This document shows positions 1 through 64,000 of a DNA stretch of 64,000 bases, one piece after another. The number at the start of each line of letters is the position of its first letter. The first letter of the stretch is position 1. Under the pieces are notes generated by a model. It was not told the origin of the DNA. It saw only the letters and a program-made list of their open reading frames with translations, and did not search any database. This stretch comes from Halanaeroarchaeum sp. HSR-CO (lineage in GTDB: Archaea; Halobacteriota; Halobacteria; Halobacteriales; Halobacteriaceae), in NCBI RefSeq assembly GCF_024972755.1, contig NZ_CP087724.1, positions 868,001 through 932,000 of the forward strand, read 5' to 3'. Position numbers and translations under genes: made by a program.

Positions 1-83
1 CCGACGCCATCGACGTCGCCGTGGGCGAACCCGAAGCGTTCGCCGACCGCTTCCGGAACGCCGTCATCCCCGATCCACCATGA
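1..83 (+). CDS. C-terminal end of an unidentified protein (5' partial)
   Basis: The last 26 codons of a reading frame run off the left edge and end at the TGA at 81-83. That stop overlaps the ATG of the next gene in an ATGA junction, so the two are almost certainly co-transcribed and translationally coupled. The visible tail (ending in VIPDPP) is acidic and soluble-looking, with no recognisable motif. Its job cannot be inferred from this much sequence. It may belong to the pilus-related neighbourhood that follows, but that is only positional inference. Confidence 0.5.
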   Translation, partial: DAIDVAVGEPEAFADRFRNAVIPDPP

Positions 84-673
84 CGTTGCCGTCGGGACAG
101 GCGACCTTCGACCGCGTGGTGACGGGCCTCAGCGACCCGCTCGAAACGGCCCTCGAACGGGAGTTGACCGGCTACGCGGAGATCGTTCCTCAGGCGGCGC
201 TCCTGCTCGACGTATCGGGCTCGGGCGTCGTGTGGTTCGAAGCGGGGATTCCGACACACGCGACGCACACCGGGACCGGAGCGACGGGGACGGACGTACT
301 CGCAGAGCTCGCGGCGACCGGCCCATTTCGTGTCAGACTGGTCGCGCTGTCGCCCAGCGAACTCGATGTCCGTCCCGAGGGAGCGAGTCTTCCACCGGAC
401 GCCCCGGCGGAGCGCCTGGCCGGCGACGAGTCGCTCGCGACTCGAACGAGAGAACGGACTGGCGCCGTCGAAGCGCGACCTGCGGAGCAAGGCCTCGACG
501 CGGTCGAGGCGTTCCTCGAGGACGACCAGAAGATTCGGGCGATCCGCGAGCGTGCGCGGGCCGAGGCGAAGCGGAAGGCGGCGGCGTGGGGGTTCGACGA
601 CCTCGGTGGCTCACAGCAGTCCGGACCCGGCGAAGGCGAGGAACGTGACGAGGACCAGCGCTCCGGAGTGTAA
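80..673 (+). CDS. Haloarchaeal protein of unknown function
   Basis: This 197-residue acidic protein has no signal peptide or membrane segment. Residues 1-100 look like a compact alpha/beta domain (LLLDVSGSGVVWFEAGIP). Residues 130-175 are charged and helical, with AFLEDDQKIRAIRERARAE suggesting an amphipathic helix or short coiled coil. The tail is Gly/Glu rich. The start codon overlaps the previous stop (ATGA). The 3' end runs 63 bp into the convergent TadC-like gene on the other strand, so the two genes share coding sequence at their ends. Its place beside a TadC/GspE-like pair suggests, without proving, a cytoplasmic accessory role. I do not recognise the family. Confidence 0.75.
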   Translation: MTLPSGQATFDRVVTGLSDPLETALERELTGYAEIVPQAALLLDVSGSGVVWFEAGIPTHATHTGTGATGTDVLAELAATGPFRVRLVALSPSELDVRPEGASLPPDAPAERLAGDESLATRTRERTGAVEARPAEQGLDAVEAFLEDDQKIRAIRERARAEAKRKAAAWGFDDLGGSQQSGPGEGEERDEDQRSGV

Positions 674-2446
674 CAGCCCCTCGTAGACCCCCCGACCGGC
701 GACACCGGCGAACCAGCCACTGGCGAGAACCGTGGCCTGGGTCAGGAGGTAGAACATCGGTGGCCTTGTCGGCCCACCAGAGAGAGCCGCGGTCTGGCCA
801 CCGACGGGAACGGTGGTTCCCAGCGCGGCCACGTTGACGGCGACGACGATACCGACGACGAGCAGCGAGGCCGCCCAGCCGATGGCGAGAAAGAGCGACA
901 TCTCGTCTTTGACGGCTCGCTCCTGGTGGTACAATCGCCCCGCCTCGCTCTGGAGGGCCTCGAACGCCGCTGCCGTCTGACTGCCCGCGTCCAGCGCTCC
1001 CGCGATCATACCGACGGTCCGCTCGGCGAGCGGCGTTCCTACCCGGTCGACGAACCGGTCGAGTGCCGCTCCCCTGACCGGCCGGTCGTTCTGGGCAACG
1101 CGGAGGTCGATCGCCAGATCGGCCACGTCCGGGTCGAGCGGGCCGAGTCGCTCGTCGTCGGCGACGTGTTCGGCCGCCTCGGTGAACGACCGGCCGAGGT
1201 GGACCTGGTGGGCGACCTCGTGCAGGAACGCCGGCAGATACCGGTCTTTCGCGGCGTCGCGTTTCGCCCGGCGCCACTCGATCAGTCCGACTGGGAGGGC
1301 CACCAGCACGTATCCGGTGGTGAGTGCCGTGTATACCGGTGTCCCGTGGCTAGCGAACCAGCCGACGAGGACGGTCCCGAGGGGTACGAGGAGGACGAGG
1401 GCGTTCGCTGGATTCCGGTGGGCCGTCGCGACCACGCGCCACAGCGTGTTCGAACTCCGGTACCGAGACCACCGATACCCCGCCGGGCGCAGGACGTAGA
1501 CGAGACCACTCGCCCCGAATCCGAGGACGAGGACGACCAGCGCACTCACCGGGGAGACCAGCACCTGTCCTCGGATCCATCGGGCCGTCTCGACCGCCGG
1601 GAGCGACGTCGTCTCGGATAGCCCCGAGGCGACTGCGACCGTGACGACGGCCACCGCGGGTAGCACGAGCAAGACGACGAATAACTGGACGACACTCCCG
1701 AGATACCGCTTGGCGGTACCGGCGCGCTGGGCGTCCTGTCTCGCGAGCATCCGACTCTCCAGGTGCAAGAACCGAGCGAGCGCCTGCGGGCCTTCGCGCG
1801 CTCGCAAGCGGAGTGTCAACAAGAACGGCGCGAGACGCTGCCTGGAGGGCGTATCACGCGCTATGATCCGAATCGCGTCGTCGACGGTTCCCGTGATCGA
1901 TGCGGTCCCCTGGATACGCTGGAACGCTCGTGCGGTCTCACCGAATGCGCGCTCGCGCTCGGCCACCTGGGCGATGAGCGATCGAACGTCGGTCGTGCCG
2001 GAGGCGAGGACGTGCATGTACCGCACGGTCCGGGGGAGACTCCGTTCGATCCGATCGCGCTGTCGCCGGGCGCGCCGCTCGAGGAGCACGACGGCACCGC
2101 GAATCGTCGCCCGTTTCCCGAGTAGCCCGAAACCGAGCGCGAGAAGGGGCGTTATCACCTTCTCGACGAAAGACGGCGAAAGCAGCGGCAACGCACTCAG
2201 TCCAGCGACGAGCCGGCGATCGACGACCGGCGGGAGCGCCTGTCCGAACGCGTAGCCGATGCCCGCGGTGAGGGCGAACGCGATCCAGGACAGTCCGTAG
2301 AGGCGTCCCAGGAATACTGTGATGTCTCCCGACCCGGTCGTCGCACGGAACAACTGGCGAAGGTGCGCGGTTCGAGGAGCGTTGGGATTTCGGGCGAACG
2401 CGAGTGTCAGCACGCCGTCCAGCATCGTCCACGACCGTTCGCTCAT
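611..2446 (-). CDS. tadC: Type IV pilus / type II secretion membrane platform protein (TadC/GspF family)
   Basis: A 611-residue polytopic membrane protein with two GspF-like halves. Each has a cytoplasmic helical domain (around residues 115-240 and 410-520) followed by hydrophobic helices; I count about eight or nine membrane segments, ending in a hydrophobic C-terminus. In this family the protein is the inner-membrane platform on which the assembly ATPase acts during pilus or pseudopilus assembly. The start at 2446 (MSERSWTMLDG) is chosen because it overlaps the stop of the GspE-like gene by ATGA and gives the expected N-terminus; a longer frame upstream is not coding-like. It is co-transcribed with the degenerate ATPase at 2443-4545. 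No pilin gene is visible nearby. Confidence 0.88.
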   Translation of the reverse strand: MSERSWTMLDGVLTLAFARNPNAPRTAHLRQLFRATTGSGDITVFLGRLYGLSWIAFALTAGIGYAFGQALPPVVDRRLVAGLSALPLLSPSFVEKVITPLLALGFGLLGKRATIRGAVVLLERRARRQRDRIERSLPRTVRYMHVLASGTTDVRSLIAQVAERERAFGETARAFQRIQGTASITGTVDDAIRIIARDTPSRQRLAPFLLTLRLRAREGPQALARFLHLESRMLARQDAQRAGTAKRYLGSVVQLFVVLLVLPAVAVVTVAVASGLSETTSLPAVETARWIRGQVLVSPVSALVVLVLGFGASGLVYVLRPAGYRWSRYRSSNTLWRVVATAHRNPANALVLLVPLGTVLVGWFASHGTPVYTALTTGYVLVALPVGLIEWRRAKRDAAKDRYLPAFLHEVAHQVHLGRSFTEAAEHVADDERLGPLDPDVADLAIDLRVAQNDRPVRGAALDRFVDRVGTPLAERTVGMIAGALDAGSQTAAAFEALQSEAGRLYHQERAVKDEMSLFLAIGWAASLLVVGIVVAVNVAALGTTVPVGGQTAALSGGPTRPPMFYLLTQATVLASGWFAGVAGRGVYEGLLHSGALVLVTFLAFAGSGLL

Positions 2447-4545
2447 TCGGATAGCACCCGGTGGATGCGTTCGACGGTGGCCGCCTCGTCGGTGCGGAGG
2501 TCGGCGAGGAAGGAGAACAGTTCGTCCGTCTCGTCGATGCCCGCCGTCCGGAGATAACGCACGTAGCGGACGCGACGCTGGTGGGCGGCCGCCAGGTCCT
2601 CGACCGACCGGCCGCTTCTCGACGCCAGCGATTCGAGGAACGTGGCGAACTGGGGTCCCCCATCGGCGTCGTCCGGTTCGTTGCGGACCGCTCGAAGCCC
2701 ACACTGCGTGCTGTCGACGACGATCCGTCCACCGTCCGGATCACACGTCGGAGTCTCAACCGCCGTAACCGCCGTCTGTCCCTCGACGGTCCGCACGGTC
2801 AGGACGAGGTCGAGGGATCCGAGGGTGTAGAGCGGTAGCCCCTTGCCGACGGCTCTGTGGGCGAAGGCGGCGAAGTCGTCGGCGTTCGCGGAGACGAGCA
2901 GTCCCTGCCCCCTCGCGAGCGCGTCGCCGAAGTGACGGAACGCCGCCTCGCGCTCGAGCGCTGTCATGACGGTCACGTCCGGGCGGAGGTCGGTGGCGCG
3001 TTCCAGCGGGGCCGTCCCGTCCGCCGCCGGGACGAGCGCGTCGGTCGTCAGCGAGATGTCCGTCTCGTGGGGAAGTGTCACCGATCGGGTTCGATCGGCA
3101 ATCGTCACTGGCTGGTCCTCGAGGGGGACGAACGGTGCGTGTGCCTCGACGAGCGATGCCGGTCTGGCCCGTTCTGGGCCCACGATCGCGATGGCCTGGT
3201 GGTGTTCGATGGCGAGCCAGAGTAGCCCGACGAGTTCGGGCTCGAGGGTGCCTGCCTCGAGCGCGTCGACCGGAGTTACTGGATCGAGGCCACGTTTGTC
3301 GATCGAGATGTAGGGCCCGTCTGCGCTGGCCGACGGGAGCGCGACAGAGCAGCCGATCGCCATGCCCGGCTCGGGTTCGAACGACACCGATGCATGCGGT
3401 GTTCGCGGGCCGAGTTCGACCCCACCCGCGCCCGCGAGGCGTTTGGCGAGCGTGACGAAGCGGCGTTCGGCTTCGAACATCGCCGTCATCGGAAGTCTCC
3501 CCTCGTGTTCGAAAGCACCTGGTCTGGGGACGACCGTGATCCGCTCTCCGACCCGGTTCGCCTCGACTCGTTCGAGATGGGGGTCTCTGATGGGGATCGT
3601 CAGTCGATCCTCGCCGACCAGGTCCCGGACGACGAGGAAAACGAGGTCGTCGATGCGTTCGTCGAGATCTCGCCCGAGAACCGGTGGATCGAGGACGCCG
3701 ATGGTCGCGAGTGCACCGCGGAGTCCACGTCTCACGACTCCGAGCGCGGATCGAGTGGATTCAGCCACGAGCTTCCGTTTCAACAGTCGGCGCGCCCGGT
3801 CCTCGACGTACCTCACCCGGTCCGCGACCACCTTCCCCACGGATTCCTCGACGAGTCGCGCCTCGACCGTCGCGAGGAGCTCGTCGTCGCCCGGCAGTCG
3901 GACCGGATCGTGAACGTGGTACTTGGTTTCGAAGACGTCCCCGCCGAGGACGCGTTCCCGATAGACCGTCACCGGCACGTCTCTGTGGTGGAACGTGACC
4001 GTATACCTGGCCAGTCGCTCGCTCAGAAATCGATCGAGGTAGGGATCGTCGGTAGAGAACTCGGTCCTGGCGGGCGCGAAATCCACGGTATGGACCACGA
4101 TATCGTCGCCGCTCGCGTCCGCGACGCGGATGCGATCGTCCAGCGCCAGCGGCGTGAGCGACCCCAGCCCCTGGACGGACGCCGTCAGGTGATAGCCCAG
4201 TCGCCGTCGCTGATCCGGGGTCGTCTCGGTCATCCGGTCGACGACCTGGCGGTATGGACGCGCGAGTCCCGACTCCAGCCGCTCGACCGTGCCTTCACGT
4301 GTCCGCGGGCGGTTCACGTCTTCGACGCCGTCGAGATAGGTCTCGACGCGGGTGGCAGCCGCTCGCGTCTCGGCCGCGATCGGCGGTGTTCTGGTCTCGT
4401 ACTCGAATCCATCGTCGCCATCTCGGACGGTCGCCACGATGTCCGGGCCGATGCGGTACTGCTCCCGCACGGCCGGGGCGTACCACGCCGTCGCCGCCCC
4501 TGGCGAAGCGGGCGACGGGACGGTCGCCGGTAACGGATCGGCCAT
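2443..4545 (-). CDS. GspE/TadA-family ATPase homologue with all catalytic motifs lost (pseudo-ATPase)
   Basis: The 700 residues follow the layout of haloarchaeal pilus ATPases: a long N-terminal domain, then DRLTIPIRDPHLERVEANRV near 314, VTPVDALEAGTL near 423 and LLWLAIEHHQAIAI near 441. Where a Walker A loop should follow there is VGPERARPAS (455-464), with no Gly-Lys-Thr. The usual IEDT acidic box is IADRTRS (482-488). The Walker B GEIRGEEA is TALEREA (528-534). The TxHA box is SANADD (552-557). The reading frame is open with normal composition, so this is a conserved-looking protein rather than debris. It probably cannot hydrolyse ATP and may act structurally with TadC (611-2446), whose start it overlaps. 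TATA-like TTTTAATTAT lies just upstream. Confidence 0.85.
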   Translation of the reverse strand: MADPLPATVPSPASPGAATAWYAPAVREQYRIGPDIVATVRDGDDGFEYETRTPPIAAETRAAATRVETYLDGVEDVNRPRTREGTVERLESGLARPYRQVVDRMTETTPDQRRRLGYHLTASVQGLGSLTPLALDDRIRVADASGDDIVVHTVDFAPARTEFSTDDPYLDRFLSERLARYTVTFHHRDVPVTVYRERVLGGDVFETKYHVHDPVRLPGDDELLATVEARLVEESVGKVVADRVRYVEDRARRLLKRKLVAESTRSALGVVRRGLRGALATIGVLDPPVLGRDLDERIDDLVFLVVRDLVGEDRLTIPIRDPHLERVEANRVGERITVVPRPGAFEHEGRLPMTAMFEAERRFVTLAKRLAGAGGVELGPRTPHASVSFEPEPGMAIGCSVALPSASADGPYISIDKRGLDPVTPVDALEAGTLEPELVGLLWLAIEHHQAIAIVGPERARPASLVEAHAPFVPLEDQPVTIADRTRSVTLPHETDISLTTDALVPAADGTAPLERATDLRPDVTVMTALEREAAFRHFGDALARGQGLLVSANADDFAAFAHRAVGKGLPLYTLGSLDLVLTVRTVEGQTAVTAVETPTCDPDGGRIVVDSTQCGLRAVRNEPDDADGGPQFATFLESLASRSGRSVEDLAAAHQRRVRYVRYLRTAGIDETDELFSFLADLRTDEAATVERIHRVLSE

Positions 4546-4564
4546 TGGATAACGCTCCTGTGCC

Positions 4565-4575
4565 CGATAATTAAA
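4565..4575 (-). promoter_or_regulatory. TATA element for the GspE-like/TadC operon
   Basis: On the minus strand the sequence reads CCTTTTAATTATC, centred about 25-27 bases before the ATG at 4545. That is the spacing expected for a leaderless haloarchaeal transcript starting at or next to the start codon. It supports the choice of start and suggests the operon is expressed. Confidence 0.55.
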
Positions 4576-4723
4576 AGGTTCGTACTCGCTGTGAAAACAC
4601 GATGGCGTTCGGGATGTCCCGGTTACCGTCCCAGCCAGAGCGGCGCCTCGAGTGCCCTCGGGTCGGCCGGGTGATGGGGAAATGACGACGGCCCCGGTGT
4701 CGTTCCCGCCCGCCGAATCGAAA

Positions 4724-4732
4724 CGGATAAAC
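4724..4732 (+). promoter_or_regulatory. TATA element for tRNA-Ser
   Basis: CGGATAAAC lies about 30 bases before the 5' end of the mature tRNA-Ser, in an otherwise GC-rich stretch. The rest of the gap 4546-4758 (213 bases) holds only this element and the divergent pilus-operon promoter; I see no gene in it. Confidence 0.5.
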
Positions 4733-4758
4733 CCACCTTCGTGGTTAGTACGAGATGA

Positions 4759-4843
4759 GCCGAGGTAGCCTAGCCTGGCCAAGGCGGTTGCTTCGAGAGC
4801 AACTGTCCTCACGGACTCGAGAGTTCAAATCTCTCCCTCGGCG
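4759..4843 (+). tRNA. tRNA-Ser (anticodon CGA)
   Basis: The 85 bases fold as a class II tRNA. The acceptor stem pairs GCCGAGG (4759-4765) with CCTCGGC (4836-4842), followed by discriminator G. The anticodon stem GTTGC/GCAAC (4787-4791, 4799-4803) encloses the loop TTCGAGA with anticodon CGA, reading the serine codon UCG. A long variable arm (4804-4818) follows, then the T arm GAGAG-TTCAAAT-CTCTC (4819-4835). The long variable arm and G discriminator fit serine. CCA is not encoded. No intron is seen. A TTTT run follows at once, a plausible terminator. The 3' end is repeated three more times downstream. Confidence 0.96.
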
Positions 4844-4936
4844 TTTTCTGAGCGTCTTGCGAAGAAAACGGCGGAGTGATTCGAATCAGGGAGTGGAGCG
4901 GAGCGGAACGACCGTGGTTCAAATCTCTCCCTCGGC
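4823..4936 (+). repeat. Direct repeat copy A (114 bp), starting in the tRNA-Ser T arm
   Basis: This segment begins in the T arm of tRNA-Ser, runs through its 3' end, and ends with a second copy of the 19-base tRNA 3' sequence TTCAAATCTCTCCCTCGGC (4918-4936). It is identical to 5062-5175 except at one base (C at 4882 against T at 5121). Inside lies the palindrome GATTCGAATC (4878-4887). The structure resembles duplicated attachment sites left by integration at a tRNA 3' end. Confidence 0.9.
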
Positions 4937-5062
4937 GTTCTCGCGAACTCGACGACGAGCGTAGCGAGGCGTCCGTGAGCGAGGACGCCTGCATAGTTTG
5001 AACCCAGCGAGTCACAGCCCGCGCAGTGAGCGAGGCGAACGAGCAGGACTGTCTTGCGCTGG
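4918..5062 (+). repeat. 145-bp middle unit of the tRNA-Ser array, with two hairpins
   Basis: The unit is bounded on both sides by the tRNA 3'-end 19-mer (4918-4936 and 5063-5081). It contains a perfect inverted repeat AGGCGTCC-gtgagcga-GGACGCCT (4967-4990). It also holds most of a longer imperfect one, TTTGAACCCAGCG (4997-5009) against CGCTGGTTCAAA (5057-5068), which folds back onto the next copy of the tRNA T-loop sequence. No believable protein is encoded; the short minus-strand frames here are antisense tRNA sequence. Confidence 0.8.
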
Positions 5063-5175
5063 TTCAAATCTCTCCCTCGGCGTTTTCTGAGCGTCTTGCG
5101 AAGAAAACGGCGGAGTGATTTGAATCAGGGAGTGGAGCGGAGCGGAACGACCGTGGTTCAAATCTCTCCCTCGGC
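5062..5175 (+). repeat. Direct repeat copy B (114 bp)
   Basis: This is the second copy of the 4823-4936 segment, offset by exactly 239 bases with a single difference. It starts and ends with the tRNA-Ser 3' sequence (5063-5081 and 5157-5175). After the last copy the sequence becomes unique (CTTATGGAGG), so 5175/5176 is the right edge of the array. The remaining stretch 5176-5230 up to the stop of the next gene shows nothing I can interpret. Confidence 0.9.
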
Positions 5176-5230
5176 CTTATGGAGGTAGGCTGCATCGGTA
5201 AGTGACGCGAATATCCGCCGAAAACGAGTC

Positions 5231-6571
5231 TCAGCCCCCGACGAGGCCGAGTCGTCCCATCGCACCCATGACGCCGAAGCCGACGACCAGGACGATGGTG
5301 ATCCCGTAATACACCCGCTGCCAGGTGGTCGGCTGGAAGGGTTCGGGGAGGTGTTTGTCGACGATGTAGTAGTTCGCGATGTAGAAGAACACCTGGAGGA
5401 TGGCCATCAGGGCCGCCGAGAAGATGACCAGCGTCACCGGCAACTGTCCGATGACGAGGATCGGAACGATACTCGCGATACCCATCGCCAGGATGAACAG
5501 CCGTCGGTACCGGTCGGTGTCGACCTCACGGTCGAGGACCAGGTCCAGGACGTCCGCGTTGACGCGGGCCGCACCATCCATCACCGTGATCACGGTCGAG
5601 TAGAGGGCGGCGAAGGCGCCGACGATCAGGACGTAAAACGACCACGGACCGAAGCTATCCTGCAAGAGGTTTCCGATGGCGAGGGCCACGTTCTGGTCTT
5701 TCGGTGGCGTCGGATACAGGACCGAGGAGGCCAGGAAGATCATGCTAACGATCAACACGAAGCTGAACCCGAAGGCGATACGGAAATCGCGTTTCCCGAC
5801 GTCCATCCACGCGCGGATGTAGTCGTGGTACTGTTCGTCGTGCGGATCGCGGTTCTGCTCGCGGAGCGCGCGAGCGCCCTGTTCTTTCGCCAGACTCCAG
5901 CTTCCGATGGTGACGGTCGTACTCAGCCCGGTCGGCGCGTAGCCGGCGATGGCGGCGAACAGCCCCAGGAATCCGGGCGCCGTGACGTCCGGGACGGCAA
6001 AGGTCGTCTCCCTCACGACCGTGGCCGAGGGCGGCGCGACGAACAGGCCGAGGACGATCAACAGCCCGAGGGTGACGACGAATATCTTCATCAGGTTCTC
6101 GAGCCAGGAGTACCGGGAGGCGAGGGTCAGGGCCATCGCGAGGCCGATCAGTCCGACGTAGAGCTGGATCGGCGTCAATCCCGGGACGAGTGCGGCCGCG
6201 AACGTCGCGGAGGTGAATCCGACGGCCGCGAGGATGGTCGTCCAGCCGACGAGATAGATCAGGAGCGTCAACCACTGTCCCCAGTGGGCCGGGCCGGGGA
6301 GGTCGCCGTACCCCTCGACGGGGTTGCGGCCCATCCCGTAGTTGTACCGGATGCCCAGTTCCCACCCGCCGTACTTCGCCAGATACACCAGGCCGACGAT
6401 CCAGACAGCGAAGAGCCCGTACAATCCGCCGAGCGTCGGTGCCAGGACGATGTGGCTGCCGCCGATGCCCAGGAGTGCCCACATGAGCGATGGTCCCAGG
6501 TGCTCGCGGACGAACCCGGTCCAGCCCTCCGCCGGGTATTCGAGATCCGGTGTTGTCCCTGTCGATGACAT
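5231..6571 (-). CDS. Nramp-fold membrane transporter lacking the metal-binding motifs
   Basis: The 446 residues form about eleven hydrophobic helices with the general Nramp pattern: an N-terminal LGPSLMWALLGIGGSH helix, a long conserved loop after helix 3, and the AIAGYAPTGLS helix near the middle. True Nramp proteins carry DPGN in helix 1 and MPH in helix 6 to bind divalent metal. Here the equivalent positions read GIGG and APTG, so Mn2+ or Fe2+ transport is doubtful and the substrate is unknown. I start at the ATG at 6571; a GTG 15 bases upstream (6586) is possible. It stands alone in its orientation, beside the repeat array. Confidence 0.8.
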   Translation of the reverse strand: MSSTGTTPDLEYPAEGWTGFVREHLGPSLMWALLGIGGSHIVLAPTLGGLYGLFAVWIVGLVYLAKYGGWELGIRYNYGMGRNPVEGYGDLPGPAHWGQWLTLLIYLVGWTTILAAVGFTSATFAAALVPGLTPIQLYVGLIGLAMALTLASRYSWLENLMKIFVVTLGLLIVLGLFVAPPSATVVRETTFAVPDVTAPGFLGLFAAIAGYAPTGLSTTVTIGSWSLAKEQGARALREQNRDPHDEQYHDYIRAWMDVGKRDFRIAFGFSFVLIVSMIFLASSVLYPTPPKDQNVALAIGNLLQDSFGPWSFYVLIVGAFAALYSTVITVMDGAARVNADVLDLVLDREVDTDRYRRLFILAMGIASIVPILVIGQLPVTLVIFSAALMAILQVFFYIANYYIVDKHLPEPFQPTTWQRVYYGITIVLVVGFGVMGAMGRLGLVGG

Positions 6572-6714
6572 GCGTGTGATTGCCACTTACGCAGGGTGTA
6601 CAAAACGGTTCCGTATCGGACGTCGGTGTCGGTTGACGGCCGGGTCCGTTCGTCGCTGTTCGCTGCTGTCCATTCCGGGTGCCGGACAGACGAAAATGGC
6701 GGTACCGAGACGAG

Positions 6715-8211
<1,497 letters not shown>

Positions 8212-8235
8212 GGAGGTGAGGCTATTCCGCACCCC

Positions 8236-8243
8236 GAATAAAT
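8236..8243 (-). promoter_or_regulatory. TATA element for cimA
   Basis: ATTTATTC on the minus strand, about 29 bases before the ATG at 8211, fits a leaderless start. A second AT-rich site, TTTATATA (minus strand, near 8289-8297), lies farther upstream and could give an alternative transcript with a leader. Confidence 0.45.
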
Positions 8244-8328
8244 CGATCCGCGGTCATCGCTGCCACAGCACAGTGATGGCGGTCCCTCTATATAAATCCG
8301 TCAGTCCGACAGATTTCGCAACTATTGC

Positions 8329-8676
8329 TCAGTCGGCGAGTCGGACGGTGTCTCCGACAGAAACGTCGTCGGCGCCACCCGCCGTCAGTTCGACGAGGGT
8401 GTCGGCTTCGTGGGCCGCGATGCCGGTCCAGGGTTCGAGGCGTTCGATCCGGACGACCTCCTCGTCGACGATCCAGATGACGTCGAGCGGTTCGAAGACG
8501 AACAGCATGTGGACGTCCCGGTTCCCGACCGAATCGAAGCGAAAGACGAGTGCGAAATCGTCCGGGATCGACCGGCGGAACATCAGCCCACGCATCTGGG
8601 CGAGGACGGAATCGGCGGTCTGGACGTCGGTGGCGAGGCGTCGGATCTCGCCCGCTCGTTCGTGGCGCAGGTACAC
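8329..8676 (-). CDS. DUF192 family protein
   Basis: The 115 residues match the small all-beta DUF192 fold: SVLAQMRGLMFRRSIPDDFA, then the hallmark RDVHMLFVFEPLDVIWID-like stretch, and WTGIAAHEADTLVELTAGGA toward the end. The molecular role of the family is not settled. I use the GTG at 8676 because it gives the normal domain length; an ATG farther upstream would run over the divergent gene at 8735 and adds sequence unlike the family. Only 58 bases separate it from that gene, so the two probably share a divergent promoter region. Confidence 0.75.
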   Translation of the reverse strand: MYLRHERAGEIRRLATDVQTADSVLAQMRGLMFRRSIPDDFALVFRFDSVGNRDVHMLFVFEPLDVIWIVDEEVVRIERLEPWTGIAAHEADTLVELTAGGADDVSVGDTVRLAD

Positions 8677-8734
8677 ATCCGGGAGTCGGGGGCGCGGTCG
8701 AAAAGCGTTACTCTCGGGCGCCCCCAGGGCGGAT

Positions 8735-9253
8735 ATGAAGAAGACGCCGACCGGCACCTCCGTCGGCGTGGACGACCCGTACGACCACGCGGGCGTCTGC
8801 GATCACGCGACCAGCGACGGGCGCTGCCGGTTCGCCTTCGACTTTCCGGGCCAGGACCCCGAGTTCTCCTCGGCCAGACGCGCCGAGGAGTTCCGGTGCC
8901 CTGTGGCGGACGACGAGTGGACCTGGGCCGACTGTCCCCATTATCGGTTCCGGGAAACGGACCGCGAGTGTGCGCGTTGTGGCCTCACGGAGCGCCGGGA
9001 CGCCCACGATGGCGGACGTCCACTGCTCGAGGAGCACCACCTCGCCTACGCCGACGACCGCGACGTCGGCCACGAGATAACGGTGTACCTCTGTCGGTGG
9101 TGTCACGCCAAGGTCCACGACTCGTGGGCGCGTGTGGGCGACGACACGAATCCAGATCCCGAGGCGCTGGCCGCCCGCGAGGAACGCCGGAGCAGGGAAC
9201 TCTCCGAACTCTCCTTCGAGTCGGCTGCCGACCGATTCGACACCGAGGACTGA
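8735..9253 (+). CDS. HNH-like zinc-binding protein of unknown function
   Basis: The 172-residue acidic protein is rich in Cys and His. Three parts stand out: CDHATSDGRCRF near 23-33, CPHYRFRETDRECARCGL near 67-84, and LEEHHLAYADDRDVGH followed by YLCRWCHAKVHDSW near 97-133. The last part resembles an HNH or zinc-finger core (EHH...CxxCHxxxH) as in HNH nucleases. Whether it cuts DNA or only binds zinc is not clear from sequence. The same architecture is familiar from haloarchaeal proteins of unknown function. Start chosen at the first ATG (MKKTPTGT), divergent from DUF192. Confidence 0.75.
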   Translation: MKKTPTGTSVGVDDPYDHAGVCDHATSDGRCRFAFDFPGQDPEFSSARRAEEFRCPVADDEWTWADCPHYRFRETDRECARCGLTERRDAHDGGRPLLEEHHLAYADDRDVGHEITVYLCRWCHAKVHDSWARVGDDTNPDPEALAAREERRSRELSELSFESAADRFDTED

Positions 9254-9274
9254 TCCGGGTTGTGGTGATGAGAT

Positions 9275-9283
9275 GAGTTTTTA
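9275..9283 (+). promoter_or_regulatory. TATA element for guaAA
   Basis: GAGTTTTTA is centred about 30 bases before the ATG at 9309 in a GC-rich gap; it fits a leaderless transcript. Confidence 0.5.
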
Positions 9284-9308
9284 GGGGCGTGCCGAATACC
9301 AAGTCCCA

Positions 9309-9860
9309 ATGACTCGTATCCTCGTCGTGGACAACCACGGCCAGTTCACGCACCTCGAGCATCGCATGTTACGCGACCTCGAGGGCGTGGAGACCGGCCT
9401 CGTCGACAACGACACCCCGCCCGAAGCGATCGACGCCGACGGCCTCGTGCTCTCCGGCGGTCCGAGCATGGAAGAAGCCGGTAACGCCGCGGACTACCTC
9501 GACCTGGACGTGCCGATCCTCGGCATCTGTCTCGGCATGCAACTCATGGCCGAGGCTCTCGGTGGCGAGGTGGGCGAGGGAGAGTACGGCGGGTACGCGG
9601 ACGTCGACGTCACCATCGTCGAGGAGGACGATCCGCTCGTCGGATCACTCGCGCCAGCGACCCGCGTCTGGGCGAGCCACGCGGACGAGGTCACGGTCCT
9701 GCCCGAGGGGTTCGAACGAACGGCGACGAGCGACGTCTGCGACATCGAGGCGATGAGCGATACCGACCGCGACCTGTACGGCGTCCAGTGGCATCCCGAG
9801 GTCGCTCACACCGAGGAGGGCGAGGCGGTCTTCGAGAACTTCAGAGCTATCTGCGAGTGA
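9309..9860 (+). CDS. guaAA: GMP synthase [glutamine-hydrolysing], subunit A (glutaminase)
   Basis: The 183-residue class I glutamine amidotransferase releases ammonia from glutamine for conversion of XMP to GMP by the separate synthetase subunit, as in archaea with split GMP synthase. The catalytic triad is visible: Cys74 in LGICLGMQL, and His162 and Glu164 in VQWHPEV. The oxyanion region VLSGGPS lies at 47-53. Length is typical for the archaeal A subunit. The synthetase subunit (GuaAB) is not in this window. DUF2070 follows one base after the stop, suggesting co-transcription. Confidence 0.93.
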   Translation: MTRILVVDNHGQFTHLEHRMLRDLEGVETGLVDNDTPPEAIDADGLVLSGGPSMEEAGNAADYLDLDVPILGICLGMQLMAEALGGEVGEGEYGGYADVDVTIVEEDDPLVGSLAPATRVWASHADEVTVLPEGFERTATSDVCDIEAMSDTDRDLYGVQWHPEVAHTEEGEAVFENFRAICE

Positions 9861-9861
9861 G

Positions 9862-11721
9862 ATGACGGAGACGCAGGGCGAACTCGCGGCGCTTTCGAAG
9901 TACATCTTCCGCGCGCCGAGTTGGCGGGCCACCGTCCCCTTTTCCCTGCTCATCGCCGCACTCGCGGGGGTCGCGGCCTTCGACTCCCGGTTCCTTCTCG
10001 AGGATATCTGGCAGGGGATCTTCTTCATCGGTGCGCCCACGCTCGTCTCGGCGGCGGCCACGACGCCCATCGACCGGTGGCTCGGCGGTCAACTCACGTT
10101 CACGCGCTCGTCTTTACTCGCGACCGTCGGCGAGGTCGTCCTGGTCGCGCTGGTGAGTCTCGCGGGTATCGTCACCGTCTTCACCGACCTGGGGCAGAAC
10201 TTCGTCTTCGACGTCCTCATCGCGGCGCTGGCGCTCGTCTTCGCCATCCGATTGCTCGTCGTCCTGGCGGTGTCGCGGACCTCCCCGCTGCTCGCGTCGA
10301 TCCCGGCGAGCATTCAGACGTTGACCTCGGGGCTGGTCCTGTTCGTCTACAGCGGGACGATGAACTACTTCTCCATCGGTGGTCCCTACCTCCAGGCCAT
10401 CCTCTCGCGAACCGAAGACGCCCCGTCGGAGATCACTCAGGCGTTCATCCCGAGCGATTTCGGGCTCCTCGTCGCGATGTCGGTGCTGTACGGCGTGGTT
10501 GCCTACGGATTCGTCCTCGCCATCGACCGCCCGTGGCAGCGGAGTCTCGGGGTGAGTTCTCTCGACTTCATCCAGGGGTTTATCGGCCACGTCGCCGAGG
10601 GGTCCCGAGAACTCGAGACGTTTTTCGAGCAGATCGGCGAGCGGTCGATCGTCCCGGTGACGGTCCTCTCGTTCCGCCGGGAGAAGGGGGACGAGAAGGC
10701 GCGGTTCGTGCTGCCGATGATCCATCCCGGCCCGATGGGCGAGATCGGGGGTGGGAATCTTCCCCAGCGAGTCGCCGAGTCGACCGCCGGACTGGCGTTT
10801 CCGCCCCACGCCACGGCAGGACACGACTTCAACCTGGTTACCGAACGCGAGGTCGGGACACTCATCGACGCGGCCGAGTCGGCCCTCGAGACCATCGACT
10901 ATCACGGCGAGGCCACGCCAGCGATACGGTCGGTCGAGGGCGAGGCCAAGATACTCGGGCAGCGGTTCGGCGAGGACGGTCTGCTCGTCTCCACGTTCGC
11001 GCCGACGTTCACCGACGATGTCGACTACTCGGTCGGCCTCACGACGATGGCGGAAGCACGGGTCGCGGGCCTTGAGGACGTGCTCCTGGTCGACGCGCAC
11101 AACTGTAACAATGGACTCGAGGGCGATGACCTTGGCCACGTCGTCCCCGGGAGTGGTCGCTCGTTCGAGATGATGCAGGCGGCGTCCGCCGCGGCGGACC
11201 GACTCGTCGAGGCCGACACGGAACCGATGGGACTCGGTACCGCGTGGGACCGAACGACCTGGCGTATCGAAGACGGCATCGGCCCCCTCGGCGTACGCGT
11301 CGCGGTCCTGGAGGTCGGCGAGCAACGAACCGGCTACGTTCTCATCGACGGCAACAACATGGAACCGGGACTTCGCGACCGACTCCTGGAGGCGGTCGAT
11401 GATCTCGATGCCATGGAGGTGATGACGACGGACACTCACGTGGTTAACACGGTCGAGTCGACGAACCAGGTCGGTGACGCCATCGAGGAGGCGGCACTGG
11501 TCGACCTCGTCGAGTCGCTGGTCGCAGAGGCACTCGAGGACGTCGAACCGGTGGAAGCCGGGATGGCGACCGAGCGGGCCGAAGTGACCGTCTTCGGTAA
11601 CGACCGCACGGAGACCCTCGCCAGCCAGGCGAACGCGGTCATCTCCATGGCTGGCTGGCTGGGAGCCGCCGTCATCGTCGCGACGGGAGCGATCAGTCTC
11701 CTGGTGTTCCTTGTCACCTGA
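9862..11721 (+). CDS. DUF2070 family membrane protein
   Basis: The 619-residue protein has about seven hydrophobic helices in residues 20-235, a large soluble domain (about 240-590), and a last hydrophobic helix at the C-terminus. The soluble part carries the family hallmarks PMIHPGPMGEIGGGNLP, HATAGHDFNLV and VDAHNCNNG. Conserved His, Asp and Asn in these patches suggest metal or phosphate chemistry, but the function is unknown. It sits 1 bp after guaAA, so the two probably share an mRNA. Confidence 0.85.
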   Translation: MTETQGELAALSKYIFRAPSWRATVPFSLLIAALAGVAAFDSRFLLEDIWQGIFFIGAPTLVSAAATTPIDRWLGGQLTFTRSSLLATVGEVVLVALVSLAGIVTVFTDLGQNFVFDVLIAALALVFAIRLLVVLAVSRTSPLLASIPASIQTLTSGLVLFVYSGTMNYFSIGGPYLQAILSRTEDAPSEITQAFIPSDFGLLVAMSVLYGVVAYGFVLAIDRPWQRSLGVSSLDFIQGFIGHVAEGSRELETFFEQIGERSIVPVTVLSFRREKGDEKARFVLPMIHPGPMGEIGGGNLPQRVAESTAGLAFPPHATAGHDFNLVTEREVGTLIDAAESALETIDYHGEATPAIRSVEGEAKILGQRFGEDGLLVSTFAPTFTDDVDYSVGLTTMAEARVAGLEDVLLVDAHNCNNGLEGDDLGHVVPGSGRSFEMMQAASAAADRLVEADTEPMGLGTAWDRTTWRIEDGIGPLGVRVAVLEVGEQRTGYVLIDGNNMEPGLRDRLLEAVDDLDAMEVMTTDTHVVNTVESTNQVGDAIEEAALVDLVESLVAEALEDVEPVEAGMATERAEVTVFGNDRTETLASQANAVISMAGWLGAAVIVATGAISLLVFLVT

Positions 11722-11750
11722 GACGATCCCTGGCTACCGGAAGAACCCGC

Positions 11751-11987
11751 TCACTCCGAGAACAGGTCGTCGACGGCCGCCCGTGCAGTGAGCGCCGCGT
11801 CGTCTGCTATCTGTTCGATGTCCTCCTCGACGTCCGGAGCGAACAGATAGACGTCGACGGTGAGGACACCGTCCTCGAAGGTGACGGTGACGTCGATATC
11901 GTCGACGTCGGACTGACGGAGTCGGGAGAAGACGAATCCCTGGGCCGCTTCTGCTGCCGTTTCGACGACCGTCTCGTCGCTCGGCAT
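11751..11987 (-). CDS. DUF3194 family protein
   Basis: A 78-residue acidic alpha/beta protein: an N-terminal helix (ETVVETAAEAAQGFVFSRL), a central strand pair (IDVTVTFEDGVLTVDVYLFA), then a helix to the C-terminus. It starts 5 bp after the stop of prefoldin beta in the same direction. This gene pair is a familiar haloarchaeal arrangement and suggests a link to protein folding or translation, with no activity proven by the sequence. Confidence 0.8.
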   Translation of the reverse strand: MPSDETVVETAAEAAQGFVFSRLRQSDVDDIDVTVTFEDGVLTVDVYLFAPDVEEDIEQIADDAALTARAAVDDLFSE

Positions 11988-11992
11988 CCGCC

Positions 11993-12391
11993 TTACGCGC
12001 CGCCGGGACCGCCGAGACCGCCGGGCGAGGGGGCGCCGCCGCCTCCGCCGCCACCGAGGAGGCCCTGCAGTTCCTCCTGGAGGGACTCGAACTGCTCGCG
12101 GACGCGGTCCTCCTGCTTCTCGAGGGTCTGGACGCGGACCTCGAGTCGGTCGACCTTCTCGTCGAGGTCCTCCTGGGCCTCGGCGTAGTCGGTCTTGATC
12201 ATCAGTTCGCCGACCTCGCGATACATCGTCGCGTCTTCGTCGATGTCCTCGAGCTCGTCGAGGGCGTTCTGAGCGTCGTTGAGCTGGTTGTTCGCCTGCT
12301 GCTTCTGGACGGCGACCTTCTGTGCCGTCTCTTGGAGCTCTTCGAGCTCTTCGATTTTCTCCTGCGCTTCAGGAGGCAAGTTACCCTGCAT
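11993..12391 (-). CDS. pfdB: Prefoldin subunit beta
   Basis: The 132-residue protein is a beta-type prefoldin, part of the hexameric jellyfish-shaped chaperone that hands unfolded proteins to the thermosome. It begins with [20 protein letters not shown], forms a helix, a beta hairpin around [14 protein letters not shown], and a second coiled-coil helix up to LQEELQGLL. It ends in a Gly/Pro-rich tail ([18 protein letters not shown]) that the core fold does not need. The start is the ATG at 12391; the long upstream frame on this strand is antisense to other genes. Confidence 0.93.
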
Positions 12392-12457
12392 ACCTGGCCC
12401 GAGGCGGTCCCCGCAGAAAAACCCCCGGTCTTGTCCTAAAGCGACGGTATCACTTTG

Positions 12458-12471
12458 ACGGTGGCCACCGT
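12458..12471 (+). promoter_or_regulatory. Perfect 14-bp palindrome upstream of uspA
   Basis: ACGGTGGCCACCGT lies 10 bases before the ATG at 12482 and inside the divergent gap to pfdB. It reads the same on both strands without mismatch and is a plausible repressor site covering the transcription start. Confidence 0.4.
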
Positions 12472-12481
12472 TGGTCGACGC

Positions 12482-12916
12482 ATGTACGATCGACTCCTCG
12501 TCCCGATCGATGGCAGTCCCGAGAGTCTCGAGGCGGTCGACGAGGCGGCGGCGCTCGCTGGGGCGCTCGACGCCGAACTGACGGGGCTGTACGTCGTCGA
12601 CACTCGGGATTACAGCACCATCCCCGAGGCGAAGTGGATCTCGCTCGCCGACGAACTCGAACGGGAGGGAGAACGCGCCCTGGAAGAAGCCGAACGACGG
12701 GCGGAGGCCGCGGGCGTCACGATGACAACGGTCGTCGACCGGGGCATCCCCCACGATTCCATTATCGAGTACGCGGACGAGATCGGTGCAGACGTCATCG
12801 TGATGTCGACGCACGGTCGGACCGGTCTCGACCGGTTCCTCCTCGGGAGCGTCACGGAGAAGGTGATCCGGAGCACCGAGTTGCCGGTGCTGGTGATCCG
12901 GGCGCAATCCACCTAA
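12482..12916 (+). CDS. Universal stress protein family (UspA)
   Basis: The 144-residue protein has a Rossmann-like Usp fold: [20 protein letters not shown] at the N-terminus, and the ATP-binding type glycine motif [20 protein letters not shown] (GxxGxx9GS) near 112-131, followed by [11 protein letters not shown]. The motif indicates an ATP-binding member. Such proteins respond to stress, but the client is unknown. I start at the ATG at 12482 because [12 protein letters not shown] is the usual N-terminus. It converges with the fluoride channel gene and overlaps it by 4 bp at the 3' end. Confidence 0.88.
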
Positions 12917-13275
12917 CCGAGGACGGCGAGGACGGCGTGGGCGACGCCGATGGCGACGACGCCCCCGACGATGGAGCTCACCGCGTTGACGACCGCACGA
13001 ACGCGTTCGCCCGTCTCCCAGAGGCGGACGGTCTCGTAGGAGAACGACGAGAAGGTCGTAAAGGACCCGGCCAGCCCCGTCCCGAAGAACAGGCCGAGCT
13101 GGCCGCCGACGCCGCCGAACGCGAGCACAGCGAGCAGGAACGATCCGAGGACGTTGACGGTGAACGTTCCGAGCGGGTAGTCCTCCACGTCGATCGTCTG
13201 GCCGACCAGGTGCCGGAGCACCGCGCCGAGTGCACCACCCGTTCCGACGACGTGTGCCGGGTCGACCGGGATCAT
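12913..13275 (-). CDS. crcB: Fluoride channel subunit CrcB/Fluc (second of pair)
   Basis: This 120-residue protein has four hydrophobic helices. Family signatures are [14 protein letters not shown] at the N-terminus, [16 protein letters not shown] in helix 2 and [15 protein letters not shown] in helix 3. The Asn of helix 2, the Phe pair and the Ser/Thr track line the fluoride pores. Fluc proteins pass F- out of the cytosol as dimers in opposed orientation. The start overlaps the stop of the partner crcB (13272-13664) by 4 bp, so two different subunits are made together, probably as a heterodimer. Confidence 0.92.
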
Positions 13276-13664
13276 CGGCGGTCACCCCCGTCCAGGCGGA
13301 GCGCCAGCCATCGACCGGCGAGGACCCCCGCGAAGCCGAGCGCGTAACTCGTCGTGACGTAGCCCACGCCGTAGATGCCGAACCCGACCGTCTCCAGGGC
13401 GAACGTGCTGTAGGTCGTAAACGAGGAGAGGAACCCGGTCCCCACCACGATACGGCTCCGTCGCGAGATGACCCCGGAGTACCGGGCCTCGTAGAGCAGG
13501 AATCCGAGCGCGAAACTCCCGAGGACGTTGACGAGCAGCGTGCCGGACGCCCCGCCGACCGCGTCGCCCACCAGGTGCCGCAGATTCGCCCCCGCGAACC
13601 CGCCGATCGCTATCAGGACGAGCGATTCGGCGGTTCGGATCGTGTCGGAGGTTCCCGCTGTCAT
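13272..13664 (-). CDS. crcB: Fluoride channel subunit CrcB/Fluc (first of pair)
   Basis: A 130-residue, four-helix membrane protein with [32 protein letters not shown] and [15 protein letters not shown], the same signatures as the downstream partner. The start at 13664 ([11 protein letters not shown]) gives the usual short cytoplasmic N-terminus; upstream residues in this frame are Arg-rich and not coding-like. Together with 12913-13275 it should form a dual-subunit channel for fluoride detoxification. The 164 bp upstream to htrA hold the promoters of both genes. Confidence 0.9.
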
Positions 13665-13828
13665 GTCTCTCCGCGATGGACAGCAGCCGTGGCGTCGGCG
13701 GTTGGGGCGGGCGGATTCCGTCGCCCGGTCGTGTCGTCTACCGGTCCGCGACGGTCTCGCAAAAGCGCTGTGGTCCACCGACGCCCGCGACGGACAGATT
13801 GGTAAGCCTACCCCCGATACGTGGAGGT

Positions 13829-14935
13829 ATGGCAGGACGTGCCCTTCGGGTCGGACTCGTGCTCGTGGTGACGGGCATCGTCGTCGGCGGGTCGGTCGGT
13901 GCCGTCATCGGTGCCTCGATGGTGCTGCCCGGCCCGGCCCTCCAGGCGCCGGGTGGCGTCGGGGATACACCAGTGACAGCGTCGCACGAGAACGCGACCG
14001 CGTACGAGCGACTGTACGAGCAATCCATCGACTCGGTCGTGAAGATAACGGTGACCGCCGAAGCGGGCTCCTCGCAGGGCTCAGGGTTCGTGTACGACGA
14101 CTCGCACATCGTGACGAACGAGCACGTTGTCGGATCCGTCGACGAGGTCGGCGTCCAGTTCGCCGACGGCAGTCATCGAACGGCGACCGTCGTGGGCGTC
14201 GACGCGTACACCGACCTCGCCGTGATCCGGGTACCGGCCATGCCCGATAGCGCCCGTCCCCTCCCGACGGCCGCGACCGATCCGCGTCCCGGCGAACCCG
14301 TCGTCGCCCTGGGTGCCCCGTTCGGACTCGAGGGGACCATCACTCACGGCATCGTTTCCGGGGTGAACCGCTCGATGCAGGTCGAAGGTGGGTTCGCCAT
14401 CCCCGATACGGTCCAGACCGATGCCCCGATCAACCCCGGCAACAGCGGCGGGCCGCTCGTCTCGAGCGACGGGGCGGTAGTGGGTGTCAATCGTGCGAAG
14501 GGTGGCGATAACGTCGGCTTCGCCATCTCCGCGGCCGTCGTCGACCGGGTGGTGCCCGAGCTCATCGAGGACGGGGAGTACGAACACGCCTACATGGGCA
14601 TCAGAAGCGTCCCCGTCACGCCCCAGCTCGCCGCGGTGAACGACCTGGAGCGCGCGTACGGGGTGATGATCGTCGAGACCGACGCGTCTGGCCCGTCCGA
14701 TACGGTGTTCCGAGTCGCCGAGACCCGTGACGTGGACGGTATCACCTACCCGACCGGCGGAGACGTCATCGTGGGTATTGGGGGCAAGGAGATCCACACC
14801 TCCCAGCAGCTATCTCGGTACCTCCTCCTGCACACGAATCCGGGCGAGACAGTCTCGGTGACGGTGATCCGCGACGGCCAACGGGAGACGGTCGAGGTGA
14901 CGCTGGACCGGCGGCCAGTCGTGGACGACGGCTAG
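13829..14935 (+). CDS. HtrA/DegP-like serine protease with PDZ domain
   Basis: The 368-residue protein is anchored by one N-terminal hydrophobic helix (about 6-31), with the rest outside the membrane. A trypsin-like domain follows: His99 in VTNEHVVG, Asp129 in AYTDLAVI and Ser206 in NPGNSGGPL form the triad. Residues 260-360 are a single PDZ domain (HAYMGIRSVPVTPQL, GDVIVGIGGKEI, TVSVTVIRDGQ). It should degrade or refold damaged exported proteins. Start chosen at the ATG directly after GGAGGT; the motif touches the ATG, so its use as a Shine-Dalgarno is uncertain. The 3' end overlaps the pcc1 stop by 2-3 bases on the other strand. Confidence 0.92.
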   Translation: MAGRALRVGLVLVVTGIVVGGSVGAVIGASMVLPGPALQAPGGVGDTPVTASHENATAYERLYEQSIDSVVKITVTAEAGSSQGSGFVYDDSHIVTNEHVVGSVDEVGVQFADGSHRTATVVGVDAYTDLAVIRVPAMPDSARPLPTAATDPRPGEPVVALGAPFGLEGTITHGIVSGVNRSMQVEGGFAIPDTVQTDAPINPGNSGGPLVSSDGAVVGVNRAKGGDNVGFAISAAVVDRVVPELIEDGEYEHAYMGIRSVPVTPQLAAVNDLERAYGVMIVETDASGPSDTVFRVAETRDVDGITYPTGGDVIVGIGGKEIHTSQQLSRYLLLHTNPGETVSVTVIRDGQRETVEVTLDRRPVVDDG

Positions 14936-15168
14936 AGGCCAGCAACCCGTTCGGCGACCTCGACGAGCGAGAGCCAGGTGTTCTGCCCCGCTCGCAGGGC
15001 AACCAGATCCGAGGCGGTCACGTCCACCGTTACGGTCGCCCCTTCGCGGTCGATACGCGCCTCGGTCCGGTCACCCTCGATATCGCCGACCTCGACGCCG
15101 ACGCTGCGCTCGACGATGGTGGCCGTCCGAACCGAATCGTAGGAAACCGTGAGCGTCGTGCGATGCAC
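14932..15168 (-). CDS. pcc1: KEOPS complex subunit Pcc1
   Basis: The 78-residue protein has the Pcc1 pattern: a beta strand HRTTLTVSYD, a charged middle, ARIDREGATVTVDVTASDLVALRAGQNTWLSLVEVAERV at the C-terminal helix. Pcc1 is the dimerising subunit of KEOPS, which makes the t6A modification on tRNAs reading ANN codons. The GTG at 15168 overlaps the rpoP stop (TAGTG), which both fixes the start and gives the normal family length. It is last in the L37ae-RpoP-Pcc1 operon. Confidence 0.8.
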   Translation of the reverse strand: MHRTTLTVSYDSVRTATIVERSVGVEVGDIEGDRTEARIDREGATVTVDVTASDLVALRAGQNTWLSLVEVAERVAGL

Positions 15169-15302
15169 TACTGCACGTCGACTTCTTTGACGTCGCGGCT
15201 CCGCTCTTTCAGGAGGACGCGATGTCCGCAGTAGGGACACCGCACGCCGCCGTACTCGTCGAGTTCGACGTCGCGTTTACAGCGGGAGCACTTGTACGCC
15301 AT
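15168..15302 (-). CDS. rpoP: DNA-directed RNA polymerase subunit P (Rpo12)
   Basis: A 44-residue zinc ribbon: [10 protein letters not shown] near the start and [15 protein letters not shown] toward the end give the CxxC...CxxC site. It is the archaeal counterpart of eukaryotic Rpb12 and bridges Rpo3 and the large subunit in RNA polymerase assembly. It starts 2 bp after the L37ae stop and its own stop overlaps the pcc1 start. Confidence 0.95.
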
Positions 15303-15304
15303 GG

Positions 15305-15604
15305 TCAGTTCTCCGATTCCTCGGCCTCTTCGGCGGAGAGCGCGGTCCTGATGGACCGGCGGGTGGCCCGACCGCCGGGCGTCTCGGGACGGTACGCGCC
15401 GCCGGTGTACTTGTATCCACAGCGTCCACACTCCCAGATGCCGGTACCCTGCCGCGAGACGGCAGCGGACCCACAGCTGGGGCAGACGTGGTCGTCGTGC
15501 ATGTCGGATTCGATCTCGGAGACGCGGCGGCGGGCGACCCGGCCATATCTGGCACCGAATCGACCGGCGCTGCCGGTCTTCCCTGGTCCCTTGCGTGCAC
15601 CCAT
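15305..15604 (-). CDS. rpl37ae: 50S ribosomal protein L37ae
   Basis: The 99-residue ribosomal protein has the conserved basic N-terminus ([19 protein letters not shown]) and a C4 zinc ribbon, [11 protein letters not shown] and [15 protein letters not shown]. The acidic tail ([11 protein letters not shown]) is a halophilic addition. It is first in the operon with rpoP and pcc1. Start chosen at MGARKGPG, the usual N-terminus. Confidence 0.95.
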
Positions 15605-15676
15605 AGTACCCGTCTGTACCGCCGGTGCGCATAAAAACGTGTTGAGTCGAGACGCCCCCGTCTCCCGTCGCTACGG

Positions 15677-16405
15677 TCAGGTTTCCTCGCGAAGGTCGGC
15701 CTCCGAGAGGGCTCGATTCAGATCGTCTCGGACTCGCTCGCCGGTCTCCCGGTCCATCGCGGTCGTGACGATTCGATTCTCCTGGACCGAGGAGCCGTCG
15801 CGGATCAACAATCGCACGTTCCCGTTGTTATCCGCCCGCGTGGCCTTGGCCCGGACGCCGGTTCGCGATCCGGAACCGCCCGCGTCGATGGGTCCGGGGA
15901 TGATCTTCTTCACGTGGGGGTGGCCGGCGATGGTGGTGATGGCGCGCTCCCCGTCGCGGTTCCCGATGACCGTCGAATGCGCCCCGCCGATCTTCGCGGC
16001 CGCCGGTTTCTCGACGACGGCCAGGTCGCGGTCGCCCCGCCGGTCGAGGACAGCAGCCACCGGGTCACTGTTCGGCACCCGGTAGACCGGGTAGTGCAGG
16101 TCCGCGCGCACGGCGGTGATGACGTCGAGGTCGCCGGCGGCGTACACTGCTTCCGGGCGCTTCCGTCGGATCTCGTCGGCGATACGACCGGCGAAGTTCC
16201 GGTGCTGGACCGTCGACAGCTCCTCGTCGGTCTCTGGAACCGTCGTCACGTGGGTCTCGCCCAGCACCGTCTCGCCGTCGAGGATGGTGAGCGTCGCCCG
16301 TGAATCGGCCACCGAGACCACGACGGCGTCGGCGTTCTGCCCGTCACAGACCAGGCAGTAATCGCCCGGTCTGTCGAGGCTCCGGCCGCAGTGGCCACAC
16401 TGCAT
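15677..16405 (-). CDS. DUF2103 family zinc-binding protein
   Basis: The 242-residue protein starts with a zinc ribbon, [20 protein letters not shown] (two CxxC pairs). An alpha/beta domain follows with [40 protein letters not shown] and [20 protein letters not shown], segments strongly conserved in the haloarchaeal and methanogen family that I recall as DUF2103. No reaction has been assigned. It lies between the L37ae operon and truD in the same direction and may be co-expressed with them. The start is the ATG that begins the zinc ribbon. Confidence 0.78.
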
Positions 16406-16449
16406 ACTCGATGGGTCACGCTCGCTCGGTATATCGTCGGCGGTTGCAC

Positions 16450-17769
16450 TCAGTGTTCGAGCGGGCTCGTCTTGAGGTACTCCCGCAGGGCGACGGTCGC
16501 GTACGACCCCTTCGGGAGCGAGAAGGAGACCGTCAGGGGGTCCCACTCGATCGACGGATCGAAGGGGAGGAGGATGGCACGTCGCGTTCCCCGCGATCCG
16601 AACGCGCCCGGCAGGTCGAAGTCCTCGGGAGCGAGGTCGAGAGTCGAGAGCACCTCGCGTTCTATCTCGCCCTGCTCCCCGTCCGCGAATTCGGTCTCGG
16701 TACCGACGAGCGGTGCCGTCACGAAGGCCCGACCGCGACGGCAGTGTCGACCGACGACGTCCACGCGCTCGGCGGTGACCCGCTGTTCCCGGTCGACGTC
16801 CGGGATGGGGAACGCCGCCGGCGCGTCGGTGTCGGCGAAACAGGCCACGTCTCCTGGGATGGGTTCGTGGAACGGGAGCCCGCGGGCCAGACGGGCGCTC
16901 AACATCTGGTTGAACGCGTAGGACTGGGCGGCGTTGACGAACAGGCGCTGGATGTTCTCGGGGAACGTCTCGAGTGCCGCCCGGAAGTCCGCGGGCTCGG
17001 TACCGCCCGTCTCGACGAGGCTGTGGAGCATCGTCCGCTCGTACCGCAGTCGTCCGGGAAATTCAGCGAGTGCCGCCTGCCAGTCACGGGTCTCCTCGAC
17101 GAACCGGCGGGCGTCCTGTGAACTGTCCGGTTCGTTCTCGTTGGGATTCCCGAGATAGGCCATGACGGCTCCCTCCCAGTCCCCACGGACGATGGCCAAT
17201 CCGACCTCGTGGGTGATCGGTCGATAGCTACCGAATCGTTGGTGGCCGAAGTAGTTGGGGACGGCGGGGACGCCCCCACCGAAGGCTTCGAGCTGGTTCG
17301 TCACCGCCGTCGCCTGCGACGGTCGCGGGGGGTCACGCACCACTATCTCGAACTCGTTGCCGAGCAAATCGCCGAACTGGAGTCCCCGCCCGGCGCGACC
17401 GACGACCCGGATGTCGGCACTGGACACCTCGGGAACGTCGTCCGCGTCGAGATCGCGGACGCTGAACAACTGGGTCGTGACCGCGTCCTTGTCTTTCGTC
17501 CCTGCCCACGTCACTCGCTCCCGGGAGATGCCGACCCGGTTGGCGAATTCGCGGGCGAAGTCGTTCGTGTCCATCTCCCGCAGGGTCGCGCGCACGACGA
17601 GCCAGGGGTAGTCTCCAGGATCGGCGTCGGCGGGTTCCGTCGAGAACCGCTCTCGTTCCACGACCCGGAAGTCCTCGGGACGGTCCCGCAGGCGACCCCC
17701 GGTGCCGTCGGCGTCGGCGACGTAGTATTCCATGCCGAGCGCTCGTTCGATCTCGTGTGCGCGACGCAT
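16450..17769 (-). CDS. truD: tRNA pseudouridine(13) synthase TruD
   Basis: The 439-residue enzyme isomerises uridine 13 of tRNAs. The TruD signatures are present: RPEDFRVVE near 30, the catalytic segment [19 protein letters not shown] (Asp of GTKDKDA, near 92), [12 protein letters not shown] near 155, GVPNYFG-like [13 protein letters not shown] near 192, and a C-terminal part with [10 protein letters not shown]-like [18 protein letters not shown]. Length is normal for archaeal TruD with its inserted domain. Pth2 lies upstream in the same direction, so both RNA-related genes may be expressed together. Confidence 0.93.
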
Positions 17770-17830
17770 TCACCACGACTTGGGGCTCACCGGGAAAAAC
17801 CGGCGCGGTTCGGTCGCGCGAAGTCGACGG

Positions 17831-18169
17831 TCAGTAGAGTGAGAGATCGCCAGTAATCTCGTCGACGGCCCGATCGTCGGCCGGACCGATGGCGACCGTG
17901 GTCGGGGTGTCGGGGTCGAGTTGGGTATGGCCAGCGTCCCGGATCAACCCGGTCGGGAGTCCGGCCGCCTTCGCCCGCTCCTGGAGTTCGTAGAGGGCGC
18001 GTTCGCCGTCGACCTCGAGAACGATCTTCTTCTGCCCTCCACGCTTCCAGTCACGCTGGACCGCGTCGCTCGCGTGCTCGTAGGCTTTGAGGGAGGCGTG
18101 GGCCACCTGCGCGGCCAGTTTTCCCTCGCCCATCCCGAGGTCGGCGCGGGCGACGATGGCTTGTTTCAT
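17831..18169 (-). CDS. pth2: Peptidyl-tRNA hydrolase (Pth2 family)
   Basis: The 112-residue enzyme frees tRNA from stalled peptidyl-tRNA. Hallmarks are [63 protein letters not shown] and a terminal [19 protein letters not shown]. This is the archaeal/eukaryotic Pth2 fold, not bacterial Pth. The start at 18169 gives the standard N-terminus. TATA-like GCTAAAG on the minus strand lies about 26 bases upstream. Confidence 0.94.
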
Positions 18170-18234
18170 GGGTGGGAATCGACGCGCGGGCCCTTTAGCG
18201 GTGTGCATCGCGTCGGTGCCGGGACCAGTGCATT

Positions 18235-18243
18235 GATTTTAAG
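18235..18243 (+). promoter_or_regulatory. TATA element for dcd
   Basis: GATTTTAAG is centred about 29 bases before the ATG at 18268, fitting a leaderless transcript that would also cover the overlapping thiR-like gene. Confidence 0.5.
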
Positions 18244-18267
18244 CCACGGGGTCTCCCTCTTGGCTGT

Positions 18268-18855
18268 ATGATCCTCTCGGACGGCGATATCCTGGATCGG
18301 CTCGAGGCCGGCGACCTCGTCATCGAGCCTATCGGGGATATCGACCTGCAGGTGCAGCCGGCGAGCGTCGACGTCCGTCTCGGCCGGGAGTTCCTGGAGT
18401 TCCAGCGGGCGAACATCCCGAGCATCCATCCCAACAGCGAGAACGAGACCGAGGACTACACGACGGAGACGGTCATCGACGACGACCGCGAGTTCATCCT
18501 CCACCCGGGCGACTTCGTGCTCGCCACGACCAAAGAGCGCGTCGAGATACCGCCTGACCTCGTCGCGCAGGTCGAGGGCCGGTCCTCGCTGGGCCGCCTT
18601 GCTGTGATAACCCATGCCACAGCAGGCTTCGTCGATCCGGGGTTCAGAGGCCGTATAACCCTCGAACTGTCGAATCTCGGAACCGCACCGGTCGCGCTCA
18701 CGCCCGAGATGCGCATCGCACAACTCGTGTTCACCGAACTCAAGACGCCGGCCCGGAAGCCATATGGGGCCGAGCGCGGGTCGAAGTACCAGGACCAGAC
18801 GGGCCCCGAGGCCTCGCGGATCCAGGGCGACGAGGAGTTCACCCGAGACAGATGA
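18268..18855 (+). CDS. dcd: dCTP deaminase
   Basis: The 195-residue trimeric enzyme converts dCTP to dUTP and ammonia, supplying dUMP for dTMP synthesis. Family signatures: [21 protein letters not shown] region at the N-terminus, [13 protein letters not shown], the active-site stretch [20 protein letters not shown] (Arg, Ser, Ser; near 111-130), the catalytic Glu in RITLELSN, and a C-terminal [13 protein letters not shown] lid. Its stop overlaps the next gene by ATGA, an odd functional partner. Confidence 0.94.
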
Positions 18856-19754
18856 GATTCATCGAGGAGGTCGTCGTCGACGAGTTCCTGCCGACGTTTC
18901 GGTCGATGCTGGCCGCCGATCTCCGGGACCGCGGTCTCACCCAGCACGAGGTCGCACAGGCACTGGGTATCAGTCAGAGCGCGGTTTCGAAGTACGCCCA
19001 CGGTGACATCCCGCGTCGGGCGACCTTCGAGGAGGACGAGCGCGTCCAGGAGACCGTCGACCGTCTCGGTGCGGGACTCGCGACCGACTCGATGTCGACG
19101 GTGCAGGCGCTGATCGAGGCGGAGATCCTGATCCGGCGGCTCTCTCGGCCGGGGGACCGCATCGCGGCACTCCACGAGGAACTCGTCCCGGAACTCCGCG
19201 AGTACGACTACGACTTCCGCGCGGAGGAGTACGACAGCGAGGTGCTGACCCGCGAGCGCGTCCGATCGTCGGTCAAGCGCGGTCTTCGGATCCTGGAACA
19301 CGCGAGCGGGTTCGCGACGCTGATTCCCGCGGTCGGCTCGAACCTCGTCGAATGTCTCCCCGACGCCGACTCGGTCGAGGACGTCGCCGGCGTTCCCGGG
19401 CGCATCTTCGACGTGAAAGGTCGGACGGAGATCCCAGCCGAACCCGAGTTCGGTGTCAGCGAACACGTCGCGTCGGTCCTGCTGGCGGCGCGCGCTGGGG
19501 GGAGTACTGCGAGGGCGGCCCTGAACGTCGGCTACGACGCGTCGATCGTCGAGACGCTCGAATCGACCGGTCACGAGGCCGTCGCCTTCGACGTCGACAC
19601 CGAGCCGGCGCCCGAGGCGGTCGAACGGGCGGTCGCGTCGAACCCCGAGGCGTCGGTGGTCTACCAGACCGGCGGATTCGGGGTCGAGCCGATCGTGTAC
19701 GTCCTCGGCGAATCGGCGAGCGAGGTCGCAGGAATCGCCCGAGATCTCCGGTGA
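18852..19754 (+). CDS. ThiR-like transcription regulator: HTH plus thiamine-phosphate synthase (ThiN) domain
   Basis: The 300-residue protein opens with an Xre-type helix-turn-helix ([29 protein letters not shown]; about 24-55). A helical linker (70-125) follows, then a ThiN-type domain from about 135 to the end ([72 protein letters not shown]). In archaea this fusion is known as ThiR, a repressor that senses thiamine phosphate and controls thiamine genes. It could instead keep synthase activity, but the DNA-binding domain favours regulation. It overlaps the dcd stop by 4 bp; no thiamine gene is adjacent. Confidence 0.82.
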
Positions 19755-19770
19755 CTGCGGCTTCCCCGTC

Positions 19771-20520
19771 TCACTCGCCGCCTGCACGGATCCGCGCTTC
19801 TGCCTGGTCCAGTGCCCACTCGCGGTCGAAGTCGTCGACGATGTGCTGTAACTCCTCCCGAGCGGCCGATTCGAGAGCCCGGGCGTGCGCCGTGATGTTC
19901 GGGATCGCCCGCAGGATGTTGTCGATGACCGGAATCGCGGCCGTTCGAGGCGACCGCGACAGCGGGTTCAGATCGATCACGATCTCCACCTTCCCCATCT
20001 CGGCGAGGGCTTCTGCCCGGTCGCCGTCCTCCAGCGGGACGAGGACGACGTCGGCGTCGTGGATCCCCTCGGCGTCGACTTTCGCTCGTTCGTGTTCGAG
20101 TCCCGGGATGCGTTCGTCGGCTTCCAGCCCCTTGACGGTCGTCGCACCGTGGTCGCGGAGGTGCTCGGCGATGGCTTCCATCCGCTCCGGGGTTCGGTTG
20201 AACAGGTTGACCTCCAGGTCCGCGCCGACGACCTCGGCGAGGTCCACCAGTTCGTCCGGGACCAGCGCGGCGGCGTTGCCGTTCACGGAGAGGACCGGAT
20301 GGTCGGCCAGCAGCAACTGCGCAGCGGCCGCCCGCTCGGCGGCGTCGGCACTCGGGATCGTCTCCTCGCCTAGCAGGTAGTCGAACGCCTCACCCCGCCC
20401 CTCGGCGATGAGGCCCTGCCTGCTCGTGATGCCGGCGTCCACGCCTGCTTCGATGCGGTGGCGCGTCACGAGTGAATCGTGTCGGGGGTGGTCGGCGGGG
20501 ATGTCGCCCTCGTCGGTCAT
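19771..20520 (-). CDS. 4-phosphopantoate--beta-alanine ligase
   Basis: The 249-residue enzyme joins 4-phosphopantoate and beta-alanine with ATP to make 4'-phosphopantothenate, the second of two archaeal replacement steps for PanC and CoaA. Conserved stretches are HPRHDSLVTRHRIEAGVDAGI, GRGEAFDYLLGEET, VLSVNGNAAALVP, NLFNRTPERMEAIAEHLR, DLNPLSRSPRTAAIPVIDN. The start is the ATG at 20520. The partner enzyme, pantoate kinase, lies 3 kb away (23494-24333) in the same direction but outside this transcription unit. Confidence 0.9.
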   Translation of the reverse strand: MTDEGDIPADHPRHDSLVTRHRIEAGVDAGITSRQGLIAEGRGEAFDYLLGEETIPSADAAERAAAAQLLLADHPVLSVNGNAAALVPDELVDLAEVVGADLEVNLFNRTPERMEAIAEHLRDHGATTVKGLEADERIPGLEHERAKVDAEGIHDADVVLVPLEDGDRAEALAEMGKVEIVIDLNPLSRSPRTAAIPVIDNILRAIPNITAHARALESAAREELQHIVDDFDREWALDQAEARIRAGGE

Positions 20521-20585
20521 GGTTGCTCTCGCCAGTCCAGGGCCAAAAATCACGCGTTCGACCGGCCGCGGGGCGTACCCCCTAT

Positions 20586-22040
20586 TCAATCCGGGGTCTC
20601 GGTACCGGTCGACTCGGTGGGTGACCGATCGTCGTCCAGCACTCCTTCGGTCCAGCCGCCCCGACGGAACCAGACCACGGCGACGACGAAGGCGGCCAGT
20701 CCGCCGAAGGCGAAGCCGAACCAGATCCCGATGACGCCGATGCCGAATCCGAGCGTCGTCGTGTCGGTCGCCCAGGGAAGGACCAGCGTGGTGGAGAAGG
20801 CGAGCACGAGCGCGATGGGGACCCGGAAGACCCAGCGCGAGAGCAGCGACAGCGCCATCGCGACGCGGGTCTGGCCCGCGCCGCGGAACGCCCCCTGGAC
20901 CACCATCGTCCCGCCGAAGAAGGCCCACACCGGCGCGATGACGTAGACGAACGTCCGGCCCTCCGCGACGATGGTCGGGTCGTCGATGAAGATACGGTAG
21001 AGCGGCTCCGGGAAGGCCATCGCGACCACCGTCGCTGCCGCGAGGAACGCCATGGTCCCGCCGGTCGCGATCCACGTGACCCGTCCCGCGCGGTCGGGGG
21101 TCTTCGCCCCCAGATTCTGGCCGACGCCGGTCGCCGTGGCCTGGCCGACAGCGCCCGCGACCGACCAGGTGACGGACATCATCCTGACGCCGATACCGTA
21201 GGCCGCGATGGCGGCCGTTCCGAAGGGCGTCACGAACGAGGCCATCACCACGGCGGCGGAACTCCGCGCCCAGCCGTCGAAAGTTGCGGGGTAGCCGATG
21301 GCGATCAACTGGCGCATGACGCGGCGGTCTGGCACGAGGTCGGAGCGGTACAATTTGACGCCGTAGGTCCCATCCAGGAGGACCGCGATCCCGACGACGG
21401 TCGCGAACGCTCGGGAGGCAAGCGTCGCCCAGGCGGCCCCTCTGGTGCCTAGCGCCGGAAACGGTCCCCAGCCGAGGATAACGAAGGGGTCGATCACGAC
21501 GTTCATCCCGGCGGAGACCAGAACGAGCCACATCGCCGTCCTCGTGTCGCCCGCCCCCTGGAGAGCGGCCCTGAACGCGAAAAAGAGGAAGGTGAGCGGG
21601 AGCGAGAGGAAGATGATCTCGATGTAGGCGAGGGCGTCGGTGTAGACCAACCCCTCCGCACCCATCGTCGTGAGGAGTTCGTGTCGTACTAGCCAGCCCC
21701 CGATGGCCAGTGCGGCCGAGACGGCTAGCGCAAGGACGACGGTCTGTCCGACGACCCGGTCGGCCTCGCGGCGGTCGCCGGCACCGACGTGCTGGGAGAC
21801 GAGGGCGATGGTCGCCGCCGTGATGCCGATGGCCGTCGAGACGAACATCCACGAGAGCGGGAACATCAACGAGACGGCGGCGACGGCCTCGCCGCTCACT
21901 CGGCCCACCCAGAACATGTCGGCGAGATTGTACGCCGTTTGCAGGAGATTGCCGAGGACCAGCGGCCAGGCCAGGGAGGCCAGTTTCGGCCCGATGGCCC
22001 CCGTGGTCATGTCGATGCCCTTGCGCTCGAGGTCTGCCAC
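20586..22040 (-). CDS. MATE family efflux transporter
   Basis: The 484-residue protein has twelve hydrophobic helices in two similar halves. MATE signatures include LAWPLVLGNLLQTAYNLADM at the first helix, SGEAVAAVSLMFPL, ALVSQHVGAGDRREAD, and in the second half ATATGVGQNLGAKTPDRA. Such pumps export organic cations or drugs in exchange for Na+ or H+. The substrate is not predictable. I use the GTG at 22040, which has a TATA-like GCGTTTTT about 30 bases upstream and retains the residues before MTTGAIG seen in relatives; the ATG at 22010 is the alternative. Confidence 0.88.
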   Translation of the reverse strand: MADLERKGIDMTTGAIGPKLASLAWPLVLGNLLQTAYNLADMFWVGRVSGEAVAAVSLMFPLSWMFVSTAIGITAATIALVSQHVGAGDRREADRVVGQTVVLALAVSAALAIGGWLVRHELLTTMGAEGLVYTDALAYIEIIFLSLPLTFLFFAFRAALQGAGDTRTAMWLVLVSAGMNVVIDPFVILGWGPFPALGTRGAAWATLASRAFATVVGIAVLLDGTYGVKLYRSDLVPDRRVMRQLIAIGYPATFDGWARSSAAVVMASFVTPFGTAAIAAYGIGVRMMSVTWSVAGAVGQATATGVGQNLGAKTPDRAGRVTWIATGGTMAFLAAATVVAMAFPEPLYRIFIDDPTIVAEGRTFVYVIAPVWAFFGGTMVVQGAFRGAGQTRVAMALSLLSRWVFRVPIALVLAFSTTLVLPWATDTTTLGFGIGVIGIWFGFAFGGLAAFVVAVVWFRRGGWTEGVLDDDRSPTESTGTETPD

Positions 22041-22152
22041 TACCCATCGGATGGGTGCGGGCGCGGGAAAAACGCTTCTACAGTGATGGCTGAGCCGATC
22101 CCGACCCGGTAGGTTCCCGAGTGTTATTGGGGGTGACGCCGTATGTACCGGT

Positions 22153-22743
22153 ATGACACAGGGGGCGGGACGCACGAGGCGACGGTTGCTCCAGGGGATC
22201 ACGAGCGCGGCCGTATTCGGTGTCCTCGCGGGATGCCTCGATTCCACTGACGGTGACGACGATCCGGCGACGACTGCGAGAACCGCGACGACTGCGAGAA
22301 CGGAGACGACCGCCGCATCTGTAGCGACCACCGGAGCGGATTCGGGCACTGGTGGCACCGGTACGCAACCGGAACTCGACTTCCGGGAGGCGAACGTCGT
22401 CGAGGTGGCGGCCGACGGGAAAGACGGGAGCTACACGTTCGACGTCACGCTCCACCACGACGACGATGGCGAGGAGGGCTACGCGAACTGGTGGCAGGTC
22501 GAACGGCTGGACGGCAGCCGACTCGGTCGGCGCGACCTGCTCCACGCCCACTCTCGGCAACCGTTCACGCGGTCGACGACCATCGATATCCCGGGTGACG
22601 TGACCTGCGTCGTGGTCCGTGGTCACGACGAGACCCACGGGTACGGTGGACAGTCGATGACGGTCGATATCGAGTCGGGAGAGACCCGTACGATAGCACA
22701 GGGGTCGGAACCGCAGGCCGTGGACGAGAGCGACTGCCCCTAA
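22153..22743 (+). CDS. Predicted Tat-exported lipoprotein
   Basis: The 196-residue protein begins with a Tat signal (TRRRLLQGITSAAVFGVLAG) that ends in the lipobox LAGC; Cys near 27 should be lipidated. A Thr/Ala/Asp-rich linker (30-70) leads to a beta-rich domain with the conserved phrase GYANWWQVERLDGSRLGRRD and LLHAHSRQPFTRS, ending with VVVRGHDETHGYGG. I have seen this domain style in haloarchaeal secreted proteins but cannot name a function. It probably sits on the outer face of the membrane. A TATA-like GTGTTATTGGG lies about 28 bases upstream. Confidence 0.78.
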   Translation: MTQGAGRTRRRLLQGITSAAVFGVLAGCLDSTDGDDDPATTARTATTARTETTAASVATTGADSGTGGTGTQPELDFREANVVEVAADGKDGSYTFDVTLHHDDDGEEGYANWWQVERLDGSRLGRRDLLHAHSRQPFTRSTTIDIPGDVTCVVVRGHDETHGYGGQSMTVDIESGETRTIAQGSEPQAVDESDCP

Positions 22744-22799
22744 GCGACACGACGAATCCTCGCGACAGTATCCGGCGCCGAAACAGCGGTCGTGGCGGT

Positions 22800-23396
22800 C
22801 TACCGACGCGGCTGGACATCTGCGGTCCGATCTCGCCGTTCCAGGAACCCACCGACCGCGCCACCGACACTCGCGAACACGACCGGGTAGACAACGCCGG
22901 CGATGACGACCGCTGGGAGGAGGTCGGGTGCGCCGCTGGCACCGAGGGCGGTGACATCGAAGAGGAACGCACCGGCGACCGACAGGACAAGATAACTCGG
23001 GATGACCGCCAGCCCGAACCGTGCTCCGTCGCTCGGGGTGGCTGCCCGCTGGTGTCGCGACAGTGCCAGCCCGGCCGCAAGCAGCAGGAGTGGCGGGATG
23101 ACGTACAGGAGGGTGGTGAACCCGTCCTGCCCGCCGATGAACGTCCCGGACCGACTGCCGACGAACGGGATGTCCCGGAAGACGATGTCGACGAAGTGGG
23201 CGTTGTAGAAGACCCAGCCGACCATCTCGTACGTCGGCGAGGCACCCTCGAACATCTCGACGAACTGGTTCAACGGCGATTCGCGGATGTCCGGCGCGAC
23301 GATGGCGTAGGTGAACGCGTAGCCGAACAACCACGCGGCGAACCCGACGACGCTTCCCGTGACGAGAGAGCGGCCGTCCATTCGACTCGATTGCAT
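22800..23396 (-). CDS. Haloarchaeal integral membrane protein, unknown function
   Basis: The 198-residue protein has about four hydrophobic helices: residues 10-33 (VGFAAWLFGYAFTYAIV), about 88-107 (LLYVIPPLLLLAAGLALS), 127-145 (FGLAVIPSYLVLSVAGAF) and 158-180 (LLPAVVIAGVVYPVVFASVG). A conserved-looking extracellular part (FEGASPTYEMVGWVFYNAHFVDI) lies between the first two. It ends in a basic cytoplasmic tail. I start at the ATG at 23396; a GTG at 23417 is possible. It converges with the lipoprotein gene. Confidence 0.7.
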   Translation of the reverse strand: MQSSRMDGRSLVTGSVVGFAAWLFGYAFTYAIVAPDIRESPLNQFVEMFEGASPTYEMVGWVFYNAHFVDIVFRDIPFVGSRSGTFIGGQDGFTTLLYVIPPLLLLAAGLALSRHQRAATPSDGARFGLAVIPSYLVLSVAGAFLFDVTALGASGAPDLLPAVVIAGVVYPVVFASVGGAVGGFLERRDRTADVQPRR

Positions 23397-23493
23397 ACTC
23401 GCATACAGTGGCGCCACACTGATGTAGTATGGCGTCGCTGCCGGACGAATTTCGCCGAATTTGGACGACTTTCGCGCTCTCGAACGCTGAGAA

Positions 23494-24333
23494 TCAGTCC
23501 GGGAGCAAGGTGGCCCCGCCCCGTTGGATCCGCGTTCGGTCGGGGTCGTACCCCGCGTCGCTCAGGCCCGTGCCGAGGGCGAAGACGGTACGTCCGAGCA
23601 TCGCCATCGACGCGACGCCACCGGCGGCTTCCACGTCGTCGACGATCTCGTGGAGGTCGTCGGTGAGAAGACCGGTGTTCTCGGCGAACTGCCGAGACGT
23701 CGCCATGAATCGATCCAGCGTGGGTCGTTCGTGGAGGGTCTCGAGAGCGTCGGTCCCCGCGCTGGTGATCCGCTCCGGGCGGTCGGCGAGGACGTCCGGG
23801 GTCGAGAGATCACCCCGATCAACGTACTCGACCTCGGCCACGGCGGGGATGCCGTCCATGGTTCCGAACGGTGGCGCTCCAGGTTCGAGGCGGAGTGGGA
23901 CCCCACCACGTGCTTGCGCGACGACGTCACCGAGGCCCGTTCCCGCTTCGACCTCGGCGACGTGCGCGAGGCGGACGAGTTCGTTCTCCGAGCTTCCGGT
24001 CTCGAAGACGGCGTTTGCGGCGAGTGCGGTTCCGAGGGTCATCGCTCCCGAGACCCCGAATCCAGAACCGAGCGGGAGGTCCGAGGTCACGTCGACAGAC
24101 GCCGTGACGGCCATCTCGTCCAGCAGCCTCTCGACGGCGTCGACGTCAGCGTGCTCGCCGTCGACTCGGATCACGGTTCGTTCGTTCTGGGCCACCCGCA
24201 CGGTGACGCCAGCCTCGAGGGCGAGGCCCGCGCCCCGTGACCCGGTGGTCGCCGGATCGTCGGTCCGGTGGATGCTGAACAGGCCCGTGATGTGGCCCGG
24301 GACGAACGCTCGCACACCGCTCTCGCCGGTCAT
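23494..24333 (-). CDS. Pantoate kinase
   Basis: The 279-residue GHMP kinase phosphorylates pantoate, the first archaeal-specific step to 4'-phosphopantothenate. FVPGHITGLFSIH at the N-terminus and the nucleotide loop TSDLPLGSGFGVSGAMTLG (about 83-101, Pro-x3-Gly-x-Gly) identify it, with AHVAEVEAGTGLGDVVAQ following. The haloarchaeal phosphopantoate-beta-alanine ligase is at 19771-20520, so both enzymes of the route are here. The gene starts 6 bp after the aspS stop and is probably expressed from the aspS promoter. Confidence 0.9.
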   Translation of the reverse strand: MTGESGVRAFVPGHITGLFSIHRTDDPATTGSRGAGLALEAGVTVRVAQNERTVIRVDGEHADVDAVERLLDEMAVTASVDVTSDLPLGSGFGVSGAMTLGTALAANAVFETGSSENELVRLAHVAEVEAGTGLGDVVAQARGGVPLRLEPGAPPFGTMDGIPAVAEVEYVDRGDLSTPDVLADRPERITSAGTDALETLHERPTLDRFMATSRQFAENTGLLTDDLHEIVDDVEAAGGVASMAMLGRTVFALGTGLSDAGYDPDRTRIQRGGATLLPD

Positions 24334-24339
24334 CGCCGC

Positions 24340-25644
24340 CTAGGGGGAGAGCCGCTGGCGGTCCCGCGGGAAGATGACGGCCTCGCGGATGTTGTCGAGG
24401 TCGAGCATCGTCATGATGAGCCGTTCCGCGCCGAGGCCCCACCCGGCGTGTGGCGGCATGCCGTACCGGAACATCTTGGTGTAGTACTCGAAGGCGTCGG
24501 GATCCAGTCCCTGCTGCTCGAAGCCCGCGATGAGCTTCTCGTAGCGGTGTTCGCGCTGCCCGCCGGAGACGAGCTCGAGTCGCGGGTGCATCAGGTCGAA
24601 GCCGGTGGAGACGTCGGGGTCGTGGTCGGTGTCCTTGATGTAGAACGGCTTGACCGCCGAGGGCCAGTTGGTGATGAAGTAGTGCTCGCCGAGTTCCTCG
24701 CCGAGCGCCTTCTCCGCCTCGGTCGGGAGGTCGTCGCCCCAGACGAGTTGCTCGTCGAGAGCGCCCGTCGCGTTGACCATCTCGATGATCTCCTCGTAGG
24801 TGATCCGCTCGAACTCGCCGTCGGGGACGGTGAAGTCGTCGGCGACGCCGAGGGTCTCGAGTTGTGACTGGGCGTTCTCCCAGACCGACTCGTAGGCGGC
24901 CGTGACGACCTCCTCGAGGACGTCCATGGCGCCGTCGGCGTCGATGAAGGCGCTCTCGAAGTCGATGGAGGTGGCCTCGTTGAGGTGGCGGGGCGTGTTG
25001 TGCTCCTCGGCCCGGAAGATCGGGCCGATCTCGAAGACGCGCTCGAGTCCGGAGCCGACCATGAGCTGTTTGAACAGCTGTGGCGACTGGTTCATGAACG
25101 CCTCCCGTCCGAAGTAGGTGATGGGGAAGAGTTCGGTGCCGCCCTCGGTGCCGGTCGCGACGATCTTCGGCGTGTTGATCTCCGTCCCACCCAGTTCGCG
25201 GAACTGGTCACGGACGGCGGCGAGGACCTCGGCGCGGACCTCGAAGATGGCCTTCGGTTCGTCCTTGCGGAGGTCGAGCGTGCGGTTGTCGAGGCGGGTC
25301 GAGAGTTCGGCGTCGACCTTGCCCGACGGGTCGAGGGGCAACTCGGGGTCGGCCTCGGCGATGGTCTCGAGGCTATCGGGGGTCACCTCGACGCCGGTCG
25401 GCGCGCGCGGCTCCTCCTCGACCGGGCCGCTGACCTGGATGACGCTCTCCCGGTGGACCGAGAGTCCCCGCTCGACGAGGTCGTCGTCGAGTTCGTCTTT
25501 CTCGAATTTTACCTGTATCTTTCCGGTCTTGTCCCGGAGGATGAGGAACGCGATGCCACCGAGGTCGCGGACCTCGTGGACCCAGCCAGCGACGGTGACG
25601 TCGTCACCTGGCTCGGCGTCGGCAGTAAAGGTTCGATCCTGCAT
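24340..25644 (-). CDS. aspS: Aspartyl-tRNA synthetase (archaeal type)
   Basis: The 434-residue class II synthetase has an N-terminal OB-fold anticodon domain ([23 protein letters not shown]) and the catalytic core: motif 1 near [16 protein letters not shown], flipping loop and LMNQSPQL-like [13 protein letters not shown], motif 2 with [20 protein letters not shown], and motif 3 [12 protein letters not shown] near the C-terminus. Archaeal AspRS of this short form is often non-discriminating, charging both tRNA-Asp and tRNA-Asn; I cannot settle which from this window. Pantoate kinase follows in the same operon. Confidence 0.95.
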
Positions 25645-25728
25645 GTGTCGCGATATTGGGGGCGCGGCCTTAAACGCCGCCCTTTCGCGTCGGTTGCCGA
25701 GGACTGTGACGCCGTTTCCTTCAGTCCC

Positions 25729-26439
25729 TCAATCGGCGGTGTGGGCGTCTTTTGCGCCCCGAACGGTCTCCTCGACGGCATCGATGCCCTCGTCGTGGAG
25801 CAGATTCCCGACGACGACGACGTCCGAGTGTTCGGCCATCTCGTACGCTGAGTCGTAATCGTGGATGCCGCCCCCGTAGAACAGCGTGGCCGAATCGATG
25901 GCGTCGCCGGCCGCCTGCACCATCTCCGTGTCTCCCAGTGTCCCGGAGTACTCGACGTAGACGATCTCCTGACCGAACAGGCGCTCCGCCACGGCGGCGT
26001 AGCCGGCGACCTCGTCGGGGGTCAGGTCGCAGTCGGCTTCGGTGTACGAGGCGACCGAGGCGTCCGGGTTGAGGACGATGTACGCTTCCGTCCAGGTTCG
26101 ATCCCAGGCCACCTCGTCGATGCGTGCCCACTCCTTGTGTGCTCCCGTTATCCAGAACGGATCGCCGGCGTTGAACACCGACGGGATGAGGTAGCCGTCG
26201 AGTCCCTCGTCCTCGATGACGACGGCCGGATTGCTCGGTTCCTGATAGAGCGGTATGTCGTAGGTGCCACAGGCTTCGACGACCGCCTGCATGTTCTCCT
26301 CGGTCATTCCGGTCGTACCACCGATCTCGATGGCGTCCGTCCCGCTGGTACAGACGTCCTCGAAGGTGACTCCGTCCGGGAGGTCCTTGTCCGGATCGAC
26401 CTTGAGGACGTGGTCCCAATCGTCCCAGGGCCCACTCAT
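25729..26439 (-). CDS. Phosphoglycerol geranylgeranyltransferase (GGGP synthase)
   Basis: The 236-residue TIM-barrel enzyme makes the first ether bond of archaeal lipids, from sn-glycerol-1-phosphate and geranylgeranyl diphosphate. Visible parts are [13 protein letters not shown] (Mg/phosphate site), [40 protein letters not shown] and the C-terminal phosphate loop [13 protein letters not shown] and [11 protein letters not shown]. The start at 26439 ([11 protein letters not shown]) follows a GTGAGGAT Shine-Dalgarno-like sequence. It lies upstream of aspS in the same direction, 84 bp apart. Confidence 0.92.
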
Positions 26440-26533
26440 ATCCTCACTGACCAACTATCGCGCTAAAACCCCTTCGGAACCCGGTTCGTCGGCAATCCCA
26501 TGCCTCGTCACGACCATTCGCGGTCCAGAACGG

Positions 26534-27490
26534 CTACCCGTGGATGCCCATCGCTTCGATCTGTTCCTGATAGCGATTCCGGATGGTGACCTCCGTCACC
26601 TGTGCGACGTCGGCGACCTCCCGTTGGGTTTTCTTCTCGTTGCAGAGCAACGAGGCGGCGTAGATCGCGGCGGCCGCGTAGCCGGTCGGCGATTTCCCGG
26701 AGAGAAGCCCCTTTTCGGCCGTCGTCTCGATGATTTCGTTGGCCTTCGACTGGACCTCTTCGGAGAGTTCGAGTTCGGAGCAGAAACGAGGAACGTACTT
26801 CTTCGGGTCGACGGGTTTCATCTCGAGACCGAGTTCCTGGGAGATATAGCGATAGGTTCGACCGATCTCTTTCCGTTCGACGCGCGATACCTCCGAGATC
26901 TCCTCCAGACTCCGTGGGATCCCTTCCTTGCGACAGGCGGCGTAGAGCGCGGACGTGGCGACGCCCTCGATGGACCGTCCGCGAATGAGGTCTTCCTTGA
27001 GCGCCCGCCGATAGATGACCGAGGCGACCTCCCGTACCGACCGAGGGACGCCGAGTGCACTCGCCATCCGATCGATCTCGGAGAGCGCGAACTGGAGATT
27101 GCGCTCGCCGGCGTCCTTCGTTCGGATCCGTTCTTGCCATTTCCTGAGTCGATGCATCTGCGACCGTTTCTTCGACGAGATAGAGCGACCGTAGGCGTCC
27201 TTGTCCTTCCAGTCGATGGTGGTCGTGAGCCCCTTGTCGTGCATCGTCTGGGTCGTCGGGGCACCGACTCTGGACTTCTGCTGGCGTTCCTGGTGGTTGA
27301 ACGCCCGCCACTCCGGTCCGGGGTCGATTTTCTCCTCTTCGACCACGAGGCCACAGTCGTCACAGACGAGTTCCGCTCGGTCCGAACTCTTGACTAGGTG
27401 TTCCGACCCGCATTCCGGGCACTCCCGCACCCCCTCGTCGGTCTCTTCTTCAGCAGTGGTTCGCTCCCGCTGGCGAGTGGACCGTGTCAT
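26534..27490 (-). CDS. tfb: Transcription initiation factor IIB (TFB)
   Basis: The 318-residue factor bridges TBP-bound promoter DNA and RNA polymerase. It has an N-terminal zinc ribbon (CPECG...[10 protein letters not shown], about 23-50), the B-finger/linker ([20 protein letters not shown]), and two cyclin repeats: about 120-210 with AERNLQ-like [20 protein letters not shown], and 215-305 ending in [20 protein letters not shown], the helix-turn-helix that reads the BRE. Haloarchaea carry several TFBs; which paralogue this is cannot be told here. The upstream TATA-like AATATAAAAG is only about 12 bases from the ATG, so CTTAAG farther up may be the real element. Confidence 0.95.
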
Positions 27491-27610
27491 CGCACTTTTA
27501 TATTAGTTGTTTCTACCCACTTAAGTCCGTTGGGCCAATCGGGACGTCTGGCAGAGGACACAATACTGTGGATGGCGTTTCTGGGGGCTATACTCCGTCT
27601 TCTCTGGGGG

Positions 27611-27649
27611 TATATAAGCAACCAGAATATCAACGTATATATCCTGGTT
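27611..27649 (+). promoter_or_regulatory. rnhA promoter with inverted repeat around the TATA element
   Basis: A TATATAA box at 27611-27617 is followed by an inverted repeat with 11-base arms, AACCAGAATAT (27620-27630) and ATATCCTGGTT (27639-27649), one mismatch, 8-base spacer. A second TATATA (27636-27642) lies within the repeat, 26-31 bases before the rnhA ATG at 27668. The gap 27491-27667 is the shared region with the divergent tfb gene. Confidence 0.5.
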
Positions 27650-27667
27650 CGGAGTGACGTTTGGTCA

Positions 27668-28264
27668 ATGCCGGTCATCGAGTGTGACGTCGAAGAGGCC
27701 CGCCAGCGCTTAGAGGCTGCCGGTGCCGAATTCGCGGCGGGGAACTCCGACCACGAACTGTGGCACGCCGATCTCGGCGAGGCCCACGTCGTAGCGTACG
27801 AGGGAAAGGTCGTCGTCCAGGGACGTCGTCCGGCGGACGGCACGTCCGTCCTCGCGGACGAACGTTCGGGGCGGGTCCACGCCTACTTCGATGGGGCGTG
27901 TCGCGGCAACCCGGGACCGTCGGCCATCGGCTGGGTGCTCGTGGATGGCGACGGCATCGTCGCCGATGGCGGCGAGCGCATCGGTCGAGCCACCAACAAT
28001 CAGGCCGAGTACGAGGCGCTCGTCCGCGCCCTCGAGATGGCCGATCGGTACGGCTACGACGAGGTCGAGATCAGGGGCGACTCACAGCTCATCGTCAAGC
28101 AAGTCAAGGGTGCGTGGAACACGAACGACCCCGACCTCCGCGAGTTGCGGGTCCGCGTCCACGAACTGCTGGAGCGCTTCGACGACTGGTCCATCTCCCA
28201 CGTACCGAGGGAAGTAAACGATCGCGCCGACGACCTCGCGAACGAAGCACTCGACGATGCCTGA
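27668..28264 (+). CDS. rnhA: Ribonuclease HI (archaeal type)
   Basis: The 198-residue protein has a type 1 RNase H domain from about 70 to the end, with acidic residues Asp75 (AYFDGACRGNPGP), Glu114 (NNQAEYEAL), Asp138 (EIRGDSQLIV) and Asp188 (NDRADDLANEA) forming the metal site. It cuts RNA in RNA-DNA hybrids. The first 70 residues are an extra acidic alpha/beta domain (MPVIECDVEEARQRLEAAGA) like that of other haloarchaeal RNases HI. The next gene overlaps by 8 bp. Start chosen at the ATG 26-31 bases after the TATA element. Confidence 0.92.
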   Translation: MPVIECDVEEARQRLEAAGAEFAAGNSDHELWHADLGEAHVVAYEGKVVVQGRRPADGTSVLADERSGRVHAYFDGACRGNPGPSAIGWVLVDGDGIVADGGERIGRATNNQAEYEALVRALEMADRYGYDEVEIRGDSQLIVKQVKGAWNTNDPDLRELRVRVHELLERFDDWSISHVPREVNDRADDLANEALDDA

Positions 28265-28853
28265 ACACGACGAGGGTGACGCCAGCACTGGCGCGCCCGA
28301 CGACCTGCCCCGCGAGGCGGTCGAGACAGTGGAGCGTCTGACTCGACTCGCTCGGGAGGCGGTGGACGACCGAGAAGCCTCCGCCTACCGCGACCGTCGC
28401 TCGGCGGTACTCGACGATTACGGGTTCACCGCCCGCGTGCGAGAGGACGAGAACGGAGCGACGCTGGTCTGCCATCCGGCGGAGTGGCTGGACGCCGACG
28501 GGGTCGTCGATTTCGAGGCCATCGACGACACGGACCGGGCGACGGAGGTCGTCCTCTCGGGACCGGGCGAACAGGGTGCGTGGGCCGAGGCCGAAGCCCG
28601 CAATCGCGACGTCGTCGAAGCCGTTCTTGAGGCGGAGGGATCGGTCCACGCCGCGAATGCGCGTGCGTTCGCCGACTTCATGGGCAATCACTACGCGAGC
28701 CCGATGTCGGCTGCGAGAGAGCACCACGTCCGAGAATTCCTCGAGGAGTACTATCCCAGGAATGCGTGGCCTACCGACGAGGAGCGCGCGGTCGTCGAGC
28801 AGTCGCTACGTGCGGTCTTCGAAAAAACCGAGACGCCGTATCCGCTGGACTGA
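28257..28853 (+). CDS. rnhA operon protein, unknown function
   Basis: The 198-residue, very acidic, soluble protein has no known motif. It is mostly helical: LPREAVETVERLTRLAREAV and DDREASAYRDRRSAVLDDYG at the N-terminus, a beta segment ARVREDENGATLVCHPAEWL, then AREHHVREFLEEYYPRNAWP and a C-terminal helix. Its start overlaps the rnhA stop (ATGCCTGA), so the two are translationally coupled. Haloarchaeal genomes commonly carry this gene directly after rnhA, which suggests a role with RNase HI. Confidence 0.8.
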   Translation: MPEHDEGDASTGAPDDLPREAVETVERLTRLAREAVDDREASAYRDRRSAVLDDYGFTARVREDENGATLVCHPAEWLDADGVVDFEAIDDTDRATEVVLSGPGEQGAWAEAEARNRDVVEAVLEAEGSVHAANARAFADFMGNHYASPMSAAREHHVREFLEEYYPRNAWPTDEERAVVEQSLRAVFEKTETPYPLD

Positions 28854-28868
28854 GCCGTTCGGCGCCGA

Positions 28869-29225
28869 TCAGGCCGAGTTCTCGTCGACGATTTCCTGGA
28901 CCGCCGTCGCGCGTTCGTCGTCGATGACGAACTTCTCGAGGGTCCACTCGATGCCGTCGAGGACGGCCTCGTATCCGTCGTCGGTGAGTCCGTACTCGTT
29001 GGTCCGCTTGTCGAGTTCGCTCTTCTCCACGAGCCCCTTCGTCACCAGATCGTCGAGGTTCGGGTAGAGACGGCCGTGGTTGACTTCGTCGTCGTAGTAC
29101 GACTCGAGTTCGCGTTTGATGGCGAGACCGTACCGGGGCTGCTCTGCCAGGACGGTCAGGATGTTCTTCTGGAACGCTGTCAGGTCGCGGGCGGTACTTC
29201 GCACCGCAGTTTGTGCCTCTGACAT
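28869..29225 (-). CDS. PadR-family transcriptional regulator
   Basis: The 118-residue protein has a winged helix (about 14-90): LTAFQKNILTVLAEQPRYGL, AIKRELESYYDDEVNHGRLY, PNLDDLVTKGLVEKSE, RTNEYGLTDDGYEAVL. The GxxI...HGRLYPxLxxLxxxGL pattern is PadR-like. A short C-terminal helix provides dimerisation. No ligand is predictable. A strong TATA-like CTTAAATA lies near 29247-29254 on the minus strand, about 26 bases before the ATG. It faces the pyrophosphatase gene, and the gap between them holds inverted repeats that could be its operator. Confidence 0.88.
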   Translation of the reverse strand: MSEAQTAVRSTARDLTAFQKNILTVLAEQPRYGLAIKRELESYYDDEVNHGRLYPNLDDLVTKGLVEKSELDKRTNEYGLTDDGYEAVLDGIEWTLEKFVIDDERATAVQEIVDENSA

Positions 29226-29280
29226 GGATACTGTCAGGAGACTAGGCTATTTAAGTTCTTCTTATTCCACACACAGGTTT

Positions 29281-29297
29281 GGTAGCCGACGACTACC
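29281..29297 (+). promoter_or_regulatory. Inverted repeat in the padR-ppa gap
   Basis: GGTAG-CCGACGA-CTACC forms 5-base arms with a 7-base spacer. It is followed at once by GGTTACC and GGTACC, so the GGTA/TACC half-site occurs several times in 40 bases between the divergent padR and ppa genes. It may be an operator; evidence is position and symmetry only. Confidence 0.3.
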
Positions 29298-29411
29298 GGG
29301 TTGGTTACCAGGTACCGACGTTCCGTTTCGTCGGTTCGGTGCGGGATAATTCGCCGACGAGCGGGCGGATGCGAAAGGTTCAACTCGATACCGGGAGACC
29401 GCTCAGTCGTC

Positions 29412-29945
29412 ATGGCGAACCTATGGGAGGACCTCGAGACCGGACCGGACGCCCCGGAGACTATCTACGCGGTCATCGAGTGCCTGAAAGGCGAGCGCAA
29501 CAAGTACGAGTACGACAAGGACATCCCCGCGGTCGTCCTGGACCGCGTCCTGCACAGCAACGTCCACTACCCCTACGACTACGGGTTCATCCCGCAGTCG
29601 TACTACGACGACGGTGACCCGTTCGACGTAATGGTGCTCGTCGAAGACCAGACGTTCCCCGGGTGCATCATCGAGGCTCGCCCCATCGCGCTCATGCGGA
29701 TGGACGACGACGGCGAACAGGACGACAAGGTCATCGCCGTGCCGGAGGAGGACCCTCGGTTCGACCACATGGCGGACGTCGACGACATCCCCGAGCAGAC
29801 GCGTGCCGAAATAGCGGAGTTCTTCGAGACGTACAAGAACCTGGAGGCGGGCAAACAGACGGAGACGCTTGGATGGGAGGACAGACAGACCGCCCTCGAC
29901 GCCATCGAACACGCCCAGGATCTCTACGAAGAACAGTTCGGCTGA
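29412..29945 (+). CDS. ppa: Inorganic pyrophosphatase (family I)
   Basis: The 177-residue soluble enzyme splits pyrophosphate to two phosphates, pulling polymer synthesis forward. Family I signatures: IECLKGERNKYEYDK (Glu and Lys of the active site), HYPYDYGFIPQSYYDDGDPF with the metal-binding DGDPFDVMVL motif (about 65-80), MRMDDDGEQDDKVIAVPEED and FFETYKNLE near 138. The length matches the hexameric prokaryotic type. The start at 29412 (MANLWEDLETGP) is standard for haloarchaea. Confidence 0.95.
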   Translation: MANLWEDLETGPDAPETIYAVIECLKGERNKYEYDKDIPAVVLDRVLHSNVHYPYDYGFIPQSYYDDGDPFDVMVLVEDQTFPGCIIEARPIALMRMDDDGEQDDKVIAVPEEDPRFDHMADVDDIPEQTRAEIAEFFETYKNLEAGKQTETLGWEDRQTALDAIEHAQDLYEEQFG

Positions 29946-29957
29946 CGGATCGACCGA

Positions 29958-30212
29958 CTATCGATTCTGCGGTCCCTCGGCATCGACGTTGCATTGTTGG
30001 ACGCCCGGGAGCAATCCGCCCAGACACCCCCCGGTGTAGCCGCGGAAGGCCGCCGCCACCCCGATGCCGAACGCCCACGATCCGGCCCACTCGCTCATGA
30101 TGGCGACACCGAGGTACGGCAGGACTCCAACCACAATCGAGACGACCCCCACGCCGAACAGCAGGGGGCGATCCATACCCTTCGAGCGTCCACAGTCGGG
30201 CTCCTCGCTCAT
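29958..30212 (-). CDS. Small two-helix membrane protein, unknown function
   Basis: This 84-residue protein has a hydrophilic start (MSEEPDCGRSKGMDRP), a hydrophobic helix (about 17-38, FGVGVVSIVVGVLPYLGVAI), a short loop with a possible second helix (WAFGIGVAAAFRG), then GYTGGCLGGLLPGVQQC and an acidic end. Two Cys lie near the C-terminus. I know no function. The start is the ATG at 30212; a second in-frame ATG 12 codons later (MDRPLLF) is possible. It converges with ppa. Confidence 0.55.
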   Translation of the reverse strand: MSEEPDCGRSKGMDRPLLFGVGVVSIVVGVLPYLGVAIMSEWAGSWAFGIGVAAAFRGYTGGCLGGLLPGVQQCNVDAEGPQNR

Positions 30213-30336
30213 CGTTCGACCGTGGTTGCCGGGGCTACTTGACTGTGTGTATGCACGGGGGGAATACCACCGGCGCCGACCATGTATTATGCGCATGGGT
30301 AATTTCATGTGGGTAGGGACCATAGGTTCAGACGTG

Positions 30337-30438
30337 ATGGCCGCAACGCCCTCCCGCCCCGGAATACACCACGTCACCGTCGTCCCGACCAACTTCGAAG
30401 AGACGGCCGAGGAGTCCGACGAGATGGATTCGAACTGA
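30337..30438 (+). CDS. Possible 33-residue small protein
   Basis: A short open frame begins MAATPSRPGIHHVTVVPTNF and ends in an acidic stretch (EETAEESDEMDSN). The acidic composition and haloarchaeal codon choice (GC in third positions) make it look coding. An AT-rich GGTAATTTC lies about 30-35 bases upstream. It could be a haloarchaeal microprotein or a chance frame; conservation in related genomes would decide. The frame can be extended upstream to ATG at 30295 or 30289. Confidence 0.35.
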   Translation: MAATPSRPGIHHVTVVPTNFEETAEESDEMDSN

Positions 30439-30500
30439 GCCACGGCACCGGACTGCTGGGCGAATCGGCCACGTTCTTCTCGCGTCGAGACGATTGGCAG

Positions 30501-30516
30501 ACAAGAAAGTTCTTGT
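30501..30516 (+). promoter_or_regulatory. 16-bp palindrome before the phosphodiesterase gene
   Basis: ACAAGAA-AG-TTCTTGT is a perfect inverted repeat with 7-base arms, 24 bases before the ATG at 30540. It sits at the expected TATA/BRE position, so a bound protein would block initiation. Confidence 0.45.
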
Positions 30517-30539
30517 AGATTACGCCGATAGCCCCGGTC

Positions 30540-31886
30540 ATGGGTCTATTCGACAGGTTGCGCGGTGGGGACGGGCCCCGGGTCGCGTTCATCGGCATCG
30601 ATGGCGTCCCGTGGTACCTCATCGAGGATAATCCCGAGACGTTTCCGAATCTGACTGCCATCGCGGAGGAGGGGGCCGGCGGTCCGATGGACAGTATCGT
30701 CCCACCGGAATCGTCGGCGTGCTGGCCGTCGCTCACGACGGGCGTCAATCCCGGTAAGACCGGCGTTTACGGCTTCCAGGACCGTGAAGTCGGCACCTAC
30801 GACACCTACGTCCCGATGGGACGCGACGTACAGGCGACGCGGCTGTGGGACCGTGTCCAGGAGGCCGGACGCGAGGCGACCGTGATGAACGTCCCCGTGA
30901 CGTTCCCGCCGTCCCGGGAAGTTCAGCGGATGGTCTCCGGGTTCCTCTCGCCGGCAGTGGATACGGCCTCGCACCCGCCGGACTTTGCCGACTACCTCGA
31001 GTCCATCGGCTATCGCATCGACGTCGACGCGAAACTCGGTCACGAGGCGGACAAATCGGCGTTCATCGAGGACGCACACGACACCCTCGACGCACGGTAC
31101 GAGGCCTTCGAGCACTTCGTCGAGGCGGACGACTGGGACCTCTTTTTCGGTGTCTTCATGACCACTGACCGGGTCAACCACTTCCTCTTCGAGGATTACG
31201 AGCGCGATGGCGAGTATCGCGAGGCCTTCCTGGAATTCTATCGGACCGTCGACGAGTACATCGGGGCCATCCGCGAGGCGCTGGCCGATGACGTCACCCT
31301 GGTGGTGGCCAGCGATCACGGCTTCACGACCCTGGACTACGAGGTCCACTTCAACACGTGGCTCGAGCAGGAGGGGTGGCTCTCCTACGAGGATGACGAG
31401 CACGAGGACCTCTCGGACATCGCCGATGACACCACGGCGTACTCGTTCATCCCCGGCCGGTTCTACATCAACCTGGAGGGCCGCGAACCGCGTGGCTCGG
31501 TGCCCGAATACGAGTACGAGGCCGTCCGTGCCTCGCTCAAGGAGTCCCTGCTCGGGCTCGAGGGACCGGACGGTCGGGCGGTCGTCGAGCGCGTCGTCGA
31601 GAAAGAGGACGCTTTCGAGGGCGAACACGACGACATCGCTCCGGACCTCGTCGCGATTCCGAACGACGGGTTCGACCTGAAGGCCGGCTTCAAACCACAC
31701 GATGCCGTCTTCGACCACGGCCCGCGCAACGGCATGCACACCTTCGCCGAAGCGACGCTTCTCGTCGACGACCCCGACGTCGAGGTGCCGGTCGGAACGG
31801 ACCTCTTCGACCTCGCGCCCACGCTCCTCGACATGCTCGAGGTCGACTACGACCGGGGCGATTTCGACGGGACGAGTCTGACGTAA
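30540..31886 (+). CDS. Alkaline phosphatase superfamily protein (type I phosphodiesterase/nucleotide pyrophosphatase-like)
   Basis: The 448-residue enzyme has the metal-site layout of the superfamily: VAFIGIDGVPWYLIED (first Asp, near 20), a nucleophile region PPESSACWPSLTTGVNPGKTG (Ser/Thr near 57-66), MTTDRVNHFLFED (Asp and His near 208-212), VVASDHGFTTLDYE (Asp-His near 259-260) and a late His in RNGMHTFAEATLLV (near 401). No signal peptide is seen, so it acts in the cytosol. The substrate is unknown; relatives act on phosphodiesters such as nucleotide or lipid headgroup compounds. It stands alone, behind a palindromic operator-like site. Confidence 0.85.
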   Translation: MGLFDRLRGGDGPRVAFIGIDGVPWYLIEDNPETFPNLTAIAEEGAGGPMDSIVPPESSACWPSLTTGVNPGKTGVYGFQDREVGTYDTYVPMGRDVQATRLWDRVQEAGREATVMNVPVTFPPSREVQRMVSGFLSPAVDTASHPPDFADYLESIGYRIDVDAKLGHEADKSAFIEDAHDTLDARYEAFEHFVEADDWDLFFGVFMTTDRVNHFLFEDYERDGEYREAFLEFYRTVDEYIGAIREALADDVTLVVASDHGFTTLDYEVHFNTWLEQEGWLSYEDDEHEDLSDIADDTTAYSFIPGRFYINLEGREPRGSVPEYEYEAVRASLKESLLGLEGPDGRAVVERVVEKEDAFEGEHDDIAPDLVAIPNDGFDLKAGFKPHDAVFDHGPRNGMHTFAEATLLVDDPDVEVPVGTDLFDLAPTLLDMLEVDYDRGDFDGTSLT

Positions 31887-31916
31887 CCTTCCAGAGAGAA
31901 CCGACGCGTCACCGCC

Positions 31917-32990
31917 TCAGAACAGGCCGTCCAATTCCTCTGTGTCGAAGGCGGCGGCCGGGTCCTCCCGCTCGACCGTCTCGTTGGCCTCTTTCGCGCG
32001 CTCCATGAAGGCGTCGATGCGGGGTGAGCGCGCGATGCCGGCGAGGACGACGATGACGCCGATGCGGTCGGACTGGAGCGGCAGGTCGCCACCGCGGACT
32101 TGCATGCTCTCGGTCTCCTCTTCGACCCACCGCCGCGCCCGTTCGACGCCCTTTCGTGAGATGCGGTCCGGCTCGCCTGCGACGATGACCAGGCCCGCCT
32201 CCGCCCTCGCGGTCTGCGGGACGCTCATGCCCGTGATGAGGGCTTTCCGGGTCGTGCTCGTGACGACGTTGATGTTCTCGCCGGGGTCTGGGGATGCCTC
32301 GGCAGACGCGTACCCGATGGCAGCCATGCCGCCGGCGCGGAGGGTGTTGATCACCTCGCTCGAGTCCACGACGGATTCGCCCACGCCCTCGACGTTCTCG
32401 CCGGCCGCCAGGACGAGTCCGATGCGCCGAGCGATAGTCGCGTTGATCGACTGGAACGATTCTTCGACGCTCTCGCCACTCGCGTGCCAGGCGTCGTTGT
32501 CGACCAGGAGGACCGAGTCAGTCTCTCGGACGAACGTCTTGAGCGACCGGCCAGCGTTCGCCTGGTAGATGGCGCCCTCGTTCCGACCGGGGAGGATGCC
32601 CAGACCGTAGACTGGCATCTCGTATACTCGTCGAAGTTCCCGGGCCAGGACCGGCGCGCCGCCACTGCCGGTTCCGCCACCAAGACCGGCGACGACGAAG
32701 ATGGCCTCCGTCGACGGATCGACGATGCCGTCCAGCCCGCCCATCACCTCGCCGATGTCCCCCTGCATGATGGATGCGCCGAGTTCGTTATCCGCTCCCA
32801 CACCGTGGCCCTCGACGCGCTCCTGGCCGATGAGCATCGTCTCGACGTCGAGCGGTTCGATGTCCGTTCGAGCGGTATTGACGGCGAGGACACCGCGGAT
32901 CGCGCCGTAGCCCGCTTTCTGATCGGCATCCCGGATGGCGGTCGCTACCTTCCCCCCGGCCTGTCCAAGGCCGATCAACGCGGCTTTCAT
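31917..32990 (-). CDS. CetZ-family tubulin/FtsZ homologue
   Basis: The 357-residue GTPase belongs to the archaeal cytoskeletal CetZ group, which controls cell shape and motility. The start MKAALIGLGQAGGKVATAIR gives the first nucleotide-binding strand, and the tubulin signature GGGTGSG is at 104-110 in FVVAGLGGGTGSGGAPVL. Residues from about 210 onward form the C-terminal domain. The start at 32990 is chosen because it yields the exact N-terminus of the family. The C-terminus ends in an acidic peptide (FDTEELDGLF), possibly a binding tail. A TATA-like AACGTTGATAGG lies about 30 bases upstream; the pilus-like operon is divergent. Confidence 0.9.
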   Translation of the reverse strand: MKAALIGLGQAGGKVATAIRDADQKAGYGAIRGVLAVNTARTDIEPLDVETMLIGQERVEGHGVGADNELGASIMQGDIGEVMGGLDGIVDPSTEAIFVVAGLGGGTGSGGAPVLARELRRVYEMPVYGLGILPGRNEGAIYQANAGRSLKTFVRETDSVLLVDNDAWHASGESVEESFQSINATIARRIGLVLAAGENVEGVGESVVDSSEVINTLRAGGMAAIGYASAEASPDPGENINVVTSTTRKALITGMSVPQTARAEAGLVIVAGEPDRISRKGVERARRWVEEETESMQVRGGDLPLQSDRIGVIVVLAGIARSPRIDAFMERAKEANETVEREDPAAAFDTEELDGLF

Positions 32991-33036
32991 ACCCGAGTGA
33001 TAGCCGGCCCGGCCTATCAACGTTTGGCCCTCCGAG

Positions 33037-33048
33037 CCTTTTTGTATC
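33037..33048 (+). promoter_or_regulatory. TATA element for the 33-42 kb pilus-like operon
   Basis: CTTTTTGTATCG is centred about 28 bases before the ATG at 33071, the only promoter-like site before a run of eight overlapping or closely spaced genes. Confidence 0.5.
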
Positions 33049-33070
33049 GGGACCGGTCCACCCAGTCTCG

Positions 33071-33481
33071 ATGCAGCGAACCCGGAGCCTCGAGAAGCGA
33101 CTCGATGCGGTGGAGCGAGCGGTCACGGACGGGGAGGTGCCCGTCGCAGACGTGGAGGACGCGGCCGGACGTACGGCCCGCATCGAGCGCGTCGAGTCGC
33201 GACTCGATACGATGGAGGCACAGGTCGATGACCTCGAGGCGGCCGTCGCGGCCATCCGCGGCTACGTCGGCGAACTACGCCACGTGAACCGGGAGGTCGA
33301 ACGGACGGCCTCCGCTGCCGTCGCCGCCGTCGACCGACTGGACGCCGGTTCGGGGCCCTCACCACCGATCGCCCGTGTCGACACCGACGAGCGGGTGGTT
33401 CCCGAGACGCTTCCGGCGGACGAAGCGCCGGGTGCCGAGGAGGACCGCGCGGTCCTCGATCGGCTGCGAGCGCTGCTGTGA
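33071..33481 (+). CDS. Coiled-coil protein of the pilus-like operon
   Basis: The 136-residue protein is mostly a coiled coil. Heptad-like Leu/Val/Ile spacing runs from about 5 to 75 (SLEKRLDAVERAVTD, RIERVESRLDTMEAQVDDLE, IRGYVGELRHVNREVE). The C-terminal 50 residues are acidic and flexible, ending VLDRLRALL. It is the first gene of the operon. Its stop overlaps the GTG of the next gene. From memory it matches a small haloarchaeal coiled-coil family (DUF7310) that precedes GspE/TadC genes. It may link machine parts in the cytoplasm. Confidence 0.78.
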   Translation: MQRTRSLEKRLDAVERAVTDGEVPVADVEDAAGRTARIERVESRLDTMEAQVDDLEAAVAAIRGYVGELRHVNREVERTASAAVAAVDRLDAGSGPSPPIARVDTDERVVPETLPADEAPGAEEDRAVLDRLRALL

Positions 33482-34035
33482 TCGTCCGTCTCGTCCTCGC
33501 GGCGGTCGTCGCGGCCGCACTCCTCGGGGCAGCGATGCCCGTTATCGACGACGCGAGACACGAAGTGGCGGCGACGGACGCGGACCGTTCGGCCACGGCG
33601 ATAGCGGCCGCCATCACCGACATCCGCCGTTCGAGCGACCCCGCCCCACGAGGGGTCGCCGGCGCGAAGCGGATCGTGACCGTCGAGACAGCCGACGGGG
33701 CGACGATCACGGTCGGGAGCCAGTCGAACCGAACCGCAGCAGGCGCGCGCGAGAAGCGGACCGAACCAGGTTCGAGCGAGAATGGATCCGCGTCGGGGGC
33801 GAGCGAGAACCGAACCGGTATGGACGGACCGACGGACGACGTCATCTCGTATCGGGTGCCGTCAGGGACCACGGGCACCGTCGCGGTCGACGCGGACGTT
33901 CGCGTCGTCAAGAACGGGTCGGTTCGGCCCGACGGAGAAGGGCTCGCGCTCCGCGACGGGCAGCGCGCCGTCCTCCGACACGAACTGGTCGATGGGGACC
34001 CGACCGTGACGGTCGAGAGACTTTATCCCGGATGA
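33478..34035 (+). CDS. Single-pass membrane protein of the pilus-like operon
   Basis: The 185-residue protein starts at a GTG that overlaps the previous stop (GTGA) and has one N-terminal hydrophobic helix (VRLVLAAVVAAALLGAAMPV), immediately followed by acidic residues, like a pseudopilin or membrane-tethered ectodomain. Residues 25-50 are helical (DADRSATAIAAAITDIRRS). A low-complexity Ser/Asn/Glu stretch (about 80-120, repeated SEN motifs) holds several possible N-glycosylation sites (NRT, NGS). A beta-rich tail follows (TTGTVAVDADVRVVKNGSV). I relate it to DUF7311-type proteins from memory only. Confidence 0.75.
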   Translation: MIVRLVLAAVVAAALLGAAMPVIDDARHEVAATDADRSATAIAAAITDIRRSSDPAPRGVAGAKRIVTVETADGATITVGSQSNRTAAGAREKRTEPGSSENGSASGASENRTGMDGPTDDVISYRVPSGTTGTVAVDADVRVVKNGSVRPDGEGLALRDGQRAVLRHELVDGDPTVTVERLYPG

Positions 34036-35873
34036 CCGGACCAGCCCGCCATATGTTCACCGAGTCCGAGGGCGGTTCGGAGTGTGCCTGCGAGCACGAA
34101 TTCGTGGACGATCGACTCGTGGTCGACGCCGAGGAGTGCTCCGGCGACGGGGACCTCGCCACGGAGTCGGCGTGTCGCGCACACGTCGTTCGTTCGCTTC
34201 GCGAGCGTTCGGTCGCGGTCGTGCGCGTGGAGCGCGACGGCGTCGCGGTCTCGTACGAGGGCCGGGCCGCCCGACTGTTGTCGACCGCTGGAGCGTTCGC
34301 CGCCCGCGTCGCGGCGCGCGATGCCGAACTCGCGGAGCGGACCGAACGGGCACCACTCGCCGCCGCACGAGACGCCGCCAGTCGAGTGGGCCCGGTACGG
34401 GACCTGGCAACGGAGACGGGCTTTGTCCGGTATGCGGACTTGGACGACCTCGACTCTGTTCTCGTCGGTGCGATCGGGCCGTCGATCGCCGCCGCCAGGC
34501 TCGATCCCCGACCACCTGAAGACGCCCGGGTCCTCGCGTCACGGGTACTCGATTCCGGTGCCACGGCGCGGGTCTACGAGACGGATGGCGACCGTCGCTA
34601 CCACCTGGAACCGCTCGAGTACACCTTCGGAGCGACGGCCTTCGCGACGCTGGAACGGGCCCACGCCGAACTCGCCACGCTGGAACCCGGGCGTCGGTCG
34701 GCACACGACGCAGTCGCCACCGTCGCGGGCGCCGACCAGCCCCTGGATGCACTGGGTCGCGTTCTCGCGAAACACACCCAGGGATACGGCGTCCTCGACG
34801 ACCTGTTCGCGGATCCCCGCGTGGGTGAGGTGTACGTCAACGCCCCGGCCGACGAAACGCCGCTCCACGTCCGCGTCGACGGACGGACCATGCAGACGAA
34901 CGTGCGACTGACCGAACGGGGTGCGAAACTCGTTGCCTCCCGCATCCGCATGGAGAGCGGCCGGTCGTTCTCGCGGGCCGACCCGACCGTCGACGCCCTG
35001 CTCACGGACGTCGGCGGCCGGACGGCAGTCCGCGTCGCCGGCGTCCAGCCCCCGGCGAGTGACGGCCTCGCGTTCGCCTTCAGGGCCGAGGCGACCGACG
35101 AGTGGCGCCTCTCCACGCTGGTGGATCTCGGCACGCTCTCGCCGCGAGCGGCCGGATTCCTCGCGACGGCGATGAGCCGTGGCGCTGCCGTCCTCGTCGC
35201 CGGACCACGGGGCGCCGGGAAGACGACGCTCGCGTCCGCGTTGCTCTGGGAACTGCCACGGGAAAAGCGACTCCTCGCCATCGAGGACACCCCCGAACTC
35301 CCGATACGATCGATCCAGGCGGCCGGTCGGGACGCACAGCGACTCCAGGCGGCACCGGACGACGCCGATCTCTCCCCCGCAGCGGCCTTGCGAACCGCGC
35401 TCCGACTCGGCGATGGTGCCCTCGCCGTCGGCGAGGTCAGGGGGCCGGAGGCCGCCGTCCTCTACGAGGCGATGCGAGTCGGCGCGGCGTCCAGTGCCGT
35501 CCTCGGAACCATCCACGGCGAGGGCGCCGACGGCGTGCGGGAGCGGGTCGTGTCCGATCTGGGCGTCCCGGCGTCGTCGTTTCGAACGACCGACCTCGTC
35601 GTGACCATCGTCCCGGACGGTGCAGACCGGCGGGTCGCGGCCATCGAGGAGATAACGGACGCTGGCCCGAGCACGCTCTTCGAACTGACGGACGACGGCG
35701 TCGAACCGACCGGGCGGATCGCCAGAGGGAACAGCGAATTCGTCGCCGCGATGGCCACGGCCTCGGAGTCCTACGCGGACGTCCGTGAGAGCATCGGGGA
35801 GCGCGTGCCGGACTTCGAGGCCGTCACACCGGCCGCCGATTCGGTGCCGCGTCCGGAGACGGTGACGCCATGA
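34032..35873 (+). CDS. Type IV pilus / type II secretion assembly ATPase (GspE/TadA family), intact
   Basis: The 613-residue ATPase powers assembly or secretion from the cytoplasmic side of TadC. Its N-terminus has spaced Cys (CACEHEFVDDRLVVDAEEC, then C48), a possible metal site. The core begins near 235 (ADQPLDALGRVLAKHTQGYG). Walker A is GPRGAGKTT (391-399), the acidic box AIEDTPELP is near 416, Walker B AVGEVRGPEA near 465-474 and the His box GTIHGEGAD near 492. These motifs are complete, in contrast to the paralogue at 2443-4545. Starts and stops overlap the neighbours by ATGA on both sides. Confidence 0.92.
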   Translation: MTGPARHMFTESEGGSECACEHEFVDDRLVVDAEECSGDGDLATESACRAHVVRSLRERSVAVVRVERDGVAVSYEGRAARLLSTAGAFAARVAARDAELAERTERAPLAAARDAASRVGPVRDLATETGFVRYADLDDLDSVLVGAIGPSIAAARLDPRPPEDARVLASRVLDSGATARVYETDGDRRYHLEPLEYTFGATAFATLERAHAELATLEPGRRSAHDAVATVAGADQPLDALGRVLAKHTQGYGVLDDLFADPRVGEVYVNAPADETPLHVRVDGRTMQTNVRLTERGAKLVASRIRMESGRSFSRADPTVDALLTDVGGRTAVRVAGVQPPASDGLAFAFRAEATDEWRLSTLVDLGTLSPRAAGFLATAMSRGAAVLVAGPRGAGKTTLASALLWELPREKRLLAIEDTPELPIRSIQAAGRDAQRLQAAPDDADLSPAAALRTALRLGDGALAVGEVRGPEAAVLYEAMRVGAASSAVLGTIHGEGADGVRERVVSDLGVPASSFRTTDLVVTIVPDGADRRVAAIEEITDAGPSTLFELTDDGVEPTGRIARGNSEFVAAMATASESYADVRESIGERVPDFEAVTPAADSVPRPETVTP

Positions 35874-37552
35874 CGACAGACGAACGACGTCGGTGCCACG
35901 GGCTGGCGGTGGCCGTCGAGGAGTCGATCCCCATCGACGACACGCCCGAACTCTCCCGACACCCGTGTCTCACCGTCGCCGGCGTGACCCTGGTTGCTGG
36001 TGCCTTCCTCGTCGTCGCGGGTAGTGTTCTGCTGGCGTCCGGGCCGGCCCGTGCTGCAGGAGTCGGATCCGGTGTCGCGCTGGGCGCGCTCGCGACGTAC
36101 GGAACCTGGTTCGCGCCGTCGACGGTCGAGGCGTATCGCCGCAGGACGGCCGTCGGCTCGGTGCCAGAAGTGGTGGCCTACGCCGTGCTCCAGGCGCGGC
36201 TGACGCCATCGCTCGAACGGGCCGCTCGCTTCGCCGGGGAACAGTCGGGCGGGCTGCTCGGCCACGACCTCGCCACCGTGGGGAGTGGCGACGTCACCGG
36301 GCAGGCCGGATGGGAATCTTTCGCCGCCGAGTGGTCCGCGTACGACGAGTCGCTCCCGCGGTCGGTCGCTTTGCTCACCGCGGGGATCGACTCGGCACAA
36401 CCGGCCCGTGATGCACTGCTCGACCGCGCCCTCGATACCGCCCTTTCGGGGTCCCGAGAACGAGTGGCGACTTTCGCGGCGTCGATCAGGGCTCCGGCGA
36501 CGGGAATCTACGCTTTCGGTGTGCTCTTGCCGCTCGCGATGGTGGGGCTGCTCCCCGTGGCCTCGAGTGCGGGGGCCGGCGTCTCGCCCGCCGCCATCGC
36601 CGTACTGTACGATGGGGTCATCCCGATCGGTCTCCTGGCGGCGAGTGGTTGGCTCGCCGCTCGTCGGCCCGCCGTCTCACGCCCGCCCACCGGTATCGAC
36701 AGTCTCGCGTCTTCACGATCCGCGACCCACACGATTCTTCTCGCCGCCGGGGCGGGCGTCACGGCAGGCGTCCTCGCGACCCTCGTGCTACCGGCCTGGA
36801 CGATCTGGATCGTGGCGCCCGGAATCGCCGTCGGCACGGCGGCGATCTACTGGTTCGACCCGATCCGGAACCGCCGACGGCGGGTGGAATCCATCGAGTC
36901 CGGGATCCCCGATGCCGTTTCGCTCGTCGGGCACCGACTGGCGGCTGGCGACCCACTGGAGTCCGCAATCGCCGTCGTCGGGGAGCGGATGACCGGCGAG
37001 ACGGCCAGCGTGTTCCGCGATGGGACGCGCATACATCGACGGCTCCGGGTGACTGTTCCCGAGGCGTTTACCGGGTCTGGCGGCGCTCTCTCCGCGTTCG
37101 AGAGTCGACGAACGGAGACGGCCGTCGCGCTGCTCGCCGCCGCAGCACGGAACGGCACGGCGGGTGGCGAGACCCTCGTCGACATCGCCGGCTACCTCCG
37201 CGATCTGGACGACGTCGAACGGGACGCGCGTCGTGAACTGTCGCGGACGACGGACACCTTGCGACAGACCGCGCTGGTGTTCGGTCCCGCCATCGCCGGC
37301 GTCACCGTCGCGCTCGCGACCGGCATGGGCTCGCTCGGCGAGCACGGCCAGGCCGTCCCGGTTCCCGCGCTGGGTGTCGCCGTCGGTGGGTACGTCCTGG
37401 CGCTCGCCGTCGTCCTCCCGGCGCTCTCCGTGGTTCTCGAACGGGGGTTCGATGGGGCGATCGTCGGCCACCGGGTCGGCATCGCGCTCCTCACCGCCAG
37501 CACCGTCTATCCCATCACGTTCCTCGCGGCCCGCAGCGTGGTACAGGTTTAA
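35870..37552 (+). CDS. tadC: TadC/GspF-family membrane platform protein of the pilus-like operon
   Basis: The 560-residue protein has two GspF-like halves and about eight hydrophobic helices: pairs near 40-85, 205-265, 285-320 and 465-560. The cytoplasmic domains include PEVVAYAVLQARLTPSLERA near 102 and SGIPDAVSLVGHRLAAGDPL near 343, each followed by the characteristic helical bundle. It receives force from the ATPase encoded just upstream (ATGA overlap). The next gene begins 26 bp after its stop, a slight break in an otherwise overlapping operon. Confidence 0.88.
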   Translation: MTTDERRRCHGLAVAVEESIPIDDTPELSRHPCLTVAGVTLVAGAFLVVAGSVLLASGPARAAGVGSGVALGALATYGTWFAPSTVEAYRRRTAVGSVPEVVAYAVLQARLTPSLERAARFAGEQSGGLLGHDLATVGSGDVTGQAGWESFAAEWSAYDESLPRSVALLTAGIDSAQPARDALLDRALDTALSGSRERVATFAASIRAPATGIYAFGVLLPLAMVGLLPVASSAGAGVSPAAIAVLYDGVIPIGLLAASGWLAARRPAVSRPPTGIDSLASSRSATHTILLAAGAGVTAGVLATLVLPAWTIWIVAPGIAVGTAAIYWFDPIRNRRRRVESIESGIPDAVSLVGHRLAAGDPLESAIAVVGERMTGETASVFRDGTRIHRRLRVTVPEAFTGSGGALSAFESRRTETAVALLAAAARNGTAGGETLVDIAGYLRDLDDVERDARRELSRTTDTLRQTALVFGPAIAGVTVALATGMGSLGEHGQAVPVPALGVAVGGYVLALAVVLPALSVVLERGFDGAIVGHRVGIALLTASTVYPITFLAARSVVQV

Positions 37553-37578
37553 ACCACAGGACCGGGCCACCCCGTCCC

Positions 37579-38046
37579 ATGAACGCGACTCCCGCCGACG
37601 TACCGTTCGTCTGGATCGCCCTGCTCGTCGTCAGCGCGAGCGTCCTCGGTGTCGTCCTCTCGGTACCGACCGCACCGCCACCAGACGCCGACCGGGTGGC
37701 GGCCGCCATCGACGAGGTCGCGGCCACCGACCACGCCGCTGAGACGGTGATACCGATCGATGCGACGGCGGTCAGGATCGAACCGACGTCGATCGCCCTT
37801 CGAGATTCGGGCGGGTCGGCCCACGCGTCGCTGTACTTCGGGCCGGTCGTACCGGCGCAGCCCGGCAGTGACCTCGCGGCGGTGGCACGGGGGACGCGGC
37901 CCGATGCCCTGTATGCCACCCCGGCGGCGTTCGAAGCCGCTCTCGACCGAGCACACACCCGAGAGCACACCTGGCGAACGGCTGGCGACGAACTCCGAGT
38001 TCGTCGGGTCCAGTTCGGGGAGGTCGACGGTGTCATCGTCGGGTAG
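37579..38046 (+). CDS. N-terminally anchored protein of the pilus-like operon (1 of 4)
   Basis: The 155-residue protein has one N-terminal hydrophobic helix (PFVWIALLVVSASVLGVVLS, about 9-28) and then an extracellular domain. It begins PPPDADRVAAAIDEVAATD and has a beta-rich middle (AVRIEPTSIALRDS, ASLYFGPVVPAQPGS). No pilin cleavage motif is obvious. It overlaps the next gene by 17 bp. From memory the haloarchaeal family set DUF7283-DUF7286 matches these four genes in this order. The likely role is a pseudopilin or structural part. Confidence 0.72.
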   Translation: MNATPADVPFVWIALLVVSASVLGVVLSVPTAPPPDADRVAAAIDEVAATDHAAETVIPIDATAVRIEPTSIALRDSGGSAHASLYFGPVVPAQPGSDLAAVARGTRPDALYATPAAFEAALDRAHTREHTWRTAGDELRVRRVQFGEVDGVIVG

Positions 38047-38404
38047 CAGGGCCCAGGTCGAACCGCTCCCCGCGCTCGTCGCGGTGAGCGCGTTCGTCGC
38101 CGCACTGGGGGTCTACGCGGTCGCGTTCCACGACGTGCCCACCGATACCGACCGGGACGTCGCGACGCAGGCGCTCGCGGCGGTGGTGGAGTCCGCGTCG
38201 ACCGCCGGCGTTCTCAACCCGGCGGCGGTTCCAGACGACGGCCCGGGTGGCCACGAGATGGCGGTCGTCGTCCGGGCCGACGGCAGCGAGTGGAACACGG
38301 GCCCCGAACCCCCGGCCGATGCCAGATCGGCGACGAGACAGGTCCTCGTCGGCACCGATCGCGGTGAGCAGGTGGGGCGCATCAGGGTCTGGGTGTGGCG
38401 ATGA
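38030..38404 (+). CDS. N-terminally anchored protein of the pilus-like operon (2 of 4)
   Basis: The 124-residue protein starts at a GTG inside the previous gene. SRAQVEPLPALVAVSAFVAA, then LGVYAVAF, form a short charged leader followed by a hydrophobic helix, the layout of archaeal pilin-like proteins and TadE-like minor pilins. The outside domain has DRDVATQALAAVVESAS and a beta part ending VGRIRVWVWR. The stop overlaps the next ATG by ATGA. The exact start is less sure than its neighbours because the codon is GTG. Confidence 0.7.
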   Translation: MSSSGSRAQVEPLPALVAVSAFVAALGVYAVAFHDVPTDTDRDVATQALAAVVESASTAGVLNPAAVPDDGPGGHEMAVVVRADGSEWNTGPEPPADARSATRQVLVGTDRGEQVGRIRVWVWR

Positions 38405-38949
38405 ACCGGGGTATCAGTACGGTCCTCGACGTGGGATTCGCCATCGTCCTGGTGGGCGCGAGCGTCGCGGTCCTCGCCGGCGTCCCCGCGACGGGCGTCG
38501 ACCAGCAACCCGCCGTCCACGCGAGCGGTGGTGTCGCCGTTGCCGGCAGCACCATGACGGTGGAGTACGAGCGAGAAGACGATCGATCGGCAGTCGTCAC
38601 ACGGACCGTCGCGGGCCACGTTCGCGATGCGGCCATCGCACGGGACCAGGGCGTCGGGGAGCCGTACGTCAGTGCCGTCGAGGCGGACGTCGCCGATCGC
38701 ATCGCGGAGACGGGGACGCGCACGCAAATCGTCGGCGCGTGCGTCGAGGACGGTCGTGCGTCGACGATGGGGCCTGAGACGAGACATGAGAGCGCAGACG
38801 CGGGACAGGACGCCGGGACCGTCGTCGCTGGTCCCGCGCCACCGACCGGGGCACCGGTCGACGCGACGGTGTATCGCTGGAACGAGTCCGCAGTCCCGAC
38901 TTCGACGGCGTGCCAGCCGGTCGTCGTCGTCCGGAGCTGGTCGCCGTGA
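38401..38949 (+). CDS. N-terminally anchored protein of the pilus-like operon (3 of 4)
   Basis: The 182-residue protein begins MNRGISTVLDVGFAIVLVGA, then SVAVLAGVP, a short basic leader and hydrophobic helix typical of archaeal pseudopilins (RGIS-type leaders). The rest is extracellular: YEREDDRSAVVTRTVAGHVR, two Cys (near 122 and 172) that could pair, and a disordered acidic section (PETRHESADAGQDAG). Overlaps by 4 bp on both sides tie it firmly into the operon. Confidence 0.74.
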   Translation: MNRGISTVLDVGFAIVLVGASVAVLAGVPATGVDQQPAVHASGGVAVAGSTMTVEYEREDDRSAVVTRTVAGHVRDAAIARDQGVGEPYVSAVEADVADRIAETGTRTQIVGACVEDGRASTMGPETRHESADAGQDAGTVVAGPAPPTGAPVDATVYRWNESAVPTSTACQPVVVVRSWSP

Positions 38950-41822
38950 CCTTCGTCGCTGACGAGCGAGGCCGCGTGCCGTTCGCGCTCGTCGCGGCGC
39001 TGTTGCTCGTGAGCAGTCTGACGTACACGAGCGGCCTCGTCCACGAGGAACCCGCGGAACCGGTCTCCCCCCGACTGGTCGAGGAGGCGACCGCCGAGGC
39101 TCGCATCCAGCTCGGGAGCGTGGCACAGACGGCCGATCGGAACGCGGCGGCCGAACCCGTGACGACCGTGGCGACGACCCGACTCGGCCGGCTACTCGCC
39201 GACGACCCGTTCGAACGCTCCCTCGAACTCCGTATCGCCGTACTGGCTCGCCAGGACGTCGTCGCGAATCGCACAACCGACGGGTCCACCGTCGATGTCA
39301 CGGTTCCACCGATCACGGACGAAGCTGACGCCCGCCGCGCGCTCGGGGAAGTATCGACGACTCACCTCACCGACGACAGATACCGCGTTCGTCTGGAGAA
39401 CGTCTCCGTGACGGTCCACCGAGATGGGCGTGTCGTGGACGACGACACCATCGCCCTCGAGACGACGGTCGCGCTCCCCTCGATGGCCGTTCACCAGCGT
39501 GCACGGACCTTCGAGCGCCGACTGTCGGCGGGGGTCACTGAAGCAGGCCTCGAGCGAGGACTCACCACCCGTCTGTTCGCACTGGCCTGGGTTCGTGGCT
39601 ACGCGCAGTACGGCGGCGCACCGATATCGAACGTCGTGGCGAACCGGCACGTCGGCGTCCTCACGAACGACGCCCTCGTCGACCAGCAGGTGGCCACCTT
39701 CGGCCGGGCCGACCCCGACAGCCGGCGCGGCGTGGCCCGGGCGGGTGCGGACGTCGCCGTCGCCGACGGGGTCGGCGGGATGGAGAGTCTCATCTCCGCC
39801 GAGATGGGGCCCGACGACGAGGCGGCCAAACCCGAGGGTGCCGCGTCACTCGGGGCCATCGATACGCCGTCGGTCATGGACGATTCCCACGAGTATGACG
39901 TGGGCCGCGGTGCGGACGAGGCGTTCGTGGACTTCGTCGATGGAAGCGGGCTGGACGACGCGCTCTCGGCGGCGTATCGGGCTCGGATCCGCCCGGCGGC
40001 CACGGCTCGACAGACCGACTATTCGGTACGCCACGGCGGCAGTCGACCGGCGAACGGGACGCCTCAGTTCTCGTACACGACGACCGACAGAACGGTCAGC
40101 GGAGACGACCGGACGGCCGGTCGGGGATCGACGGTGCTCCGATACGATCGGACGGTCACGGTCACAGAGACGGAGTACACCTACTGGATGGTCAACCGGT
40201 CGGTCGTCGCCACGACGAGTACCGAACGGGAGCGCACCTACGACGTCTCCATCGACGTCCGCTGTCGCTACGACGCTCCCGACGCTCCGGGCGGTCGCGT
40301 GACCCGCGAGTGCCCATTCGGGGGGACGGCACGGGCCGACCTCGAAGGCGAGGCGGCCAGCGCCATAGCGGGCCGGTTCGGCGGCGTGGATTCGATTGCC
40401 GAAGACGCCGTCCGTGGCGACCCGTCGTACCGGTGGCGGGCGGTTTCCGTGGATCCGCCGCGACGGGCCCGTGAGCGAGCGTACGCTTCGACCGCCGACC
40501 TGCGAGACGACCTTCGGGACGTCGACGTCGCGGTCGAACCAGCATCGATGGCGTCGACGGCGAATCCGGCGTCTCGGCTGTCCGAGACCGTCCATCGGCG
40601 CCACGACCGGCTGGTGGCAGCCCCCCGATCCTATCGCTCGGCCGCCGCGGTGGCGGAGTTCGTCGCCAGAGAGCGGTACCTCGACGCGATGGAGGCCGAC
40701 CTCGACGACCACTCGTCGACGTTCGCCGGGATGCAGGACGCGCTGGGGGACGTGATGGCCGACCACGCGGTCCCGAGTGAGCCACCTGCGGGAGAACCCG
40801 ACACGCTCTCTCCCATCGCCTCGTCCGTCGAGGCCGAACCACGGTACCTGTCGCTCGAGGCCCAACGGGGGTCGCCCAACCTCGCCGCCAGGAACGTCAA
40901 CGTGTTCACGGTTCCCTACGGGGACGTCGCGGACTCGGTCTCGGGAGTCGTCGGCGGGGACGAGGAGTCGACGTCGCTCTCGACGGCGACCAGCACCCTC
41001 GTGGCCACGAACCGCGCGCTCGCCGAGGAGCCCGATCCGCAGTTGCGTGCCGAACGGGACGGACTGCGCGAAGCGATCCGTCAGTCGCTCGACGCCGTCC
41101 GCGAGGAACAGCGACGGGCGCTTCGGGAGGGCGCTGGACTATCACGGACCGAGGCGACCAGGGCTCTCGATGCTGGATACGACCGCTACGGTTCGACCGC
41201 GGCGCGGGCCACCGCGATCGTCGAGGGGACGATCTCGGGCGACGTCGCGGCGTCGCTTCCCGACTCGCTGTCGGCGAGCGAGCGTGACCGTGCCCAGGTG
41301 GCACTGCGGGTGGCGACGACCGAGGCGCGAGACGCAGCGTCGGTCAGCGTCGACGAATCTACCGTCTCCGCCGCGACCGATCGATTGCGCCCCCACGTCC
41401 GCGAGGGCGTCGACCAGGCGGTTCGGGTGGGGACCCATCGTGCGGTGTCGCTGGGGAAACGGCGGGCGATGCGCTCGGCCGCGGCCGAGATCCCTGCTGG
41501 ACTCCCGCTGACGCCCGTTCCGGGCCAGTGGTACGCGACGGCGAACGTCTGGGTGGTCTCTGTCGAGGGCGGTTACGACCGATTCACCGTCGAGACGCCG
41601 CGGACGACGCCGATTCACGGCGACGACGGGACGGTGTCGTACGTCCGCGAATCGGCGGCCGTGACACTCGACGTCGACGGCGACGGTATCGAGGAGACTA
41701 TCGGCCGGAACGAACCGATCGACCTCTCCGCCGACACCGGGGTCGTCGTGGTGGTCCCGCCAGGTCCCGCCGGTGTGGGTGATACGAACGGGGTCGCCGA
41801 CGAACGGTCCCCCGGCTGGTGA
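38946..41822 (+). CDS. Large anchored ectodomain protein of the pilus-like operon (4 of 4), 958 residues
   Basis: This is the biggest protein of the operon. A short leader (VTFVADERGRVPFALVAALL) and one hydrophobic helix (about 10-30) are followed by some 930 extracellular residues. No second membrane helix is seen. Features are helical stretches (RLVEEATAEARIQLGSVAQT), a Thr/Arg-rich middle with paired Cys (VRCRYDAPD...TRECPFGGT, near 441-457), long Ala/Arg helices (about 690-850) and a closing beta domain (VWVVSVEGGYDRFTVETPRT, DVDGDGIEETIG). The GTG start overlaps the previous stop. Role unknown: an adhesin-like tip, stalk or secretion gate are possible. Confidence 0.8.
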   Translation: MTFVADERGRVPFALVAALLLVSSLTYTSGLVHEEPAEPVSPRLVEEATAEARIQLGSVAQTADRNAAAEPVTTVATTRLGRLLADDPFERSLELRIAVLARQDVVANRTTDGSTVDVTVPPITDEADARRALGEVSTTHLTDDRYRVRLENVSVTVHRDGRVVDDDTIALETTVALPSMAVHQRARTFERRLSAGVTEAGLERGLTTRLFALAWVRGYAQYGGAPISNVVANRHVGVLTNDALVDQQVATFGRADPDSRRGVARAGADVAVADGVGGMESLISAEMGPDDEAAKPEGAASLGAIDTPSVMDDSHEYDVGRGADEAFVDFVDGSGLDDALSAAYRARIRPAATARQTDYSVRHGGSRPANGTPQFSYTTTDRTVSGDDRTAGRGSTVLRYDRTVTVTETEYTYWMVNRSVVATTSTERERTYDVSIDVRCRYDAPDAPGGRVTRECPFGGTARADLEGEAASAIAGRFGGVDSIAEDAVRGDPSYRWRAVSVDPPRRARERAYASTADLRDDLRDVDVAVEPASMASTANPASRLSETVHRRHDRLVAAPRSYRSAAAVAEFVARERYLDAMEADLDDHSSTFAGMQDALGDVMADHAVPSEPPAGEPDTLSPIASSVEAEPRYLSLEAQRGSPNLAARNVNVFTVPYGDVADSVSGVVGGDEESTSLSTATSTLVATNRALAEEPDPQLRAERDGLREAIRQSLDAVREEQRRALREGAGLSRTEATRALDAGYDRYGSTAARATAIVEGTISGDVAASLPDSLSASERDRAQVALRVATTEARDAASVSVDESTVSAATDRLRPHVREGVDQAVRVGTHRAVSLGKRRAMRSAAAEIPAGLPLTPVPGQWYATANVWVVSVEGGYDRFTVETPRTTPIHGDDGTVSYVRESAAVTLDVDGDGIEETIGRNEPIDLSADTGVVVVVPPGPAGVGDTNGVADERSPGW

Positions 41823-41868
41823 GACCGGGAGCAACATCCCCAATACCCCTGCCAGCGTATGGGCGGGC

Positions 41869-42303
41869 ATGCTCCTGGATCCGATCGACGCTCCTGCGGA
41901 AACGACGGCCGAGGACCTTCATCTCGCGTACCTCGAGGAACTCGCCGCGGTCGTCTCGGACGTGGGCGTCGACGAAGCGGCGGACCGGACGGGGATTCCA
42001 GCAGATACGCTCGCGGCGCTCGTCGCCGGTGAGCAGCCCCAACTCGTGCTGGACGACGCCGCGGCGATACTGGCGCTGACCGACGACTGGCCGGACGCGG
42101 ACGTGGTGATGCTCGAGATCCGCGACTCGATCATGCTAGGGATGAGTTCGGCGGTCCTCGACGTCGACGCACTCGAGCGAGCACTCGACGACGGGCTGGA
42201 CGCGAAGACGATCCAGCAGATGATAGAGGGACGCCGGCCGTTACCACTCGCGACCTACGCGGCCATCGCGTTGACCATTCGCCGTGAGAACGACTACGCC
42301 TAG
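41869..42303 (+). CDS. DUF5791-like haloarchaeal protein
   Basis: The 144-residue acidic protein is all helical: TAEDLHLAYLEELAAVVSDV, GVDEAADRTGIPADTLAALV (a helix-turn-helix-like segment), DDAAAILALTDDWPDAD, IRDSIMLGMSSAVLDVD, and IQQMIEGRRPLPLATYAAIA. It resembles a family I recall as DUF5791. The helical repeats could bind DNA or protein, but no function is known. It starts 46 bp after the pilus-like operon and may be its last gene. It overlaps the convergent zinc-finger gene stop by 3 bp. Confidence 0.75.
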   Translation: MLLDPIDAPAETTAEDLHLAYLEELAAVVSDVGVDEAADRTGIPADTLAALVAGEQPQLVLDDAAAILALTDDWPDADVVMLEIRDSIMLGMSSAVLDVDALERALDDGLDAKTIQQMIEGRRPLPLATYAAIALTIRRENDYA

Positions 42304-42467
42304 AGCTGTTTGTACTCGGCTCCACAGTCCGGACACCGACGCACGGCGTAGATCTCGTCCGGGTCGTCCTCGCGGTTGAGTTGCGTTCCGCACGCGGAAC
42401 ACACCAGTCTATCGTAGGTATCCCGTTCCAGTTTGCCGGCCCGGAGGCCCTTGCGTACGGATTCCAT
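42300..42467 (-). CDS. Small CPxCG-type zinc finger protein
   Basis: The 55-residue protein has two knuckles, LVCSACGTQLN and RRCPDCGAEYKQL, preceded by a basic helix MESVRKGLRAGKLERDTYDR. It resembles the Haloferax zinc-finger microproteins (HVO_0758 type, from memory), which affect biofilm or swarming phenotypes there. It probably binds nucleic acid or protein through the ribbon. A TATA-like GGTATTTTTGCC on the minus strand (42490-42501) lies about 28 bases upstream and is bracketed by an inverted repeat. Confidence 0.85.
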   Translation of the reverse strand: MESVRKGLRAGKLERDTYDRLVCSACGTQLNREDDPDEIYAVRRCPDCGAEYKQL

Positions 42468-42486
42468 ACCGACAGTGTGTTCCGGG

Positions 42487-42516
42487 GTGGCAAAAATACC
42501 GTGGTCATTGCCACCA
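42487..42516 (-). promoter_or_regulatory. Inverted repeat bracketing the TATA element of the zinc-finger gene
   Basis: Arms GGTGGCAA (42487-42494) and TTGCCACC (42509-42516) are perfectly complementary, separated by 14 bases. The TATA-like element of the zinc-finger gene overlaps the left arm and spacer. It lies in the gap shared with the divergent MFS gene. Confidence 0.4.
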
Positions 42517-42580
42517 GTTCGGACACCGCTGTGGAACCGCAACGTTTGAGCGATCCAGGTCGGTACCTCGCGACGTGAGC

Positions 42581-43780
42581 ATGCGAGTGGTGGCCGACGG
42601 GGAGACCGCGCGGATCCACGTCTTCGGATCGCTGTGCCTGCTCGTCTTCCTCGTGAACTTCGGCCGCATCGTGTTCGCGCCGCTGCTGGACCCCTTCATG
42701 GGCACGTTCGGGGTCGGCGAGGCGACCGTCGGACTGGTGGCCACGCTGGCCTGGCTGGGCAGTGCGGTCCCTCGTCTGCCGACGGGCTATCTCCTCCTGT
42801 ATCTCGACCGCCACCGGGTGGTGTTACTGACCGGCCTGCTCCTCGCGGCGTCCTCGGCGTTCACCGCGACCGCGGAGTCCATCCTTCACGTGGGCGTCGG
42901 GGCGTTCGTCATGGGGAGTTCGAGTGGTGCGTACTTCGTCGCCGCCAACCCGCTCGTCAGCGAGCTGTTCCCGGACCGGGTCGGGCGAGTGATCGGGATT
43001 CACGGCACCGCATCGCAACTTGCTGCGGTGGTCGCACCGCTGTCCATCGGTCTGGTCATCGCGGTGTCCACCTGGCGGATGGTCTTCTGGGCGTTGAGCA
43101 TCGTCGCGCTCGTCGGGACCGCCGGGCTGTACGTCGCGGCGAGGCGTGCCACCCTCCCGACGGTGCAGTCGGGCGAGCGCCGGTTGCTCCAGTCGGTCAG
43201 GAACCAGTGGCCCATCGTCCTCACGGGGGTCGCCATCATCGGCGCGACCGGCTTCGTCTGGAACGGGTTCTTCAACTTCTACGTGAGCTATCTGACTGCG
43301 ACCAAGGGCATCGGGCTGGGAACCGCCCAGACGCTGTTGACCGTGGTGTTCGCCGCGGGCGTCCCCGCGTTCTGGTACACCGGCCGACTCGCCGACCGCG
43401 TGAACCACGTGACGCTGATGCTCGCTATCCTGATCGCTTTTCTGAGCACCCTCCTCGTTCTGACGGCCGTCCAGTCCTTTTTCGCTGTCGTCGCGGTGTC
43501 CATCGTGCTTGGGTACGTCGTCCACAGTCTCTTCCCAGCGCTCGACACCTACCTCCTCGACAACCTCCCGGACACCGACCGAGCGAGCGCCTACGCCGCG
43601 TACAGTGCGTCGATGATGCTCATCCAGGCGGGAGCGAGCGTGGTGGTCGGGTGGCTGGTCGAGAACGGCTTCGCGTACGACACCGTGTATCGGTCCTTCG
43701 CCGTCGGACTGTTCGTCATCTTCGTCGTCCTCGTGTGGCTGCGCCGGGCGGACCGGCTCCCGGAAGCGGCCAGGACCTGA
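42581..43780 (+). CDS. Major facilitator superfamily transporter
   Basis: The 399-residue protein has twelve hydrophobic helices in two halves with the MFS motif variant LPTGYLLLYLDRHRVV between helices 2 and 3 and a related WYTGRLADRVNHVTLM in the second half. GxxxAPLSIGLVIA in helix 5 resembles drug or metabolite antiporters. The substrate cannot be predicted. I start at the ATG at 42581 (MRVVADGETARIH); a GTG two codons upstream is possible. TATA-like AACGTTTGAG lies about 35 bases upstream. Confidence 0.85.
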   Translation: MRVVADGETARIHVFGSLCLLVFLVNFGRIVFAPLLDPFMGTFGVGEATVGLVATLAWLGSAVPRLPTGYLLLYLDRHRVVLLTGLLLAASSAFTATAESILHVGVGAFVMGSSSGAYFVAANPLVSELFPDRVGRVIGIHGTASQLAAVVAPLSIGLVIAVSTWRMVFWALSIVALVGTAGLYVAARRATLPTVQSGERRLLQSVRNQWPIVLTGVAIIGATGFVWNGFFNFYVSYLTATKGIGLGTAQTLLTVVFAAGVPAFWYTGRLADRVNHVTLMLAILIAFLSTLLVLTAVQSFFAVVAVSIVLGYVVHSLFPALDTYLLDNLPDTDRASAYAAYSASMMLIQAGASVVVGWLVENGFAYDTVYRSFAVGLFVIFVVLVWLRRADRLPEAART

Positions 43781-43802
43781 CCTGTGGCCCACTCGGCCCC
43801 GT

Positions 43803-43816
43803 GGCGGTTCACCGCC
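43803..43816 (+). promoter_or_regulatory. 14-bp palindrome and TATA before the GT81-like gene
   Basis: GGCGGT-TC-ACCGCC is a perfect palindrome, followed by a TATA-like GGTAAATC (43821-43828) about 28 bases before the ATG at 43853. A further half-site GGCGGT is at 43834-43839. The position just upstream of TATA would suit an activator or repressor. Confidence 0.35.
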
Positions 43817-43852
43817 GGAAGGTAAATCCTCCTGGCGGTCGGGTATCAGGAC

Positions 43853-44944
43853 ATGGAGTACACGCAGGAACGGGTCGCCACCCTGCACGATTTCGGCGAC
43901 GCGGACCCGGCGTTCGCGCCCCAGCGGGCGGCCCTCGTCGTCCCGATGACCGACCGGGACGCCGGCAGCCTCACCGCGGACCGCCTCTTCTCCTCGCTCG
44001 AGGACCTCGGGCTCGCGTCGGTCATCGCGCCAATCCGGGCTCCCGAAACGCGCGTCCCGTCCATCGTCGAGTGGGTGGAGTCGTTCGCGGTGGATATCCA
44101 ACCGATCTGGTGTAACGGCCCCGCACTCGAAACGCTGCTGGCAGACCACGGCCTCGATGGCGTCGCGGGGAAGGGCCGCGACGTCTGGGTGGGCATGGGA
44201 CTGACTGGCGGGATGGATCACGTCGTCTTTCACGACGCGGACGTCAAGAGCTACGAGCCCCGGGACATCCGGAAACTCCTCTCGCCGCTCGAGGGGGACG
44301 CCGCGTTCACGAAGGCGTATTACGCCAGGATCGAGGACGGCAACCTGTACGGACGGCTGTTCAGACTCCTCTACGAACCGCTGATCGCGACTCTCGAACG
44401 TGCACGTCCGGCACCGATCCTCGACTACCTCGGTGCGTTCAGGTACGCCCTGGCCGGGGAATTCGCGATGACGACCGACGTCGCCCACTCGATGCGGGTG
44501 CCGCGTCGATGGGGACTGGAGGTCGGGACGCTGGGCGAGGCCTACCGGACGGTCGGCTTCGAGGGCACTGCCCAGGTCGATCTCGGGCGCTACGAACACG
44601 GCCACCGGGCGGTGTCGGGTCCAGAGGGGCTCTCGACGATGGCGGAGGGCGTGGCGGAGACGATGTTCAGAGTCCTGGAGGACCAGGGGGTCGAACCGGC
44701 GTACGGGGAACTGGTCGCGTCCTTCGAACGAGCGGGCCTGCAGTTCGTCCGCCAGTACAGCGCCGACGCCCGATTCAACGACTTCCAGTACGACGAGGAG
44801 GCCGAGCGTAAACAGGTCGAGGCGTACGCGCAGGCGATAGCGCCGCCCGGACCGGACGACCGGTTGCCGGCCTGGTCGACGACCGACCTGGACCCGACGA
44901 CGCTTCTCGAAGTCGTCCGCTCCGACCTGAATCGGGCACAGTGA
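43853..44944 (+). CDS. Glycosyltransferase related to glucosyl-3-phosphoglycerate synthase (GT81-like)
   Basis: The 363-residue soluble enzyme has a GT-A fold. ALVVPMTDRDAGSLTADRLF opens the sugar-nucleotide domain, VWVGMGLTGGMDHVVFHDAD carries the DxD-like metal motif (near 123-125), and YYARIEDGNLYGRLFRLLYEPL with GEFAMTTDVAHSMRVPRRWGLEVG are the acceptor and GpgS-like stretches. The bacterial and archaeal homologues make glucosyl-3-phosphoglycerate for compatible solutes. That would fit a halophile, but the acceptor is inferred. An in-frame small gene (44971) follows closely. Confidence 0.82.
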   Translation: MEYTQERVATLHDFGDADPAFAPQRAALVVPMTDRDAGSLTADRLFSSLEDLGLASVIAPIRAPETRVPSIVEWVESFAVDIQPIWCNGPALETLLADHGLDGVAGKGRDVWVGMGLTGGMDHVVFHDADVKSYEPRDIRKLLSPLEGDAAFTKAYYARIEDGNLYGRLFRLLYEPLIATLERARPAPILDYLGAFRYALAGEFAMTTDVAHSMRVPRRWGLEVGTLGEAYRTVGFEGTAQVDLGRYEHGHRAVSGPEGLSTMAEGVAETMFRVLEDQGVEPAYGELVASFERAGLQFVRQYSADARFNDFQYDEEAERKQVEAYAQAIAPPGPDDRLPAWSTTDLDPTTLLEVVRSDLNRAQ

Positions 44945-44970
44945 AGTCTCTTGACGAAGAGTGCACTCGT

Positions 44971-45438
44971 ATGCACATCGACGCCGACGAATTGGCCGGC
45001 ATCGTCGATCTGTTCGGGCTCCTTTCCCGGTCGGCGCTCCTGGACGCCGTCCGCGAACTGGCCTTTCGCCGCGACGTCCCCTTCGACGCCGCGGAGACCG
45101 AGGCGGCCATCGACGACGCCGTGGCCTCGTTCGTCCTGGTTCAGTTCGAATACCAGGGCGAATCGGTCCTCGTTCCCGGACCGACGGCGTTCCCGATGCT
45201 CCCCGAGGGGGCCGAGGACCTTCCACACATCCTGGACGCCGAACGTCGCGACGTCGACCGGTCGGTTCTCGCCGACCCGATCCGCGACCGACTCACGCAG
45301 GCTGCCGCGCAGGTGCAAGACTCCGAGCGGGCCCACGAACTGCTCGACGTGACCTACGATGCGGAGGCCTGGACAGACGTCGATCTGGCGGCCGTCCGTG
45401 AACGGCTAGAACGGGTTGCCGAAGCGGGCCCCGGGTGA
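44971..45438 (+). CDS. Haloarchaeal protein of unknown function
   Basis: The 155-residue acidic protein consists of two helical parts joined by a beta segment (LVQFEYQGESVLVPGPTAFP). The start MHIDADELAGIVDLFGLLSR resembles small haloarchaeal proteins I have met without a function. I use the ATG at 44971; a GTG at 44941 would overlap the glycosyltransferase stop (GTGA) and add ten residues, which is also plausible. It is probably co-transcribed with that gene, and its C-terminal helix is charged (VRERLERVAEAGPG). Confidence 0.7.
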   Translation: MHIDADELAGIVDLFGLLSRSALLDAVRELAFRRDVPFDAAETEAAIDDAVASFVLVQFEYQGESVLVPGPTAFPMLPEGAEDLPHILDAERRDVDRSVLADPIRDRLTQAAAQVQDSERAHELLDVTYDAEAWTDVDLAAVRERLERVAEAGPG

Positions 45439-45468
45439 GTTAAGGCCTTCCACCGGCTGGAATGGAAC

Positions 45469-46077
45469 ATGGACCTGGGTCGGGTGGCCGAACACACACC
45501 CCGGATCATCGAGGACGAGGACCGCGACGCGGCGGTACTCGTCCCCGTCATCCGGCGGCCCGACGGCCATTACCTGCTGTTCATCAAGCGTGGCGATCAC
45601 CTCGGGGAACACCCCGGACAGATGGGGTTTCCGGGTGGTGGCCACGAACCGAGCGACGACGATCTCAGCGAGACCGCCGTCCGTGAGGCGGGCGAGGAGG
45701 TGGGACTCCAGCGGGACGAGATAGCGTTCGTCGGCCGACTCGACGATACCAGGACGACGTCTCGATACGCGGTGACTCCATACGTGGCCCGGATCCCGGA
45801 CCGCACCTATCGACCCGACGAGCGAGAGGTCTCCGAGGTCGCCATTCTGCCTATCGATGCGCTGACCGACCCCGCGAACTACGAGGTCGAACGGCGCGAA
45901 CATCCCCGCTATGGCGAGGTGTTCGTTCACTTCTTCAGGGTAGACGGCTACACCGTCTGGGGGGCCACTGGGCGGATGCTCGTCCAGTTCCTCGAACTCG
46001 CGACGGACTGGCGGCCACCCAGCGGCGTCGAACACGTCGTCGATCCGGAGGCCGACCTCCGGACCGGCGGTCCGTGA
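45469..46077 (+). CDS. Nudix hydrolase, CoA pyrophosphatase-like
   Basis: The 202-residue protein contains a Nudix box: GGGHEPSDDDLSETAVREAG followed by EEVGL (about 56-80), with the GDHLGEHPGQMGFPGG prelude typical of coenzyme A pyrophosphatases (NUDT7 group). It should split CoA or its derivatives into 3',5'-ADP and phosphopantetheine. EE of REAGEEVG binds magnesium. The C-terminus (VHFFRVDGYTVWGATGRML) also matches that group. It starts 30 bp after the previous gene. Confidence 0.88.
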   Translation: MDLGRVAEHTPRIIEDEDRDAAVLVPVIRRPDGHYLLFIKRGDHLGEHPGQMGFPGGGHEPSDDDLSETAVREAGEEVGLQRDEIAFVGRLDDTRTTSRYAVTPYVARIPDRTYRPDEREVSEVAILPIDALTDPANYEVERREHPRYGEVFVHFFRVDGYTVWGATGRMLVQFLELATDWRPPSGVEHVVDPEADLRTGGP

Positions 46078-46090
46078 CGTGAACGGTACA

Positions 46091-46099
46091 CTTATACCC
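46091..46099 (+). promoter_or_regulatory. TATA element between the Nudix gene and 46211
   Basis: CTTATACCC is centred 29 bases before an ATG at 46124 and 116 bases before the next long gene. If used, the transcript would start at the tiny frame 46124-46165 and carry it as a leader. Confidence 0.45.
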
Positions 46100-46123
46100 G
46101 TGGCCAGGATACGACTGGATCAC

Positions 46124-46165
46124 ATGGTCGCAACGACGATGGATCGAGTTCCGGCACGGCACTGA
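46124..46165 (+). CDS. Possible 13-residue leader peptide
   Basis: An ATG at the expected leaderless position after CTTATACCC opens a 13-codon frame (MVATTMDRVPARH) that ends 45 bases before the ATG at 46211. It could be a leader peptide or a non-coding 5' leader. The case rests on position; I know no homologue. Confidence 0.3.
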   Translation: MVATTMDRVPARH

Positions 46166-46210
46166 TTCTCTCACTACGGCGGTAGTACACGGACTCGGCG
46201 GTGATGGTCG

Positions 46211-47032
46211 ATGTTGAGTAGCCGAGAGGCCATCGGCCAGACCTGCGCGGAGACCGGTACGAGAACGCTCGTCGAGGAAACCTGTCTCGACGGGGTCGCC
46301 CTCAAACCGACGGAGGTCGACATCGATAGCGCCCACGAGGTCCCGCTGGGGACGTTCACTGTGGACTACGAGGGACACGAGCACGTCCCCGACGTGGCGA
46401 CGCTCGAGCGACTGGCGGCAGACCGGGAGGTCCGCGTAACGGTCCCCGTCCGCGCCGACGGGTTCGACCCGCTCGGTGATTCGAGCGCCTTCGAGGCGCT
46501 GCCAGAGACGGTCGAGATCGTCTTCGTCGCCGGGAATCCCGCCTACCTCGAGGAGCACGAGCAGCAACGAGCGGTCGCCCCACGACTCGGCGCGGCCGTC
46601 GAACGGGTCTCGAACGCCTGGGTCGGCACGGAGGGTATCGAACGTCTCGCGCTCGCCACCGGGGCGACGCAGTTCGAACTCCTCTCGCGGACCACCGAGC
46701 GGACCGTCCACGCGCTCCGGTCGGCTGGCTTCGGTGGCGACGTCGCGGTGTACGCGCCGACCGTGTTGTCCGACGACGAGGACGCGATCCTCGACGCCGT
46801 CGGCGCGTACGTCTCGCGTCGGAAACCCGTCGCCCGGGCGCTGCCCGACGACGCACCCACCGACAGCACCGCGACGGGACGGGCTCGCTCGGTGCTTCTG
46901 GACGCAGCGACGGACTACGCGCTCGTCGGTTCGCGAGAGCGCGTTCACGCGCACGTCGAATCGCTGCGAGAAGCCGGCGTCGACACCGTCGTCGGCTACC
47001 CCGCACGGGGCCTCGACGAGTTCGTCGGCTGA
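46211..47032 (+). CDS. Haloarchaeal TIM-barrel-like protein, unknown function
   Basis: The 273-residue acidic protein has the alternating strand-helix pattern of a TIM barrel: DGVALKPTEVDID, VRVTVPVRADGFDPLGDSSA, VEIVFVAGNPAYLEEHE, AVYAPTVLSDDEDAIL and a last VGSRERVHAHVESLREAGVD with TVVGYPARGL. The end resembles luciferase-like (F420-dependent) flavoenzymes (REAGVDxVVGYPA), so such an oxidoreductase is one possibility, but no cofactor residue is clear. Start at 46211 is the first ATG with coding-like sequence. It converges with the Hsp20 gene, 1 bp apart. Confidence 0.65.
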   Translation: MLSSREAIGQTCAETGTRTLVEETCLDGVALKPTEVDIDSAHEVPLGTFTVDYEGHEHVPDVATLERLAADREVRVTVPVRADGFDPLGDSSAFEALPETVEIVFVAGNPAYLEEHEQQRAVAPRLGAAVERVSNAWVGTEGIERLALATGATQFELLSRTTERTVHALRSAGFGGDVAVYAPTVLSDDEDAILDAVGAYVSRRKPVARALPDDAPTDSTATGRARSVLLDAATDYALVGSRERVHAHVESLREAGVDTVVGYPARGLDEFVG

Positions 47033-47033
47033 T

Positions 47034-47450
47034 TCAGGCGTCGCTGTCGTCGACGTCGTCCTCGCCGGCTTTCGGCAATCGGACGTGGAGTGTCCCGTCC
47101 TCCTTGAGCGTCGCCTGCGTTCGCTCCAGGTCGACGATAGCGTCCTCGGGAAGATCTGCGCGTCCTTCCAGTGCGAGCCCGCGGCCCGGGAATCGCATCT
47201 CGTAGCCCTCGTGGAAGGTCCTGAATCGATCGACGCGGACCTCGATTCCACCGGCCTCGTACCATACCTGGACGTCGGTGATCGTGGCACCCGGGGCGTC
47301 GAAGATGACGAGGTAGGCCTCCGGGTTCTCGAGGAGGTCCGAGCGCAGCGGCGTTGCTTCGTGGAAGCGCGACGCGACCTGGCCGACGGTGTCGACGACG
47401 GCGTCCCCGATGCGTTTGACGGGACGGGTGAGGGGCACGTTACTGGTCAT
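47034..47450 (-). CDS. Hsp20/alpha-crystallin family small heat-shock protein
   Basis: The 138-residue chaperone has an N-terminal arm (RIGDAVVDTVGQVASRFHEA), an alpha-crystallin beta sandwich from about 40 to 125 (YLVIFDAPGATITDVQVWYE, EMRFPGRGLALEG, LPEDAIVDLERTQATLKEDG, TLHVRLPKAG) and an acidic tail. It should hold unfolding proteins. ATG at 47450 is preceded by a strong CAGGAGGT Shine-Dalgarno with proper spacing, unusual here, and the upstream gap holds a perfect palindrome. Confidence 0.88.
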   Translation of the reverse strand: MTSNVPLTRPVKRIGDAVVDTVGQVASRFHEATPLRSDLLENPEAYLVIFDAPGATITDVQVWYEAGGIEVRVDRFRTFHEGYEMRFPGRGLALEGRADLPEDAIVDLERTQATLKEDGTLHVRLPKAGEDDVDDSDA

Positions 47451-47522
47451 GGGGTACCTCCTGACGGCGCTCCGTCGGAAACGACGTCGCCGTCGGTGGT
47501 ATGGGAAATCGTTGGCTCGCCA

Positions 47523-47536
47523 CGGGCTTAAGCCCG
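47523..47536. promoter_or_regulatory. 14-bp palindrome between Hsp20 and radical SAM genes
   Basis: CGGGCTTAAGCCCG reads identically on both strands and its centre CTTAAG could be a TATA element for the Hsp20 transcript, giving a leader that includes the Shine-Dalgarno. The radical SAM gene has its own CTTATATCC (47556-47564) 26 bases before its ATG. A heat-shock operator is one idea. Confidence 0.4.
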
Positions 47537-47585
47537 GGGGCCGGGGAACGCCCGGCTTATATCCATCCGTGCCCAAACCCGCCCG

Positions 47586-49286
47586 ATGACTGATCCCGGT
47601 GACCTCGCGGTGACGCTCGTCGACGGGTACGTCGACGAGCCGGCACACTTCGGCGTCCCGCCATACGTGTCGACGTATCCACGGTACGTCGCGGGTGCGC
47701 TCGTGGACGTCGGCGTGCCCCCGGCGAACGTCACCTACCACACCATCGACGCCCTCCGCGAGGAGCGGGGGCGGTGGGCCGACGTCGACGACGCGGATCT
47801 GCTCGTCTACCTCGGGGGGATGACGGTTCCGGGACGGTACGTCGGCGGCACGCCCGCCGAACCGGAGGAGGTCCGCGAGATCGCGTGGACCGCCTCGGGC
47901 ACGACCGTAATGGGTGGCCCCATCAGGTTCGGCGTTGGCGAGGAGAACGCGGGTGCCATCGAGACCGAACGCGACGACCTCGACTTCGACTACGTCGCAG
48001 GTGGGGACGTCGAGGCTGCCATCCACGATCTCGTCGCAAACGGACTCGAGGGATTCAACCGCCGGTATCGAACCGTCGAGGAGGGATCGCGTTGGGCGCG
48101 CAAGGGTGCGTTCGTCGTCGAACAGCACCCCAACTTCCCCGAGTACCTCATCGCCGAACTCGAGACGTCCAGGGGGTGTGCCTACCGCTGTTCGTTCTGT
48201 ACGGAACCGATGTACGGTGATCCGACGTTTCGGTCGCCCGATTCGGTAGTGAGTGAGGTTGCCGCCCTGTACGACCGCGGGGTTCGTCACTTCCGCATCG
48301 GTAGGCAGGCTGACATTTTGGCCTACGGCGGCGACGGCGAGGCTCCGAACCCAGACGCGCTCCGCGACCTGTACACGGGCATTCGCGAGGTGGCGCCGGA
48401 GCTGGGGACGCTGCACCTCGACAACATGAACCCGGTGACGATTACGGAGTATCCCGAGGCCTCCCGGGAGGCCATCGGGATCATCGCCACCTACAACACG
48501 CCCGGCGACACGGCAGCCTTCGGGGTCGAGAGCGCGGACCCCGTCGTGCAGGCCGAGAACAACCTCCTCGTTACCGCCGACGAGGCGCTCGAGGCGATCC
48601 GCATCGTCAACGAGGTCGGCGGATGGCGACCGGGCGAGGAGCCTGCCGACGCACCGACGACTGGCCCGGATGCGAGTCGACGACTTCCCAAGTTGCTCCC
48701 CGGTATCAATTTAGTCCACGGGCTCGCGGGCGAGCGCGAGGAGACCTTCGAGCACAACCGCCGGTTCCTGGAGCGGATCCTCGAGGCGGACCTGCTGGTC
48801 AGGCGGATCAACATCAGACAGGTGATGGCCTTCGAGGGGACGGAGATGGCCGAGACGGGCGCCCAACTCGCCGCCGACCACAAGGGGCAGTTCAAACAGT
48901 ACAAGCGGGCCGTCCGCGAGGAGATCGACAACCCGATGCTGCAGCGGGTGGCCCCTGTGGGAACGATCCTCGAAGACGTCCACCTCGAGTACCACGACTC
49001 GGGGACGACGTTCGGGCGCCAGCTGGGCACCTACCCGTTGCTGGTCGGCATCCCGGGCGAGCGGGACCTCGGCCGCGTCATCGACGTCGCGATAACCGAC
49101 CACGGCTACCGCTCCGTCTCCGGGGTCCCCTATCCGCTGTCCGTCGAGACGGCCACCATGGACGAACTGACGGCCATCCCCGGCATCGGCAGCGGGACGG
49201 CTGGAGACGTGATCGTGGGTCGGCCCTACGACTCGCTATCGGCGGTCCCAGGCGCCGATGCACTCGCTCCCTTCGTGGCCGACTGA
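47586..49286 (+). CDS. Radical SAM protein with C-terminal helix-hairpin-helix
   Basis: The 566-residue protein has an N-terminal B12-binding-like region (LVDGYVDEPAHFGVPPYVST), the iron-sulfur motif with Cys198, Cys202 and Cys205 (SRGCAYRCSFCTEP), and a radical SAM barrel. It continues FRIGRQADILAYGGDG and LHLDNMNPVTI, and RINIRQVMAFEGTEMAETGA near 400. Residues 515-566 form a helix-hairpin-helix (MDELTAIPGIGSGTAGDVIV, LSAVPGADALAPF), a fold usually contacting DNA. It resembles archaeal proteins of unknown reaction. A TATA element precedes the ATG at leaderless distance. Confidence 0.85.
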   Translation: MTDPGDLAVTLVDGYVDEPAHFGVPPYVSTYPRYVAGALVDVGVPPANVTYHTIDALREERGRWADVDDADLLVYLGGMTVPGRYVGGTPAEPEEVREIAWTASGTTVMGGPIRFGVGEENAGAIETERDDLDFDYVAGGDVEAAIHDLVANGLEGFNRRYRTVEEGSRWARKGAFVVEQHPNFPEYLIAELETSRGCAYRCSFCTEPMYGDPTFRSPDSVVSEVAALYDRGVRHFRIGRQADILAYGGDGEAPNPDALRDLYTGIREVAPELGTLHLDNMNPVTITEYPEASREAIGIIATYNTPGDTAAFGVESADPVVQAENNLLVTADEALEAIRIVNEVGGWRPGEEPADAPTTGPDASRRLPKLLPGINLVHGLAGEREETFEHNRRFLERILEADLLVRRINIRQVMAFEGTEMAETGAQLAADHKGQFKQYKRAVREEIDNPMLQRVAPVGTILEDVHLEYHDSGTTFGRQLGTYPLLVGIPGERDLGRVIDVAITDHGYRSVSGVPYPLSVETATMDELTAIPGIGSGTAGDVIVGRPYDSLSAVPGADALAPFVAD

Positions 49287-49323
49287 GGGTCACACCGAAA
49301 CCCGGACCGGGAGTGCCCGCGTT

Positions 49324-49731
49324 TCAGGCGAACTCTTCCTCGACGATCTCGCCGACCGCGAAGTTCGATTTGACTTCCGTGATCTCGACTTTGACCCGCT
49401 CGCCCACGTCGGCGTCCGGGACGATGATGACGTAGCCCCGCTCGACGCGGGCGATGCCGTCGCCCTGCTTGCCGATGTCCTCGATCTCGACGTATCGGAG
49501 TTCGCCCTGTTCGACCGGTGGCTGGGGTTCCGACGGCGGAATGGTCTCCTCGTCGGGCGTGGACTCGGTCTGTGCCTCGTCCGCCCTGTCGATGAGCGCG
49601 ACGCGGTAGACGTCCCCGGGAGTGACGATCCCGTTCTCGACCTCGCGGCGTGGGATCTCGACGACGTACTCGTCGTCGGTCAGGGTCACTTCGGCATTGA
49701 ACAGACAGAGGAGGTTCTCGGAGATCTCCAT
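49324..49731 (-). CDS. TRAM-domain protein
   Basis: The 135-residue protein has an N-terminal part (MEISENLLCLFNAEVTLTDD, EYVVEIPRREVENGIVTPGD) and a C-terminal TRAM beta barrel (about 80-130): LRYVEIEDIGKQGDGIARVE, RGYVIIVPDADVGERVKVEI, EVKSNFAVGEIVEE. TRAM domains bind RNA. In haloarchaea and methanogens small TRAM proteins act as cold-responsive RNA chaperones. A Thr/Glu/Pro linker (ESTPDEETIPPSEPQPPVEQ) joins the parts. The start at 49731 gives the expected N-terminus. Confidence 0.85.
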   Translation of the reverse strand: MEISENLLCLFNAEVTLTDDEYVVEIPRREVENGIVTPGDVYRVALIDRADEAQTESTPDEETIPPSEPQPPVEQGELRYVEIEDIGKQGDGIARVERGYVIIVPDADVGERVKVEITEVKSNFAVGEIVEEEFA

Positions 49732-49763
49732 AGTTCTGGATAGACCCGACGGTGTCACCCGCC

Positions 49764-50420
49764 TTAGTAGTTGTCACCGTGGCCCGCGATCGGGGTCCCG
49801 TCGGCTCGTTTCGCCCCTTCGGAGTCGTGGACCACGGTTCCGACGTCGTCGACGGATTCGTAACCGTCGCGAACGGCGATCGCCTCCCGGAGTTCGACGA
49901 TGGTCCGTCGCTTGAGGGTCTCGGCGAGGGCGCGGGCGTCCGCATGCGTGATCTTCCCCCCGACGCCCTCGCATTCGTGCACCTGGAGCGCCCCGACCTG
50001 TTCGACGACGGCGCCAGGTGCGTCGACGCCGTCGCCGATGTCGAGGCTGAACGGATAGGTTTGACAGATGAGCGGTCGTTCGGAATGGACGGTGCACGCC
50101 CCGCGTCCGTCGGCCTCCTCGTAGAACACGCAGTCCCCGCAATCGTCGACCTGGAGGGCCCACTCGAAGGTCTCACCCTGGCCATCGGCGTCGAGTCCGT
50201 ACGGCAGCGGCCGGGCCACGGCCGACCATTCGCGATCGGTGGCCACCTGGAGCGTGCGGATCTCGTCGGGAAAGACCGTCGCCGTGTGAGCCTGCTCGTC
50301 ATCGGCGGTACAGCACTCGCCACACCGGGTACATTCGAACCCGACCGACTCGATGGACGCGGCGATGGCGTCGACGTCGACCTCGCGGGCGGCCACGAGT
50401 TCCGCCTCCAGGCTCATCAT
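49764..50420 (-). CDS. YkgJ family cysteine cluster protein
   Basis: The 218-residue protein has the YkgJ pattern: FECTRCGECCTADDEQ (C near 31, 34, 37, 38), DDCGDCVFYEE (near 92-97), and ACTVHSERPLICQTYPFSLD (near 109-121), a cluster of Cys that binds zinc or an iron-sulfur centre. The reaction is unknown. It lies after the TRAM gene in the same direction but 33 bp apart from it. I use the double ATG at 50420; the second (50417) is equally good. Confidence 0.82.
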   Translation of the reverse strand: MMSLEAELVAAREVDVDAIAASIESVGFECTRCGECCTADDEQAHTATVFPDEIRTLQVATDREWSAVARPLPYGLDADGQGETFEWALQVDDCGDCVFYEEADGRGACTVHSERPLICQTYPFSLDIGDGVDAPGAVVEQVGALQVHECEGVGGKITHADARALAETLKRRTIVELREAIAVRDGYESVDDVGTVVHDSEGAKRADGTPIAGHGDNY

Positions 50421-50511
50421 GTGTTCTCCAGGGGTGCGGAGCGGAAAAGCCGCCCGCTCGCCGTCGTGACTGATGGATGGCTGGACGGAAGCGAAAAGAA
50501 GGGGTGTCGAG

Positions 50512-50781
50512 TCAGACGTCGAGGTAGTAGACCTGCTTGCGCGCGTCGCGGAAGCTGTACCGGGATTCGACGAGGTCCGCGTCGTCGAGACGGTTGAGCG
50601 CGTATCGGACCGTCCGATCGGGGAGGAGACTCTCTTTGGCCAGTTGCCCCTGGGAGAGAGGGTGGTCGCTCTCGAGGACCTTCGCGACCAACTTCGCACT
50701 CGGCGGGAGTTCGCGGAGGCGCTCGCGGAACTCTTCGTTCGACTGGATCGGCGATTGCCCTTGCGTGGCGGTCGTGCTCAT
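50512..50781 (-). CDS. Winged-helix DNA-binding protein (MarR/ArsR-like)
   Basis: The 89-residue protein is a single winged helix: FRERLRELPPSAKLVAKVLE, SDHPLSQGQLAKESLLPDRT, VRYALNRLDDADLVESRYSF and a wing KQVYYLDV. It should dimerise and read DNA, but no ligand domain is present. It is a common small haloarchaeal regulator. I use the ATG at 50781 (MSTTATQG); an ATG three codons upstream (50790) is at the expected distance from TATA-like TAGCTAAC (minus strand, 50813-50820) and may be the real start. Confidence 0.8.
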   Translation of the reverse strand: MSTTATQGQSPIQSNEEFRERLRELPPSAKLVAKVLESDHPLSQGQLAKESLLPDRTVRYALNRLDDADLVESRYSFRDARKQVYYLDV

Positions 50782-50934
50782 GGCTTTCATTCCCAAACCG
50801 GGGTACGTAAAGGTTAGCTATACCCCTGACTAAATCCCTAATAGGATATTAGGACGTTGTACAGACAATATCTGACGCTTGGCGATACACCTGCCGAGGG
50901 GAACGGCCTCGCCGTAGCCGGTTTGTCGGATCGG

Positions 50935-51462
50935 TTATCCGAGGAGGTATCGAAGCCAGGGACGGCGTTTGACGGCGGGATGGGACTCGAAGTAGGCATC
51001 GAGGCCGACGATGCGCCCCGCGCCGAAGGTCCACAGGGCGAACAGGACGAAGATGTAGACGACGTGCTGGTCGACGAGGAAGGCGTTCCCGAGCGGTAGA
51101 CTGGCCGCCCAGAGGAGACTCAGGATGGCCACGCCGATGGCTGCACTCAGCCGGACCGCCACACCGAATATGAGCGCCGCGCCGACGACGACGAGTCCCC
51201 AGACGAGGAGCGGGTCGAGGAGCCAGGCGAGGGACTCACCGAGGAAGGCGAAGACCCCGGATAACGGGTTCGCCGGCGAGACGGTACCGAAGAGTCCTGC
51301 CGTCGACCAGGTCGGGTTGGAGAGACGCCACATTCCCGTGTCGAAGAGGACCCAGCCGACGGACAGGCGCATCGCGACCAGCGCGTATCCGGCCAGCGTC
51401 GGCGAATACGGCACCTGCGATTCGTAACCGAGGATGCTCGTTCGGACGGTTTCTCGAGGCAT
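50935..51462 (-). CDS. DoxX family membrane protein
   Basis: The 175-residue protein has four hydrophobic helices with DoxX-like marks: YALVAMRLSVGWVLFDTGMW at the first helix, a periplasmic TAGLFGTVSPANPLSGVFAF, then VWGLVVVGAALIFGVAVRLS, AAIGVAILSLLWAASLPLGN and HVVYIFVLFALWTFGAGRIV. DoxX proteins take part in thiosulfate oxidation in some archaea, but the broad family is of unknown role. The start is the ATG at 51462 (MPRETVRTSILG). It diverges from a methyltransferase gene. Confidence 0.85.
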   Translation of the reverse strand: MPRETVRTSILGYESQVPYSPTLAGYALVAMRLSVGWVLFDTGMWRLSNPTWSTAGLFGTVSPANPLSGVFAFLGESLAWLLDPLLVWGLVVVGAALIFGVAVRLSAAIGVAILSLLWAASLPLGNAFLVDQHVVYIFVLFALWTFGAGRIVGLDAYFESHPAVKRRPWLRYLLG

Positions 51463-51597
51463 GGGCGGGGGGTATGCTCTCGCGTACGAAATCACCCGCC
51501 TTGAACCGTCCACCCGGTTGTCGAAATCTGAGAACCACCGGGACGTCGCCAGCTGGGGGATATCGCTCGCCGATCTATCTGCGCCCTTCCAGTACGG

Positions 51598-51604
51598 TTT
51601 TATT
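51598..51604 (+). promoter_or_regulatory. TATA element for the methyltransferase gene
   Basis: TTTTATT lies about 33 bases before the GTG at 51634, fitting a near-leaderless transcript from a GTG start. Confidence 0.45.
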
Positions 51605-51633
51605 CCCGGCTGTGAGTATATGTTGACAGAGAC

Positions 51634-52344
51634 GTGAAGGGCCAGGAGTGGTATCAGGAAGACGAGGTGGCCGAGGCGTACGAGGAGAAGCGCTTCTCCC
51701 GGGGCGGCCGGCTCATCGACCGACGCGAGAAGCAGGCCGTCCTCGACGCGCTCGAACCGGTCGAGGATCGAACCGTGCTCGAGATCGCCTGTGGGACCGG
51801 CAGGTTCACCGTGATGTTGGCCGAGCGGGGCGCCGATATCGTCGGCCTGGATATCTCCGGACCGATGCTGCAGCAGGGCCGCGAGAAGGCCAAGAATGCA
51901 GGCGTCATCGACCATCTCGAGTTCATGCGCGGCGATGCGGGCCGACTGCCGTTCCCCGACGACCACTTCGACGTGGTCTTCGCCATGCGATTTTTCCACC
52001 TCGCCGATACCCCGGCGGCGTTCCTGACCGAGATGGCCAGGGTCTCCAGGAACCAGGTGTTTTTCGACACCTTCAACGCCTTCTCGACGCGGAGTGCCTA
52101 CAACTGGATGCTTCCGATGGGGTCCCGGCTGTACGAGGACGACGAGGTGTCCAACCTGATCGACGAGGCGGGCCTGACACTCGAGGAATCGGCACACGAC
52201 TTCGTGTTGCCGTACGGTCTCTACCGAAAGATCCCGGACTGGCTCGCCGATCCGCTCCGCGAGGTGGACACCTCGGTGATGGACCGGGACGTCGGACAGC
52301 GGTTCGCGTCGGTCTCGTACTGGAATACGTCGATCGACGGGTGA
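51634..52344 (+). CDS. SAM-dependent methyltransferase (class I)
   Basis: The 236-residue enzyme has the class I core: motif I VLEIACGTGRFTVMLAERGA (near 48-67), acidic loop VGLDISGPMLQQGREKAKNA, motif at FMRGDAGRLPFPDDHFDVVF with FDVVF near 112, and FHLADTPAAFLTEMARVSRN. The substrate is unknown; the family includes ubiquinone/menaquinone methyltransferases. The start is a GTG at 51634 (MKGQEWYQ), supported by the TATA position. A glycosyltransferase gene follows 48 bp later. Confidence 0.83.
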   Translation: MKGQEWYQEDEVAEAYEEKRFSRGGRLIDRREKQAVLDALEPVEDRTVLEIACGTGRFTVMLAERGADIVGLDISGPMLQQGREKAKNAGVIDHLEFMRGDAGRLPFPDDHFDVVFAMRFFHLADTPAAFLTEMARVSRNQVFFDTFNAFSTRSAYNWMLPMGSRLYEDDEVSNLIDEAGLTLEESAHDFVLPYGLYRKIPDWLADPLREVDTSVMDRDVGQRFASVSYWNTSIDG

Positions 52345-52392
52345 CCGACCCGACCCGAGCGGTTTTTACCGTCCCGGTTGCTTGTCGCGACC

Positions 52393-53313
52393 ATGCACCT
52401 GTCCGTGGTGGTGCCCACACTCAACGCCCGTGATCGGCTCGCTGCGTCGCTCGACGCGCTGGCCGAACACGCTCCCGACGCCGAGATCGTCGTGGTCAAC
52501 GGTCCGTCGTCTGACGGGACGTCGGGGATGGTGCGGGACCACCCGGCCCCCGATGCGCTGCTGGAACTCTCCGAGCGGAACCTCAATAGCGCCCGGAATG
52601 CCGGTATCGCCGCCACCGCTGGAGACGTCGTCGCGTTCGTCAGCCAGGACTCACAGATCGAATCGGGATGGGTCGACACCGTGGCTACCGCGATGGAGTC
52701 CGGGGCCGACGTCGTTACGGGGCCGGTCCACCGCCGTGTCAACGGCGGCGTCACCACCGAGTCCCCCGAGACACGCTCGATGGGATCGCGGTCGGTCCAG
52801 TACTTCGACGGGGGCAACGTGGCGTTCACCCGGCCCACCATCGAGATACTGGATGGCTTCGACCAGTACCTGCACACCGGGGCCGCCCGTGATGCCGCCC
52901 ATCGGCTCGCCGGGATGGACGTCGCGGTGGAGTGGGACGCCGAGATGGTCGTCATGCGGGCGGAGACCGACGACGTCCGCCATCGCATCGGCGAGGACGA
53001 TATGCCGACGGTCCTCGGCCTGAAGTATCGATCGCTGGGATATCGCCTCGGCAAGAACTACGGGTTGAGTGGGCCGTCCCTGGCGAGCGCGTTCCGCCAT
53101 CCACTTCTCGAGGCGCTCGAAGAGGGGTGGAACGTCGTCCGCGGCGAGACCAAGCCCTCCCAGTGGCTCGCGTCCGGCCGATCGGTGGTGACGAACCTGG
53201 CGATGGGGGCCCAGGACGGGCTCGCGGCCCGGTTGAAGGATCGCTCACCGACACGGAATCCCAACGGCGTCTCGGCGCAATCGAACCGGCCCGTCACGAC
53301 GTACTCGCTCTGA
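52393..53313 (+). CDS. Family 2 glycosyltransferase
   Basis: The 306-residue GT-A enzyme starts LSVVVPTLNARDRLAASLDA, a standard GT2 N-terminus. SERNLNSARNAGIAATAGDV and FVSQDSQIESGWVD follow, with an SQDSQ acidic site in place of the usual DDD/DAD metal motif, then VQYFDGGNVAFTRPTIEILD and FDQYLHTGAARDAAHRLAGM. It has no membrane helix. Sugar and acceptor are unknown. TATA-like GGTTTTTACC lies about 27 bases before the ATG. Confidence 0.85.
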   Translation: MHLSVVVPTLNARDRLAASLDALAEHAPDAEIVVVNGPSSDGTSGMVRDHPAPDALLELSERNLNSARNAGIAATAGDVVAFVSQDSQIESGWVDTVATAMESGADVVTGPVHRRVNGGVTTESPETRSMGSRSVQYFDGGNVAFTRPTIEILDGFDQYLHTGAARDAAHRLAGMDVAVEWDAEMVVMRAETDDVRHRIGEDDMPTVLGLKYRSLGYRLGKNYGLSGPSLASAFRHPLLEALEEGWNVVRGETKPSQWLASGRSVVTNLAMGAQDGLAARLKDRSPTRNPNGVSAQSNRPVTTYSL

Positions 53314-53365
53314 GGGCGACCAGCCTTGCGCTGACTGTGGCCAGAGTCGCTCCGGCGGCGACCGG

Positions 53366-54184
53366 TCACCCCTCGGGCCCGAGCCCCGGAATCACTCGTG
53401 TCGCGTTCTTCGAGAAGACCCGTTTCATCTGATCCTCTGGGACGTCCAGGGTCAGGATCTCCATCACGCCGACGTTCGGGTGCGTCGACGGCGACCCGCT
53501 CCCGAAGAGGACCCTGTCCGGGTGTTCCATGATGGCTTGCTCCAGGAGATCCCGGTAGCGGACGATGCTCGTGTCGAGGTAGAGGCCGTCGTGGTCCTCG
53601 AGCAGTGAGATGGCCGCTGCCATCATCTCGCGGTCGAGCGGATAGCCGCCGAAGTGGCCCAGGATGACGGGGATCGGCCGCTGGAGGATGGTCGAGACGA
53701 CCTCTCGCGGAGGAAACCGTTGTCCCCCGTGGACGACGATGGGGAGTCCCACGTCCTCCAAGACGTCGAGGACGTCTTCGGTCGGCAGTCCGTCGCGGGT
53801 CGGGTCGAGTTTGAACCCGTGGAACCGATCGTCGTAGGCGTACTGCTCGATGTCCTCCGGCGACGTCTGCCATTCGTGGCGGGTCGCGGTCAGGTTCCGG
53901 ATCGGGGCCACGGTCGTCCCCACCTCCAAGGGGCCGTCGATCCGCGCGAAGGCGATGAACGGGCGTTCGACGGCCTGTCTCGCGACCGCGTTGTTGGCGC
54001 GAAGGTAGCCCTGCTCGCCCTTCTGTGCCTCCGGAAAGACCACCGAACGGACGATGCCCGCCTGGTGGTCTTCCCGTTCGAGTTCCTCCGCGTCGATGGT
54101 CCGCCCCCGGATCGGCCGTCCCGGGCCGGCGTGGAGGCGCGCGTGGACGTCGACCACCCGGAATCCGTGCTCCAGCTCCAGCAT
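53366..54184 (-). CDS. Amidohydrolase-family protein
   Basis: The 272-residue protein fits an amidohydrolase TIM barrel: VVDVHARLHAGPGRP has a metal-site-like DVHxxxH with the second His at 18; FHGFKLDPTRDGLP, PIVVHGGQRFPPREV (His near 164), PVILGHFGGYPLDREM (His near 186), and LFGSGSPSTHPNVGVM (usually an Asp-rich GSDxP; here SGSP, so that metal ligand appears changed). The substrate is unknown. The ATG at 54184 follows a TATA-like GATATACC (minus, 54208-54215). Confidence 0.78.
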   Translation of the reverse strand: MLELEHGFRVVDVHARLHAGPGRPIRGRTIDAEELEREDHQAGIVRSVVFPEAQKGEQGYLRANNAVARQAVERPFIAFARIDGPLEVGTTVAPIRNLTATRHEWQTSPEDIEQYAYDDRFHGFKLDPTRDGLPTEDVLDVLEDVGLPIVVHGGQRFPPREVVSTILQRPIPVILGHFGGYPLDREMMAAAISLLEDHDGLYLDTSIVRYRDLLEQAIMEHPDRVLFGSGSPSTHPNVGVMEILTLDVPEDQMKRVFSKNATRVIPGLGPEG

Positions 54185-54472
54185 TCGTCTGCCAGTGGCG
54201 TGGCCTGGTATATCGGTGTGACGGTCACCGGTCCGAAGAAAGGGCGGGGCAACCCGCATCGTGGAGGGCCAACTGGTGTGGTGAAGTACCACATCGAGTC
54301 GTGGATGGCCGTATCGAGTCCTGGAGAGCCGTCGTCAGCGGCGTGCCGAGCGAACGAACCGTGGGCGGGCAGTCCGGGTCGGCGAGTGTGGATGGGCCGT
54401 GCCGGGCGATGAGCAGGGGCGGACGCGTTTTATTGGGTTAGGGTCGTGGCCGGGAACTCGAGGAGTCGGTCA
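54185..54472. other. Intergenic stretch with hairpin
   Basis: These 288 bases hold the amidohydrolase promoter, a perfect hairpin TGTGGT-GAAGT-ACCACA (54277-54293) and CGCGTTTTATTGGG (54425-54438), T-rich on the plus strand. No coding frame is convincing; the downstream ends of both flanking leftward genes meet here. Confidence 0.6.
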
Positions 54473-55702
54473 CTACTGTCCGGGCGGGCCATTGCCGTTC
54501 CCCTGGCCGTTGTTGGACTTCTTCTCGCCCCTGTCGTCGTTACCGGCGTGGTCGGGCGGGCCGCGACGGTCGTCGTCGCTGGTTTCGTTTCCGTCGTCGG
54601 TCTCGGTGTCATTCTGGGTCACGTGGTCCGGCGGGCCAGCACCGTTGCCCTGGCCGGGGGTGGATTCGTTCTCGTCCGTCACGTGGGCTGGCGGACCGGG
54701 TTCCTTGTCGGCGGCCGGGTTGTTCTCGTGGACGAATGCGGAGATCTGCTGTCCGAGCGGCCCCTCGTGGTTGTTCTTGATCGCATCGATGAACTTCACC
54801 AGGGTCTGTCCGAAGTTGTCCGGGCGGTCGTCGGTCGTCGCGACCATCTCGACCGTCGTGTTCGCGGTCCGGTTGTCGTAATCGGCGACGACCGCCACCG
54901 TCACGTTCTCGTCGGGAGCGGGCAGCGACAGGGTCCCGTTGGTCGCGATGTATCCACCGCCGTCGTAGGTGTAGTTGCCGTCGGTGGCTTCGACGCTGAC
55001 GGTCGCCGTGTCGACGAATTCACCGTCGTCGGTCACTTCGACGGAGAGGCGACCGTCGTCACCCTGCCAGGCGGCGACCTGGAGGCCGAGGTCGGTCAGG
55101 GTGGCCTGTGTCTGTGCGGTCAGATCGCCACTCGTGGCGGTCACGGTGACGTCGACGGTCTCCTCGGGGTGGGGAATGTCGACGAGGCCATCGTCGTTCG
55201 TCTCGTATTCGCCATTCGTGCCCGAGTAGGACGCGTTCTCGTCGTCGAGCGTGACGTTGACGGTGGCGTTCTCGACCGGGTCGTCGTACTGGGTGACGGA
55301 GACAGTCGGTTTCTGTGCCCCGTCTTGCTCGACGGCGACCTCGAGTGACTCGTTCAGCGGAACGAGTGTGACGTTCTCCGAGACGTTCGTTCCGTCGTAC
55401 TCGGCGATCAACTCGACGTCGACGGTCTCCTCGGGATTGGGAAGGCGCACCTCGCCGTCCTCGTCCGTCACGTAGGACTCGTTGGCGGAGTAGTTACCGT
55501 CGGGGTTCACCTGTACCGTCGCGTTCTCGACGGCGGTGTCGTTCTGCGTCACGGTGACGAGCGCCTCGCCGGTATCGGACTGCTGGTCGACGGCGATGGA
55601 CAGCGAATCCGTTGCTGCCAGCGCTGCCGGAGCGGCCACGGCGGTGACCAACAGCAGGGCGGCGGCGGCGATCGCCAGGGTTCGTGTTCGAGTCGGTTCC
55701 AT
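54473..55702 (-). CDS. Secreted protein with repeated Ig-like domains and a GPPDH-rich tail
   Basis: The 409-residue protein starts with a signal peptide (LAIAAAALLLVTAVAAPAALA, cleavage near 30). Three domains of about 75-90 residues follow, each repeating a pattern like VTQNDTAVENATVQVN, then a GNY or GEY strand, then DGEVRLPNPEETVDV. That pattern is typical of carboxypeptidase-regulatory or Ig-like repeats. Many NxT/NxS sites suggest glycosylation. Residues 320-409 are Pro/Gly/Asn/Asp-rich, with GPPAHV, GPPDHV, GPPDHA and GPPGQ elements. No membrane anchor or PGF-CTERM is seen, so it may be free or bound to the S-layer. Confidence 0.8.
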   Translation of the reverse strand: MEPTRTRTLAIAAAALLLVTAVAAPAALAATDSLSIAVDQQSDTGEALVTVTQNDTAVENATVQVNPDGNYSANESYVTDEDGEVRLPNPEETVDVELIAEYDGTNVSENVTLVPLNESLEVAVEQDGAQKPTVSVTQYDDPVENATVNVTLDDENASYSGTNGEYETNDDGLVDIPHPEETVDVTVTATSGDLTAQTQATLTDLGLQVAAWQGDDGRLSVEVTDDGEFVDTATVSVEATDGNYTYDGGGYIATNGTLSLPAPDENVTVAVVADYDNRTANTTVEMVATTDDRPDNFGQTLVKFIDAIKNNHEGPLGQQISAFVHENNPAADKEPGPPAHVTDENESTPGQGNGAGPPDHVTQNDTETDDGNETSDDDRRGPPDHAGNDDRGEKKSNNGQGNGNGPPGQ

Positions 55703-55909
55703 TGCGAGTCAGCCTATCCATCGGCTATCCATAAAGCGGCCAGACGCTGGCACCGCGTTCGCGCGTGTTCGGACGAATTTCGCACACTTAAACCGAGTTT
55801 ACGGCAGTATATCGGCTGGAAACGGGGTGTCGTGGCGGCGGGGGCTGGATGCGCGTGGCCGCCCCTCGACCCCGCAGACGATCGCGATGATAGCACCTGT
55901 CACGATATC

Positions 55910-55917
55910 TATATATA
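55910..55917 (+). promoter_or_regulatory. TATA element for the thermosome gene
   Basis: TATATATA is one of the strongest TATA boxes in the window and is centred 29 bases before the ATG at 55943. It supports high basal expression, as for a chaperonin. Confidence 0.6.
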
Positions 55918-55942
55918 GAACTGCTATCCTCCTGACGGTCGT

Positions 55943-57517
55943 ATGTCCCAAGCGCAACGAGGCATGGGCAGCCCCATCTTTATCCTCGGGGAAGACGCCC
56001 AGCGGACGACCGGACGTGACGCACAGCAGTCGAACATCGCCGCCGGCAAGGCGGTCGCGGAGTCCGTCCGCACCACCCTGGGGCCGCGGGGCATGGACAA
56101 GATGCTCGTCGACGCCTCGGGGACGGTGGTCATCACCAACGACGGGGCGACCATCCTGGAGGAGATGGACATCGAGCACCCGGCCGCACAGATGCTCGTC
56201 GAGGTCGCGGAGACACAGGAGGACGCGGTCGGTGACGGCACGACGACTGCGTCGGTGCTCGCGGGCCAGTTACTCGTCCGTGCCGAGGAGTTGCTCTCCC
56301 AGGACGTGCATCCCACGACGGTTGCGGAGGGCTACGCACGCGCTCGCGACATCGCCCTCGATGCAATCGACGAACTCGTCATCGACGGCGACGTCGACGA
56401 CGAGACGCTCCAACAGGTCGCCCGGACGAGCATGACCGGCAAGGGAACTGGCCATCTCAGTGCCGAAGCCCTGGCCGAGTACGTCGTCCGCGCTATCCGC
56501 GCCGTCGAGGACGAGGAGGGCGTCAACCGCGACGACGTCCGCGTCCACACGCAGGTCGGTGCGTCCTCGGGCGCGACCGAACTCGTCGAGGGCGTCGTGG
56601 TCGACGCCGAGGCCATGCGCGACGAGATGTCCCGGCGCGTCGACGACGCGACGGTCGCCGTCCTCGACGCCAAGATCGAACCCCGCGAGACCAGCACGGA
56701 CGTGGAGTACAACATCACCGACGTCCGGCAACTCGACGAGGCCATCGCCGCCGAGGAAGCCGAACTCGGCGCGTACGCAGACGCGCTGATCGAGGCCGGT
56801 ATCGACGTCCTCGTCGCGACGAAAGACGTCGACGACCGGGTAGCCGCCCAACTCGTGAGGGCGGGCGTGGTCGCGTTCGAAGACGTCTCCTCGGCCGACG
56901 CTCGCGCCATCGCCACGGCGACGGGGAGTTCGATGTTGGGTGACGTCCGCGACATCGATGCCGACGACCTCGGATTCGCCGAGTCGGTCCGCGTCGAGAG
57001 CTACGGCGACGACGACCTGGTCTTCGTCGAGGGTGGCGCCGACGCGAAGAGCGTCACGCTGTTCGTCCGCGGTGGCACCGAACACGTCGTCGACGAACTC
57101 GAACGCGCCCTGGGTGATGCACTCGACGTGGCCACAGTGACGATCACCGATGGCGGTGTCGTCCCCGGGGCGGGTATGACCGAGATGCGTGTCGCTAACG
57201 CCGTCCGCGATGCCGCGGCTGGGGTCGAAGGGCGCGGTCAACTCGCCGTCGAGGCCTTCGCGGACGCGCTCGAGGTCATCCCGCGCACCCTCGCCGAGAA
57301 CATGGGCATGGACCCGATCGACGCGCTGGTCGACCTCCGCGCGGCGAACGAATCCGGGTCCGCCGGCGTCGTCTCGGAGGGCGAGACCGGTATCATCGCC
57401 GATCCGGTCGAACGTGGCATCGTCGACCCCGCGGCGGTCAAGCGCGAAGCCATCGAGTCCGCGACGGAGGCGGCGACGATGATCGTCCGCATCGACGACG
57501 TCATCGCCGCGGAGTGA
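55943..57517 (+). CDS. Thermosome subunit (group II chaperonin)
   Basis: The 524-residue ATP-driven folding machine subunit has [24 protein letters not shown]-like [20 protein letters not shown] (97-102), the apical domain near 190-360, and [16 protein letters not shown] and [15 protein letters not shown] near the C-terminus. It ends in DVIAAE without the Gly/Met-rich tail of other thermosome subunits, and is about 30 residues short. In Haloferax a third chaperonin lacks the tail as well, so this is probably a CCT3-like paralogue; I name it by sequence only. Its promoter has a perfect TATA. Confidence 0.93.
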
Positions 57518-57523
57518 CCGGCG

Positions 57524-58285
57524 TCAGGAACGGTCCAGTACGACCGGATCGCCAACCGCGACCCGGAACGCATCGTCGCCACGCCCCTGGTTGACGGCGA
57601 GTTCGACGTTCTCGTGGCTGCCGACCGTGACGAGCCGGTGCCCCGGATCGACCATGGCGTACGTGCGACGGACCGGGGCTCGCTCGCCGTTCACCCGTAT
57701 CTCTCGACCGAACCAGTCGTCGAGCGCGTCACCGGGAACGTTCGTGATGGCGTTCCCGAAGTCGTCGATGACGAGTACCGCTCCGTGGACGGCCTGGTCG
57801 TGCCATTCTGGCGCGGGGAAATCGACCGTTTCGAACTCGCTGGTGACCGAGAACCGGTCGTCCGAGTGCAACAGGCCGGTTCCTTCCTCGTGAATCTCCG
57901 CCGCGAGCGGTGCGAACACGTCTCTCCCGTGGAAAGTCGAACTCGCGGGGTCTTCGTAGTCCACGGCGTAGACCTGAACATCGCCCTGAGCGATTCGTCG
58001 CGCCGCCGGGAGCAAGAGCCCGTTGTCCGGGCCGACGAGCACGTGGTCGCCAGCGGTGACCGCCAGGACGGCCCGTTCGGTGCCGACACCCGGATCGACC
58101 ACGGCGAGGTGGACGGCGGGTGGGAACTCCGGCACCACCTCGCGGAGCCAGAAGGCCGCTGCCCGAACGTCCTGGCGGGGCAGGTCGTGGGCCACGTCGA
58201 CGAGCTGGGCGTCGGTTCGCCGGAGGATCGCCCCCTTCATCGCGGCGGGGTAGGGTGACCCGAAGTCCGAGGCGATGGTGAGCAT
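57524..58285 (-). CDS. S-adenosyl-L-methionine hydrolase (adenosine-forming), DUF62 family
   Basis: The 253-residue protein has the marks of SAM hydroxide adenosyltransferases: LTIASDFGSPYPAAMKGAIL, DVAHDLPRQDVRAAAFWLRE, VVDPGVGTERAVLAVTAGDH and VGPDNGLLLPAARR, FHGRDVFAPLAAEI, VLVIDDFGNAITNVPGDAL, SFGTYS-like VGSHENVELAVNQGRG. The Asp/His/Arg triad splits SAM to adenosine and methionine. It starts at 58285 (MLTIASDFG), 2 bp after the stop of the NMN adenylyltransferase. Confidence 0.9.
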   Translation of the reverse strand: MLTIASDFGSPYPAAMKGAILRRTDAQLVDVAHDLPRQDVRAAAFWLREVVPEFPPAVHLAVVDPGVGTERAVLAVTAGDHVLVGPDNGLLLPAARRIAQGDVQVYAVDYEDPASSTFHGRDVFAPLAAEIHEEGTGLLHSDDRFSVTSEFETVDFPAPEWHDQAVHGAVLVIDDFGNAITNVPGDALDDWFGREIRVNGERAPVRRTYAMVDPGHRLVTVGSHENVELAVNQGRGDDAFRVAVGDPVVLDRS

Positions 58286-58287
58286 GG

Positions 58288-58815
58288 TCACTCCAGCGGG
58301 ACGTTGTCGGTGTCGCCGACGCGCTGGATGCGCTCGATCCCGTCGATCTCCTCGATGGTGTCGACGACCGGCTGGGGCAACAACGAACGCCACCCATCGT
58401 CCGCGGCCATCTTCTTTCGGATCTTCGAGCCCTTGAGGACGTCGCGATCGAACATGGGCGACTGGCGAACCGTCGTCCCGGACTCCTCGAATAGCTGGAT
58501 GACGAGGGGGTTGTTCGAGTAGGCCACTTCGAAGCGCGGACTCATACTCTCGAGGTGGCTCACCCACACCGAGTTGCGATTGATGTCCTCGATGGGGACG
58601 ACGTAGGTAACGACGTCGTCGTCGATGTCCGCGACGGACTTCGTGATCATCATGATCCGCTCGCCCGCGGTGAACGGGTCGCGCTGGGTGTGGCTCCGGT
58701 CGGCGCTCCCGATGGCGATGATCAGTTCGTCCACCTCGGTGACGATGTCCTCGACGACTTGCTGGTGGCCGTCGTGGTATGGCTGAAACCGTCCGATGTA
58801 GAGACCGCGGGTCAT
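58288..58815 (-). CDS. Nicotinamide-nucleotide adenylyltransferase
   Basis: The 175-residue enzyme makes NAD+ from NMN and ATP. GLYIGRFQPYHDGHQQVVED contains the nucleotidyltransferase motif GRFxPxHxGH (about 8-17), and KGSKIRKKMAADDG near 128-141 is the second motif (SxSxIR). The archaeal NadM length is typical. It is co-transcribed with the SAM hydrolase (2 bp apart). A TATA-like ATTACTAAGG element lies about 28 bases before the ATG, and the Shine-Dalgarno-like AAAGG is next to the start. Confidence 0.93.
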   Translation of the reverse strand: MTRGLYIGRFQPYHDGHQQVVEDIVTEVDELIIAIGSADRSHTQRDPFTAGERIMMITKSVADIDDDVVTYVVPIEDINRNSVWVSHLESMSPRFEVAYSNNPLVIQLFEESGTTVRQSPMFDRDVLKGSKIRKKMAADDGWRSLLPQPVVDTIEEIDGIERIQRVGDTDNVPLE

Positions 58816-58974
58816 CCTTTGCCGTCCGTACCGCGGGTGGCATTACTAAGGTTGTTATGTCCGGTTCGGCCAGCGGTTCCACCGAAATCGGCAGGTGTCG
58901 TAGGGGTGAGCTGAGCCGCAGGGAGAAAGTATATCAATCTACCCGCCGTTTTTTCGAACCGACGAAACACTTCT

Positions 58975-61014
58975 ATGAGTAACGATCCCACGACTGATGC
59001 TCCCGGTGGCGGACCCGACGAGGCCGACCAGGTCGAGGAGTCACGAGATCTCTCCGAGGAGGACCTGGGCAGCAGCGTCGACGCGTCGGGAGACGTGGAA
59101 ATCAACGAAGAAATCGCCGAAGACGACCTGCTCGGTGGGCTCCAGATCGAGAGCACGGCGGACATCACCGTCCCCGAACGCCTCGTCGACCAGGTCATCG
59201 GTCAGGAGGCCGCCCGCGAGATCGTCAAACGGGCCGCCAAGCAACACCGCCACGTGATGATGATCGGCTCCCCGGGAACGGGGAAGTCGATGCTGGCAAA
59301 GGCGATGGCCCGCCTCTTGCCGCCCGAGAGCCTCCAGGACGTCCTGGTCTACCACAACCCCGACGACTCGAACGAACCGAAGATCAGGACCGTCCCCACG
59401 GGGAAGGGCGAGCAGATCGTCGACGCCCACAAGGAGGAGGCCAGAAAGCGCAACCAGATGCGCTCCTTTTTGATGTGGATCATCATCGCTATCATCGTTG
59501 GCTACTCGCTTCTCATCGCCCGGCAGGTGCTGCTCGGCCTGCTGGCCGCGGGGGTCATCTACTTCGCCTTCCGCTACAGCAATCGCGGGAGCGACGCGAT
59601 GGTGCCCAAACTCCTCCTCAACAACGCGGACAGCACGACGGCGCCCTTCGAGGACGCCACTGGCGCTCACGCCGGGGCACTCCTGGGCGACGTCCGCCAC
59701 GACCCCTTCCAGTCGGGTGGGATGGAGACGCCGAGCCACGACCGCGTCGAGGCCGGCGCCATCCACAAGGCCCACAAAGGGGTCCTGTTCGTGGACGAGA
59801 TCAACACCCTGGACATCCGCAGTCAGCAGAAGCTGATGACGGCTATCCAGGAGGGCAAGTTCGCCATCACCGGCCAGTCCGAGCGTTCCTCCGGCGCGAT
59901 GGTCCAGACGGAACCGGTCCCCTGTGACTTCATCATGGTCGCCGCGGGGAACATGGACGCGATGGAGAACATGCACCCGGCGCTGCGCGACCGCGTCAAG
60001 GGCTACGGGTACGAGGTCTACATGGAGGACACCATCGACGACACGCCCGAGATGCGCCGGAAGTACGCCCGCTTCGTCGCCCAGGAGGTCGAGAAGGACG
60101 GTCGGCTCCCGCATTTCGATCCGGACGCCGTCCGAGAGATCATCCTCGAGGCCAAGCGTCGCGCCGGCCGGAAGGGCCACCTGACCCTCAAACTACGGGA
60201 TCTCGGTGGCCTGGTGCGCGTCTCCGGCGACATCGCCAAGGCCGAAGACGCCGAGTTCGTGCGGCGTGACCACGTCCTCGAGGCCAAGAAGCGCTCGCGG
60301 TCCATCGAGCAGCAGGTCGCCGACAACTACATCGAGCGCCGCAAGGAGTACGAGTTGAAGGTCACCCAGGGCGACGCCGTGGGCCGTGTCAACGGCCTCG
60401 CCGTCATGGGTGGCGACTCGGGTATCGTGATGCCCGTCATGGCCGAAGTCACGCCACGACAGGGCGAGGGCGGCCAGGTGTACGCCACCGGGAAACTCCA
60501 GGAGATCGCCGAGGAGGCGGTCGAGAACGTCTCGGCCATCATCAAGAAGTTCTCCGGGGAGTCCATCCGGGACAAGGACATCCACATCCAGTTCGTCCAG
60601 TCCTACGAGGGCGTCGAGGGCGACTCCGCGTCCATCACGGTCGCGACGGCGGTCATCTCCGCGCTGGAGAACATCCCGATCGCCCAGGACCTCGCCATGA
60701 CCGGGTCGCTCTCGGTCAGGGGCGACGTCCTGCCGGTCGGCGGCGTAACCCACAAGATCGAGGCCGCCGCGAAGGCCGGATACTCCCGGGTTATCATCCC
60801 GAAGGCCAACGAGCAGGACGTCATGATCGAGGACGAGTACGACGAGATGATCGAGATCATTCCGGTCTCGCACATCTCCGAGGTCCTCGACGTGGCCCTC
60901 ACCGCCGAACCGGAGAAGGACTCGCTGGTCGACCGGCTCAAATCCATCACCGGCAAGGCGCTCGACGCCGCTGACAGTGCGGAGACGCCGGGCAGCAGCC
61001 CGAGCCCGCAGTAA
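58975..61014 (+). CDS. lonB: Membrane-anchored ATP-dependent protease LonB
   Basis: The 679-residue archaeal LonB has an acidic N-terminus, Walker A GSPGTGKS (98-105), two membrane helices (about 163-199, LMWIIIAIIVGYSLLIARQV and LLAAGVIYFAFRY) inserted in the AAA domain, and Walker B LFVDEI (271-276). The protease domain follows, with the Ser551-Lys594 dyad (EGDSASITVATA; GGVTHKIEAAAKAG). It degrades membrane and soluble proteins and is essential in haloarchaea. A TATA-like GTTTTTTC (58947-58954) precedes the ATG. It ends with a Ser/Pro tail. Confidence 0.95.
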   Translation: MSNDPTTDAPGGGPDEADQVEESRDLSEEDLGSSVDASGDVEINEEIAEDDLLGGLQIESTADITVPERLVDQVIGQEAAREIVKRAAKQHRHVMMIGSPGTGKSMLAKAMARLLPPESLQDVLVYHNPDDSNEPKIRTVPTGKGEQIVDAHKEEARKRNQMRSFLMWIIIAIIVGYSLLIARQVLLGLLAAGVIYFAFRYSNRGSDAMVPKLLLNNADSTTAPFEDATGAHAGALLGDVRHDPFQSGGMETPSHDRVEAGAIHKAHKGVLFVDEINTLDIRSQQKLMTAIQEGKFAITGQSERSSGAMVQTEPVPCDFIMVAAGNMDAMENMHPALRDRVKGYGYEVYMEDTIDDTPEMRRKYARFVAQEVEKDGRLPHFDPDAVREIILEAKRRAGRKGHLTLKLRDLGGLVRVSGDIAKAEDAEFVRRDHVLEAKKRSRSIEQQVADNYIERRKEYELKVTQGDAVGRVNGLAVMGGDSGIVMPVMAEVTPRQGEGGQVYATGKLQEIAEEAVENVSAIIKKFSGESIRDKDIHIQFVQSYEGVEGDSASITVATAVISALENIPIAQDLAMTGSLSVRGDVLPVGGVTHKIEAAAKAGYSRVIIPKANEQDVMIEDEYDEMIEIIPVSHISEVLDVALTAEPEKDSLVDRLKSITGKALDAADSAETPGSSPSPQ

Positions 61015-61081
61015 CTCGTTCGCGGCGCTGTTTTGCTCTTCTCGGGAAGCGTTTTGGTGTCGCCAGTCGAACCCACGACCG

Positions 61082-61789
61082 ATGACCCGCTGGCTTCCGT
61101 TTCTCGCGCTCCTTCTCACGCTCACCATCGGCGTCGTTGTACTCGCCCGGTCCTCGGCCGAGGTGATCGGCTCCGAAGAGGCACCGCACCTCGGTGGACG
61201 GGCGCTCCGGTGGAACGTCGTCGTCTCACAGGGGCTCGTCGCAGTGATCGTCCTCGCCGTCGCCTGGTTCGCCGGGGTTCCCTTGGAGGCCTTCGGCTGG
61301 CGAGGCTTCGCTGGCGTTCCTGCGATGGAACTCGCGAGCAGTATCCTGGGAGGGGTCGTCCTCGGTGCGGCCATCGCGCTCGGAAACGTCCTCCTCGAAC
61401 GCGTCGTCGACGCCCCGGCCCTTCGCGAGGCCGAAGCGGTCAGGCGCCTCCTCGCTCCAGCCTCGCCGGGTGGGTGGGGTACCCTCCTGCTGGTCGTGGT
61501 CCCCACTATCGCCATCGCCGAGGAACTGCTGTTCCGGGGCGCACTGATCGGGGCACTCGCGGTTGGGTTCGAAATCTCGCCCTGGGTGCTGGCCGTGCTC
61601 TCGAGTGTCGCGTTCGGCGCTGCTCACAGCGCCCAGGGCGCTATTGGGGTCGTGGTCACGGGGGTCTTCGGGCTGGTCCTCGCGGCCGCGTTCGTCCTGA
61701 CCGGCGACCTGCTGGTCGTCATCGTCGCCCATGGCGTCGTGGACGCCGTCGAGTTCGTCGTCCACGAGGGGCCGCTCTCGAACCCCTAG
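61082..61789 (+). CDS. CPBP family intramembrane metalloprotease
   Basis: The 235-residue protein has about six hydrophobic helices. CAAX-protease motifs are IAEELLFRGALIGALAVGFE (EExxxR, near 142-147), AFGAAHSAQGAIGV (His near 179) and IVAHGVVDAVEFVV (His near 219, with Asp). These ligate zinc in Rce1/CPBP proteases. The bacterial/archaeal members cleave peptides or protect against toxins; the role here is unknown. The ATG at 61082 gives a signal-like first helix. It overlaps the convergent MGMT-like gene by 4 bp. Confidence 0.87.
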   Translation: MTRWLPFLALLLTLTIGVVVLARSSAEVIGSEEAPHLGGRALRWNVVVSQGLVAVIVLAVAWFAGVPLEAFGWRGFAGVPAMELASSILGGVVLGAAIALGNVLLERVVDAPALREAEAVRRLLAPASPGGWGTLLLVVVPTIAIAEELLFRGALIGALAVGFEISPWVLAVLSSVAFGAAHSAQGAIGVVVTGVFGLVLAAAFVLTGDLLVVIVAHGVVDAVEFVVHEGPLSNP

Positions 61790-62241
61790 AGGCCTTCGAG
61801 GTCGCGGAGTCGTTTGGTGACGGCTGGTGGCGCACTGTTTGGTCCGTCGGTGACGCGATGGGCGGGGACCACGAGCGGCGCGGGGTTCGCCCGGAGCGCG
61901 TTTCGCACGACGGTCTCTCCCTCCTCGACGTCGGCGAGCACGGCGGTCGTTCGAGCGACCGCCTCGACGCTCGCCGATTTCCCGTACGGAATCGTCCGAA
62001 CTTCGTCGAGCACCGCTCGCTGGTCCGTCGGGATAGTGAAGGCGACGTCGACGTCCTGGAATTCGTCGGGTTCGCCGTCCAGGTAGCCGAATATTCGGTC
62101 GAGGAGCGCGTGCTCGGCTTCGGCGTCCTGGTCGGGTGTCTCGGGAAAGGAGACGCTGATGACCTTCGACCCGACGACGCCGATCTGGACGTATCGGTCC
62201 AGCGTCGCCGATTCTCGCGCGTAGATGCCGGCTGCCTCCAT
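61786..62241 (-). CDS. Alkyltransferase-like protein: MGMT fold without the active-site cysteine
   Basis: The 151-residue protein has the O6-alkylguanine-DNA alkyltransferase C-terminal fold: VAFTIPTDQRAVLDEVRTIPYGK, a GETxSY-like GKSASVEAVARTT, VVRNALRANPAPLVVP, and VPAHRVTDGPNSAPPAVTKRLRDLE. The catalytic motif PCHRV is PAHRV (126-130), so the acceptor Cys is Ala127. Like the bacterial and yeast ATL proteins it should bind O6-alkylguanine and flag it for repair without transferring the alkyl group. The start is the ATG at 62241 (MEAAGIYA). Confidence 0.82.
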   Translation of the reverse strand: MEAAGIYARESATLDRYVQIGVVGSKVISVSFPETPDQDAEAEHALLDRIFGYLDGEPDEFQDVDVAFTIPTDQRAVLDEVRTIPYGKSASVEAVARTTAVLADVEEGETVVRNALRANPAPLVVPAHRVTDGPNSAPPAVTKRLRDLEGL

Positions 62242-62292
62242 GGAGTGATGGTGTCCTGGCCAGGCCATGAACGTTTGGCCCGAGCCGCAATG

Positions 62293-62322
62293 CTTATGCA
62301 CAGACTAGTGCATTGATGTACA
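62293..62322 (+). promoter_or_regulatory. trp promoter with palindromes and TGTACA
   Basis: TATA-like GCTTATGC (62292-62299) lies about 30 bases before the trpC ATG. It is followed by TGCAC-AGACTA-GTGCA (62297-62312), a perfect inverted repeat, and by TGTACA (62317-62322), 3 bases before the ATG. The TATA-to-ATG distance fits a leaderless start, so these sites overlap the transcription start and could serve a tryptophan repressor. Confidence 0.45.
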
Positions 62323-62325
62323 ACA

Positions 62326-63078
62326 ATGGACGAAATGAACTCGATGGCCCCCGCGGTGCGCTCGATTCTGCGGGCGGCCGACGAACGTCCCGATCCCGAC
62401 GGTCGCGTCGCGGTCGATGGTCAGTCCCTGGTGACGGCCATCGAGACGACGACCGAGGCCGGGCGGGTCCCGATCATCGCCGAGGTGAAACCCACGAGTC
62501 CAACGACCGATGGAACCCGGACCGACGACCCCCTGACGCTCGCCCGCGAGATGGTGGCCGGCGGGGCGACGGCGCTCTCGGTGCTCACCGAACCCGAGCA
62601 CTTCGGCGGGTCGACCGCGTCGCTCGAACGCATCCGCGAGACGGTCGACGTCCCGGTGGTGCGCAAGGATTTCGTCCGCAGCGAGGCCCAGCTGGACGCC
62701 GTCGCCGCGGACGCGGTACTGCTGATCGTTCGGTTCGTCGAGGACCTTCCCCACCTCGTCGAAGCGGCTCGCGACCGCGGGATGGAACCGCTGGTGGAAG
62801 CGCACTCCAGTGACGAACTGGCCGAGGCACTCGACGCCGGTGCCGACCTCGTGGGCATCAACAACCGCGACCTCTCTCGACTCGAGGTCGACCTGGCTAC
62901 CTTCGAAGCGGTAGCGCCGAGCGCGCCCGATGACGTCACGCTCGTCGCCGAGAGCGGCATCGCCACGCCGGACGACGTCCATCGGATGCGTGAGGCTGGT
63001 GCCGACGCGTTGCTCGTCGGCTCCGCCATCATGGCCGGCGACGTCCGGGAACGGACACGGGAGCTGGTCGCGGCATGA
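62326..63078 (+). CDS. trpC: Indole-3-glycerol phosphate synthase
   Basis: The 250-residue TIM-barrel enzyme closes the indole ring in tryptophan synthesis. [15 protein letters not shown] (Glu and Lys of the active site, near 52-54), [17 protein letters not shown] (Lys near 112), [35 protein letters not shown] (Asn near 180) and [20 protein letters not shown] are the standard motifs. The start MDEMNSMAP is the first ATG after the TATA; later ATGs at 62335 and 62344 exist. The stop overlaps the trpB start (ATGA), so the genes are coupled. Confidence 0.94.
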
Positions 63079-64000
63079 GCGTGGGAAGCTTCGGCGAGTA
63101 CGGCGGACAGTACGTGCCAGAAGCGCTGATGCCGGCGGTCGAGGAACTCGCCGACGCGTACGAACGCTACGTCCTCGAGAACGAGGACGGATTCATGGAC
63201 GAACTGCGACGCCATCTCCGGGAGTTCGGCGGTCGGCCGACGCCGTTGCAACACGCGGCGGCCCTGAGCGACCGCTACGGGGACGACGTCTACCTCAAAC
63301 GGGAGGACCTCCTTCACGGCGGTGCGCACAAACTGAACAACGCCCTCGGACAGGTCCTGCTGGCGACGTACATGGGCAAAGAGCGCATCATCGCGGAGAC
63401 GGGAGCGGGACAGCACGGCACGGCCACGGCGATGGCCTGCGCGTATCTCGATGTCGATTGCGAGATCTACATGGGCCGGACCGACATCAACCGCCAGCGC
63501 CCCAACGTCTTCCGGATGCGGATCCACGACGCGGCCGTCAACCCCGTCGACGCGGGCTCAGGGACGCTCAAGGAAGCCATCAACGCCACGCTACGCGACT
63601 GGGCGACGAACGTCGAGGACACCCACTACGTCATCGGCTCGGTCGTCGGCCCCCACCCGTTCCCGAGTATGGTACGTGACTTCCAGGCGGTCATCTCCGA
63701 GGAGGCACGCGAACAGGCCCTGGATCAGATCGGGGCCCTCCCGGAGGCCGTGGTGGCCTGTGCGGGTGGCGGGTCGAACACCATGGGTTCGTTCGCGAAC
63801 TTCATCGACGACGAGTCAGTGGACCTCTACGCCGTCGAGGCCGGTGGCGACGGGATCACGGTCGAGGATTCGACGGGGTTCGCGCCACACTCCGCCTCGC
63901 TCTCGGCTGGCGAGGACGGCGTGCTCCACGGCGCGCGGACGAAACTCTTGCAGACGAGCAAGGGGCAGGTCGTCGAGTCCCACAGCGTGAGCGCAGGTCT
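63075..64000 (+). CDS. trpB: Tryptophan synthase beta subunit (3' partial)
   Basis: The first 308 residues of the PLP enzyme that joins indole and serine are present. [20 protein letters not shown] and [18 protein letters not shown] lead to [20 protein letters not shown] with the PLP lysine Lys86. [38 protein letters not shown] and [18 protein letters not shown] (phosphate-binding glycine loop) follow. The frame runs off the right edge, so trpA is probably just beyond. The start overlaps trpC by ATGA. Confidence 0.95.

Follow-up and report, generated by a model that had tools for sequence, protein, structure and literature searches.

Tyrosine integrases of archaea, for example those of the SNJ2 type, use tRNA genes as attachment sites (PMC8371274), and single partial duplications of tRNA genes are known at proviruses (PMC3119063, PMC7230728, PMC3623002). 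Palindromic repeats of the REP, BIME and REPIN kinds have been described together with RAYT (PMC2817692, PMC3116915, PMC3733652). Here, we analyse an array of repeated tRNA 3′ ends in a 64-kb stretch of the Halanaeroarchaeum sp. HSR-CO genome (hereafter the window, i.e. the whole stretch of 64,000 nucleotides, C1:868001-932000). A first-pass annotation had read this array as a stack of attachment sites remaining after repeated rounds of integration and loss, or as a tandem duplication formed between such sites. The comparisons presented below place it in a widespread class of haloarchaeal hairpin repeats that are stacked behind tRNA genes.

An array of tail copies behind tRNA-Ser(CGA)

The sole tRNA gene that ARAGORN finds in the 64-kb window is tRNA-Ser(CGA), at 4759-4843 on the plus strand. 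Its 19-nt 3′ part, TTCAAATCTCTCCCTCGGC, is present in four exact copies, at 4824, 4918, 5063 and 5157, as the first-pass annotation had stated; an exact-copy search recovered all of them, and allowing up to 3 mismatches revealed no other copy in the window, with 0.02 expected from shuffled sequences. The block 4823-4939 recurs at 5062-5178, at an offset of 239, with 98% identity over 117 nt. Sequence comparison bears out the earlier description of a 114-bp block repeated at +239 with one base change, the sole difference over the 114 bp from 4823 to 4936 being a C to T change that turns GATTCGAATC into GATTTGAATC. Tail copies (T) and spacers follow each other in the order T1-A-T2-B-T3-A-T4, with spacers of 75, 126 and 75 nt, and inverted tail copies (T′), overlooked in the first-pass annotation along with the genome-wide occurrence of such arrays, lie at 4878-4885, 4995-5002 and 5117-5124. 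The features of the array are as follows.

4759-4843, plus strand: tRNA-Ser(CGA) gene, anchor of the array (ARAGORN; Rfam tRNA, 54.8 bits)
4824-4842, plus strand: T1, the 3′ part of the tRNA itself, from the T-loop to the acceptor end (sequence; exact-copy search)
4843-4877, plus strand: H1 of unit A, trailer hairpin GTTTTCT...AGAAAAC that extends the tail (sequence)
4878-4885, minus strand: T′ of unit A, inverted T-loop copy GATTCGAA (sequence)
4886-4917, plus strand: H2-alpha hairpin TCAGGGAG...GACCGTGG (model R1 match C1:872873-872930, E 2e-11; alignment A1)
4918-4936, plus strand: T2, exact tail copy (exact-copy search)
4937-4994, plus strand: H1 of unit B (sequence)
4995-5002, minus strand: T′ of unit B, inverted T-loop copy AGTTTGAA (sequence)
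5003-5062, plus strand: H2-beta-like hairpin CCCAGCGAGTCACAGC...CTGTCTTGCGCTGG (sequence; resembles the beta class aligned in A2)
5063-5081, plus strand: T3, exact tail copy (exact-copy search)
5082-5116, plus strand: H1 of the second unit A, identical to 4843-4877
5117-5124, minus strand: T′ of the second unit A, GATTTGAA, which holds the sole base differing between the two blocks (sequence)
5125-5156, plus strand: H2-alpha hairpin of the second unit A (model R1 match C1:873112-873169, E 7e-13)
5157-5175, plus strand: T4, exact tail copy and end of the array (exact-copy search)

Together with T1 and T′, H1 of unit A has a predicted folding energy of -24.1 kcal/mol. The H2-beta-like hairpin at 5003-5062 has matches elsewhere in its own genome, behind tRNA-Gly genes. 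None of the matches of this genome to Phage_integrase (PF00589) falls within C1:868001-932000, in agreement with the earlier observation that the window holds no integrase; between the tail copies, a search for an integrase or an element remnant returned no PF00589 match, and the spacers consist of conserved hairpins. The resemblance to an attachment site noted earlier stands, since the copies, like tRNA attachment sites, extend from the T-loop to the tRNA end.

Arrays stand behind about half of the tRNA genes

With the array as query, eleven further places were retrieved from its own genome, and the seven that we examined all lie just 3′ of other tRNA genes. A census of the 1.3 kb downstream of each tRNA gene found extra copies of the gene's own tail at 23 of 43 genes in Halanaeroarchaeum sp. 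HSR-CO, with 44 copies downstream versus 1 upstream. The result was repeated in G009, a genome from the same taxonomic family, where 22 of 42 genes have such copies, with 46 downstream versus 0 upstream. The tRNA-Gly(TCC) gene is followed by six further tail copies in near-identical 111-bp units. Own tails recur downstream with up to 3 mismatches at 21 of 43 genes, whereas foreign tails do so in the same stretches in 3 of 1380 tests; this comparison, together with the 0.02 copies expected in the window, excludes a chance origin of the tail copies. A tandem duplication between T copies, as proposed in the first-pass annotation, remains a natural source of the 239-bp repeat; a local one-off duplication is rejected as an account of the array class, which the census finds at about half of the tRNA genes.

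Units combine two hairpins around an inverted tail copy

In the common plan, a unit opens with T, the tail from the T-loop to the acceptor end, and continues with the H1 hairpin, whose stem extends that tail, the inverted tail T′, the H2 hairpin and the next T. T′ was detected in 206 of 221 units versus 52 shuffled spacers, and its stem part fits the tRNA of its own locus better than other tRNAs (3.23 versus 2.07 of 6 positions, p=2e-23). When T′ was ranked against its own tail without gaps, the signal was weak (mean fractional rank 0.31), as T′ is a few bases short at the T-stem/acceptor junction; an arm-pairing test took the place of this ranking. T-H1-T′ and T′-H2-T are each predicted to fold into a long hairpin; as T′ is common to both, the two folds are mutually exclusive.

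H2 falls into an alpha class (TCAGGGAG..GACCGTGG), a beta class (CCCTGNNNNGACGCAG..GACCGTCNNNNCTCCGG) and a gamma class (GACCGAGGTTCTGCG..CGCAGGTTCTCGGGCGT), which recur at unrelated tRNA loci and co-occur within one array. The alpha class displays 67 compensatory cells versus 20.7 in shuffled alignments, a value reached by 0 of 500 shuffles and with every slid version worse, and the beta class has 10 pairs with changes on both sides; note that the sequences are related, so that these counts are not independent. With RNA parameters, the tRNA-sense strand of T′-H2-T gives the better fold of the two strands in 174 of 195 units (alpha 84/84, gamma 9/9). T-H1-T′ has no such sense-strand advantage, and the asymmetry is thus not a mere effect of composition.

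In the window at 4700-5300 and at five other array loci, the tRNA itself was the only credible match to Rfam 15, and a known structured RNA family was rejected on this ground. A second type of repeat was also seen behind tRNA genes, of the form (C)CACTTTTT..hairpin..CTCGCAAAAACTTGGGGAAAAA and variants (L018:1570-1660, L033:1790-1860, L235:1717, L254:1688 and 2012).

A Halobacteria-specific family tied to tRNA 3′ ends

Searched with the alpha pattern, named genomes gave at least 120 matching stretches; the 80 matches listed come from haloarchaea or from MAGs with that label, together with a single MAG under the label Euryarchaeota. Among the matches listed, 80 of 86 alpha sites in other haloarchaea could be assigned to an upstream tRNA gene on the same strand, nearly all within ~450 nt, and these 80 sites cover more than 20 isoacceptors, mostly with 0-2 mismatches to the tail of the tRNA concerned. 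Three of the remaining six lie at stretch edges, two follow an integrase gene (L158 and L163, see below), and one is unexplained, an alpha unit (L137:988-1041) on a 3.3-kb contig on which no tRNA was found.

R1, a covariance model of the alpha class, was applied to the own genome with a threshold of E<=1e-3 and gave 15 places, all tRNA-linked. Fourteen lie behind tRNA genes, and the fifteenth lies in a broken upstream duplicate of tRNA-Arg(CCG) (L025:1192-1290), whose 5′ part joins T′-H2 directly, the tail and H1 being deleted. R1 matches 180 of 194 Halobacteria genomes. Of 247 genomes drawn from the phylum, 38 have a match, all from the own order, and ~204 genomes from other classes of the phylum gave no match. 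The units had no match in collections of plasmids, phages and viral contigs, in which haloarchaeal elements may be few, and carriage on plasmids, phages or viruses was rejected accordingly. The repeat family belongs to the class Halobacteria alone and has tRNA 3′ ends as its anchor points.

Arrays differ by whole units

Orthologous tRNA-Ser(CGA) loci in relatives carry 0-3 extra copies, each fitting the tail variant of its own species. Between arrays with a unit in common, the differences comprise entire units, with the cut exactly at T (L055/L057, L067/L069 and L136/L148), and either gain or loss would produce them; the extra unit adjoins the tRNA in L057 and L069, and lies farther out in L148. 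The distal copy is the more mutated one in 30 arrays with at least 2 copies and the less mutated one in 6 (p=7e-5), and at the positions that distinguish T2 from T1, T′ matches T1 in 51 cases and T2 in 4, both biases being partly expected if T1 is a selected tRNA gene and distal copies drift. H1 bodies are common to different tRNA loci in 10 of 1253 pairs within a genome versus 1 of 1323 between genomes, a comparison of two genomes of different genera with few independent families, and the hairpin arms pair better with the local tail (20 versus 2). An apparent four-unit array behind tRNA-Leu(CAA) of Halorubrum lipolyticum (L168) contains N bases at two identical junctions; as it is probably an assembly artefact, it was left out of the analysis.

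Integrase-bearing elements displace arrays from the tRNA tail

The first-pass annotation linked the array to integrase-bearing elements. None is present at the window array; in three other haloarchaea, such an element occupies the tail, and the displaced array follows it. In Haloterrigena salina (L109), about 3.1 kb behind tRNA-Val(CAC), a 3-kb insert between that tRNA and its array carries integrase-like fragments, broken across frames, along with a P-loop ATPase-like gene, as read by eye. In Natrarchaeobius chitinivorans (L158:5635-6850), a 351-aa tyrosine integrase (Phage_int_SAM_1 over the cut-off; PF00589 with E 8.5e-6, just under the cut-off) directly precedes a partial tail, CCCATCGTGCCCG, followed by the displaced H1-T′-H2-T unit; no tRNA was found in this 8-kb stretch. 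The third case (L163:3792-5126, minus strand) is a 444-aa ORF, integrase-like by eye, that adjoins a tRNA-Trp-like partial tail, again followed by a displaced H1-T′-H2-T unit. T′-H2 was not found at the ends of the elements at these three loci, and the hairpin units are thus not remnants of those elements.

Discussion

We propose, as a reading whose chances we hold to be about even, that the arrays are the work of a miniature hairpin element, specific to the clade and anchored to tRNA genes, which adds units beside the tRNA and re-forms their arms from the local tail. Its observed basis is the anatomy of the units, their linkage to tRNA genes, the restriction to one class, the polarity, the whole-unit differences and the occurrence of common bodies with local arms; from these we infer insertion, a single-stranded form and an enzyme. 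The window array would be a stack of three such units. Units would insert at the T-loop boundary beside the tRNA, the inserting form being single-stranded, folded and of tRNA sense, either trailer RNA or ssDNA, and insertion would duplicate the tail, so that older copies shift outward and decay. On arrival of a body at a different tRNA locus, its arms could be rebuilt from the local tail by templated synthesis or by quasi-palindrome template switching. Later recombination between T copies may change the number of units, which would also account for the A-B-A order. With no recombinase near the arrays, and no unit found outside tRNA loci or on plasmids, phages or viral contigs, we infer mobility from comparison only. 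As a candidate enzyme we name a tyrosine recombinase of the host, for instance XerA, solely because that protein is chromosomally encoded and has been reported to bind stem-looped att sites (PMC8371274).

Arrays might also arise with no mobile unit, by ordinary replication and recombination at palindromes: template switching would carry T into T′ and then into the following T, T copies would change in number by unequal crossing over, and gene conversion would spread the bodies between loci. The near-identical 111-bp units at tRNA-Gly(TCC) and the 239-bp duplication in the window agree with this, and outward copying from a selected tRNA would yield both the polarity and the fitting of the arms. 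We nevertheless regard recombination alone as rather improbable, as distinct conserved H2 classes (alpha, beta and gamma) stand together in one array and recur at unrelated loci class-wide, and as it does not predict the absence outside Halobacteria. A functional trailer RNA seems to us unlikely: the tRNA transcript would enter the array, and T′ would pair with its own tail (T-H1-T′) or with the next copy (T′-H2-T) as a folding or processing switch, or H2 would bind a protein. Two strong, mutually exclusive hairpins with T′ in common, compensatory pairs, a fixed U.G pair, tandem G.A pairs and the better folding of the tRNA-sense strand in every alpha and gamma unit all suit such an RNA, which the alpha covariation would equally fit. 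However, units are found at only about half of the tRNA genes, one orthologous tRNA has 0 to 3 copies, the H2 classes are interchangeable, and T2 changes are matched in T′ in only 4 of 59 cases, with the proviso that wobble pairing would survive A-to-G and C-to-T changes.

Serial integration and loss of integrase-bearing elements, with the tail copies as stacked attachment sites, we now consider very hard to credit. The T-loop start of the copies and the elements at the tail side of the arrays in L109, L158 and L163 are in its favour, but in two genomes about half of the tRNA genes are followed by arrays of this kind that have no inserted element, an outcome that the first-pass annotation had itself named as telling against its model. 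Moreover, the spacers are conserved base-paired units, common to several tRNA loci and across the class, that were not found on plasmids, phages or viral contigs and are unlike the ends of real elements, which carry no H1, T′ or H2, and clean excision leaves no conserved 75-126 bp spacer. It is exceedingly improbable that Cas1 or a casposase enlarges the arrays in the manner of spacer acquisition, or that an IS200/IS605 (Y1) transposase spreads the units. Growth next to the tRNA, a duplicated target and a decayed last copy recall CRISPR arrays, and a folded strand with alternating palindromes recalls REP and IS605 ends; yet Cas1 is absent from the own genome (G000) and present in 48 of 116 class genomes, and Y1_Tnp is present in 81 of 116, versus alpha units in 180 of 194. 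Both were rejected as required enzymes; G050 and G027, with 15 and 8 alpha units, respectively, are listed without either.

The repeat family raises the question of how a short hairpin gains a direct and an inverted copy of whichever tRNA precedes it. Conserved, strictly tRNA-linked and present in 180 of 194 sampled genomes of Halobacteria, this family has apparently escaped notice; we found no tRNA-tail hairpin arrays among open PMC papers, and within Rfam and the open literature they are apparently undescribed. They bear on the attraction of integrating elements to tRNA ends, on the evolution of archaeal tRNA trailers and on the annotation of haloarchaeal intergenic DNA. More tentatively, and on the doubtful side, the family may be a class-wide, target-templated, protein-less mobile element (or tRNA-tail recording array) that copies the tRNA 3′ end in both orientations around small mobile hairpins and grows beside the tRNA, unlike REP sequences, attachment-site stacks, integron arrays or CRISPR arrays.

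Like REP, BIME and REPIN sequences, the units are short, extragenic, non-coding imperfect palindromes of alternating orientation, likely folded as a single strand; T and T′ alternate, and the long hairpins show covariation. They differ in that the arms follow the local tRNA and there is no family-wide fixed palindrome, though bodies fall into classes, in that all 15 own-genome matches (E<=1e-3) are tRNA-linked rather than dispersed, in their confinement to Halobacteria and, as regards RAYT, in the many carriers without a Y1 transposase, G050 and G027 among them. With the tRNA attachment sites of tyrosine integrases they have in common a directly repeated tRNA 3′ end with its boundary at the T-loop, and tails of the same kind host integrated elements in L109, L158 and L163, whereas the array units are geneless, 75-126 bp long, with inverted tail copies and conserved hairpins, and stand at about half of the tRNA genes, real element ends being devoid of them. 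Integron attC arrays likewise consist of units in tandem, flanked by imperfect inverted repeats with a single-stranded fold; here, no cassette genes or integron integrase were seen, and the core differs at each tRNA locus. CRISPR arrays and casposon target duplications resemble the tail arrays in their direct repeats with spacers, signs of growth from one end and a degenerate distal repeat, but here the repeat is a tRNA tail, the spacers are related hairpins and Cas1 is not needed. Within the literature searched, what is new is apparently the combination of strict tRNA linkage with locus-templated arms, direct as well as inverted.

Follow-up and report, generated by a model that had tools for sequence, protein, structure and literature searches.

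A haloarchaeal operon as the probable core of a type IV pilus machine with an in-trans pilin, a giant prepilin-like subunit and an associated HerA-type ATPase

The 64,000-nucleotide stretch of the Halanaeroarchaeum sp. HSR-CO genome analysed here (hereafter the window) contains, at positions 33071-41822, a conserved operon of eight co-directional open reading frames on the plus strand. This operon probably encodes the core parts of a type IV pilus machine of the archaeal kind. The pilin of that machine is encoded in trans, one giant subunit would form its tip or a surface part, and HerA would be a second ATPase associated with it. The analysis covered gene content and order, homology relationships, N-terminal motifs, and the linkage and co-occurrence of the parts. 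According to the relevant parts of the published descriptions, this kind of locus is already known from haloarchaea as the subclade 4F or PilB2-C2 type IV pilus locus, and cetZ2 is often its neighbour; we assign the operon to it by gene content and by synteny with cetZ2. Added here are the prepilin-type N-terminus of DUF7286, the in-trans pilin and peptidase, and the link to HerA.

Layout of the operon and its neighbours

The operon genes, in their 5' to 3' order, and the two flanking genes are:

31917..33020, minus strand: CetZ2-type tubulin-like GTPase, divergent neighbour (Pfam CetZ_C, 3e-64)
33071..33481, plus strand: DUF7310 cytoplasmic coiled-coil protein, no hydrophobic segments (PF23991, 1e-27)
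33478..34035, plus strand: DUF7311 pilin-like anchored protein, apparently leaderless (PF23993, 2e-23)
34032..35873, plus strand: PilB/VirB11-type (T2SSE-type) assembly ATPase with a four-cysteine N-terminus (PF00437, 1e-19, above cut-off)
35870..37552, plus strand: TadC/PilC-like (T2SSF-like) membrane platform protein (PF00482, 17.9 bits; Pfam cut-off 25.2)
37579..38046, plus strand: DUF7283 protein anchored by a single helix, no prepilin site (PF23954, 3e-48)
38030..38404, plus strand: DUF7285 small pilin-like protein, N-terminus R-A↓QVEP (PF23956, 4e-23)
38401..38949, plus strand: DUF7284 pilin-like protein, N-terminus R-G↓ISTVLD (PF23955, 7e-7)
38946..41822, plus strand: DUF7286 giant prepilin-like ectodomain protein of 958 residues, N-terminus R-G↓RVPFAL (PF23957, 1e-255)
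41869..42303, plus strand: DUF5791 gene, just downstream (PF19104, 4e-41, residues 49-171 of the longest ORF)

The seven junctions within the operon are:

33478-33481, DUF7310/DUF7311: 4 bp overlap
34032-34035, DUF7311/ATPase: 4 bp overlap
35870-35873, ATPase/TadC-like: 4 bp overlap
37553-37578, TadC-like/DUF7283: 26-bp gap
38030-38046, DUF7283/DUF7285: 17 bp overlap, given a GTG start of DUF7285 at 38030
38401-38404, DUF7285/DUF7284: 4 bp overlap, from the ATG at 38401
38946-38949, DUF7284/DUF7286: 4 bp overlap

Five of the seven junctions are overlaps of 4 bp, in agreement with the overlapping eight-gene operon described by an earlier sequence-only reading of the window. Its proposal of a pilus-like machine built on GspE and TadC with small pilin-like anchored proteins was supported, and a last protein of 958 residues with a lone N-terminal helix was confirmed. 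Its count of four anchored ectodomains was too low, as five operon proteins, DUF7311 among them, carry a single N-terminal hydrophobic segment. Every operon gene could be assigned to a conserved Pfam family except TadC, whose match is weak.

The loci used for comparison, 80 from named genomes, were picked via DUF7286, which is therefore present in all of them by construction. The complete eight-gene order is kept in 66; among the other 14, some are truncated at contig ends and three are rearranged. This conservation of gene order is far above chance. One locus (L123) was left out of the structure alignment because of its broken reading frame, and one further comparison took in 57 of the 80 loci. 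The locus type was found in 224 of the 292 sampled genomes of the class and in 113 of 392 of the phylum.

The divergent GTPase scores 464.6 bits against PDB 4b45 and 319.4 bits against PDB 4b46, which the relevant part of PMC9856176 gives as CetZ2 and CetZ1 of H. volcanii, respectively. Its gene is present in 50 of the 80 loci, and the protein is probably an accessory and not a required part. The DUF5791 gene, whose start at 41869 was inferred from the extent of the Pfam domain, is a conserved neighbour (72 of 80 loci).

By E-value, the nearest solved structure to the operon ATPase is CpaF, and structures of GspE-2 and FlaI were also matched. The four cysteines of the protein lie at residues 18, 20, 36 and 48; its haloarchaeal homologues likewise have a cysteine-rich N-terminus (median of four in 67 proteins), and the non-haloarchaeal ones (n=12) contain 6-12 cysteines within their first 250 residues. 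The TadC-like protein has seven hydrophobic segments, and in each of the 12 PilB loci retrieved from outside the haloarchaea its orthologue comes after PilB. Its T2SSF score below the Pfam cut-off counts against the pilus reading.

Pilin-like proteins and the giant DUF7286 protein

The four smaller anchored proteins differ in their N-termini. A K/R-G/A prepilin-type site is present in 76 of 79 homologues of DUF7285 and, as R-G/A, in 41 of 80 homologues of DUF7284, the remaining 39 of which begin at or near the mature end. The N-terminal motif scan found no K/R-G/A site among 79 homologues of DUF7283; sites that it flagged as 'other' are not K/R-G/A and were disregarded. For DUF7311, 62 of 68 homologues have no upstream in-frame start codon. 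Since DUF7283, most DUF7311 proteins and 39 of the 80 DUF7284 proteins are without a prepilin leader or site, these are not ordinary pilins, and such gaps in the leaders count against the pilus reading.

DUF7311 matches its non-haloarchaeal homologues at the profile level (probability 96.6%). For DUF7283, a pairing with the second of the small proteins encoded in the non-haloarchaeal loci gave an hhalign probability of 11.9% (E 0.0025), unrelated pairings giving 0.1-0.3%; this support is weak and we do not claim homology. The AlphaFold model of DUF7285 (pLDDT 86.7) consists of a membrane helix, a short helix and four strands. Its top structural match, ribosomal protein uS3 (Z 7.4 over 81 residues; Foldseek E 0.1), was read as a common alpha-beta arrangement. 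No pilin or adhesin was among the meaningful matches of the DUF7285 structure searches, a result that counts against the pilus reading but excludes nothing.

A K/R-G/A prepilin-type site was found in 78 of 80 DUF7286 homologues; the background for DUF7286 and DUF7285 alike was 10 in 100 further ORFs of the same loci with an N-terminal anchor. DUF7286 therefore resembles a pilin-like subunit of giant size. It also has in common with the PilA-type pilins of the HSR-CO genome the pattern R-[GA]↓xxP. Class III (prepilin) signals are thus seen in DUF7286, DUF7285 and part of the DUF7284 proteins; the pilin alignments A8 and A9 were also used for this comparison. An arginine at position +1, as in DUF7286, is unusual in a class III signal and counts against the pilin-like reading.

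The AlphaFold model of the 958-residue protein, whose structure prediction the sequence-only reading had proposed as a check, has a pLDDT of 81.6 and gave no significant match to solved proteins (best Foldseek E 0.083). Pilins and adhesins were not among the meaningful matches, which counts against the pilus reading but excludes nothing. The best VIA-align hit is SecB (Z 5.9, 98 residues), whose aligned rows span one domain only and amount to no more than a common arrangement. The same reading had offered an adhesin tip, a filament base or a secretion channel as the role of this protein. A tip or surface part could be correct; nothing was seen for the other two, and the prepilin-type N-terminus makes a giant pilin-like subunit the better fit. 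The operon as a secretion channel was rejected because its products include no channel-like part. Across 392 genomes of the phylum, PilB and DUF7286 occur together in 107, DUF7286 alone in six, PilB alone in four and neither in 275, and this although the two genes are unlinked in the 13 non-haloarchaeal loci compared.

Pilin, prepilin peptidase and HerA encoded in trans

The HSR-CO genome encodes six Pilin_N genes, one A24 prepilin peptidase (G000:C1:174469-174798) and one DUF7382-type pilin (G000:C1:611478-611876), and none of these lies within the window. The sequence-only reading was therefore right that pilin and peptidase are absent from the window, as far as these families are concerned; both are encoded in trans, elsewhere in the genome. 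The DUF7382 pilin, which has an Ig-like head, was first met beside PilB-TadC in non-haloarchaeal genomes and later in haloarchaea. It occurs with DUF7286 in 72 of 97 genomes, the others having DUF7286 only (two), the pilin only (one) or neither (22). Related pilins adjoin the operon divergently in five other haloarchaeal loci (L194, L195, L197, L198 and L202). Locus L172 has an A24 peptidase gene flanked by a HerA gene and a DUF7311 homologue, ~2 kb from PilB-TadC. A pilin match (E 1e-6) was missing in five of 55 PilB-bearing non-haloarchaeal genomes, which counts against the assignment. One of the six Pilin_N genes was also considered as the pilin of the system; it is a possible shared substrate, and linkage and a matching distribution are on the side of the DUF7382 pilin.

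A HerA-type ATPase, matching Pfam DUF87 and HerA_C, is encoded next to the DUF7382 pilin in 59 of 68 genomes (HerA taken at >100 bits, with partial matches in G045 and G056 included; the G056 match is probably a remnant). Among 392 genomes, 107 have both HerA and PilB, four PilB only, one HerA only and 280 neither, and this co-inheritance extends to genomes in which the two genes lie far from each other. The HerA count started from 116 matches, less six that cover only the C-terminal half, at paralogue level or weakly (G043, G068, G314, G522, G056 and G457), and two fragments (G479 and G571). Presence of pilin, HerA and PilB in the co-occurrence counts was called by an E-value cut and not by phylogeny, and because the genomes are related, the Fisher P values overstate independence. 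One further set of 80 genomes was non-random, comprising 58 with at least one system part and 22 others. In six loci (L194, L195, L197, L198, L199 and L202) herA lies directly upstream of the operon and is co-directional with it. Counting the other way, HerA is absent from all three sampled genomes of one haloarchaeal genus (g22) that carry the remaining parts. Full-text searches found no mention of a link between HerA and this pilus system. The HerA-type ATPase lay beyond what the letters of the window could show. As a whole, the sequence-only reading is partly supported: a pilus-like machine with a possible tip or surface part stands, the pilin and peptidase it did not see are encoded in trans, and nothing was seen for its base and channel options.

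Known systems and possible function

Bacterial Tad/Flp pili resemble the operon in that CpaF/TadA is the nearest solved ATPase, whereas the Tad pilin, secretin and TadG have no Pfam match here. Small TadE/F-like proteins and one large TadG-like anchored protein may be a further likeness. The PilB3-C3 / PilA adhesion pili of H. volcanii also have a motor operon apart from the pilin genes, and their PilA-type pilins share an R-[GA]↓xSP N-terminus; however, their ATPase belongs to another clade (PMC6491452), and they have neither a giant prepilin nor HerA. Ced/Ted DNA import likewise places a HerA/VirB4-type ATPase alongside pilins, but the relevant section of PMC9905601 derives it from type IV secretion, with a CedA/TedA (VirB6-like) channel. 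The pil-2 locus of Hbt. salinarum was rejected as a counterpart, as its gene make-up given in the part of PMC4292770 on this locus differs.

The closest likeness is to subclade 4F of Makarova, Koonin and Albers 2016, whose section on it (PMC4858521) lists a VirB11-type ATPase with a cysteine-rich N-terminus, TadC, several pilins, a coiled-coil protein, an FtsZ-like neighbour, a large predicted surface protein and a PilA-related-family pilin that is mostly encoded alone. DUF7310 presumably corresponds to its coiled-coil protein (arCOG07564); this one, arCOG02981 and arCOG10216 were mapped onto operon genes by description only. That section does not name HerA, which is co-inherited here, and calls the large protein S-layer-like, whereas we find a prepilin-type N-terminus. 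The pilB2/C2 regulon (Brown and Duggin 2023) has the same neighbourhood and the same adjoining CetZ subfamily; the relevant parts of that paper (PMC9856176) treat the parts as arCOGs only, mention neither in-trans pilin nor HerA, and suggest a mobile element, in contrast to the near-complete co-inheritance of parts seen here. The role of such loci is called unknown in the passages that describe them. The sequence-only reading would have yielded to membership in an already characterised pilus family. Half of this applies: the family is described in silico, with parts assigned by prediction, and these passages hold no experimental characterisation.

From these data we infer how the machine may work. 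PilB would hydrolyse ATP beneath the TadC platform and assemble the DUF7382-type pilin, the product of a separate gene, once the sole A24 peptidase of the genome has processed it. DUF7311, DUF7283, DUF7285 and DUF7284 would serve as minor pilin-like priming subunits, and DUF7286 as a giant prepilin-like subunit, most likely located at the filament tip or its outer end, where it may contact other cells or surfaces. The HerA-type ATPase, encoded beside the pilin, would be an associated second ATPase, and DUF7310, with CetZ2 where present, may be a cytoplasmic helper.

Several pilin-like minor subunits together with one very large one would also suit a type II secretion-like endopilus, in which a short piston-like pseudopilus pushes or anchors surface proteins and DUF7286 is cargo or tip and not a long-pilus adhesin. 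A small ORF (~180-230 residues, with an N-terminus that we read as hydrophobic) that comes after the DUF7286 gene in 11 of 13 non-haloarchaeal loci could then be an exported partner. We consider this rather unlikely, since haloarchaeal operons have DUF5791 in that place and showed no such ORF, and a dedicated DUF7382 pilin co-occurs with the system. Archaea are also not known to have an outer membrane for such a device to cross. The domain matches of HerA, its tight co-inheritance with PilB and its place beside the pilin would suit a DNA uptake or exchange machine, in which a PilB-TadC filament brings cells or DNA close and HerA pumps the DNA, as proposed for the VirB4/HerA-like CedB and TedB of the Ced and Ted systems; CedB is described as VirB4/HerA-like and as powering DNA import (PMC9905601, in the part on this protein). 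The haloarchaeal genus that has the system without HerA makes this distinctly unlikely, as do two results for H. volcanii in the relevant part of PMC7749143: mating was unaffected by pibD deletion, and cetZ2 transcripts drop under mating conditions.

It is unlikely that HerA is a neighbour with a job of its own, in DNA end resection or defence, beside a single-motor pilus machine: its co-inheritance with PilB, distant genes included, and the six loci with herA directly upstream argue otherwise, even though HerA-type ATPases are frequent in defence and repair and, of the full-length PADLOC models, mad8 of MADS comes nearest (77 bits). As a tentative possibility, the system may be a two-motor type IV filament, with a DUF7382 pilus built by PilB-TadC, a giant prepilin-like tip and several leaderless pilin-like subunits that start near the mature end; HerA would be an integral second motor, moving DNA with the filament for uptake or exchange between cells, or substituting for PilT. 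Archaea are described as lacking this retraction motor.

With the operon as the probable core of a type IV pilus machine, the full part list of operon, in-trans pilin and HerA would allow its genes to be deleted one at a time in Haloferax volcanii. Should HerA prove to be a working component, the system would amount to a type IV pilus equipped with a motor of the DNA-pump type, and would bear on pilus retraction without PilT in archaea and on DNA uptake or exchange in haloarchaea and methanogens.

The operon and its subunits

The type IV pilus-like operon of the source genome (G000, 2.79 Mb, with a haloarchaeal gene content; the window is G000:C1:868001-932000) and its neighbours are as follows.

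33071-41822, + strand: eight co-directional genes, in Pfam terms DUF7310, DUF7311, T2SSE ATPase, T2SSF-like, DUF7283, DUF7285, DUF7284 and DUF7286
Upstream of the operon, divergent: CetZ2-type CetZ gene (464.6 bits to 4b45 vs 319.4 to 4b46)
41869-42303, downstream of the operon: DUF5791 gene, kept in 72 of the 80 haloarchaeal DUF7286 loci

The sequence-only reading of an eight-gene operon with mostly 4-bp overlaps is borne out, such overlaps being present at 5/7 junctions. Its four anchored ectodomains, however, should read five proteins with a single N-terminal hydrophobic segment. The PilB protein contains four cysteines in total, every one inside residues 18-48 (window 34032-34200), and this N-terminal cluster suggests a small metal site.

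Homologues of DUF7286 start with the consensus D-x-R-[GA]-R-[VI]-P-F-A-L. The PilA-type pilins of G000 read R-[GA]|VSP or similar (the bar marks the predicted cut), so that in both motifs the residue preceding the cut is small and position +3 is a proline. A prepilin site was scored where K/R-G/A is followed, at the proper spacing, by a hydrophobic core of 14 residues; 78/80 DUF7286 and 76/79 DUF7285 homologues passed, against a background of 10/100 among the remaining ORFs of these loci whose N-terminus has a hydrophobic core. The site is present in 41 of 80 DUF7284 homologues while the start codon of the remaining 39 lies at or near the mature end, and for DUF7311 an in-frame upstream start is absent in 62/68 homologues. 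DUF7311 (window 33478-34035; homologues in the haloarchaeal loci L046-L125) and half of the DUF7284 proteins begin at the mature pilin end or close to it, so a prepilin peptidase would not be needed for them. Non-haloarchaeal DUF7311 homologues (profile probability 96.6%) show a leader-like stretch at the start with Gly or Ala at its end in 5/6 sequences. Motif scanning of DUF7283 homologues found no K/R-G/A-type site.

Structure prediction, proposed earlier for the 958-residue DUF7286, gave a good single-chain AlphaFold model (pLDDT 81.6, pTM 0.53, alignment of 80 sequences), for which a structure search of the PDB returned no significant match. A membrane helix (residues 13-29) is followed by alternating helical and beta domains, and the C-terminal beta domain is conserved with D-x-D-x-D-G-like motifs. 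The DUF7285 model (pLDDT 86.7) consists of a helix, a short helix and four strands; this predicted layout appears pilin-like, of which the structure search gives no proof.

A pilin and a HerA-type ATPase encoded in trans

The earlier claim that no known pilin is present is correct for the operon itself and fails for the genome. In four non-haloarchaeal loci (L172, L173, L177 and L181), a gene of ~160 codons adjoins PilB-TadC, and its product starts like a prepilin (DE-x-G|VEGLP) and carries an Ig-like head of the Pfam family DUF7382. The profile of this pilin gives one main match per haloarchaeal genome in 73/97 genomes. In G000, two adjacent genes outside the window (locus L192) belong to the system of the operon.

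G000:C1:611478-611876: DUF7382 pilin (profile match, E 3e-17)
G000:C1:610296-611390: HerA-type ATPase (365 residues; Pfam DUF87 and HerA_C; P-loop GKRGSGKS)

Among the 97 class genomes, pilin and DUF7286 occur together in 72, DUF7286 alone in two (G056 and G067), the pilin alone in one (G028, by a weak and partial match) and neither in 22. Outside the class, the pilin was found in 50/55 PilB-bearing genomes. Five further haloarchaeal loci (L194, L195, L197, L198 and L202) have it immediately upstream of the operon in divergent orientation.

Of the 68 class genomes carrying both, 59 have HerA at most 1.5 kb from the pilin. It directly precedes the operon, in the same direction, in L194, L195, L197, L198, L199 and L202, and a homologue is near PilB-TadC in L172, L173 and L177. 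In L172, close to PilB-TadC, an A24 prepilin peptidase gene (11094-11573) separates the HerA gene from a DUF7311 homologue. HerA was found in none of the 80 cetZ-type loci, whose genomes must carry it in trans, as G000 does. In the class sample (n=97), HerA is present in 69/74 DUF7286-positive and 0/23 DUF7286-negative genomes, the five positives without it being G012 and G067, in which the system has decayed, and each of the three g22 genomes sampled (one genus). Using the L172 HerA as query over 392 genomes, HerA and PilB were both found in 107, PilB only in 4, HerA only in 1 and neither in 280. Solved relatives of this ATPase are HerA helicases, and among defence models its closest full-length match is mad8 (77 bits).

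Distribution of the system

DUF7286 was detected in 224/292 genomes of the class Halobacteria and in 113/392 of the phylum, 53 of the 113 outside the class; the positive controls, H. volcanii and Methanosarcina acetivorans, both matched. Full eight-gene order is kept in 66/80 loci from named genomes, with CetZ upstream in 47 of these. The other 14 are rearranged or cut by contig ends, including three Halorussus-type loci where the DUF7283-7286 block is split from the DUF7310-CetZ block. DUF7286 looks broken or partial in L123 and L073.

Thirteen DUF7286 loci were taken from genomes outside the class, probably methanogens. Homologues of DUF7284 and DUF7285 precede DUF7286 in three of them and lie across a hisS-like gene from it in two. 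The PilB-TadC pair was found in 0/13 of these loci; a PilB orthologue occurs elsewhere in the genome for 12/13 (250-267 bits; next best matches <80 bits), followed by TadC in 12/12. Over 392 genomes, PilB and DUF7286 are both present in 107, DUF7286 only in six, PilB only in four and neither in 275; outside the class, 51/57 genomes with either have both. Three DUF7286-only genomes (G012, G056 and G067) carry just part of the gene and PilB was not found in them, which is the picture that decay of the system would give. In 11/13 outside-class loci (L126-L136), DUF7286 is followed by a small ORF whose N-terminus is hydrophobic, and L132 has additional copies of the C-terminal part of DUF7286, standing alone and adjoining such ORFs.

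Proposed working and relation to published systems

A prepilin peptidase would trim the DUF7382 pilin, DUF7285 and DUF7286, and PilB beneath TadC would assemble the filament, with DUF7283, 7284, 7285 and 7311 as putative priming subunits. DUF7286, the largest operon product and the last encoded, would most likely take up a position at the tip or on the outer surface. HerA may act as an associated ATPase that moves DNA, retracts the filament or serves some cytoplasmic function. Passages of PMC7749143 speak against a mating function in H. volcanii, reporting that mating is unaffected by pibD deletion and that cetZ2 transcripts drop under mating conditions.

The locus itself is not new, since it is covered by Makarova, Koonin and Albers (PMC4858521) and by Brown and Duggin (PMC9856176). 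Parts of the latter locate the pilB2/C2 regulon adjacent to cetZ2 and describe the role of such systems as unknown; parts of the former propose a stand-alone major pilin, given by arCOG number, which is probably the DUF7382 pilin. Full-text literature search found no mention of the six DUF names of the operon families, a match to the searched arCOG and DUF names in PMC4858521 only and, in the main texts, nothing linking HerA with these pili. The system is ordinary in outline and already predicted in print, and three additions are without printed precedent that we could find: a giant subunit of prepilin-like type, pilin-like partners that apparently lack a leader, and a HerA-type ATPase that adjoins the pilin and is co-inherited.
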